This document shows positions 1 to 29,823 of a stretch of DNA of 29,823 nt, piece by piece. The first letter of the stretch is position 1; the number at the start of each line of letters is the position of its first letter. Where the stretch lies: the IMG/VR virus record IMGVR_UViG_3300046009_009408, positions 1-29,823 of that record. One strand, given 5' to 3'. Source of the stretch: a virus. The notes below the pieces were generated by a model that worked only from the letters and a program-made list of their open reading frames with translations, had not been told where the DNA came from and searched no databases. Both the position numbers and the translations under genes were made by a program.

Positions 1-312
1 TTTTATGAAAACAAGAAGATGCCTTATGGTAAGTTCAAAGGTTCTGCTTATAAGGATCTTCCGGAACACTATCTGAAATGGTTAGTCAGTAACAATGCAG
101 CTAAAGGAAAACTTCTGATGTATTGCAATTACAGATTAAACCTTCCAAAGAAAAACTACCAGGTTACTGTAACAGATTCCATTGGTGGTGACGGTATCTA
201 CATAGTTCAGGCATACACTAAAAATGATGCAATGCGCGTATGTATAAGAGAAAATAACATTCAATCAACCCAAAGTTATCATGGAACAGAATTTGAAATT
301 ACTGAGATTTGA
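1..312 (+). CDS. DUF3820-like small protein, 5' end outside window
   Basis: The frame is open from the first base, so the true start may lie upstream; the first visible ATG is at 19. The motif MPYGKFKG followed by DLPEHYLKWL is the signature of the DUF3820 family (usual form: MPFGKYKG, then a DLP..YL.WL segment). These are small proteins of uncertain biochemistry, some linked to exonuclease-like or quorum-regulated proteins. In family members the MPFGKYKG block often follows a short N-terminal lead, which is why an upstream start is favoured here. The C-terminal half is not recognised. The 3' end overlaps the next gene by 32 bases. Family call fairly safe, function unknown. Confidence 0.7.
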   Translation, partial: FYENKKMPYGKFKGSAYKDLPEHYLKWLVSNNAAKGKLLMYCNYRLNLPKKNYQVTVTDSIGGDGIYIVQAYTKNDAMRVCIRENNIQSTQSYHGTEFEITEI

Positions 313-634
313 TACAATAAACAGAGCCAAGGAGAAATTCCTTAAAGATTATGGTAGTACTCCCATAGCATCTGACCATGTAGAAATTGATGCTTTTGAT
401 TTCTGGGCCATTGCTAAGCTTCCTACTACTATGAGTTTTTGTAGTAAGGAAACATCCGCAGGCTTTTTTAAGGCAGAGTTTTACCATGAAGGATATCTAT
501 ATGTGCACTACAGCATAATATCAGATACCATCAGTGACTCACTTGACTTTGATACTTTCTGTTGTAAGTATACATCAGATGATCTACCACTACCATCAGA
601 CCATTGGAATGATGGTATGTATGAAGAGTTTTAA
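281..634 (+). CDS. Hypothetical protein (117 aa)
   Basis: Not recognised. Soluble, acidic protein with many aromatic residues in its middle (FDFWAIAKLP, FFKAEFYHEGYLYVHYS) and an acidic C-terminus ending DGMYEEF; no membrane segment or signal peptide. The ATG at 281 overlaps the end of the preceding gene, a common arrangement in this genome. It is the last gene before the structured non-coding stretch at about 640-998. Confidence 0.6.
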   Translation: MEQNLKLLRFDTINRAKEKFLKDYGSTPIASDHVEIDAFDFWAIAKLPTTMSFCSKETSAGFFKAEFYHEGYLYVHYSIISDTISDSLDFDTFCCKYTSDDLPLPSDHWNDGMYEEF

Positions 635-660
635 AATATTCCCCAATGCACTAACCAAAT

Positions 661-969
661 GGGTGAGCAGTTGTAATAGCTCCTATTAGCTCAGGTGAAT
701 GGCTGAGTTAATTATAAACGAGCAAACCCTAATAGTAGAATAGAGGCTAAAATTTCGTATTGACGCTACAATGAATATTCTATTCATCTATTACAACTGA
801 GTGCAGAGGGATTATTAATACTACACAATAGGGTCGAAATTTAGCCTGCGGTAAAACCAGTTATGCTGGCAGGGCAAGTGTAGTTTAATCAGCTCCCAAG
901 GGTGAGCAGTTGTAATATCAGTACAAAGTAGAAATACTGGGGTGCTTATTACAATTGAGTGCAGAGGGG
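661..969 (+). ncRNA. Structured RNA with duplicated hairpin module and pseudoknot
   Basis: About 360 bases (635-998) hold no credible gene but much base pairing. An 18-nt sequence at 661-678 (gggtgagcagttgtaata) recurs exactly at 900-917, and attacaaYtgagtgcagaggg occurs at 790-810 and 948-968. In each copy the left motif pairs with the right one: 668-679 with 788-799 (12 bp perfect) and 907-917 with 947-957 (11 bp). The single base changed between the copies (C797 to T955) turns a G-C pair into G-U, so pairing is kept on the + strand. Further helices: 687-694/703-710, 771-777/781-787 and 814-826/878-889 (12 bp with one bulged base). Bases 745-757 pair with 835-846 (12 bp, one bulged A), linking the first hairpin loop to sequence outside it, a pseudoknot. 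Function unknown; no match to a known riboswitch or ribozyme was recognised. Confidence 0.6.
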
Positions 970-998
970 TTAATACCAATAAACTAATTATTATAAAA

Positions 999-1259
999 AT
1001 GATCACTGAAAGCTTTCATCCTTATAAAGGGTATGTCATAAGACTCCGGGCTGTTACTGATAATGGTTTTGGTTTCTCTATTATTAAAGAAGTACCAAAT
1101 GCTACCAGCCCTGGTGGTATAAAGAAACTGTATCTCCGTGAAAAGAGATATGCTTTTACCAATGCTGAGGCTTTGATGAAAGAAGCCATAAATTACATTG
1201 ACAACCACGAATCTAATTTGATTCAGAAAATAAATAAACTCACATCCAAAATCAATTAA
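999..1259 (+). CDS. Hypothetical protein (86 aa)
   Basis: Not recognised. The frame is open from 942, but the ATG at 942 lies inside the hairpin of the upstream RNA, and the residues it would add look like read-through of that RNA; the ATG at 999 is preferred. The protein starts MITESFHPYKGYVIRLRAV and has a C-terminal amphipathic helix. It ends 10 bases before the ClpX-like gene and is probably co-transcribed with it. Confidence 0.55.
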   Translation: MITESFHPYKGYVIRLRAVTDNGFGFSIIKEVPNATSPGGIKKLYLREKRYAFTNAEALMKEAINYIDNHESNLIQKINKLTSKIN

Positions 1260-1269
1260 TCCAAACACA

Positions 1270-2088
1270 ATGAAAAAAGTAGCTGTATTAGGACAAGAAA
1301 CTCTTGTCAAAGAAATCAATAAGATTCTTGAAATCTTTAAGGGTAGTGATACTGAAATCAGACCTCATTTTATTCTTACTGGTCCATCGGGATCAGGAAA
1401 GAGTTTTACTATTGCTGCAATGTGTGCTGTTCTTGAGATTCCGTTTATGGAAGTTAACGCTGCTCAATTGACAAAAGAAGGTACTGCTGGTAACAGTGTA
1501 TCAAAGGCTTTATCTCCCTTGGCTAACACTGCTGGAAAACCTATTGTTTGTTTTGTAGATGAGTTTGATAAGCTTTTTATCAGTGGTAATTCAAACTCTG
1601 ACCTTGCACATGAAACTACAAATGGTGTTCAGAATGAATTCTTAAAGGTCCTTGAGTCTGATGAAGCTGCTGTCTATGGGGATTATGGAAAGTACATAAA
1701 CATCCCAATTTCTAATGTGCTATTTGTATTTGCTGGTGCATTCAATGGTGAGGATGACATAGATATAGATCGCCTCCGTGAACTTGGTCTTAAAACTGAG
1801 TTTTTAGGAAGAGTTGGTTTGGTGTTCAATACTAAACCGTTGTCATTGGATACCCTCTATGAGATCTTTGACCACTCTAGTTTGTTTAACAAATACCTAG
1901 AGCTGTTTGATGGAGTTGACCGTGAGAAGGTCAGTTATGAAATCAAGGCCAAGATCAAGGAGAACTATGATAATAATACATTGGGTGCACGTATGATTAA
2001 TACATTGATCCACCAGTATTTTATCAAAGGAGGATTCACAGATAAAACAGAAAAAAAGGTTACTTTTCAGAAAAAACTCACCCTATGA
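1270..2088 (+). CDS. ClpX-like AAA+ ATPase
   Basis: A 272-residue AAA+ protein. Walker A GPSGSGKS (residues 38-45), Walker B IVCFVDE (92-98), a sensor-1 region NVLFVFAGAF (149-158) very like ClpX NILFICGGAF, an arginine-finger box FLGR (178-181; ClpX LIGR) and sensor-2 GAR (239-241). Compared with ClpX it lacks the N-terminal zinc-binding domain, and no IGF-type ClpP-docking loop can be seen. The pore loop is GTAG (71-74) where ClpX has GYVG, so the aromatic residue that grips substrates is missing. It is therefore a ClpX relative that may remodel one specific partner, or block host ClpX, rather than feed ClpP. ATPase class is certain; the job is inferred. Confidence 0.8.
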   Translation: MKKVAVLGQETLVKEINKILEIFKGSDTEIRPHFILTGPSGSGKSFTIAAMCAVLEIPFMEVNAAQLTKEGTAGNSVSKALSPLANTAGKPIVCFVDEFDKLFISGNSNSDLAHETTNGVQNEFLKVLESDEAAVYGDYGKYINIPISNVLFVFAGAFNGEDDIDIDRLRELGLKTEFLGRVGLVFNTKPLSLDTLYEIFDHSSLFNKYLELFDGVDREKVSYEIKAKIKENYDNNTLGARMINTLIHQYFIKGGFTDKTEKKVTFQKKLTL

Positions 2089-2106
2089 GCAAAATTATTC
2101 TATTGT

Positions 2107-3130
2107 GGTACCTGATTAATGGTACCGTTGAATGTGAAAGTCCTTCATGCGGTTTTTGTTCTGTAATAATCCAAAGGAGGAATATACACTAGGGTTTACA
2201 CTTATAGAAGGCTACTCAATGGGGATGAAGGTAATAAGAATTAAGAATATCTTTGTTACAGAATTTAATAAAATAGGTTTGATATTTACCTTTGTGAATT
2301 ATAGGAAAATACTGTTTAACAGCTAGTACATGTTAATTCACATAAAAAGTTGTAGTAATATTAAGGTTAAACTAGCAAGAATCTATTGTTGAGATACATG
2401 TGTGTACAGCAAAATGTTACCTTATAAATAACCAAGCTGAGTGCTTATCTAAAACATAATAGACGTATTATGCTAACAAGATTATGGTTTATTACTACAA
2501 ATTGTGTTGTTTCTCCTTGAGATAAGAGAAATTAGAGATTGTTCGGCTGGTGTATCAAATAGAGAGTTAAGTATGATGCCTGGGTTATCCTAACAATAAA
2601 TGACTCTACAACACAAATATCATTCTCATGTACTATAAGTCTACACCTTGTAAGATAGTACAAATAGTGCAATGCGTGACTTGAGCACTGTAAAAAAATC
2701 ACAAGGTTGCGATTGGGGTGATTACCCAGGGAAAAGCAAGATTCAGGCGTGTGTAGGGGTGCCAGTAGAGTGTAATGAAAAGTGCACACTTCAAAGATGA
2801 AATAATCATATCTAATTGTTTTGTAAGAAGCGTTTAAGTTTGAAACAAGATTGTAATACTACCATGAGATTGAGATGTATTACATGAGATTACAAAACAT
2901 TAGATAATACTCTATACCAATATTGTTTTACAATGCAGAAAATTAGCAGGTAATTATGAAAGCACCTGATATTGGTAGAAGACAATTATAAAATCTACTA
3001 CAGTATAACCTTATAGTAGATGGTGGCAGCATAAGAATTAAAGTAGAACTAAATGATTCTTGCTTATGCCTTAGATATAGTAATATGTCTGTAGTAGTTG
3101 TTAATGACCAAACATACATGGAATAACAAC
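2107..3130 (+). ncRNA. Large multi-domain structured RNA region
   Basis: Bases 2089-3180 contain no credible gene. Reading along the + strand gives a run of perfect inverted repeats that do not cross: 2107-2112/2121-2126; 2159-2169/2253-2263 (11 bp with one U-G); 2293-2301/2334-2342 (9 bp); 2350-2360/2490-2500 (11 bp) enclosing 2362-2367/2419-2424, 2434-2437/2443-2446 and 2455-2461/2466-2472; 2502-2510/2608-2616 (9 bp); 2629-2636/2655-2662 (8 bp); 2666-2670/2685-2689; 2697-2702/2718-2723; 2817-2826/2890-2899 (10 bp) enclosing 2852-2859/2877-2884; 2915-2923/2969-2977 (9 bp) enclosing 2947-2951/2964-2968; 2993-3000/3014-3021; 3029-3035/3063-3069; 3097-3103/3124-3130. One possible crossing pair is 2142-2148/2225-2231. 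This is more long, nested stems than expected by chance. Size, phage setting and tRNA-like genes nearby recall the large ornate RNAs GOLLD and ROOL, but no conserved sequence of either was recognised. Boundaries are approximate. Confidence 0.6.
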
Positions 3131-3180
3131 ATTGTGCGAGCCTATTGTGGTGGTAGGAAGGTAATTAATCTAATTAAATT

Positions 3181-3372
3181 ATGGAACACTTTGTTATGAC
3201 AACCGCATTTCATGATTTCTTGGAGGATCATTTAAAAATGACTCAAGAATTAAAAGAAAGGGCAATAGCTGAATACAAGAATTCATTGCTGATGCCCAGA
3301 AAAAAGAAAAAGAAGTTTAAAAAAACTGCTCTGATGCTATACAGTGTAGCATGCTGGGCAGAAAATATTTGA
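3181..3372 (+). CDS. Hypothetical basic protein (63 aa)
   Basis: Not recognised. A helical N-terminal half (FHDFLEDHLKMTQELKERAI) is followed by a lysine cluster (PRKKKKKFKKTA) and a short hydrophobic end. An internal ATG at 3196 is an alternative start. It is the first gene after the large structured RNA region and ends one base before the next start codon, so the two are probably translated together. The basic stretch could contact nucleic acid, which is only a guess. Confidence 0.5.
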   Translation: MEHFVMTTAFHDFLEDHLKMTQELKERAIAEYKNSLLMPRKKKKKFKKTALMLYSVACWAENI

Positions 3373-3373
3373 T

Positions 3374-3667
3374 ATGATTACACCCGTTAAGAATATTTTC
3401 CTACAACCTGGACAAATATTCAGAGTTGTAAGGTATGATGAACCCTTGCAACCACACTTTCTTGTAAGGGAGATGTATGAGGATCCGCATACTGATGCTG
3501 GATGGGATACTACTTTCAAATCTAAAAAATGGTTAGGTACTGCTTGGCATACTGTTGAACAAGAACTTCCTGCCTGGATAGGAAAGAGTTATGATGACCT
3601 GAATGAAGGTTTTACACTTCCATCTAGAAGATTTTACTGTGAAATTATTGAAATCATTGAACTTTAA
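3374..3667 (+). CDS. Hypothetical protein (97 aa)
   Basis: Not recognised. Compact soluble protein, probably mostly beta strand: PGQIFRVVRYDEPLQPHF near the N-terminus and SRRFYCEIIEIIEL at the C-terminus, with several tryptophans (WDTTF, WLGTAWHTVE, PAWIGKSYDDL). No signal peptide or membrane segment. The start lies one base after the stop of the preceding gene. Confidence 0.6.
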   Translation: MITPVKNIFLQPGQIFRVVRYDEPLQPHFLVREMYEDPHTDAGWDTTFKSKKWLGTAWHTVEQELPAWIGKSYDDLNEGFTLPSRRFYCEIIEIIEL

Positions 3668-3681
3668 ATCAATTTACAATT

Positions 3682-3816
3682 ATGATGTACTATTATTATG
3701 GCCGTAATGGTCAGGAGTTTGTTACTCCAAACAGAGATTTGGCTTTTGCCCGTGCTGCTGTACATGGCAGTGATGTGTTTAGTATGGAAACTGAAAACCC
3801 TGAATCAAATGCTTAG
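3682..3816 (+). CDS. Hypothetical small protein (44 aa)
   Basis: A short frame from ATG 3682 (or 3685) encodes MMYYYYGRNGQEFV, then PNRDLAFARAAVHGSDVFS and an acidic end. Its composition looks like a normal folded peptide. The frame overlapping it from 3698 gives a stretch that reads as an out-of-frame shadow. Its stop overlaps the start of the next membrane protein by 8 bases (ATGCTTAG at 3809), as expected for translational coupling. Function unknown. Confidence 0.55.
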   Translation: MMYYYYGRNGQEFVTPNRDLAFARAAVHGSDVFSMETENPESNA

Positions 3817-4045
3817 TCTACTTGGAACATTTGTATTTGGGGGAATTATAATTTTCCTACTAATCTTATTGTGTGCTTATGTGGCTAGTGAATTTGAAGG
3901 TACTATCCTTGAGAAGATGGCAGAAGTTCTATTCTACATAGTTCTTACCCTGGCTATGATATTCATTGCCTACATTGTTATTTCATTCACTAAAATTCTA
4001 TTATCCTACATTGTTATTTCATTCACCAAAATTTTATTATCCTAA
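3809..4045 (+). CDS. Small membrane protein with duplicated C-terminal segment
   Basis: A 78-residue protein with two or three hydrophobic segments: LLGTFVFGGIIIFLLILLC, then VLFYIVLTLAMIFIAYIVIS. The frame is open from 3698, but ATG 3809 is chosen because it overlaps the stop of the small upstream gene and the 37 extra residues are out-of-frame reading of that gene. The last 24 residues are a 12-residue unit (YIVISFTKILLS) repeated twice, from a 36-bp tandem duplication. Likely an inner-membrane phage protein; role unknown. Confidence 0.55.
   Translation: MLSLLGTFVFGGIIIFLLILLCAYVASEFEGTILEKMAEVLFYIVLTLAMIFIAYIVISFTKILLSYIVISFTKILLS
3971..4042 (+). repeat. 36-bp in-frame tandem duplication
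   Basis: Bases 3971-4006 and 4007-4042 are two copies of a 36-bp unit that starts tacattgttatttcattcac. They differ at two positions, both silent, so the duplicated peptide YIVISFTKILLS is identical. It extends the C-terminus of a small membrane protein and is probably recent. Confidence 0.9.
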
Positions 4046-4317
4046 TGGCTAAAAAAAACCAACCAAAAAAGAAAAACACAGCTTCTGAAACTGACTGTGA
4101 AAAAAAGTTAAGTATTGTTACTAAAGCTGCAAATCTCCTAGAAGAAGATTTAAGACTTCATCAGTGGATCGCGGTTCTTAGTAAACAGCATTTGCAAGGC
4201 TGCTTAAATTACACGGGGGAGATAACCAGTGGGGACTTGGCATATGCTGAACAATTAACAAGAAGAATGTTAAAGCATGCAGAAAATAAAAAGAATCACG
4301 GTCCTTTGTCTGCTTAG
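4045..4317 (+). CDS. Hypothetical protein (90 aa)
   Basis: Not recognised. A lysine-rich N-terminus (MAKKNQPKKKNTAS) precedes an alpha-helical body with regularly spaced leucines (AANLLEEDLRLHQWIAVLSK, then DLAYAEQLTRRMLKHAENKK). The start overlaps the previous stop in a TAATG, so translation is probably coupled to the membrane protein upstream. No catalytic motif seen. Confidence 0.6.
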   Translation: MAKKNQPKKKNTASETDCEKKLSIVTKAANLLEEDLRLHQWIAVLSKQHLQGCLNYTGEITSGDLAYAEQLTRRMLKHAENKKNHGPLSA

Positions 4318-4364
4318 TAGTACAAAAACGTTCTTGAGAGTTTATCACTTTTATTCAAATTACA

Positions 4365-4541
4365 ATGCAAAACCCTTTTAAAATTGCAAGAAACATTATT
4401 TTTTTTCTTGTCATGAATTTATTGTGTGTAATGGTTCATCTTGTTTTGTTCAAAACAAGCATTCCTTGGTTGGGATGGGCATCACTTACACTTCACCTCT
4501 GGGGATTAACATATTTCCCCTACAAAAAAACATTCAATTAA
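4365..4541 (+). CDS. Small two-helix membrane protein (58 aa)
   Basis: A short frame from ATG 4365 fills the gap before the lipoprotein gene. It encodes two hydrophobic stretches, IIFFLVMNLLCVMVHLVLF and IPWLGWASLTLHLWGLTYF, with positively charged ends (QNPFKIARN and YKKTFN), a normal layout for a small inner-membrane protein. It ends 13 bases before the next start. Family not recognised. Confidence 0.55.
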   Translation: MQNPFKIARNIIFFLVMNLLCVMVHLVLFKTSIPWLGWASLTLHLWGLTYFPYKKTFN

Positions 4542-4554
4542 TAATCAAAAACCA

Positions 4555-5328
4555 ATGAAAAAGTTATTTTATCTTCTAGCTGTGGCAACAGTATTTGTTG
4601 CGTGTAATCCCGTTCAACCAAACCATGAAGGTGTTCTCATGCAGAACTATGGTAGAAATGGAGTTTCTGATTTCTCTATTGTTACTGGAGCTCAAGGTCT
4701 CTTAGGTCCTGGCTCTGAGTTGTATCAAGTTCCTATGTATGAACAAACAGCTGACCCAGAACCAGTAGAAATTCTTGCAAAGGATGCTGGTAAGTTTACT
4801 GTTGACCCCCGATTTACCTATGAAGCTATCAGAGGTAAAGGTATTGACGTTGTGTTTAGCTACAAGCATACAGGATTTGAAGACAATATGGATAATCTAG
4901 AGAATATGATTCTCAATCCTATTGTTGTTAATGCTTTTAGAGAAGAAGCAAGACGGTTTAGTACTGATTCCCTTATGAATAATCTAAACACATTTGAGAA
5001 CATTGTTCAGGATAGATTAAAGAAAGAGTTTGAACTTAAGTTCTTTAAAATGAATAGTTTAACTTCTGGGTTAACTCCTCCAGCTTCTATGAGTAGAGCT
5101 ATTGAGGATAGAAACAATGCTATTCAAAAGGCCAGACAGGTTCAGAATGAACTTGAAACAGCTAAGCTATACCAAGAAAAAGCCCTTATTGAACAGCGTA
5201 CCAACCAAATTAAATCTCAAGGTTTAACCAAAGAGATTCTTATGGAGAAGTATATTGATGCTTTGCGTAATACAAACAACAAGGTTATCATTACTGATGG
5301 TCGCACTCCGGTTATACTTAACCAATGA
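4555..5328 (+). CDS. SPFH/prohibitin-like lipoprotein
   Basis: A 257-residue protein. The N-terminus MKKLFYLLAVATVFVAC is a lipoprotein signal with the lipidated cysteine at 17, so the protein should be membrane-anchored by lipid. After it comes an SPFH/Band-7-like region: PNHEGVLMQNYGRNG, GPGSELYQVPMY, ..VDPRFTYEAI, then a helical region (RNNAIQKARQVQNELETAKL) typical of the coiled segment of prohibitin-like proteins. SPFH proteins oligomerise into membrane rings or scaffolds. In a phage it may alter the host envelope or regulate membrane proteases. A terminator follows directly. Fold call likely; role inferred. Confidence 0.65.
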   Translation: MKKLFYLLAVATVFVACNPVQPNHEGVLMQNYGRNGVSDFSIVTGAQGLLGPGSELYQVPMYEQTADPEPVEILAKDAGKFTVDPRFTYEAIRGKGIDVVFSYKHTGFEDNMDNLENMILNPIVVNAFREEARRFSTDSLMNNLNTFENIVQDRLKKEFELKFFKMNSLTSGLTPPASMSRAIEDRNNAIQKARQVQNELETAKLYQEKALIEQRTNQIKSQGLTKEILMEKYIDALRNTNNKVIITDGRTPVILNQ

Positions 5329-5333
5329 TAATA

Positions 5334-5361
5334 GGGGGAGTGTAAAAGCTCCCCTTATTTT
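5334..5361 (+). terminator. Rho-independent terminator
   Basis: GGGGAG (5335-5340) and CTCCCC (5349-5354) form a 6-bp GC-rich stem with an 8-base loop, followed by TTATTTT. It lies six bases after the SPFH lipoprotein stop. Confidence 0.8.
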
Positions 5362-5378
5362 CTATAAATACTTTTACT

Positions 5379-6917
5379 ATGAAATTTAATCCTGGAGATA
5401 AAGTTGTACTTGTTAAAGAAGATCACTGGTCAGAAAGAGACCAGTTAAAAATTGGGCAAATTTATACTGTTAAAGCTAATGATGGGTCAACTATTAAGCT
5501 TTTAGAAGGTGCCTACGGTTATTGGCTCCATTACAACCAACTCAAGAAGGTAGTTACTACTGTTGATATTGGTGCTAAGGTTGTAAGAGGTAAAGATTGG
5601 GATTATGACTCACAAGATAAAGATGCTATTTATGGTATTATTGAAGAAGCTGGTAGTACCGGTTGGGTAAAAGTCGCATGGCAATCTAAACAAGGTATTA
5701 CAATAGATCGTAACTCATACAGAATAGGTGATGATGATAAATATGATCTCTATTACTATGATGGTGCTGAGATTGTTACTACTGAACCTGTTTTTGTACC
5801 TCCTATTGTTGCTAAACCAGAACTATTAGTATTTGATAAATCTGAACCACCTCCTATTATTACTAAACCAGAACTATTAGTATTTGGTAGCTACAAGATT
5901 GGGAGTGTTGTAGTTTCTTTACAAAATTTAAGTGAGTTTAGAACAGAAGGAGGGATGTTTGAAGTTTTAAAAGAAAGTGATACAACTGTTCTTTCTTACA
6001 AGCCTGAATATTCTTCACATTCTAGTTCTAATTATAAAAATTCTACTAGCCCAAGTTCATGGAGAGCTGCTACTGAAATTGAAGCTGCTGCTTTTAAACG
6101 AGGTATTACTAACATTAATGAAATAATGCCAGAACCTTCTTTAGCCTTTGAAACAGTGGCGCCAAAAAGTGAACCTAAAAGGGATGAACTTGTAAAAGAA
6201 ATGCAGAAGTTTATCCCAGGTTATCATCTTGGGTGCACATTAGAGGTTGTTAGTTTACCTGATATAAAAGGTAATACCCGAGTAGGTTCAAGATTTGTTA
6301 GTAATCCTTCTGAAGAATGGTTAGAGCATATGCTTGATGAGTTCATCAAAAGGACTCCAACATGTGCTCCAGATCCACTAAATACTTTTGAAGCTAATTA
6401 TTTGCCAGAAAACTTAAAGGTTGTTTTTGAAATTGAAAATCAATTTAAATCATTACCCGGAGATGCAAAAGACATACCTCATAAAGAGTTAGAAGGCAAG
6501 TTTGTCAGGTGTATTGGAACTGCATCATATGCTCATCAAGATTATTATTATGACCGCTATTATTTTGTGTCTAAAGTAACTAATTACACAATACGCATAG
6601 TAGATCAAAGACATGTTTATTCATGGAACAACGATAGCGCAGGTTGTACAGTAAGAAAAGTATTTGATTTATCTAAAGGTTATACCTATGATGAAATAAA
6701 AGATAAAATTGATGAAGTGGCTTTAAAAAAAGCTACGTGCTCAGGTTATCAAATACCTGGTTTATTCGTAGGTGAACCAAATCTCCATTTACCTGATACA
6801 TCTATTACAGTAGTAAGACCAACAAGTACAAAACATAAGCCTGATGCAAGCTTCCAAGTTGCATTCGTAGAAACCCAGCTACGTAAACCTGGGAAAAAAA
6901 CAAAAATCAAATTTTAA
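5379..6917 (+). CDS. Large protein with SH3/KOW-like and MIB/HERC2-like domains
   Basis: A 512-residue protein. Residues 1-57 look like an SH3/KOW-type barrel (FNPGDKVVLV, LKIGQIYTVK, YGYWLHYNQLK). Residues 64-124 match the MIB/HERC2 domain pattern: IGAKVVRGKDW, a QD pair, GWVKVAWQS, then NSYRIGDDDKYDL (family form: VRGPDW..GDQDGG, V.WD.G, YR.G..GKYDL). That domain binds peptides in eukaryotic ubiquitin ligases and also occurs in some bacterial and phage proteins. A 17-residue unit containing KPELLVF is tandemly repeated at about 141-170. The C-terminal two-thirds is not recognised; it has a tyrosine-rich stretch (HQDYYYDRYYFVSKV). It may be a binding scaffold. Domain call good, function unknown. 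Confidence 0.65.
   Translation: MKFNPGDKVVLVKEDHWSERDQLKIGQIYTVKANDGSTIKLLEGAYGYWLHYNQLKKVVTTVDIGAKVVRGKDWDYDSQDKDAIYGIIEEAGSTGWVKVAWQSKQGITIDRNSYRIGDDDKYDLYYYDGAEIVTTEPVFVPPIVAKPELLVFDKSEPPPIITKPELLVFGSYKIGSVVVSLQNLSEFRTEGGMFEVLKESDTTVLSYKPEYSSHSSSNYKNSTSPSSWRAATEIEAAAFKRGITNINEIMPEPSLAFETVAPKSEPKRDELVKEMQKFIPGYHLGCTLEVVSLPDIKGNTRVGSRFVSNPSEEWLEHMLDEFIKRTPTCAPDPLNTFEANYLPENLKVVFEIENQFKSLPGDAKDIPHKELEGKFVRCIGTASYAHQDYYYDRYYFVSKVTNYTIRIVDQRHVYSWNNDSAGCTVRKVFDLSKGYTYDEIKDKIDEVALKKATCSGYQIPGLFVGEPNLHLPDTSITVVRPTSTKHKPDASFQVAFVETQLRKPGKKTKIKF
5799..5886 (+). repeat. 51-bp-period in-frame tandem duplication
   Basis: The 37 bases at 5799-5835 recur at 5850-5886 with two differences (period 51 bp, 17 codons). 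They encode PPIVAKPELLVF and PPIITKPELLVF, inside a proline-rich linker between the MIB/HERC2-like domain and the rest of the protein. Confidence 0.85.
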
Positions 6918-6929
6918 TTCAAAACCCAA

Positions 6930-7304
6930 ATGAACACATTTGTTAAGCAGATCATTGCAATGATCACCGGAGACACAGCAACAGAAACAGCAATGAAGAT
7001 TAAGCGTCAAGCTGAATCAGCATTGAAAGTTCAAATTGCAAACAGAGAGGCAGAAACAGTTAACCTGGAATCTGCTGTGGAAGATGCTAAAGCTGAGCAG
7101 CTTAAAGCATTTGTAAATTATGGCAAAACAATGGAAACAACTGAAGCAAGAGCTCAGTATGTTAAGTCATTGGTAGATGCAGAACAAAAAATTCAGGAAG
7201 CTGAGGAAGCTTTGGAAACTCACCTTACAACTCTTGATTTCCTCAGAGGAAAGCTTCAAGAAGTTTCAGCTATTGATGCTGAAGATGTAGAAAAAGCTGG
7301 GTAA
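6930..7304 (+). CDS. Coiled-coil protein (124 aa)
   Basis: Almost entirely helical, with heptad-like spacing (ALKVQIANREAETVNLESAV, then VDAEQKIQEAEEALETHLTT), rich in Ala, Glu and Lys. No membrane segment apart from a mildly hydrophobic N-terminus (MNTFVKQIIAMITG). It ends 13 bases before the first tRNA-like element. A structural or scaffolding role is possible; family not recognised. Confidence 0.6.
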   Translation: MNTFVKQIIAMITGDTATETAMKIKRQAESALKVQIANREAETVNLESAVEDAKAEQLKAFVNYGKTMETTEARAQYVKSLVDAEQKIQEAEEALETHLTTLDFLRGKLQEVSAIDAEDVEKAG

Positions 7305-7317
7305 TTAATACCTGGTC

Positions 7318-7417
7318 TGTGTGGTGGCGGAATGGTAGACGCAGTTGATTACAACCCCGAGGTAAAATCTTGGCGCATAAGAAGAGTTGATTACAGGTTC
7401 GAATCCTGTCCACACAG
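7318..7417 (+). tRNA. tRNA-Leu-like element A, abnormal centre
   Basis: Acceptor 7318-7324/7410-7416 is 7 bp perfect. The D arm is gcg 7327-7329/cgc 7340-7342 with the tRNA-Leu-like ggcggaatggtagacgc. T arm 7393-7409 (acagg ttcgaat cctgt); discriminator G7417. The total is 100 nt against about 85-90 for a Leu tRNA. The best anticodon stem is 7357-7361/7369-7373 with loop gtaaaat, giving anticodon AAA and U33. Fourteen bases lie between it and the D arm where one is normal. An 11-nt direct repeat (agttgattaca) sits at 7343-7353 and 7385-7395, and the first copy accounts for most of the excess. A disrupted, inserted or specialised tRNA; the amino acid cannot be assigned. Confidence 0.55.
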
Positions 7418-7437
7418 CTAAAATAAAACAAAAAATT

Positions 7438-7686
7438 ATGTATTTGAAACAAAAATATATTATTACTGAAAACACAGAAATAATTGTGTTTAGCGAATTA
7501 TTACAACATTCAGATTTTAAATCTTTTAACCCCATAAGTGCTGGTTTTATTTCTTTTGGAATCAATAAAGAAGGGAATCCAACCTGCCGTTGCTATGGTG
7601 AAAGTATTAGTTTGGGGTTGAAGTCTAATTCTGAAGAGGATACTAAGATAGCAAAAAGACAGCTTGATATGTTGGATAACTATTAA
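7438..7686 (+). CDS. Hypothetical protein (82 aa)
   Basis: The frame is open from 7387, but that start lies inside the T arm of tRNA-like element A; ATG 7438 is the first start after the RNA and is preferred. The protein begins MYLKQKYIITENTEIIVFSE and continues HSDFKSFNPISAGFISFG. It probably has a beta-rich core and a basic C-terminal helix (DTKIAKRQLDMLDNY). Not recognised. It sits alone between two tRNA-like elements. Confidence 0.55.
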   Translation: MYLKQKYIITENTEIIVFSELLQHSDFKSFNPISAGFISFGINKEGNPTCRCYGESISLGLKSNSEEDTKIAKRQLDMLDNY

Positions 7687-7692
7687 GAAGTA

Positions 7693-7776
7693 TAGTCAGG
7701 TGGCGGAATTGGTAGTTTATCCAATCAAAAGTAAGTGAGGATGAGTAGTTACTTCTATCAATCCTGTCTTGACTAC
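7693..7776 (+). other. Degenerate tRNA-like element B
   Basis: Acceptor strands 7693-7699 and 7769-7775 pair (7 bp, one G-U), and the left part keeps the ggtggcggaattggtag sequence of a Leu-type D arm. The D-stem partner is lost; instead attgg 7708-7712 pairs with ccaat 7721-7725. The next hairpin is aagtaa 7729-7734/ttactt 7749-7754 with a 14-base loop. Only the 3' half of a T arm (atcaatcctgt) remains. It looks like a decayed or remodelled relative of elements A and C and is unlikely to be a working tRNA. Confidence 0.4.
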
Positions 7777-7789
7777 AAAAAATAAAGAT

Positions 7790-7915
7790 ATGAAGCAAGT
7801 ATTAGAAACAATAAAACATGATTTTTTAATGGATCCTCTGTACTACATAACTCTCGCTTTAGCCGGGGTATTAATTTGTGTATTGATTGGAGGTGCTATA
7901 GCAAGTGTAATATAG
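7790..7915 (+). CDS. Small single-pass membrane protein (41 aa)
   Basis: A short frame from ATG 7790 encodes MKQVLETIKHDFLMDPL followed by one hydrophobic segment, YYITLALAGVLICVLIGGAI, and ends ASVI. Charged residues occur only at the N-terminus, giving a simple one-helix layout. Its TAG stop at 7913-7915 overlaps the first bases of tRNA-like element C. Family unknown. Confidence 0.45.
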   Translation: MKQVLETIKHDFLMDPLYYITLALAGVLICVLIGGAIASVI

Positions 7916-8032
7916 TGTGGTGGCGGAATGGTAGACGCTAAGAGTTTCTTTAATGAGGTGGTCTTAGAGTAGCTGACACACTTAGATATAACAAGGTAAC
8001 TACTCATACAGGTTCGAGTCCTGTCCACACAG
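7914..8032 (+). tRNA. tRNA-Leu-like element C, oversized anticodon and variable arms
   Basis: Acceptor 7915-7920/8025-8030 (6 bp; the seventh pair is A-A), D stem 7923-7925/7936-7938, T arm 8008-8024, discriminator G8032. The 5' shell (7915-7938) is identical to element A over 24 bases, and the 3' shell (8008-8035) differs by one base in 28; the interior is unrelated. The layout is that of a class II tRNA: taaga/tctta stem (7939-7943/7962-7966) with an 18-nt loop, then gagtag/ctactc (7967-7972/8000-8005) with a 27-nt loop. The length is 119 nt, about 30 more than a Leu tRNA. No 7-base anticodon loop can be drawn, so decoding is doubtful. The first base overlaps the upstream stop codon. Confidence 0.5.
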
Positions 8033-8049
8033 CTAATTAAATATAAAAC

Positions 8050-8316
8050 AACTACTGATTAACACTAAACAGTAACAATTAGTGACCTGAAGTTGGCTAT
8101 CTCTTCAATGAGAATTGTTATCTCACAGTCTAAGATGTGAGTAGTTTAGGTTGATTATACATCAGGTAATGTACGTTGGAGTGCCAACGGAGGATAGTCC
8201 TGCTCTGTTACCACTTAGAAGGCAGCAGTTGTTTTTTAATTGTACCCTCATAGCATAACTTAAACCCATAAGGTTATGAGGCATCCAAGATGGAGGAAAT
8301 GGGTTGATACCTCCAT
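8050..8316 (+). ncRNA. Structured RNA with kissing-loop hairpin pair
   Basis: No gene fits here. Helices on the + strand: cactaa/ttagtg 8063-8068/8079-8084; tgaag/cttca 8088-8092/8103-8107; ctcaca/tgtgag 8122-8127/8136-8141; a three-way unit closed by ggtaa/ttacc 8165-8169/8208-8212 holding cgttgg/ccaacg 8174-8179/8184-8189 and agga/tcct 8191-8194/8198-8201. A hairpin cataactta/taag(g)ttatg follows (8254-8262/8269-8278) with loop aaccca (8263-8268). The last is atggagg/cctccat (8290-8296/8310-8316), with tgggtt (8300-8305) in its loop. The two loops are perfectly complementary over 6 bp, so they can kiss. Alternative pairings (8050-8056/8140-8146, 8065-8070/8144-8149) suggest possible switching. 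Function unknown. Confidence 0.55.
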
Positions 8317-8320
8317 ACCA

Positions 8321-8434
8321 CAGGAGATGGCAGAGTGGTTATGTAAAAGGATTTTAAAGTTTAGGTATCAATAGAATTGCGTTTTGAAGAGGAGCCTAAT
8401 GCCTTACACACAGGTTCGAGTCCTGTTCTCCTGA
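8321..8434 (+). tRNA. tRNA-Ser-like element D, abnormal centre
   Basis: Acceptor 8321-8327/8427-8433 is 7 bp perfect (caggaga/tctcctg), discriminator A8434. T arm 8410-8426 (acagg ttcgagt cctgt). The D region tggcagagtggtta is the tRNA-Ser pattern. The total is 114 nt against about 88-90. The interior (8345-8409) has no canonical anticodon arm. It can instead form its own domain: tgtaa(aa)gg 8342-8350 with ccttaca 8402-8408, and ttagg 8361-8365 with cctaa 8395-8399; the outer helix would compete with the D stem. As in element C, a normal tRNA shell carries a foreign centre. Amino acid not assignable. Confidence 0.5.
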
Positions 8435-8457
8435 CTACAAATCAATTTAAAATCAAC

Positions 8458-9657
8458 ATGAAACAAAAAGAAACACCAATCAGAAGAGAAGTGCTTCATC
8501 AATCTAATTATGAAGCACTTGTGGCTGCTTATAGCAGTGATGAATTTACACAAAGGAAGTTAGTATTCCTTGATAGACTGCAAGGTTCAGTTATTACTTT
8601 GGCTGAGTTTGAAGATAAGATATGCATTGGTGGATACACCATGATTCCAAGATTTGTAAAGAAGTATTGGGTTCAGTATAAAGTTGAAGAAGGATTTACA
8701 TACAACAAGAAAACCAAGACTATAAAGACATGGTATGGTAAAAAGATAATACAATCATATGGTGCTATGTATATGCATCTTTATAAGTTTGTAAATGAGA
8801 CTATCAACATGGAGTTTATATCCGAACGTCTGTTTTATTTTATGAAGCCTGGTATTAAAACTATCAATAGACTGCTGAAGGGTAAGATTACTAACCCTAG
8901 AGATTTTATTCACTCTGTGATTAAAGATAAGCATCCAGGTATAAAAGTTTCAAAAGAGTTGCTTTGGCAAATGCATACTAAAAATGAAACCTTCTTTACC
9001 CTATTGTTTTATCAATCTCCTATGCTGGTTAGTACTTGTGAAAATTTGGATAAACTCCTGATGTATTACTTGTCTCCTGACCTAAATATCAATCTTTACG
9101 CATCTAATACATTGATTGATTTATCAACACAAGCTGCAGTTCTGAATAAGAAACTGTCTTATTGTTGGTCCCCTAAAAGAATGGAAGACGTACACTCTGA
9201 GTTATCTAGAGAAATTGCAAAAGAAGCTTTTAAGTCTGTAGAGTTTGTTGACTATGGTTATCAGGGAGAGTTTCCCGAGGCACCCTTTATTCAGCTCCTT
9301 ACTAATAATAAGGACATATTTGAAGAAGGTAATGTTATGAGTCACTGTATATACAGTAATTATGAACGCAGGATTAGTAACAAAAAGTATTTTGTTCTTA
9401 GATACCTAGATGATGATGGAGTAAGGGGTACTGTTGGGATCGGATACAGTTATGATAATGGTGGTAAAAAAATTTTTTCAATTGATCAGTTTTATGGTAA
9501 AAGAAACACAGCTGTTCCTGATGAAGCTTGGGCTTATGTTGAAGCATTTCTTAAGAAAGAAGATGTCCAAAACTTTTTTAAGGGTAATGGATATAAGCCA
9601 TACACCAAATCCTCAAATTTGATAGAGACTAATAATTTAATATTTGAAGCCATATGA
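8458..9657 (+). CDS. PcfJ-like protein
   Basis: The frame is open from 8377, but that ATG is inside tRNA-like element D; ATG 8458 is preferred, giving 399 residues. The C-terminal third carries the PcfJ-type signature: EEGNVMSHCIYSNY (about residues 289-302), then KKYFVLRYLDDDGVRGTVGI, and DQFYGKRNTAVPDEAW (family form: EG..M.HCV..Y, an ATLE-like strand, Q..G..N). PcfJ-like proteins occur on conjugative plasmids and phages; their biochemical role is not settled. The N-terminal part is basic and unrecognised. The stop overlaps the next start in an ATGA. Family fairly sure. Confidence 0.65.
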   Translation: MKQKETPIRREVLHQSNYEALVAAYSSDEFTQRKLVFLDRLQGSVITLAEFEDKICIGGYTMIPRFVKKYWVQYKVEEGFTYNKKTKTIKTWYGKKIIQSYGAMYMHLYKFVNETINMEFISERLFYFMKPGIKTINRLLKGKITNPRDFIHSVIKDKHPGIKVSKELLWQMHTKNETFFTLLFYQSPMLVSTCENLDKLLMYYLSPDLNINLYASNTLIDLSTQAAVLNKKLSYCWSPKRMEDVHSELSREIAKEAFKSVEFVDYGYQGEFPEAPFIQLLTNNKDIFEEGNVMSHCIYSNYERRISNKKYFVLRYLDDDGVRGTVGIGYSYDNGGKKIFSIDQFYGKRNTAVPDEAWAYVEAFLKKEDVQNFFKGNGYKPYTKSSNLIETNNLIFEAI

Positions 9658-10115
9658 GTTCTGCCATTTACGTTAGCAATGATGAACTATTAAAAGTTAT
9701 TAATGCCTTTGTAAAAGATGATATACATAATAGAGATGATGTAGTTAACTGTATCTTGTCTATTGTTTTAGCTGGTTATTCAAATCCAGAAATATTAGTT
9801 AAGGCTACACTTGGGCTGATAAAAGAACCGGTTTTTACAGTAGGTGATACGGTTTATATAGAACTGCAGAATCTATATCTTGGAAGCATTGATATAACAA
9901 CCTCTGAAGCAGAAGGTTTTATAATTGATAAATACATAAAAGGTGTAGTTACAAAAATAAACAAGTTCTCTACTAACCCTTATCATATTGATGTGGTAAC
10001 TATTGCTGCTGATGGTAAATATGAGACTCGTGCTGTTACAGTATCAGATGCTAAGCTGCATGATAAATTGTTTATACCAGCTCCAGGAAGATTAAATGTA
10101 GGAGATATTTTATGA
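9654..10115 (+). CDS. Hypothetical protein (153 aa)
   Basis: Not recognised. Helical N-terminus (SNDELLKVINAFVKDDIHNR) followed by a probable beta-barrel region (VFTVGDTVYIELQNLYLG, YIKGVVTKINKFSTNPYHID, TRAVTVSDAKLHDK) resembling an SH3-like or KOW-type fold. Overlaps its neighbours by 4 bases on both sides (ATGA), so the three genes 8458-10345 form one translationally coupled group. Confidence 0.6.
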   Translation: MSSAIYVSNDELLKVINAFVKDDIHNRDDVVNCILSIVLAGYSNPEILVKATLGLIKEPVFTVGDTVYIELQNLYLGSIDITTSEAEGFIIDKYIKGVVTKINKFSTNPYHIDVVTIAADGKYETRAVTVSDAKLHDKLFIPAPGRLNVGDIL

Positions 10116-10345
10116 GTAAAGATACAAGACCGGTGTATATGGGCACCTATGAAATCCATAAGAAGTTAGTTGATGAGAAGTTGCATAGTCTTAGATTGGA
10201 CCAGCTTGACAATAGTAAACAAGCTATGCATCTAAGAAATGATTTTGAAAATTATAAATCAAGCATTGAAAAGAAGCTTCTTACTGTTGCTATTCTTACT
10301 GGTGTTAATGCAATAGCTATATTATTGCAACTTATTTTTGGATAA
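10112..10345 (+). CDS. C-terminally anchored small membrane protein
   Basis: A 77-residue protein with a soluble helical N-terminal part (EIHKKLVDEKLHSLRLDQLD, NDFENYKSSIEKK) and one C-terminal hydrophobic helix (LLTVAILTGVNAIAILLQLI). This is a tail-anchored layout with the bulk in the cytoplasm. The start overlaps the preceding stop by four bases. Role unknown. Confidence 0.55.
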   Translation: MSKDTRPVYMGTYEIHKKLVDEKLHSLRLDQLDNSKQAMHLRNDFENYKSSIEKKLLTVAILTGVNAIAILLQLIFG

Positions 10346-10356
10346 AGCTTGTTATT

Positions 10357-10388
10357 TTTGATAAGTTTTATTATGTAGACTATTTTTG
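10357..10388 (+). promoter_or_regulatory. Possible Bacteroidota-type promoter
   Basis: TTTG (10357-10360), 20 bases, then TATTTTTG (10381-10388), which fits the TAnnTTTG -7 element. The next start codon is at 10394, so a transcript from here would be nearly leaderless. A second TATTTTTG at 10353 has no good upstream box. The region is very T-rich, so chance is possible. Confidence 0.3.
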
Positions 10389-10393
10389 ATTGC

Positions 10394-10678
10394 ATGTTAT
10401 ATCAGCTACCAAATGGAAAAACAATCTGCCTTGATGTGGAAGATTATCTATCCTTGACTGATATTGACATTCAAAATCTTATTGCTCTCAATGTAGGAGA
10501 TCCTCACCTTAATCCTTTTAAAAACTCAGTTATTCATTCTAAATCTGAAGATTATGATGAAACTGATGAGTTTTTTACTGATGAAGAGGTTCATGAATCT
10601 TATTTTGAAGAGTATTTTCCAGATGAAGATGATTCACCATCCAAAGATGACATCTTAAACATTCCGGATTCAGAGTAA
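10394..10678 (+). CDS. Acidic hypothetical protein (94 aa)
   Basis: The N-terminal 40 residues are ordered-looking (MLYQLPNGKTICLDVEDYLS, TDIDIQNLIALNVGDP). The C-terminal half is extremely acidic (SEDYDETDEFFTDEEVHE, YFEEYFPDEDDSPSKDD). No membrane segment or cysteine motif. Such tails can mimic DNA or bind basic partners, but no family function is known to me. Placed just before the possible SSB-like gene. Confidence 0.6.
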   Translation: MLYQLPNGKTICLDVEDYLSLTDIDIQNLIALNVGDPHLNPFKNSVIHSKSEDYDETDEFFTDEEVHESYFEEYFPDEDDSPSKDDILNIPDSE

Positions 10679-10705
10679 AGCAAATTATTTTTCAATTCAA
10701 ATCAA

Positions 10706-11176
10706 ATGAGTAAAGTTAAAGTAAGTGCTAATGCACAAGGGCAAGTTATTGTCCCATCAGAAAATTCAAAAGGTTATGGTTATATCCGCCTACAACAGGA
10801 TAGAGCCTTTGTAAATGACAAGAACTGGGTTAGTGTTACCACGGTGAGCACATTGCTCTATGGTACTATAGAGAACCTTTCAAAGTTTGGCTATACTGCA
10901 GGTATGGAGCTACCTGGTAAGATTATTATCAAAGAAAGTCTTGAACCTTTCAATTTAGAGAATCCTGAAAAGGATTACAAGATTGCAGGTAAAACAGGCA
11001 TTATCTGCTGTTTGGACGCTCAACCTGTTTACAGAAAGACTTTCTACAGTGCTTCAGAGACTGAAAATGATGTTTTCATCATTCACAACAATGGTGCTGC
11101 AATTAAAGCTGCAGCAGCGAGTAAGGTTGAAGAAGCTCCTGTTGAAGAGGCTGCTTCAGAAGAGTTCACATTGTAA
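10706..11176 (+). CDS. Possible ssDNA-binding or nucleoid-type protein
   Basis: A 156-residue protein that begins MSKVKVSANAQGQVIVPSEN. Its middle is probably beta-rich (YGYIRLQQDRAFVNDKNWVS, ELPGKIIIKESLEPFN, KIAGKTGIICCLDAQPVY). The C-terminus is a flexible Ala/Glu tail ending EEAASEEFTL. A beta-rich body with an acidic tail ending in a hydrophobic residue is the layout of phage ssDNA-binding proteins. No OB-fold signature was confirmed, so this is only a suggestion. It closes its transcription unit, with a strong terminator 22 bases downstream. Confidence 0.45.
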   Translation: MSKVKVSANAQGQVIVPSENSKGYGYIRLQQDRAFVNDKNWVSVTTVSTLLYGTIENLSKFGYTAGMELPGKIIIKESLEPFNLENPEKDYKIAGKTGIICCLDAQPVYRKTFYSASETENDVFIIHNNGAAIKAAAASKVEEAPVEEAASEEFTL

Positions 11177-11198
11177 AATAAAATGTAGTTAATAAAAA

Positions 11199-11227
11199 GG
11201 GGAGACAGTGTTCTCCCCTATTTTTTT
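11199..11227 (+). terminator. Rho-independent terminator
   Basis: GGGGAGA (11199-11205) pairs with TCTCCCC (11212-11218), a 7-bp stem with a 6-base loop, followed by TATTTTTTT. It ends the unit that finishes at 11176. Confidence 0.9.
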
Positions 11228-11254
11228 GTAAAAAATCAATCCCCAATATCAATC

Positions 11255-11731
11255 ATGACAACATACCAAAAAGTAGTTTATGAAGGCCGCTTTGGCGCGT
11301 ATCAAAAGTATGGAAACAAGTTTCAAAAATCACAAGTTCAATTTGAGAAGGACCCATTTAATGCTTATCAGAACTTTCTGTATAAGCGGGCAATGTTTGG
11401 TCTTTCTGTGTATGGGGAGGAGGAACTGAGTAAGATGCATTGGGACAAAAAGAAAAGAATACAGAAAGTCCATACAAGATGTCAAGAAATGCTTAATGTT
11501 TGGAAACAGGAATTAGCAAATAACAGAGTGAACAAAATGTTATCTTCACTCTTCTGGCACAGCTCTTTAGTAAAAGATATGCTTGATAAATTTGCTTTAG
11601 ACACAGATCCTAATTACATTAGCAATCTTGAGTTTAAAGATTTAGGTATCAGCAAACAAGAGATTGTTGCCAAACTGATACAAGAAAAAATCTTACCTTA
11701 CAATTTTTATCAATTAAACCAGGCAGTATGA
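11255..11731 (+). CDS. Hypothetical protein (158 aa)
   Basis: Not recognised. Basic, tyrosine- and lysine-rich N-terminal half (YEGRFGAYQKYGNKFQK, NAYQNFLYKRAMFGLSVY), then helical segments with HWDKKKRIQKVHTRCQEML. No membrane segment. First gene after the terminator, so it probably opens a new unit that runs through the HNH, helicase and ClpS genes. The ATGA overlap with the next gene suggests coupling. Confidence 0.6.
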   Translation: MTTYQKVVYEGRFGAYQKYGNKFQKSQVQFEKDPFNAYQNFLYKRAMFGLSVYGEEELSKMHWDKKKRIQKVHTRCQEMLNVWKQELANNRVNKMLSSLFWHSSLVKDMLDKFALDTDPNYISNLEFKDLGISKQEIVAKLIQEKILPYNFYQLNQAV

Positions 11732-12036
11732 ACATAAATGAGTTGAGCAATGCAGAAGTATTGTTTCTTTACTTTTCAAATCAAAATTACATTGATGGTA
11801 TCAATGATATTCTTGAATATGGTTCTACCTATCAAGAGCTTGATTTGGCGGGTATATCAAGAATAACAATAGAGAAACCTTTATCACCTGAAGAGCTAGA
11901 AGATTTAAGAAATTCAGTCTTTTATCGCAATGCTCTTTCAGTAAATGATAAGTTGGAACCTATTGTTCAAATGATAAAAGAAGCAGACTCTGCATTGTAT
12001 AACTCATTTGTTAATACCAAAGAAAAGTTAAGCTAA
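11728..12036 (+). CDS. Hypothetical protein (102 aa)
   Basis: Not recognised. Acidic, helical: MNINELSNAEVLFLYFSNQ, INDILEYGSTYQELDLAG, KPLSPEELEDLRNSVFYR. No signal, cysteine motif or membrane segment. Overlaps both neighbours by 1-4 bases. Confidence 0.6.
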   Translation: MNINELSNAEVLFLYFSNQNYIDGINDILEYGSTYQELDLAGISRITIEKPLSPEELEDLRNSVFYRNALSVNDKLEPIVQMIKEADSALYNSFVNTKEKLS

Positions 12037-12230
12037 TGAAATCTACATTCATACTTAATGGCAAAGTTGTTTTGGTTCTCAAACCAGAAAATGATGCTGA
12101 AAAACAAATGTTAGATCTGCTTGCTAAGCAACAGAATAACATGCAAAAAGTTACTGATAAGAGTAACTATGCGTTAGTCTATGGCAGTGATTCAGTCATC
12201 ATAACCGCAGAAGATGCAGAGAAAGAATAA
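12036..12230 (+). CDS. Hypothetical protein (64 aa)
   Basis: Not recognised. It looks like a small alpha/beta peptide: STFILNGKVVLVLKPEN, a helix (AEKQMLDLLAKQQNNMQKV), then YALVYGSDSVIITAED. It starts in a TAATG overlap, and its 3' end overlaps the HNH gene by 17 bases. Confidence 0.55.
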   Translation: MKSTFILNGKVVLVLKPENDAEKQMLDLLAKQQNNMQKVTDKSNYALVYGSDSVIITAEDAEKE

Positions 12231-12612
12231 AGTGTGTGATGGTTGTGGTAAAGATTCACCAATTTGGAAGAGACACGAGGGCAAGAGGTATTGCAAATCT
12301 TGCTGGAGTTGCCATTCTAGTAAAGAGATAAAAAAACCAACAGTTAAAAAACCTCTTGCTCCTCGCTCTTCTAAAAAAGAGAAACTTGATGCCTTATACA
12401 CCATTGTCAGAAAACAATGGATGAAAGATCATCCTTTCTGTGAAGCTAAACTTCCTGGTTGCTCACTTGAAGCGCATGATATACACCACAAGGAAGGTAA
12501 AGTTGGTGAACTCTATTTAGATACTACCAAGTTTATGTCTGTCTGTAGGAGCTGCCACACGTTTATTCATGATAACCCTAAGATTGCAAAAGATCTGGGA
12601 TTGTATCACTAA
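12214..12612 (+). CDS. Zinc-ribbon HNH nuclease, NinG/Rap-like
   Basis: A 132-residue protein with two metal-binding parts. Residues 8-30 hold a zinc ribbon (CDGCGKDSP, YCKSC). After a lysine-rich linker, residues 73-119 form an HNH-type core: HPFCEAKLPGC, HDIHHKEGKVGELYLDT, then VCRSCHTFIH. Cysteines 76, 83, 111 and 114 would hold structural zinc; histidines 91/92 and 115/119 fit the catalytic positions. Such nucleases resemble the phage recombination proteins NinG and Rap, which cut branched DNA. Next to a helicase it may process recombination or replication intermediates. HNH assignment strong; substrate inferred. Confidence 0.75.
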   Translation: MQRKNKVCDGCGKDSPIWKRHEGKRYCKSCWSCHSSKEIKKPTVKKPLAPRSSKKEKLDALYTIVRKQWMKDHPFCEAKLPGCSLEAHDIHHKEGKVGELYLDTTKFMSVCRSCHTFIHDNPKIAKDLGLYH

Positions 12613-12624
12613 TTCCCTAAAAGA

Positions 12625-12852
12625 ATGGAAATTACTATTTACACTGATAGTTTAACAGTGGATAAAGCATATACTGGATTAAAGGTAACTGTTGATGTTT
12701 ATGTTGAAGATATACTTAGTCAACTAAATGCTGTTCACAAAAATGATCATATAATATTAAATGATCAATATGAGAAATTAGGTGAACAGTTTGATGAACT
12801 TAAGAAAGCATATGATGAACTCCGTGAAAAGTTTGACATGTTAGACCCGTAA
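12625..12852 (+). CDS. Small coiled-coil protein (75 aa)
   Basis: N-terminal strands (MEITIYTDSLTVDKAYTGLK) followed by a long charged helix with heptad spacing (QYEKLGEQFDELKKAYDEL, REKFDMLDP). Not recognised. It sits between the HNH nuclease and the SF2 helicase, 11 bases before the helicase start, so it may be a helicase accessory protein; that is only positional. Confidence 0.55.
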   Translation: MEITIYTDSLTVDKAYTGLKVTVDVYVEDILSQLNAVHKNDHIILNDQYEKLGEQFDELKKAYDELREKFDMLDP

Positions 12853-12863
12853 ACCCCGTTTGT

Positions 12864-13952
12864 ATGAATAAAGATCAAATCCAAGAGCATGCTCTGTCTG
12901 TTTTATTAAAGCACAAAAGAGCATCAGTAAACATATCTATGGGTGTTGGGAAGACCCTTATAGGTTTAAAACACATGGCCCAAAACTATACTGATAGTTC
13001 CATGTTTTTAGTAGTTGCACCTAAGATCTCAATATTTCAGTCATGGATTGATGATGCTGGTAAGTTTGGCCTAGAATATCTTCTAGAACATATCACCTTT
13101 ACAACTTACATATCACTTCATAAACAGAAACATCTGTATGATGTAGTTTACCTTGATGAGTGTCATAGCTTGAAAATGAGTCATGGTAAGTGGCTTGCTG
13201 GTTACAGCAACAGTATCATCGGTCTTACGGGAACAGCTCCTAGATATAAAACATCAGAAAAAGGGCAGCTTGTAAACATGTATTGTCCTGTTGTATATGA
13301 GTATAAACCGGATGATGCCATAGGTGATAATATTCTCAATGACTACTCTATTGAAGTGCACTTCTTACCACTTGATAACCTTAAGAATATCTTCAAAACA
13401 ACCAAAAAGGGCGGTTCCTATTACACATCTGAAGTAAGTCTGTATGATTACTGGTCTAGAAAAATTGATGATTCTTCAGAGTCCCAAAGACAGATGTTTA
13501 GAATCATGAGAATGAAGGCCATGATGTCATTCCCTACTAAAGAAGCATACGCAAAGAAACTCTTTCAAGAGTCTACAGAAAAGACAATCATCTTTGCTAA
13601 TACTAAAGAACAGGCTGATAATCTTTGTAGGGAATCATACCATAGTGGTAACAAAAACTCTGAGCAAAACCTGGAAGACTTCAAAACTGGAAAAATCAAC
13701 AAGCTCTCTGCAGTACTGCAGCTCAATGAGGGTATCAATATCCCTGATCTAAAAGCAGGAATTGTTCTCCATGCATATGGTAATGAAAGAAAGCTTGCTC
13801 AGAGATTGGGTAGATTACTCAGATTAAATCCTAATGATAAGTCCAAACTTTACATACTGTGTTATCAAGATACAATTGATGAAATATGGGTTAAGTCAGC
13901 ACTATCAAGTTTTGATCAGTCCAAGATTCAATGGGTAGAACGTAAAAAATAA
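12864..13952 (+). CDS. SF2 DEAD/DEAH-type helicase
   Basis: A 362-residue superfamily 2 helicase. Motif I SMGVGKT (25-31), motif Ia VVAPKISIFQSW, motif II DECH (98-101), motif III LTGTAP (121-126), a second-domain strand KTIIFANTKEQADNL, motif V-like LNEGINIPDLKAGIVLHAYG and motif VI KLAQRLGRLLR. All parts needed for ATP-driven translocation are present. It is short for the family, with no extra domains. Compact phage SF2 helicases like this (compare T4 UvsW) act in recombination-dependent replication or R-loop and fork remodelling. It lies beside the HNH nuclease. Family certain, task inferred. Confidence 0.85.
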   Translation: MNKDQIQEHALSVLLKHKRASVNISMGVGKTLIGLKHMAQNYTDSSMFLVVAPKISIFQSWIDDAGKFGLEYLLEHITFTTYISLHKQKHLYDVVYLDECHSLKMSHGKWLAGYSNSIIGLTGTAPRYKTSEKGQLVNMYCPVVYEYKPDDAIGDNILNDYSIEVHFLPLDNLKNIFKTTKKGGSYYTSEVSLYDYWSRKIDDSSESQRQMFRIMRMKAMMSFPTKEAYAKKLFQESTEKTIIFANTKEQADNLCRESYHSGNKNSEQNLEDFKTGKINKLSAVLQLNEGINIPDLKAGIVLHAYGNERKLAQRLGRLLRLNPNDKSKLYILCYQDTIDEIWVKSALSSFDQSKIQWVERKK

Positions 13953-13956
13953 CTTT

Positions 13957-14187
13957 ATGATAATTGTTACAAAGTATGAAATTGGTGATACTGTATATTG
14001 CATGAATAATAACAGGATTGTAAAAGATACAGTAAAAGGATTAGAGAGCATCACATATAACGATAATCATACCCCACCCATGTTGATTATTCGTTATCTT
14101 ACAAACCGTGGTTATAAGCTGCATGAAGATCTTCTTTTTGAGTCTAAAGCTGCTATTATTTCCCATCTTTCAGGAACAGAACTATGA
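13957..14187 (+). CDS. Hypothetical protein with SH3-like start (76 aa)
   Basis: Begins TKYEIGDTVYCMNNNRIVKD, the IGD.VY pattern of small SH3-like barrels common in Bacteroidota phages, then a strand pair (YNDNHTPPMLIIRYLTNRG) and a C-terminal helix (FESKAAIISHLSG). Probably a small binding domain. ATGA overlap with the ClpS gene. Confidence 0.55.
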   Translation: MIIVTKYEIGDTVYCMNNNRIVKDTVKGLESITYNDNHTPPMLIIRYLTNRGYKLHEDLLFESKAAIISHLSGTEL

Positions 14188-14456
14188 GTACAGAAACTCT
14201 TGAAATCACCAAAACAGATGTTGATCAAGAGCAGGAACCTAGGATTGTGGTTTTCAATGATAACCATAATAGCTTTGATCATGTAATTTCCTGCTTGGTT
14301 CAGTATTGTAAACATTCAGTTGCTCAGGCTGAGCAATGTGCGTGGATTATCCACACCAAAGGTAAGTATGCTGTTAAGCATGGTTCCCTAGAAGAACTAT
14401 TACCAATTAATGAAGCACTCGGTGCAAATGATTTAACAACAGAAATCCAATACTAA
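14184..14456 (+). CDS. clpS: ClpS, Clp protease adaptor
   Basis: A 90-residue protein matching ClpS along most of its length: RIVVFNDNHNSFDHVISCLV (20-39), then AEQCAWIIHTKGKYAVKHGS and LEELLPINEALGAND. ClpS hands proteins with destabilising N-terminal residues to the ClpA/ClpC-type unfoldase. Residues that form the N-degron pocket are visible: the Asn-Asp pair (25-26), with the following Asp replaced by Asn27, and His57. The first 19 residues form the usual flexible, acidic tail. The sequence is closest in style to Bacteroidota ClpS, suggesting capture from a host. It overlaps both neighbours by 1-4 bases, so it is an integrated phage gene. It may redirect host proteolysis during infection. 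Confidence 0.88.
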   Translation: MSTETLEITKTDVDQEQEPRIVVFNDNHNSFDHVISCLVQYCKHSVAQAEQCAWIIHTKGKYAVKHGSLEELLPINEALGANDLTTEIQY

Positions 14457-15187
14457 TGGAAGCAAAATTTCACAATTACACACAAGTACCTGTAGAAAAA
14501 GTAAAAGAACTAAGTTTTAACAGAAACAAGAGTGAGAAGCATGTAAAGACCTTAACAAGATCAGTAAGTAAAGTTGGTGTATTAAGAACACCGGTGATTG
14601 CAAAAACTAAGGCTGTTAGTGGTATTACTGAATACTATATTATTGATGGTCAGCATCTTATAGAAGGTCTTAAGAGACTGAATGTAGAAAAGGTTTATGC
14701 AATTATTGTAGAGACTGATTCTGTCAGTGAGATTGTAGATATGATGGCCCTACTAAATAATGTCCAACAGAAATGGACACTGAATAACTATGTAGATGCG
14801 TATATAGGCATGGGTCTTCAGGATTACTTTATTTTGAAAGAGCACAGTAAGAGAAATGGTTTTACCATCAATATGTCTGCTGGAATCTTAAGTGGTTGTA
14901 GTATTTGGGGTAAAGGTACTGATTCTGTAAAGAATGGTGCTTTCAAAGTATCTGCTACAGATGTTGAGGAACTCACTAATAATATTAATGAGTTGTGTGC
15001 TATTACTGGAGTCAATACTAATAAGTTTCAGAGTGCTTACATCGGTTTCTTCAGATCAAACCGTAACATCTATAACCATGCTAAGTTTATGAAAAAAGTG
15101 AGTAACAATCTGAGCTTATTTGAGAACATACCTCATGATACAAGTTATTGCCATTCACTTTTAGTGAAGTTATATAAAGGTAAATAA
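14456..15187 (+). CDS. ParB/Srx-like domain protein
   Basis: A 243-residue protein whose first 110 residues fit the ParB N-terminal (ParB/Srx) fold: VPVEKVKELSFNRNKSEKHV, SVSKVGVLRTPVIAK, then YYIIDGQHLIEGLKRLN with the signature DGQH (64-67) in the place of the family DG.HR. The remainder (helical, NNVQQKWTLNNYVDAYIGMG) resembles a DNA-binding helical region but lacks a clear helix-turn-helix signature. Phage proteins of this kind serve as partition-like factors, CTP-binding DNA proteins or nucleases. Fold likely; activity undetermined. Confidence 0.7.
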   Translation: MEAKFHNYTQVPVEKVKELSFNRNKSEKHVKTLTRSVSKVGVLRTPVIAKTKAVSGITEYYIIDGQHLIEGLKRLNVEKVYAIIVETDSVSEIVDMMALLNNVQQKWTLNNYVDAYIGMGLQDYFILKEHSKRNGFTINMSAGILSGCSIWGKGTDSVKNGAFKVSATDVEELTNNINELCAITGVNTNKFQSAYIGFFRSNRNIYNHAKFMKKVSNNLSLFENIPHDTSYCHSLLVKLYKGK

Positions 15188-15219
15188 TAGTTTACCTATA
15201 TTAGCATAAAAATTACCAG

Positions 15220-15624
15220 ATGGCAACTCTCGTTTTACTTCTTATCATAGCTGGATTAGCCAAAGCTTGGTCTGATTCATTAGCTGATGAAGAGCTCAAA
15301 GAACTTGAATGGTATAACAAGTATGACTTCACTAAACCTGGTGAGTCAAAGCATTGGTGGTATTTTGGGTTATATACACCAAAGTTTCCCGAAAAGTTTC
15401 CTTTTAGCTCCACCATATTTGTTTTTGTTACTGATAAATGGCACTTCAGCCAGTTTATTATGCTCAGATCTTTTTATACGGCAATTGCAATGTTCCTCAC
15501 AAATAACTTTTGGTTAGTTATTTTCAGTGTGTTTGTGGTTTTCCCAATCATCTTGGGAATATCTTTTGAGGCCTTTTACGGTGTATTAAGATCATATTAC
15601 AAATCTAAAAAGAAGAAAAAATGA
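15220..15624 (+). CDS. Membrane protein (134 aa)
   Basis: An N-terminal hydrophobic stretch (ATLVLLLIIAGLAKAW), a soluble middle with many aromatics (WYNKYDFTKPGESKHWWYFG) and a C-terminal membrane helix (FWLVIFSVFVVFPIILGISF) ending in a lysine tail (YKSKKKKK). Probably two to three membrane passes. Not recognised. It starts a cluster of small membrane genes and overlaps the next by four bases. Confidence 0.55.
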   Translation: MATLVLLLIIAGLAKAWSDSLADEELKELEWYNKYDFTKPGESKHWWYFGLYTPKFPEKFPFSSTIFVFVTDKWHFSQFIMLRSFYTAIAMFLTNNFWLVIFSVFVVFPIILGISFEAFYGVLRSYYKSKKKKK

Positions 15625-15830
15625 AGTTTGTCATCTGGTTTTTAAAAACTACTGCATTTCACATAGCAGTTCTTTTGATAATGCTGATTATATCATTTAC
15701 CTGGGAAGCTGGGTATGATAAAACTATTGCTTTATACATGATCCTTACTACCATTGTTGTATTGTTAGTAGGGAAACTTTATTACTTTAAGAAGTATGAC
15801 GGAAAATCTACCAAGCGGAACAGAAAATGA
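15621..15830 (+). CDS. Two-pass small membrane protein (69 aa)
   Basis: Two hydrophobic helices (AFHIAVLLIMLIISFTWE and IALYMILTTIVVLLVGKLYY) joined by a short loop, with a strongly basic C-terminus (YFKKYDGKSTKRNRK). Coupled to its upstream neighbour by an ATGA overlap. Such pairs in phages may be holin-like or superinfection-exclusion proteins, but nothing here proves either. Confidence 0.55.
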   Translation: MKFVIWFLKTTAFHIAVLLIMLIISFTWEAGYDKTIALYMILTTIVVLLVGKLYYFKKYDGKSTKRNRK

Positions 15831-16020
15831 TCCAAGTGCTCCATGGAACACAAAAGACTTATGTAAATATTGTGACATAGACACCTTAAAAGCCATTGCA
15901 AGAGATAACTCTCTAGATGATTATGGCTATGAACATCTTTTTACGGAACTATATCTATCAACTGGAATCTGCAGGCATTGTAAAGATGAAGAGACTGCAG
16001 ACTTCCGGGATGATGATTAA
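15796..16020 (+). CDS. Small cysteine-motif protein (74 aa)
   Basis: Two CxxC pairs (LCKYCDIDTL and GICRHCKDEET) spaced about 40 residues apart suggest one zinc site. Acidic ends (FRDDD). The start lies 35 bases inside the preceding gene; a later start would cost most of the N-terminus but keep the cysteines. Not recognised. Confidence 0.5.
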   Translation: MTENLPSGTENDPSAPWNTKDLCKYCDIDTLKAIARDNSLDDYGYEHLFTELYLSTGICRHCKDEETADFRDDD

Positions 16021-16032
16021 AACCAAATCATT

Positions 16033-16293
16033 ATGAAAATCATGTTAAAAATTGTCCTTGCCCAATTAATTGTGGCAGGGCTCGTCTTTGCTGTGTTTAT
16101 CAATACCCCTACTAAAGAAAGGAAACTGATTGAACACAAAATACCTTGTGACTATCTAGAGTCCCGGTATGAGACACTAATTGATAGTGTTGCTGACTTA
16201 GAACAGAAAGCTGAGATACTAAATAGGTACCTCAGTATGAAGCATCTAGAATATATAGATGTATGCAATCTTGTCCAGAGAAAGAAAAATTGA
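16033..16293 (+). CDS. N-terminally anchored coiled-coil protein (86 aa)
   Basis: One N-terminal hydrophobic helix (MLKIVLAQLIVAGLVFAVFI) followed by a charged helical region (YETLIDSVADLEQKAEILNR). This is the layout of small spanin-like or inner-membrane anchored proteins. No lysis partner or lipobox is seen nearby. Not recognised. Confidence 0.5.
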   Translation: MKIMLKIVLAQLIVAGLVFAVFINTPTKERKLIEHKIPCDYLESRYETLIDSVADLEQKAEILNRYLSMKHLEYIDVCNLVQRKKN

Positions 16294-16327
16294 TATATTT
16301 GGTGGCTAATAATAAAAACCAAACAAT

Positions 16328-16606
16328 ATGTCATACACTGTTAGAGGAAAGAGAGTACTCATCAAAAAGCCAAAGAAGATTGAATCACCAATTCAACTTA
16401 CAGAAGAGATGGAAAAGTCTCTTGAGAAAGACCTTATTAAAACTTGGTCAAAGTTAGAGGTAGCTGCAGTAGGAGAAGAGGTAAATGGAATTAAACCTGG
16501 AGATAAGGTTTATGTAGGTTCCGCTCTTGCTCACTCAGAAATACTTGAAATTGATGGTGAACATTACTTTATGGTAAATGAGCAATCCATAGCAGTGATC
16601 TGGTAA
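16328..16606 (+). CDS. GroES-like co-chaperonin
   Basis: A 92-residue protein with the GroES barrel pattern: VRGKRVLIKKPKKIES, a mobile-loop-like insert, then KLEVAAVGEEVNGIKPGDKV (42-61) and GEHYFMVNEQSIAVIW (family form: VVAVG..V.....GD.V, Y.VV.E..I..V). The strand GIKPGDKVYV is the clearest match. Phages encode GroES-like proteins, such as T4 gp31, to fold capsid proteins with host GroEL. The sequence between residues 18 and 40 is helical rather than a typical mobile loop, so partner choice may differ. A terminator follows. Confidence 0.6.
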   Translation: MSYTVRGKRVLIKKPKKIESPIQLTEEMEKSLEKDLIKTWSKLEVAAVGEEVNGIKPGDKVYVGSALAHSEILEIDGEHYFMVNEQSIAVIW

Positions 16607-16629
16607 GAGACCAAAAGAAAGTTTATAAG

Positions 16630-16654
16630 AAGGGAGTCATGTACTCCCTTTTTT
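16630..16654 (+). terminator. Rho-independent terminator
   Basis: AAGGGAGT (16630-16637) pairs with ACTCCCTT (16643-16650), 8 bp with loop CATGT, followed by TTTT. It ends the unit that closes with the GroES-like gene. Confidence 0.9.
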
Positions 16655-16672
16655 CATTTAAAATTATTACTG

Positions 16673-17119
16673 ATGACAAAACAAGAAATACAAGAAAGGA
16701 ATAAGCAAATAGCTTTGATGCTTGGATGGAAATATTCCTTTGCACATAAAGTTGACCAGTATGGATACTACCAAACTGTTGATGGTTATTCTACACCATA
16801 CATAAACACACTTGATGAGCAAGCATTAGAATATCAAAGTGATAAAAATGCTTTTGCAGTAGAAGATTTACAATTCCATTCAGATTGGAATTGGTTAATG
16901 GAAGCTGTTGAGTTTATTGAAAATTTACAATCTGATAACTTTTATATGGAGTTTTTCTGGTTAAACGGGCCAAATGTTTCTTTGTATCAAAAAGATAATC
17001 AGAAAGGTTTAATACTATGGGAAACACACGGAAGGTTTAAAAATGTTGAAACTAAAAAAGAAGCTGTCTTTATAACTGTATCTGATTTTGCTAAACTTTA
17101 TAACAACAAAGAACTATGA
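16673..17119 (+). CDS. Hypothetical phage protein (148 aa)
   Basis: Sequence style of a widespread Bacteroidota phage family: LMLGWKYSFAHKVDQYGYYQ, then LQFHSDWNWLMEAVEFIENL with the conserved HSDWNWLM. It resembles the phage ABA-sandwich family. The function is unknown. First gene after the terminator and of an AT-richer block that runs to 19130. ATGA overlap with the next gene. Confidence 0.6.
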   Translation: MTKQEIQERNKQIALMLGWKYSFAHKVDQYGYYQTVDGYSTPYINTLDEQALEYQSDKNAFAVEDLQFHSDWNWLMEAVEFIENLQSDNFYMEFFWLNGPNVSLYQKDNQKGLILWETHGRFKNVETKKEAVFITVSDFAKLYNNKEL

Positions 17120-17382
17120 ACGGAATTTATCTAACCCAAGAGGGTAAACAAGAAATCGAAGCTAAGATAGCTGAACTTGAAGGAACAAATATCCATTTAA
17201 TGAAACCAAGTCATACACTAGGTTCATTAGAAGGAAGAATCTCTGCTTTAAAAGAAATCCTAGAATCAGCAACAATACTACCTGTTGAAGAAAGTTGGGA
17301 TAACGCTATTGATACACATGATGTAGAAAATGCTTTTGTGAAACATTATCCAAACGGAGTAATTATTCAACCTAAACAATAA
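17116..17382 (+). CDS. Hypothetical protein, GreA-N-like start (88 aa)
   Basis: Begins MNGIYLTQEGKQEIEAKIAE, which resembles the start of the coiled-coil domain of the transcript-cleavage factor GreA. A shorter helix then follows (GRISALKEILESATILP), and there is no GreA C-terminal domain. It could be a Gre-like RNA-polymerase secondary-channel binder, or the likeness may be superficial. Four-base overlap with the upstream gene. Confidence 0.5.
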   Translation: MNGIYLTQEGKQEIEAKIAELEGTNIHLMKPSHTLGSLEGRISALKEILESATILPVEESWDNAIDTHDVENAFVKHYPNGVIIQPKQ

Positions 17383-17386
17383 AGAA

Positions 17387-18433
17387 ATGAAAAATATTCA
17401 CGTACTACCAACAGATAAACCAAGTAGACTATTTTTTAATGATGGAGAATTATGTTTTAGAAATTCTATGTCTTTTAAAGAAGGAGATATCCCTAAACAC
17501 ATCTACATCACTTCTGATGAAGAAATTAAACAAGGAGATTGGTATCTCAATGTAGAAGAAAAAAATGGTATAAAAAATCCATTTTATGGAAAATTATATA
17601 AAGCTAATCAATCTATAGGTAAAGTATCTTTAGATTATCTTGTGAATAATCTTAAAAAAATCATCCTAACAACAGACCCCGACTTAATCAAAGCTGGAGT
17701 TCAAGCTATTGACAATGAGTTCTTGGAATGGTTTGTAAAAAATCCTAGTTGTGAATATATTAAAATTGATATCGAGTTATATCCTTGTGACTCTCAAGGC
17801 AATGAGATAATCTTTTCACAACCTGCGAATTTAGGTGGTTCAGAAGATTATAGAAATAACATCAAAACTTTCATCGAACAGGAACACTTAGATAATAGGA
17901 ATTTCATAAAGGCTTTCGATAGAAAAAGATTCAAAATCATCATTCCACAAGAAGAACCTAAACAAGAAAACTGTTGTACTCCAGTAGGTCAAATTAAAAG
18001 ATATGTTGATTGTGTAGGATGTGACAGAAAACCTAAACAAGAAACACTTGAAGATCCTGATGCGTACTGGTTATCTTCAAGTAAAAAAGAAAGAGAATGG
18101 CAAGAAGAAAAACTTAAAGAAATTTTTGAACATTATCCTAATGCTGCTCCTAGATATCAATATTTGAATGGTTTAATACAAATGGCTTTAGAAAATATAG
18201 CCAGAAAAAATTTTTTAGAAACCCTTGAAGAAGCTGCTGAAAGAATCTATGATGATAATCTATTTGATTATGAAAAATATAGATACGGATTTATAGAAGG
18301 AGCTAAATGGCAAGCTGAAAGAATGTATAGTGAGGAGGATATGAAACAATTTGGTTTGTATTTAGGAGATAATCTTAAAAAGCTAAAAAATAAAAGTATT
18401 GATGAAATATTTGAACAATTTAAAAACATTTAA
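17387..18433 (+). CDS. Hypothetical phage protein with modular C-terminus (348 aa)
   Basis: The N-terminus (MKNIHVLPTDKPSRLFFNDG, then IYITSDEEIKQGDWYLN) is a recurring start in Bacteroidota phage and prophage proteins of unknown role. A middle region has scattered cysteines (ENCCTPVG, DCVGCDRKPKQE) that may bind zinc. The C-terminal part (YRYGFIEGAKWQAERMYSEE) ends in EIFEQFKNI, a tail also seen in the next gene. The encoded protein looks like several short modules joined together. No catalytic motif seen. Confidence 0.6.
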   Translation: MKNIHVLPTDKPSRLFFNDGELCFRNSMSFKEGDIPKHIYITSDEEIKQGDWYLNVEEKNGIKNPFYGKLYKANQSIGKVSLDYLVNNLKKIILTTDPDLIKAGVQAIDNEFLEWFVKNPSCEYIKIDIELYPCDSQGNEIIFSQPANLGGSEDYRNNIKTFIEQEHLDNRNFIKAFDRKRFKIIIPQEEPKQENCCTPVGQIKRYVDCVGCDRKPKQETLEDPDAYWLSSSKKEREWQEEKLKEIFEHYPNAAPRYQYLNGLIQMALENIARKNFLETLEEAAERIYDDNLFDYEKYRYGFIEGAKWQAERMYSEEDMKQFGLYLGDNLKKLKNKSIDEIFEQFKNI

Positions 18434-18436
18434 ACT

Positions 18437-18697
18437 ATGAACGCAATAGATATTGAAAAACTAAACCAACTAATATCAAGAACAGATATTAGTGGTAATG
18501 ATAAAATAAAATGGCTTACTGATTTTATAGACAGCAGAGAATTTGGGCAACAAGAAAGAAGTTATAGTGAGGCTATTGAATTTGCTGAATGGATTAGAAT
18601 TAAAGATTTTCAAACTACATCTAAAAACAATTGGATTGGTTTAGATATGAAATACTATACAACACAAGAATTATTTGAACAATTTAAAAAGAAATAA
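18437..18697 (+). CDS. Hypothetical protein, FEQFK-tailed (86 aa)
   Basis: Helical protein (KIKWLTDFIDSREFGQQERS, EAIEFAEWIRIKDFQTTSKN) ending QELFEQFKKK. The last 18 coding bases before its tail are identical to those at 18409-18426 in the previous gene, so the two share a C-terminal module. Three bases separate them. Function unknown. Confidence 0.55.
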   Translation: MNAIDIEKLNQLISRTDISGNDKIKWLTDFIDSREFGQQERSYSEAIEFAEWIRIKDFQTTSKNNWIGLDMKYYTTQELFEQFKKK

Positions 18698-18698
18698 C

Positions 18699-19130
18699 AT
18701 GGAAAAAGAATTTGTACCCTACGAAGAATCCTTGGAACTTAAAGAGCTTGGATTTGATGAAGAATGTTTTGCTTGGTATGCAGAAACTAAAAATTTACAA
18801 ATTTCACCTGATGTTTATAAAAAATGGACTTCTAAACCTTGTAATAATTCAAATATAATTATTGTATTTAATTCAGATTGTGTTACAGCACCACTTTATC
18901 AACAAGCATTCAGATTTTTTAGAGAGGAGTATAATTTAAGAGGATTTATTGGATTCAGACCAAATGTTAAAATGTTTGCTTATCACATATATGATATGTC
19001 ATTATCAGGTTTAGAATATGCTAAACAAAGAACAATGGAAGAATTTAATAAAGACCCTAAAGTTGGAACCTACGAAGAAGCAGAACTTGCTTGTCTTAAA
19101 AAACTAATTGAAATTGTAAAAAAGAAGTAA
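18699..19130 (+). CDS. Hypothetical phage protein (143 aa)
   Basis: The frame is open from 18675, but ATG 18699, one base after the previous stop, gives the natural start MEKEFVPYEESLELKELGFD. It matches a common Bacteroidota phage protein pattern, with GFDEECFAWY and then LYQQAFRFFREEYNLRGFIG; the C-terminus is helical (YEEAELACLKKLIEIVKKK). Function unknown. Confidence 0.6.
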   Translation: MEKEFVPYEESLELKELGFDEECFAWYAETKNLQISPDVYKKWTSKPCNNSNIIIVFNSDCVTAPLYQQAFRFFREEYNLRGFIGFRPNVKMFAYHIYDMSLSGLEYAKQRTMEEFNKDPKVGTYEEAELACLKKLIEIVKKK

Positions 19131-19131
19131 T

Positions 19132-19362
19132 ATGGCACAACAGACAGCGGTTGAATGGCTTATTGAGCAAATTCAAAATAGACAAAATGGAGTAATAAAA
19201 GATTTACCCGTATTGTCATTAGACCAAATATTTGACCAAGCCAAAGCAATAGAAAAGGAGCAAATTATTGAGGCATCTCATATTATGTATATGAATGGAA
19301 CCACAAAATACCCAATTACAGCAGAACAATACTACACCCAAACATATGGAGGTGACAAATGA
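19132..19362 (+). CDS. Small hypothetical phage protein (76 aa)
   Basis: Begins TAVEWLIEQIQNRQNG and ends YYTQTYGGDK, both typical of a short Bacteroidota phage protein found in similar gene neighbourhoods. Helical in between (LDQIFDQAKAIEKEQIIEAS). Its last codons (GGD) also form the ribosome-binding sequence of the next gene. Confidence 0.6.
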   Translation: MAQQTAVEWLIEQIQNRQNGVIKDLPVLSLDQIFDQAKAIEKEQIIEASHIMYMNGTTKYPITAEQYYTQTYGGDK

Positions 19363-19607
19363 CAATTAAAAAATGGCTTAAAGATGTCTACTATGATAAA
19401 TATGGACAATACCTGTGGAGTAAGGATTCTACGGGAGGTTCTCAAATGATTGGAGAAGTTAGGGGTTGGGGAGCATTGCAAAATGAATTTGAAGACCTAG
19501 ATAAAGCAAGTGCATTTCAAGATGAAGTAGGTAGATTTATTGCTGATGCTATCAATGAAAAAATACAAAGAGATTTGGGAGGTGACAATGCCAAAGGTAA
19601 CAGTTGA
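19359..19607 (+). CDS. Hypothetical protein (82 aa)
   Basis: Not recognised: TIKKWLKDVYYDKYGQYLWS, then a helical acidic second half (FEDLDKASAFQDEVGRFIAD). It is preceded by ggaggtgac (19348-19356), a strong Shine-Dalgarno sequence six bases from the ATG, unusual here. It ends inside the next gene with a 20-base overlap. Confidence 0.55.
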   Translation: MTIKKWLKDVYYDKYGQYLWSKDSTGGSQMIGEVRGWGALQNEFEDLDKASAFQDEVGRFIADAINEKIQRDLGGDNAKGNS

Positions 19608-19827
19608 GTTTGACAGTATTGAAGAGGCTAAGGAGTTTCTTGAAGGAAATAAGTGGAAAGCTGTAGTTGTAGATTTACATCTAGAACTAAGAGCTACAAC
19701 CAAATATGGATCAAGCCTTATCAAGCCTCCTTCAGAAGCAAAGCCTTCTGAAATCAAATCAGTGAGCAAGGTTAGAGAGTTGCTCTACAAATTAATTAAT
19801 GAATATAACCTATCACTAGATGAGTAA
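19588..19827 (+). CDS. Hypothetical protein (79 aa)
   Basis: The frame is open from 19540; ATG 19588 is preferred because ggaggtgac (19578-19586) lies just upstream at the right distance. The protein begins MPKVTVEFDSIEEAKEFLEG, a strand-helix start typical of small phage regulators, followed by NKWKAVVVDLHLELRATTKY and a C-terminal helix (VSKVRELLYKLINEYNLS). The N- and C-termini would fit a ferredoxin-like fold. Function unknown. Confidence 0.55.
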   Translation: MPKVTVEFDSIEEAKEFLEGNKWKAVVVDLHLELRATTKYGSSLIKPPSEAKPSEIKSVSKVRELLYKLINEYNLSLDE

Positions 19828-20191
19828 GAAGAACATATCAAAGGATTTAACCTTACTGTCTACACATGTTGTAGAGACAAATAGTCAGGTGGAGTACATC
19901 ATCAAGACCATGCATGATGAAAACATGAACCCAGTCTATTCAATAGAGTATGCTGCAACACCTGCTTTGGACAAAAGTATTTGGAACAAGACCTTATACA
20001 AAATAGTGAACACAGGTGATGGCTATATAGCATATAATAAAAATGATAAGCCTGTGAAGTTATCAGACATGAACTATTCACAGTTCTTTGAGCTAGCCTC
20101 CCTGTTCAGGTTTGTGACAAATGCTGATGCGACCTATAAGGGCAAAGTAAGGATTCTAGAGTATAAGACTGTTGATGAGTATAACTTCTAA
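19820..20191 (+). CDS. Hypothetical protein (123 aa)
   Basis: Not recognised. Mixed alpha/beta soluble protein (LLSTHVVETNSQVEYIIKTM, NTGDGYIAYNKNDKPVKL, YSQFFELASLFRFVTNADAT). No cysteine or membrane motif. It overlaps the upstream gene by 8 bases and ends three bases before the radical-SAM gene, so it may serve that protein. Confidence 0.6.
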   Translation: MSKKNISKDLTLLSTHVVETNSQVEYIIKTMHDENMNPVYSIEYAATPALDKSIWNKTLYKIVNTGDGYIAYNKNDKPVKLSDMNYSQFFELASLFRFVTNADATYKGKVRILEYKTVDEYNF

Positions 20192-20194
20192 ACT

Positions 20195-21100
20195 ATGGAA
20201 AAAAAAGTAAAGAAAAGTAGTAAGAAGTCTCTGGAGATCAAGTTCTCTGGTAGATCTACAGATTACATATCTCCCAGCTTTGCTTTTGGGTGTGGTTACA
20301 ATTGTTCATACTGCTATTGTAAAAGACATGTAAATGATGGTATTACCTTCTATGATAATACTGAGGAGATTCTTACTGAAATTGACCACCATGCAATGTT
20401 TGCCACAGATGATAAACCAAATCAGACTGATGAAAGATACATCACCTATGATATTGGTTGTAATACTGATATAGTATTACATGCTAAGCAATTACCTATA
20501 GTAAAAATATTTAATTTTTTTAAGCATCATCCTGTAGCTAAAGCATCATTTGCAACAAAGGCACCTTATAATCCAAATTTAGCAGCTTATGCTTCTAATT
20601 TTGATTACAGTACAATACGTGATCCTAGAAATAATAAGATAAGAATAAGGATGAGTCTTATACCTCAGAAGTATTCTTCTATTCTTGAACCAAACACAGC
20701 ATCAATAGAGGAGAGAATTGATGCAATTTATAGGTATATGAAAGATGGTTTTGAGGTGCACGTTAACTTCAGTCCTGTAATTGTAACAGATACCTGGATT
20801 GAGGATTATACAGAACTGTTTTTGATGCTGGACAAAAGACTTGGCCCAAATTTCAAAAAGTATATCAAGTGTGAAGTAATCTTCCTTACTCATAATGAGA
20901 AGAAGCATAATTACAATGTAGAAAATAATCTTCCTGGTGAGGACATGTTGTGGAAACCTGACATTCAAGAAACTAAAACATCTCAGTATGGTGGTGTCAA
21001 TATCCGATACAAACATGAACTTAAAGCAGAGTACATCTATCAGTTTAAACAACTTCACAATCTAATAATTCCTTGGTGTACAATTAGATATATTTTTTGA
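20195..21100 (+). CDS. Radical-SAM protein, spore-photoproduct-lyase-like
   Basis: A 301-residue protein with the radical-SAM cluster motif C33-x3-C37-x2-C40 (FGCGYNCSYCYC), which holds a 4Fe-4S cluster and SAM. The surrounding sequence follows spore photoproduct lyase/SplB relatives: FSGRSTDYISPSFAFGCGYN, then an ATKAPYNPNL strand, RIRMSLIPQKYSSILEPNT and FEVHVNFSPVIVTD. SPL repairs thymine dimers with a radical. In a phage the enzyme could repair UV damage or alter a base; the substrate cannot be read from sequence. A further cysteine (42) lies next to the motif. The C-terminus (IIPWCTIRYIF) is complete. Confidence 0.75.
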   Translation: MEKKVKKSSKKSLEIKFSGRSTDYISPSFAFGCGYNCSYCYCKRHVNDGITFYDNTEEILTEIDHHAMFATDDKPNQTDERYITYDIGCNTDIVLHAKQLPIVKIFNFFKHHPVAKASFATKAPYNPNLAAYASNFDYSTIRDPRNNKIRIRMSLIPQKYSSILEPNTASIEERIDAIYRYMKDGFEVHVNFSPVIVTDTWIEDYTELFLMLDKRLGPNFKKYIKCEVIFLTHNEKKHNYNVENNLPGEDMLWKPDIQETKTSQYGGVNIRYKHELKAEYIYQFKQLHNLIIPWCTIRYIF

Positions 21101-21128
21101 GTACATTTGGGTATAAATTCCACCCAAA

Positions 21129-21755
21129 ATGAAAAAAATTATCTTCTTATTCATGCTTTCCCTATCAGCATGCACACCTGAGTATTTAATGATGCCTAGT
21201 CACCCTACTCAGTTTGAATTATCACAAAATCAAGTAAGTACTGTACTTTATGATGATGATGGTCAAGTTATACCTGACTTTATTCCTGCTCTCCAGCCGT
21301 TTGTAAATGAAGGTTGCCAGACATCATGGGACAATCTATCTGCTATTATCAATCCGGATGGTAGTCTAACTTACTTTATTAATCTTCCTGATTATACTCC
21401 TGACTCTACTGATTATGATAAGGGTAGATTTACATTTATCTACCAGGCTAGAAATCCTTGGTTTGGAGTATTTGATGGAGAAGAACCTTATGCTCAAGTA
21501 GGAGGTGCGGGCTGGTACATGTTACCAATTGATGATTATGGATCAATGACTTGTCAAGGACTTCAAGAGATTAGAACTTGGGTTTTAGATGAACTTACCG
21601 GTACCTGGTATATGAATAGTCAAGTATGTTGGGCAGGGTTCTTATGTGAAGGACAGACGGAATGTAATCAAGGCTGGACTTTTGATCAGATTGAATACAC
21701 AAGTTATCAATCAGGGTACATACATTTAAGTGATGTCCCTATAAACAACAATTAA
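21129..21755 (+). CDS. Predicted lipoprotein (208 aa)
   Basis: The signal MKKIIFLFMLSLSAC has a lipobox with cysteine 15, so the mature protein should be lipid-anchored in the envelope. The exported domain is beta-rich with four to six cysteines (NEGCQTSW, MTCQGLQE, QVCWAGFLCEGQTECNQGW) that could form disulfides. Not recognised. Phage lipoproteins often block superinfection or modify the surface; this is a possibility only. No phage structural gene is nearby. Confidence 0.65.
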   Translation: MKKIIFLFMLSLSACTPEYLMMPSHPTQFELSQNQVSTVLYDDDGQVIPDFIPALQPFVNEGCQTSWDNLSAIINPDGSLTYFINLPDYTPDSTDYDKGRFTFIYQARNPWFGVFDGEEPYAQVGGAGWYMLPIDDYGSMTCQGLQEIRTWVLDELTGTWYMNSQVCWAGFLCEGQTECNQGWTFDQIEYTSYQSGYIHLSDVPINNN

Positions 21756-21756
21756 T

Positions 21757-21957
21757 ATGACAGAACAAGAAAAAATAACCTACATGCAGATTGCATTAGG
21801 TATCCAAAAAATTGGTGTTGATGATGCTATGGCTGATAGAATCATTCAGACATATGAAGGAATTCAAAAACTTGGTGGTGACTTCAGCTTGAAAGATGCT
21901 GTCAAGATTGAGATGGATATCCGTGAGAAGTATGCCAAAAAATCTTTGGAGGAATAG
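21757..21957 (+). CDS. Hypothetical protein (66 aa)
   Basis: Small helical protein (EKITYMQIALGIQKIGVDDA, DRIIQTYEGIQKLGGDFSLK, KDAVKIEMDIREKYAKKS). Not recognised. It starts one base after the lipoprotein stop. Confidence 0.5.
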   Translation: MTEQEKITYMQIALGIQKIGVDDAMADRIIQTYEGIQKLGGDFSLKDAVKIEMDIREKYAKKSLEE

Positions 21958-21959
21958 TC

Positions 21960-22298
21960 ATGAGAAGTTATGGTAAAGGTAAAGATCGCTCATTTGAAAT
22001 ATATGCAACTGTAGAAACAGATGTAGAGGTTAAGATTACGGTTCGTGAACTGTTTGAGCATATCATTGAGGATGATGAAGCATTACAATTGCTTAAAGAA
22101 ATGCTTGTAGAATCTGGAGTGTTTCCAAAAGAAGTATTTTATACCAATGATACTGCATTATCACAAACCTTTGATACTGCATTATCACAAGCCTTAAGGT
22201 ATCTTGATGAAAGATCATTTGAGCTTTCAGATGAAGATGAAAAAGCAATTATTGAAATTGCTGAAAAGTATAGATTTATTCCTATTAACAGATGGTAG
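21960..22298 (+). CDS. Hypothetical protein with 8-residue tandem repeat (112 aa)
   Basis: Not recognised. A strand-rich start (SFEIYATVETDVEVKITVRE), a helical middle (FEHIIEDDEALQLLKEML), then the peptide DTALSQTFDTALSQAL, an eight-residue unit repeated in tandem from a 24-bp duplication. The start has GGAGG (21948-21952) seven bases upstream. It overlaps the next gene by 7 bases. Confidence 0.55.
   Translation: MRSYGKGKDRSFEIYATVETDVEVKITVRELFEHIIEDDEALQLLKEMLVESGVFPKEVFYTNDTALSQTFDTALSQALRYLDERSFELSDEDEKAIIEIAEKYRFIPINRW
22149..22196 (+). repeat. 24-bp in-frame tandem duplication
   Basis: gatactgcattatcacaa starts at 22149 and again at 22173 (period 24 bp), coding for DTALSQTF and DTALSQAL. 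It is one of three in-frame duplications in this window. Confidence 0.85.
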
Positions 22299-22477
22299 CA
22301 GCGGATCCTGAATCAGTCAGAACAGAAAGAATCATAGCTTTATCTGCTCAATACAAAGTATTATCTGAAGTAGAAGAAATGTGGGGCACCAAACCTAGTA
22401 AACATAGGGCATATCTCTTTATAAATAAGAGAATGAAAGAAATAATCAAAGAGCTTCAAACCTTAAATGATATTTAA
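22292..22477 (+). CDS. Hypothetical protein (61 aa)
   Basis: Helical, charged: PESVRTERIIALSAQYKVLS, then KRMKEIIKELQTLNDI. Starts within the last codons of the previous gene (7-base overlap). Not recognised. Confidence 0.5.
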   Translation: MVAADPESVRTERIIALSAQYKVLSEVEEMWGTKPSKHRAYLFINKRMKEIIKELQTLNDI

Positions 22478-22481
22478 CATT

Positions 22482-22670
22482 ATGGCTGATATAGAAATGT
22501 GTATCAATGAGAGCTGTCCTTTGAAGAAAACCTGTTATAGGTACATGGCAGATCCTAATGAATTTATACAACCTTATGGAGAGTATTCATATAAAAAGAA
22601 CGCAGAGGGTTTGATAACCTGTGATGGTTACTTAGACTACTCTCCTTACAAAAACAATTATGATGAATAA
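22482..22670 (+). CDS. Small cysteine-rich protein (62 aa)
   Basis: The frame is open from 22467, but ATG 22482 gives the natural start MADIEMCINESCPLKKTCYR. Cysteines 7, 12 and 18 precede a fourth in LITCDGYLD; CxxxxC and CxxxxxC spacing with the late Cys suggests one zinc or iron site. Similar short cysteine proteins are common in Bacteroidota phages. Function unknown. Confidence 0.55.
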   Translation: MADIEMCINESCPLKKTCYRYMADPNEFIQPYGEYSYKKNAEGLITCDGYLDYSPYKNNYDE

Positions 22671-22866
22671 TTTAATGACATCAGTTGCTTTTGAGTTAAC
22701 AATTTTATATTTTACAGACAGTATTAGTAAGGATGAGTATGATTCTCTTTATAAGATGTTAGTGTCAAATGATCCTGAAAATCACATTGTTGCTGTTCTA
22801 GCTATTGAAACCTTCAAAAAAAGAAAGCGTGAAAACCAAATTGCAAATCAGAAAGAGGCTGGATGA
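22660..22866 (+). CDS. Hypothetical protein (68 aa)
   Basis: Not recognised. Helical with a hydrophobic start (SVAFELTILYFTDSISKDEY) and a basic C-terminus (ETFKKRKRENQIANQKEAG). ATG codons at 22660 and 22663 both fit. Overlaps both neighbours. Confidence 0.5.
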   Translation: MMNNLMTSVAFELTILYFTDSISKDEYDSLYKMLVSNDPENHIVAVLAIETFKKRKRENQIANQKEAG

Positions 22867-23089
22867 TGCTGAGTTACAACTTAAAGAGTTAAAAGCTTGG
22901 CATGATAAGGCCTATGCAAAATATCAAGCGGAAAGAAGAGCATGGGGTAAAGATGCAGACCGTGGTGAAATGGACTATGCATCTGACCTAACTTCTGAGT
23001 GTGAAAAAGAGATTAGTATTCTCAAATGGGTGTTAAACCTAAACAACAAACCAACAGTAAAATTTAATACAGACGAAGGAGATGAGTGA
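22829..23089 (+). CDS. Coiled-coil hypothetical protein, non-ATG start
   Basis: No in-frame ATG exists before the helical body (LQIRKRLDDAELQLKELKAW, then HDKAYAKYQAERRAWGKDAD), so the start must be GTG or TTG: candidates are TTG 22805, GTG 22829 and TTG 22841. GTG 22829 is shown; the choice is uncertain. The protein is basic in the middle and acidic at the end (TVKFNTDEGDE). Function unknown. Confidence 0.45.
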   Translation: MKTKLQIRKRLDDAELQLKELKAWHDKAYAKYQAERRAWGKDADRGEMDYASDLTSECEKEISILKWVLNLNNKPTVKFNTDEGDE

Positions 23090-23399
23090 AGATGACAAGT
23101 TAAAAGTAATTAATCTGTTAATGTTACTTCAGGTTGTTGTGTATGCTGTGGATGAAACTTTACACATAAAATGGTTTAATCGTCAAAAAACTAAGGCAAT
23201 ATCAAATAATTTTCTTAATATTGTCCTCAAGGAACATGGTGAGGTAATCAAAGCATTTTGGGATATACCTCAGCTTGACATGATAGAGATCACAAGAACT
23301 CTAGAAGAATATGGTAAAGCTGCAGGAAGCCTTGACTACTATGATTTAAAACCTGTTACTGATTTAATAAACCAATATAAACAACAACAAAAACCGTAA
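23082..23399 (+). CDS. Hypothetical protein (105 aa)
   Basis: Helical protein (KLKVINLLMLLQVVVYAVDE, FLNIVLKEHGEVIKAFWD, ITRTLEEYGKAAGSLDYYDL). The N-terminal helix is hydrophobic but carries no clear membrane charge pattern. Not recognised. Overlaps the previous gene by 8 bases. Confidence 0.55.
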   Translation: MSEDDKLKVINLLMLLQVVVYAVDETLHIKWFNRQKTKAISNNFLNIVLKEHGEVIKAFWDIPQLDMIEITRTLEEYGKAAGSLDYYDLKPVTDLINQYKQQQKP

Positions 23400-23402
23400 C
23401 AA

Positions 23403-23864
23403 ATGGATTTTAAACTTTTTGTAATCATTGGCTTAAGCATCCTCTCCGTTTGGGGATTTATTTCAGCCATGATCAATTCTGCTTCTAACAAGAGCTTGAC
23501 TTTAGAAAATGAAGAATTATCTAATGACATCCAGAAAATGCAAGTGACAATTCGTTCACAAAGTAAACAAATCAGCAAGGTGTTAGATGAAATCAGTGAT
23601 CTTCAAAGTAAGCTTAGTACAGCTAATTTTGTTATTAATAGTAAGGATGTTGAGATTGCTGAACTTGAAGGTAAATTATCTGTAACTTCTAGAACTAATA
23701 GTAGATTGCTTAAAGAAGTGGCTGATGATATTACAGTCAATGTTAAAGCTGGTGATGATGCAAATCTGAAGGTAGAAAAACCAAAGAGACGTAAACCATA
23801 TAAAAAGAAAAAACCAAATGGCGGATCAGCTACCAATAACAATAAAGCTGGAGAAAAGAAATAA
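23403..23864 (+). CDS. Membrane-anchored coiled-coil protein with basic tail (153 aa)
   Basis: One N-terminal membrane helix (FKLFVIIGLSILSVWGFISA), a long coiled coil (LENEELSNDIQKMQVTIRSQ, ISDLQSKLSTANFVINSKDV) and a lysine-rich C-terminus (KVEKPKRRKPYKKKKPNGGS). The layout places a cytoplasmic or periplasmic coil and a charged tail on a membrane anchor; the tail could touch DNA or a membrane. It overlaps the next gene by 47 bases. Confidence 0.55.
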   Translation: MDFKLFVIIGLSILSVWGFISAMINSASNKSLTLENEELSNDIQKMQVTIRSQSKQISKVLDEISDLQSKLSTANFVINSKDVEIAELEGKLSVTSRTNSRLLKEVADDITVNVKAGDDANLKVEKPKRRKPYKKKKPNGGSATNNNKAGEKK

Positions 23865-24195
23865 TGAGCTTTATGTAGCAAACCAAATAGGTAAAACAAA
23901 ATTAGACCTGTTCATCAAAGGATTATCTGAAGGTGAGCAGGTCTTTGTGACTTATGAGGTTGCTAGTTCTACTGGAAACTATGCTCAACTTTCTAAGCTG
24001 CATAAATGTATCAGAGAGATTGCTAATTTTACTGGTAACAGTTTTGAGGATATCAAACTGCAAGTAAAGATGAGAGCTGGTCTCTGTACAGGAAATGATT
24101 GTAGATCATTTGGTGAATGTTCTGTTCAAGAACTAAGCCTGGCCATTCAAGCCATAATTGAAATTGGAGATATTGTAGGATTTAATCTTCATTAA
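23818..24195 (+). CDS. Possible NinB-like recombination protein
   Basis: A 125-residue protein. The segment YAQLSKLHKCIREIANFTGN, then FEDIKLQVKMRAGLCTGNDC and SVQELSLAIQAIIEIGDIVG, has the feel of phage recombination-associated proteins such as NinB, but the match was not proved. The start at 23818 is uncertain because the first 15 codons overlap the previous gene. The 3' end overlaps the minus-strand gene by 14 bases, tail to tail. Confidence 0.45.
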   Translation: MADQLPITIKLEKRNNELYVANQIGKTKLDLFIKGLSEGEQVFVTYEVASSTGNYAQLSKLHKCIREIANFTGNSFEDIKLQVKMRAGLCTGNDCRSFGECSVQELSLAIQAIIEIGDIVGFNLH

Positions 24196-24502
24196 TCACC
24201 GTACCATCCTCAGCATTGAGCTTTACCATCTTGGTGTGACCTTGTTTTCTAGCAGCGTCTTCAACAAGTAGTAGGAAGGATAATATTGTTCTAAAGTGAT
24301 ATGAAGGTATGTGCTCATTATCTTTACCCTCATTTATGTTTTTAATGATTTCTTCAAACTCTTTACCATCTTTCAATGGAAAGAACTCAAGAAGAAATTG
24401 ATTAAATCTAAAGTAGAAGTCAACAGGAATTTTTACATCAATTACTGTATCTTTCAAGAGTACTTCTACTTCCTTAATTTTTGAATTATTAGACATAAAC
24501 AT
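24182..24502 (-). CDS. Hypothetical protein, only minus-strand gene (106 aa)
   Basis: The sole convincing gene on the minus strand. It encodes MFMSNNSKIKEVEVLLKDTV, then DVKIPVDFYFRFNQFLLEFF and YHFRTILSFLLLVEDAARKQ, a mixed alpha/beta protein. It starts at 24502 (or the internal Met at 24496), two bases from the divergent UDG start, and ends overlapping the + strand gene by 14 bases. No function is recognised. Its opposite orientation suggests separate control, possibly as a small regulator of neighbouring genes. Confidence 0.65.
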   Translation of the reverse strand: MFMSNNSKIKEVEVLLKDTVIDVKIPVDFYFRFNQFLLEFFPLKDGKEFEEIIKNINEGKDNEHIPSYHFRTILSFLLLVEDAARKQGHTKMVKLNAEDGTVINED

Positions 24503-24503
24503 T

Positions 24504-25211
24504 ATGTTAGAGACTGTAAATATACATGAAGTTCGCGAAAAGCTCTATAAATCCTTAGCTGGAACCGGTTGGGACAATGCCCTTAAAACCTTTCTTATTG
24601 GAGATGAAATGATTGTAATCCTAGAAAGATTACTGAAGGATGCCCTAGATGGTAAAAGATTTACACCAAAAATGGCAGATCTATTTACAGCATTCAAATC
24701 CTGTCACTTTAATAATACCAGAGTTGTAATAATTGGCCAAGATCCGTATCCTCAAATTGATGTTGCGAATGGTGTAGCTTTTTGCTGTAGTAAAAAAATG
24801 CGGGTTGAGAAATCATTAGAATACATGCACAAATCCATAAAAGAAACAGTTGATCCTGGTTACATAGGTTCTCCTGATCTAAGTAATTGGACTAGTCAAG
24901 GTGTTTTATTACTAAACGCAGCTTTAACTACAACAATAAGTAAACCAGGAACGCATTATCTTCTTTGGAGGTCTTTCATTGTACAAGTTTTAGATGCCTT
25001 GATATGGAATAAACCAGGATTAGTCTATGTCTTTTTAGGAAGCAAAGCTCAGGAATATGAACCGTTGGTTCCTAGTAACAATTATAAGATTAATGTATCT
25101 CATCCAGCTAGTGCAGCTTACAACAAACAGCATGATTGGGATTGCAACGATATGTGGAACAAAATAAACAAATACCTGAAAGACAATGGACAGCAAATTA
25201 TATCTTGGTGA
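24504..25211 (+). CDS. ung: Uracil-DNA glycosylase, family 1
   Basis: A 235-residue protein with the family 1 motifs: VVIIGQDPYP (74-84; Asp80 is the catalytic water-activating residue), GVLLLNAALT (133-142) and VSHPASA (198-204; His200 is the catalytic histidine). The usual HPSPLSA is here HPASA. UDG removes uracil from DNA by cutting the base-sugar bond. Many crAss-like and large Bacteroidota phages carry one in their replication region, for quality control or to act on host DNA. The 3' end overlaps the next gene by 26 bases. Confidence 0.85.
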   Translation: MLETVNIHEVREKLYKSLAGTGWDNALKTFLIGDEMIVILERLLKDALDGKRFTPKMADLFTAFKSCHFNNTRVVIIGQDPYPQIDVANGVAFCCSKKMRVEKSLEYMHKSIKETVDPGYIGSPDLSNWTSQGVLLLNAALTTTISKPGTHYLLWRSFIVQVLDALIWNKPGLVYVFLGSKAQEYEPLVPSNNYKINVSHPASAAYNKQHDWDCNDMWNKINKYLKDNGQQIISW

Positions 25212-25473
25212 GCTAGTTATTACCGTAGAATTCAATGTAAAGAATGGAGAATTTATGTTCTATGTTGGTAATGAATATGATCAAAGAACCACAAACAGTA
25301 AGTGTCTGTATGATGCCTTATCTGACTATGGTATTGATTATAGCAGAGCAAAAGAGATTGCAATAAAATGTGATAAACTTTTTACTTCCGGTTTCAGAGT
25401 GAAGCTTTATAAAGGTCATTTTTACAAACCTGCCCCTACTAAATTTAGAAAAGCAACCAAGAGTGATGAATGA
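25186..25473 (+). CDS. Hypothetical protein (95 aa)
   Basis: Not recognised. Beta-rich start (LYLGELVITVEFNVKNGEFM) and a helical middle (YSRAKEIAIKCDKLFTSGFR), ending basic (KGHFYKPAPTKFRKATKSDE). Overlaps the UDG gene and the following gene. Confidence 0.55.
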   Translation: MDSKLYLGELVITVEFNVKNGEFMFYVGNEYDQRTTNSKCLYDALSDYGIDYSRAKEIAIKCDKLFTSGFRVKLYKGHFYKPAPTKFRKATKSDE

Positions 25474-26050
25474 TTTCTACAAATACTTAGATAGTGTTAA
25501 GATAACACCTAACGCGTTTCACATATTGTGGTGCATCAAGTATGCCCAAAAAGGTATAATTCCTAATCCTACTACAGAAATAAGAATACTGCAATCAGGA
25601 AAGCTGATTTCAGATGATTATAAGATTACTCCGGAAGGGTCTGAAATTCTAAAAGATGGAGAAGAATTGCTTTATGCTATAAAGAAGCCCGCAAAAAATG
25701 CAGTTATAATAGAGGACTTAAATCATTATATTGATAAGTATTTGAGTATCTTTCCTGCTGGTAAATTGCCATCTGGTAAAGCAGCAAGAGTGAATAAGAA
25801 AACTCTATCTGATGCTTTCAGCTGGTTCTTTAAAAATTACATTTATGACTGGGACACCATTCTTAGAGCTGCTTTTTACTACGTAGAAACTTATGAGAAG
25901 GATAAATTTAGATTCATGAAAAACTCACAGTATTTTATCAGAAAGCAAAATACAGATAAATCTTGGGATTCTGAGCTTGCTGATTACTGCGAGATTATCC
26001 TTCAGGGTGAGCAAGAAGAACCTAACCATTTTTCAGATAATGTTGTTTAA
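25463..26050 (+). CDS. Possible replication protein (195 aa)
   Basis: Helical protein (ITPNAFHILWCIKYAQKGI), then PAGKLPSGKAARVNKKTLSD and FRFMKNSQYFIRKQNTDKSW. The second half, with SGKAARVN and a helix-rich end (SELADYCEIILQGEQ), is a pattern I associate with proteins encoded just upstream of the phage helicase, so a helicase loader or initiator role is possible. No ATP motif or zinc site. ATG 25466 is an alternative start. A promoter lies in the 69-base gap before the helicase gene. Confidence 0.5.
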   Translation: MMNDFYKYLDSVKITPNAFHILWCIKYAQKGIIPNPTTEIRILQSGKLISDDYKITPEGSEILKDGEELLYAIKKPAKNAVIIEDLNHYIDKYLSIFPAGKLPSGKAARVNKKTLSDAFSWFFKNYIYDWDTILRAAFYYVETYEKDKFRFMKNSQYFIRKQNTDKSWDSELADYCEIILQGEQEEPNHFSDNVV

Positions 26051-26057
26051 AACTACA

Positions 26058-26088
26058 TTTGAATCTTAGACTAGATTTATTATATTTG
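26058..26088 (+). promoter_or_regulatory. Bacteroidota-type promoter of the replication operon
   Basis: TTTG (26058-26061), 19 bases, then TATATTTG (26081-26088), which matches the Bacteroidota -33 TTTG/-7 TAnnTTTG consensus with the standard spacing. It sits in the only sizeable gap of this area, about 31 bases before the helicase start, and should drive the helicase, Sak4-like and SSB-like genes. Confidence 0.6.
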
Positions 26089-26119
26089 CTCTTCCCACTT
26101 TTTAGAAATCCAAGTCTTA

Positions 26120-27100
26120 ATGAACAATAAACATCTTTGGAAAAGTCAAAGAGAGGGTCTCTCTGACTCTCTTACCTACCTAAAAGGTAGGATGTTAGGT
26201 TCTATTAAGAGTCTGCGTACTCCTTGGGATAAGTTTAATGATGCCACAACTGATGGTTTAGAATGGCATTCTACCACAGTTATTGGCGGAAGACCTGGGT
26301 CAGGTAAAACTTTGATCAAAGATCAAATAATAAGAGAAGCTTTCAAACTGAATCCTGCAGAAAACTTTAGGGTTTTGGAATTTCAGTTTGAGATGTTAGC
26401 TAGAACCTCAGCTATAAGAGAATATTCCAGTATTCTTGGAAAATCTTATAAGTACTTGTGTAGTGCTGATGGTAAGCTTACTGAAGAAGATCTTAGTATT
26501 TGTTATGAGCATGCAAAACAAAAGGTTGGGTTACCAATTGATATTGTAGAAGAACCAATCACTGTTAGTGAGTTTCGTGAAACTATAATTAGTTACATGA
26601 ATCATCATGCTGACAAAGAAACAAAGGAGTTTACAAAAACAATTGTTACACTTGATCACTCACTTCTACTAAAGAAGTCACCGTTTGAGAAGGATAAGTA
26701 TGATACACTGTACAATCTGGGTGAAACAATCACAGAGTTAAAAAGGAGATTTCCAATAGCCTTTATAATTCTAACCCAGCTTAATAGGGGTATAGACAAT
26801 CCTGAAAGAAATGAAGATGGCAAGTATGGTAATTACATTCTTGAGTCTGACATCTTTGGTTCTGATGCTCTCCTACAACATGCTGATACTTTAGTAGGAA
26901 TCAATAGACCTGGTAAGCAAAAAATCAGATTTTATGGACCAGATAAGTACATAATTGATGATGACAAAATTTTAGTAATGCACTTCCTAAAATGCAGAAA
27001 TGGAGACACTCGTATGAGTTTCTTTAAAGCAGCATTTGAAAGAATGAGTATTACTGAAATAGCAACTCCGCCAAAACAAGAGAAAAAAATTAAAATTTAA
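26120..27100 (+). CDS. DnaB-like replicative helicase
   Basis: A 326-residue RecA-fold helicase. Walker A GGRPGSGKT (56-64), strand RVLEFQFEMLARTSAIRE (the DnaB H1a region), Walker B TIVTLDHSLLL (174-184), then FIILTQLNRG (215-224) with the conserved Gln-Leu-Asn-Arg of DnaB motif H3, and a C-terminal HFLKCRNGDTRMSFF with an arginine suited to the ATP of the next subunit. The N-terminal interaction domain of DnaB is missing or very short (about 40 residues). It unwinds the fork ahead of the polymerase and is encoded with a DnaG-type primase. The stop overlaps the next start by one base. Confidence 0.85.
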   Translation: MNNKHLWKSQREGLSDSLTYLKGRMLGSIKSLRTPWDKFNDATTDGLEWHSTTVIGGRPGSGKTLIKDQIIREAFKLNPAENFRVLEFQFEMLARTSAIREYSSILGKSYKYLCSADGKLTEEDLSICYEHAKQKVGLPIDIVEEPITVSEFRETIISYMNHHADKETKEFTKTIVTLDHSLLLKKSPFEKDKYDTLYNLGETITELKRRFPIAFIILTQLNRGIDNPERNEDGKYGNYILESDIFGSDALLQHADTLVGINRPGKQKIRFYGPDKYIIDDDKILVMHFLKCRNGDTRMSFFKAAFERMSITEIATPPKQEKKIKI

Positions 27101-27633
27101 TGAAGATTCAAACAAGTACAGCTCCTGCAAATACTAATCCAGGAGCAATTACAACAGAAGAAAGGAGAAAGAGAATTGTAGAATTAAGAGAAAAACATCA
27201 GAAAACTTTTGATGCTTTACATGTACCAGATGCATTGTTTTTTCCAAAAATGGCATACTATCCAAAAGGTAGTGGGGGAGAAGAAAAAGTAATTAGCTTT
27301 TTTCCTAGTGAGCTCCGTAAGGGATATGATATCTATACAGAGTTTGTTAGCAGAGATTACGAAGTGGAAGATGCTGAAAGAACTCTATGGAAATGGTCAT
27401 ACAATCCTCATTGGGAAACAGAGTATGAATCAACTAATGATGCTGCGCCTCGCTACTTGATACCTGTCAGAGAACTTGTTAAAGTATCTCTTCCGGAAGC
27501 AGCACCAATTAATTTCTTTAATAATATTGAAACAGATGCTCCAATATCTGAAATGACTATTAGAGATCTTGCTGCAATTCTTCTTAAAAAACCAGTCAGC
27601 ACAAAGGTCTGGTTAAATGATTTAATTAAGTAA
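27100..27633 (+). CDS. Hypothetical protein in replication operon (177 aa)
   Basis: Not recognised. N-terminal helices (EERRKRIVELREKHQKTFDA), then FFPKMAYYPKGSGGEEKVIS, an acidic aromatic middle (YEVEDAERTLWKWSYNPHWE) and a C-terminal helix (MTIRDLAAILLKKPVSTKVW). It lies between the helicase and the Sak4-like ATPase and overlaps the helicase stop by one base. No catalytic motif. Confidence 0.6.
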   Translation: MKIQTSTAPANTNPGAITTEERRKRIVELREKHQKTFDALHVPDALFFPKMAYYPKGSGGEEKVISFFPSELRKGYDIYTEFVSRDYEVEDAERTLWKWSYNPHWETEYESTNDAAPRYLIPVRELVKVSLPEAAPINFFNNIETDAPISEMTIRDLAAILLKKPVSTKVWLNDLIK

Positions 27634-27643
27634 AATAAATCAC

Positions 27644-28387
27644 ATGCAAATTATATTGCCAACAAAAAAGGTTCCTAGAGTATCTTCTAGTCCTGAAAAC
27701 CTTATCATTTTTAGCAAACCAAAAGTAGGTAAGACCACACTGTTCTCAGCTCTTGATGATTGCTTGATACTTGACCTTGAAAAAGGTTCTAAGTATGTAG
27801 AAGCATTAAAGATCTCAGCAGAAAGTGTTGATGAGATCATGGCTATTGGTAGGGAGATCAAAGCACAAGGGTTTCCCTATAAGTACATAGCTGTAGATAC
27901 TGTTACGGCACTAGAAGAAATGTGTATTCCTCTTGCTGAGCAATTGTATTCACAGTCTTCTCAAGGTAAAAACTGGTTTACAGAAGGTAAGTTAAAGTAT
28001 GGTACTATTCTCAATATGCCACAAGGTGCTGGTTATCCCTGGTTAAGGGAAGCCATGACAAAGGTTACCAACTATATTAAACTCTGGGCTCCTAGAGTTA
28101 TCTTCTCTGGCCACGTGAAGGACATCCTTTTAGAAAAGAATGGTACTGAGTTTTCAGCAATGGACTTGGATCTTACAGGCAAGCTTAAGAGGATAATGAC
28201 TTCACAATCAGATGCAATAGGTTATTTGTACCGCAAAGGAGATACTAACATACTTAGTTTTATGACTAAGGATGATGTATCTTGTGGTGCAAGACCAGAA
28301 CATTTGCGTAACAAAGAATTTGAAATTTCAAAAATTAACTCCAATGACCAGATTGAAGTAAACTGGTCACAAATTTTCATTGACTAA
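27644..28387 (+). CDS. Sak4-like RecA-family ATPase
   Basis: A 247-residue AAA/RecA-type ATPase. Walker A SKPKVGKTT (24-32), a strand DLEKGSKYVEALKI, Walker B YIAVDTVTALEE (81-92), and FSGHVKDILLEKNGTEFSAM (the strand-loop after Walker B in Sak4). The order fits phage Sak4 proteins, which promote single-strand annealing in recombination, often with an SSB encoded next door, as here. Full length for the family. The annealing role is known for family members and inferred here. Confidence 0.75.
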   Translation: MQIILPTKKVPRVSSSPENLIIFSKPKVGKTTLFSALDDCLILDLEKGSKYVEALKISAESVDEIMAIGREIKAQGFPYKYIAVDTVTALEEMCIPLAEQLYSQSSQGKNWFTEGKLKYGTILNMPQGAGYPWLREAMTKVTNYIKLWAPRVIFSGHVKDILLEKNGTEFSAMDLDLTGKLKRIMTSQSDAIGYLYRKGDTNILSFMTKDDVSCGARPEHLRNKEFEISKINSNDQIEVNWSQIFID

Positions 28388-28398
28388 TTTTAAAAAGT

Positions 28399-29085
28399 AT
28401 GATTAACACAATTGACATTCCAGAATCAACTGGTAGTTCTATTCCTAAAACATTACAACCTGGTAATGTTGTTTTCAAAGTGCATTCAGTAAAGCTTGAT
28501 TCACCTCCTTATGACAGAGATGCTTTCAATTTTTCAGTCTCAGTAGAAAGTGAAGAAATTGAAGGTTTTGAAGGTTTCTTGATTGATAAAAATGATGAGA
28601 GTCTTGGTAGATTCAAAGGTCAGGTAGGTAATATCAGATTGAATCAATACCCTCTTAAAGATGCTGTTACCAAATCAGGAACAGAAATTAAGAGAGATCT
28701 CGAGCTTATCAAGCTTATCAAGACATTCTGTAATGTTGTTGGTGCAACTGAGTGGTTGATTAGTCAAAATGACAAACATGATACCTTTGAAAGTTTGATT
28801 CAACAGCTCAATGCTGATAAACCTTTTGCCAATAAATGGATAAGAGCTTGTGTTGGTGGTTCTGAGTATGTAAATAAGGCCGGTTATACCAACTATGACC
28901 TTTATACACCAAAGGCTGCTGGTAATACTGTAAGCATGGAAAGTTCAAGTGTTCCTGAATCAGAAAGCAAACTCATGACTTTTGATTCTGAGAAGCACCT
29001 TAGAAAGAAGAAAGTAGATGAAGTAAAATCATTTGGTGATTCTACTGTTACTTCCGCTCAGGTGAGCAATGACTTTGTACTTTAA
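28399..29085 (+). CDS. Possible ssDNA-binding protein
   Basis: A 228-residue protein directly after the Sak4-like gene. A beta-rich N-terminal half (GNVVFKVHSVKLDSPPYDRD, FSVSVESEEIEGFEGFLID) fits an OB-like fold. Its C-terminus is a flexible, serine- and charge-rich tail (AQVSNDFVL). In phages with Sak4, the next gene is often an SSB that works with it. No sequence signature proves this; the call rests on context and layout. A terminator follows. Confidence 0.5.
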   Translation: MINTIDIPESTGSSIPKTLQPGNVVFKVHSVKLDSPPYDRDAFNFSVSVESEEIEGFEGFLIDKNDESLGRFKGQVGNIRLNQYPLKDAVTKSGTEIKRDLELIKLIKTFCNVVGATEWLISQNDKHDTFESLIQQLNADKPFANKWIRACVGGSEYVNKAGYTNYDLYTPKAAGNTVSMESSSVPESESKLMTFDSEKHLRKKKVDEVKSFGDSTVTSAQVSNDFVL

Positions 29086-29091
29086 TTAATC

Positions 29092-29122
29092 TAGGGGGAG
29101 TGTTTTGCTCCCCCTATTTTTT
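29092..29122 (+). terminator. Rho-independent terminator
   Basis: TAGGGGGAG (29092-29100) pairs with CTCCCCCTA (29108-29116), 9 bp with loop TGTTTTG, followed by TTTTTTT. It ends the helicase operon. Confidence 0.92.
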
Positions 29123-29129
29123 TATTACT

Positions 29130-29823
29130 ATGGGTATAATAACATCTCAGGTTTATGATATCAAGGAAGTTCCTGATCATTGGATATTTGAAAAGTATTG
29201 CAATCTTTCAGAGAAATTACTTGGTCAAAGAGTTTCCATCAAGTCCCCCTTTAATCCAAATGACAAAAATCCAAGCTTTGTAATTTATCTTGGTAATACA
29301 GGGTATAGATTCAAGGATTTTTCTACAGGAGTTCAAGGTGCTGGTATTGATTTTATAAAGTTAATATACAATATTGACTATATAACAGCTGTTACTAAAG
29401 TACTTAGTGATTACAATGCTGCTGGCAGATCTGATACTTCTGAGATACTATTATCACCTGTAAAGTATGACCTTTCTGAGTTTGTAGTAAGGGGCTGGAA
29501 TAGTGTTGATGCTAAATACTGGAGTAAATTCAATATTAGCTCATCTGTTCTTGAGTTCTTTAATGTAAAGCCTGTTTCTTCTTACAAAATGAAGAGAATC
29601 AGCAATGACTCGGAACATGAAGTTAAGATAGAAAAAGAGATGCTATACATCTTTACAAGGATTGATGGAACTCCCTACAAAATTTACAGACCTAATCAAG
29701 AAAATAAATTTCTCAAGATTAAATCATACATCCAAGGTACAGATCAAATACGCTATAATCAGCCAAACTTGATCATTACCAAATCTCTTAAGGATATCAT
29801 GACTCTAAGCACCTTTGGTTCTC
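29130..29823 (+). CDS. DnaG-type primase, 3' end outside window
   Basis: Open from ATG 29130 to the window end (231 codons seen). The N-terminus (YDIKEVPDHWIFEKYCNLSE, then SPFNPNDKNPSFVIYLGNTG and YRFKDFSTGVQGAGIDFIKL) follows the phage DnaG-like primase layout, where SPF..D.NPSF and F.DF..G..G..I.F are typical. It lacks the zinc-binding cysteines of classical DnaG. The stretch NQPNLIITKSLKDIMTLSTF near the end looks like the start of a TOPRIM domain, with Lys where many have Glu (..EG..D.L.L). The protein makes primers for the lagging strand and works with the DnaB-like helicase. The catalytic region is mostly beyond the window. Confidence 0.75.
   Translation, partial: MGIITSQVYDIKEVPDHWIFEKYCNLSEKLLGQRVSIKSPFNPNDKNPSFVIYLGNTGYRFKDFSTGVQGAGIDFIKLIYNIDYITAVTKVLSDYNAAGRSDTSEILLSPVKYDLSEFVVRGWNSVDAKYWSKFNISSSVLEFFNVKPVSSYKMKRISNDSEHEVKIEKEMLYIFTRIDGTPYKIYRPNQENKFLKIKSYIQGTDQIRYNQPNLIITKSLKDIMTLSTFGS

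Follow-up and report, generated by a model that had tools for sequence, protein, structure and literature searches.

GOLLD RNAs, which often occur near tRNA islands, have a universally conserved 3′ region and a less conserved 5′ region, form a homo-oligomeric RNA cage and are expressed at higher levels during lysis; ROOL RNAs have several pseudoknots and a complex secondary structure that is backed by covariation. GOLLD RNAs are often longer than 800 nt, and ROOL is a phage or prophage RNA of complex structure and unknown function (PMC12286853). OLE, an RNA of ~600 nt, is found mostly in Gram-positive extremophiles and anaerobes (PMC9723947, PMC12054373).

The region considered here, positions 2089-3180, is part of a 29.8-kb IMG/VR virus record (IMGVR_UViG_3300046009_009408), the whole 29,823-nt stretch of which was analyzed and is termed the window. 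It is from a dsDNA phage with nearly all of its genes on the + strand, including those for an AAA ATPase, a Band 7 lipoprotein, a PcfJ-like protein, a DnaB helicase and a Sak4-like protein; the kind of relatives retrieved suggests a freshwater phage with a Bacteroidota host. A preliminary description had proposed that the region encodes a large ornate RNA matching no known consensus. The latter point is borne out, in that an Rfam cmscan search, both at the gathering threshold and at E ≤ 10, gave no match to the region for GOLLD, ROOL, OLE or any other family. Since phages spare little DNA for non-coding sequence, a structured region of 1 kb should have a role.

Genomic context and coding content

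The region lies between the AAA ATPase gene (1270-2088, + strand; phrog_5534, Pfam AAA), which is directly upstream, and an ORF of 63 aa that starts at 3181. The closest syntenic phage, and the only one retrieved in searches with the neighboring genes, is represented by a 113-kb contig holding the locus L125, which is referred to here as the sister phage. Identity to this contig is 87% for the gene at 3374-3667, 56% for the PcfJ gene, 45% for the gene at 281-634, and 35% for that at 4045-4314; at the corresponding place both the AAA gene and the 2089-3180 region are missing from the contig. The 63-aa ORF ends in a strong local hairpin (3331-3361), the 150-nt windows around which have the lowest z scores (-4.8 and -4.5) of the first 8.7 kb. 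A ten-base direct repeat, CTATTGTGGT, is present near both ends of the region (2100-2109 and 3142-3151) and could reflect either chance or the trace of an insertion.

The earlier claim that the region contains no credible gene holds beyond position 2132, where there is no coding signal in any of the six frames (in 150-nt windows, the codon log-odds of the best of the six frames are the same as for shuffled DNA, the value for genes being 0.16) and where the ORFs have no match in Pfam or PHROGs, but it does not hold for the first ~45 nt. As found by tblastn and profile searches, a 35-codon ORF (2085-2192, + strand), the ATG of which overlaps the AAA ATPase stop (ATGA at 2085), begins with 16 codons (2085-2132) corresponding to the N terminus, MSKIILLWYLINGTV, of a conserved phage protein of ~60 aa. 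This protein, with the pattern M.KLIFIWYLITGTV..DGR..YA....DYAYK.EILEYIETGTFEYNEDLED, is present at some 22 related loci, many of which also have the RNA termed R2 below; its remaining two thirds were not found anywhere in the window. Thus, the small gene is cut after 16 codons and the non-coding region starts inside it. A recent pseudogene was also considered for the region as a whole and was rejected, there being no coding ghost in any frame.

Interruption of the small gene at 2085 by an intron or other inserted element fits with N-terminal codons that are present and then break off, and group II introns are known in phages (PMC12350094). Such an element is, nonetheless, extremely improbable here, because the 3′ part of the gene is absent from the window, there is no group I or group II match in Rfam even at E ≤ 10, and no element protein is present.

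Inverted repeats and folding energy

When spacers of up to 250 nt are allowed, the region has 12 perfect inverted repeats of 8 bp or more, 7 of which are at least 9 bp long. In 500 dinucleotide shuffles the number of repeats of this latter length was 1.66 ± 1.28, with none reaching 7, so the guess in the preliminary description that about one would occur by chance was close. Five of the six repeats that it specified are perfect, the sixth (2159-2169/2253-2263) having 8 perfect pairs followed by a G·U, within a helix that extends to 12 bp including 2 G·U pairs. The repeats had also been said to follow one another without crossing, which is nearly the case, one of the 21 pairs of repeats of at least 9 bp being crossed (2624-2889 with 2817-2899).

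To allow for nesting, a score was used that sums the excess length of nested, non-crossing perfect stems of at least 7 bp. The score for the region is 31, compared with 14.8 ± 3.6 in shuffles (0 of 200 reach 31) and 15.4 ± 4.6, with a maximum of 29, in 44 control tiles of 1092 nt that were taken from the rest of the window and are mostly coding (0 of 44 reach 31); when stems of at least 8 bp are required the score is 18, compared with 6.2 ± 2.5. Given that the nested-stem score lies above those of all 200 shuffles and all 44 tiles, the stem excess is real.

The stems map to successive domains on the + strand. Folding places a short perfect hairpin, GGTACC...GGTACC (2107-2126), inside the truncated ORF and upstream of a three-way-junction module, R1 (2156-2266, 111 nt), which is considered separately below. 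From the repeat count and folding, R1 is followed by a hairpin domain with 9 perfect closing bp (2293-2342), a domain with 11 perfect closing bp and inner hairpins (2350-2500), a domain with 9 perfect closing bp (2502-2616) and a hairpin of 8 perfect bp (2629-2662). The longest hairpin, of about 17 bp (2809-2906), is formed by 2809-2816/2899-2906 and then, with a one-base offset, by 2817-2826/2890-2899, and encloses an inner stem (2852-2859/2877-2884). Further downstream are hairpins of 9 perfect bp, or 11 including G·U (2915-2977), and of 8 perfect bp (2993-3021), and then, as obtained by folding, the hairpins GCATAAGAAT/ATTCTTGCTTATGC, with an inner gap (3026-3069), and GTTGTTA/TAACAAC (3097-3130). 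An 11-base hairpin loop, GGGTGATTACC, is common to position 2716 of the window and position 8951 of L125; this could be chance.

On comparison with shuffled copies, a check suggested in the preliminary description, the + strand folding energy proved no better than that of shuffled sequence (z about -1). The + strand MFE is -244 kcal/mol (z -1.4, with 8 of 60 shuffles equally good), z is -1.0 when the span is limited to 260 nt, and local folding energies (150 nt) are near shuffled values over most of the region. The minus strand folds better than the + strand (z -3.6), and folding without G·U pairs gives z values of -2.6 for the + strand and -3.5 for the minus strand. Values equal to or below these (z down to -5.8) are found for tiles in other parts of the window; folding energy therefore does not discriminate. 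With respect to the strand of the whole region, comparison of G·U with A·C at stem ends gave no difference, and no promoter or terminator stands out.

A conserved three-way junction, R1

R1 has a homologue in the sister phage (L125:9052-9150), and the two sequences, when each is folded alone, give the same three-way junction. The helices of R1 are P1 (2158-2167/2255-2264), P2 (2169-2172/2223-2226) and P3 (2227-2233/2248-2254); the 14-nt loop of P3 (2234-2247) is nearly constant, whereas an insert at about 2180-2215 is variable, with a length of ~45 or 33 nt in the two sequences. All 21 base pairs are kept in both phages. P1 has two double changes, U-A/G-C and G·U/U-A, which are compensatory, and two one-sided changes, C-G/U·G and U·G/U-A; sliding the partners by 1-3 columns lowers the pairing to 40-55%. 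In a shuffle control, 138 of 500 shuffles reach the observed covariation, the control being weak because there are only two R1 sequences. P2 and P3, neither of which varies between the two, are putative helices. Three G·U cells in R1 would be A·C on the minus strand, which assigns the RNA to the + strand. The mean column identity of R1 to L125 is 82%, although most of the flanking homologous proteins are only 35-56% identical, with one neighbor at 87%. The available sequences thus support R1 as a real structured RNA, with the good, but not strong, evidence that two sequences can provide, which we give moderate weight.

Homologues of the region were sought by blastn against a phage collection, in the whole records of 22 relatives retrieved by way of the AAA gene and in related loci, and R1 in the L125 contig was the only one obtained. 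A covariance model of R1, run on 49 complete phage records and about 220 loci, detected no copy beyond these two, and pattern scans, with two R1 signatures in IMG/VR and one in bacterial genomes, gave no further true copy. The covariation expected on the preliminary reading is seen for R1, in the form of kept pairs with compensatory changes in two sequences; for the other ~900 nt these searches gave no homologue.

A peptide reading of R1 was considered and rejected; although CNNPKE...GMKVIR[IV]KNIF can be read in frame, it has no homologues, the L125 frame lacks a start codon ahead of the conserved part, and the codon changes within the conserved blocks are mostly non-synonymous.

These results bear on whether the region might be decaying or filler DNA, i.e. 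that a deletion took the end of the small gene, with the repeats being incidental and R1 a relic shared by the two phages. The truncated gene at the 5′ edge, the lack of a homologue for most domains and a + strand energy that is not below that of shuffles are all consistent with decay. The nested-stem excess is not, nor is the lack of a coding ghost (the best-of-six mean equals that of shuffled sequence), nor the observation that R1 is better conserved than most neighboring genes, with its pairing kept; on balance, we regard decay as unlikely.

The location of R1 in the two phages is also informative. In L125 it sits in a 320-nt gap that has none of the other domains of the window, at a different place among the shared genes, and ends 26 nt before an ORF start (9176). 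The latter arrangement, together with invariant loops that look like an aptamer core, is as might be expected if R1 and the next hairpins were a cis-acting leader, controlling translation or termination of the following gene in the manner of a riboswitch or attenuator. In the window, however, about 900 nt separate R1 from the following ORF (3181), the downstream genes are unlike in the two phages and there is no terminator after R1, which makes a leader role very unlikely. Rather, given that the sister phage has R1 by itself and at another place, a modular array of structured RNAs is the best reading of the region. The L125 occurrence shows R1 to be an independent unit; for the other hairpins, it is the stem statistics that suggest that they are RNA units.

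Other structured RNAs of these phages

A second RNA, R2, which can form a pseudoknot, is present on the + strand of the window at 644-811 and 876-969. Its scaffold, TAATGCACCAT-hairpin-CAGTTGTAATA ... TATTACAACTGAGTGCAGAGGGG, is constant and encloses a variable insert, and its loop CCC can pair with a 3′ GGG. The R2 hairpin P2 covaries strongly, its stem being of many different types (CTCAC/GTGAG, CCTGA/TCAGG, TCTAC/GTAGA, CTATC/GATAG and TCAGC/GCTGA), and an 18-base piece of R2 is present in at least 120 viral stretches. The R2 sites match no family in Rfam 15, the motif was not found in the literature searched, and R2 has no match anywhere in 2089-3180. R2 is similar to R1 in being on the + strand of the same genome neighborhood and in having a constant scaffold around a variable insert. 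By contrast, their sequences are unrelated and their distributions differ, R1 being present in two phages only, whereas the R2 model matches 17 of the 18 related records examined, with 1-2 copies in each, most of these records having been chosen for the 18-base piece. R2 is probably a better discovery of the window than the 2089-3180 region, and a family that is present in almost all of the related records searched provides a conserved handle on the role of these RNAs.

RNAs resembling tRNAs are present in the window at 7318-7417, 7694-7778, 7914-8034 and 8319-8436, where ARAGORN calls none of them, and in relatives (L315:3521, L263:1430, L228:9571, L255, L047, L208, L346, L217 and L211). They have constant acceptor (often AGTCAGG...CCTGACTAC), D and T arms, with 47-117 nt of hypervariable, unrelated sequence between the D and T arms replacing the ordinary anticodon region. 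The variable inserts that were compared, as antisense, with the phage's own window were no better than shuffled sequence. A Hatchet ribozyme (Rfam RF02678, 82 bits) is present in a related phage (L360:18814-18950), near the R2 copy of that phage. R1 fits the design of a constant scaffold with a variable insert that is apparent in other intergenic RNAs of these phages, namely R2 and the tRNA-like RNAs; this is a shared pattern, their sequences being unrelated, and not a demonstrated relation.

Discussion

The proposal of a structured-RNA region is partly supported, R1 by homology, including compensatory changes, and the remainder by stem statistics; that the whole forms one molecule, as the term large ornate RNA implies, is not shown. 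The best overall explanation, in which we have middling confidence, is that the region is a + strand non-coding array of structured RNA modules, of which R1 is genuine, that probably act separately and in trans. Most of 2133-3180 would then comprise about nine hairpin or junction domains, occupying the former site of the 3′ end of the small truncated gene and probably read through from the operon of the AAA gene, with the transcript perhaps processed into units. Within this array R1 would have a three-way junction, constant in sequence, from which two loops are displayed, one variable (about 33-45 nt) and the other, of 14 nt, nearly constant. Given that R1 is found by itself, and at a different gene junction, in the sister phage, the modules are probably small scaffold RNAs that act in trans, each separately. 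The constant part may be recognized by a protein or be stabilizing, and the variable insert may meet a changing target. In any case, R1, being small and having a defined junction, lends itself to experimental tests. It is possible, albeit tentative, that this phage group has a toolkit of trans-acting RNAs, including R1, R2 and the tRNA-like RNAs, in which constant scaffolds carry hypervariable inserts, and that in 2133-3180 such modules are arrayed, or joined in one ~1-kb assembly, as a new class of phage RNA.

The alternative of one large ornate RNA of ~1 kb that folds as a whole and works in the manner of GOLLD or ROOL, possibly as an RNA-only assembly, would make R1 its 5′ domain. The few bases between successive domains (2342/2350 and 2500/2502), the nested-stem excess across the full length, the phage genome and a length within the GOLLD range are in accord with this. 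However, R1 in L125 is in a gap without the other domains, there is no Rfam match, the + strand energy is ordinary and the rest of the region has no homologue, hence no covariation; a single large RNA is thus doubtful, and the modular array is preferred.

With respect to the known systems, the region has, in common with OLE, the character of a large structured non-coding RNA, but has no match to the OLE model. It differs from ROOL in lacking an Rfam match and in that its conserved part is only 111 nt, for which the two sequences establish no set of pseudoknots. The differences from GOLLD include the lack of an Rfam match, of many-sequence covariation and of a conserved 3′ domain, the only conserved piece of the region (2156-2266) being near its 5′ end. 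ARAGORN calls no tRNA in the window, and the nearest tRNA-type matches in Rfam, both of them aberrant, lie 4.1 and 5.1 kb downstream, so that there is apparently no ordinary tRNA island beside the region. The region is, nonetheless, like GOLLD in being phage-encoded, non-coding, large and composed of several helical domains, and GOLLD and ROOL, the functions of which are still unknown, provide a precedent for phage RNAs that are structurally surprising.
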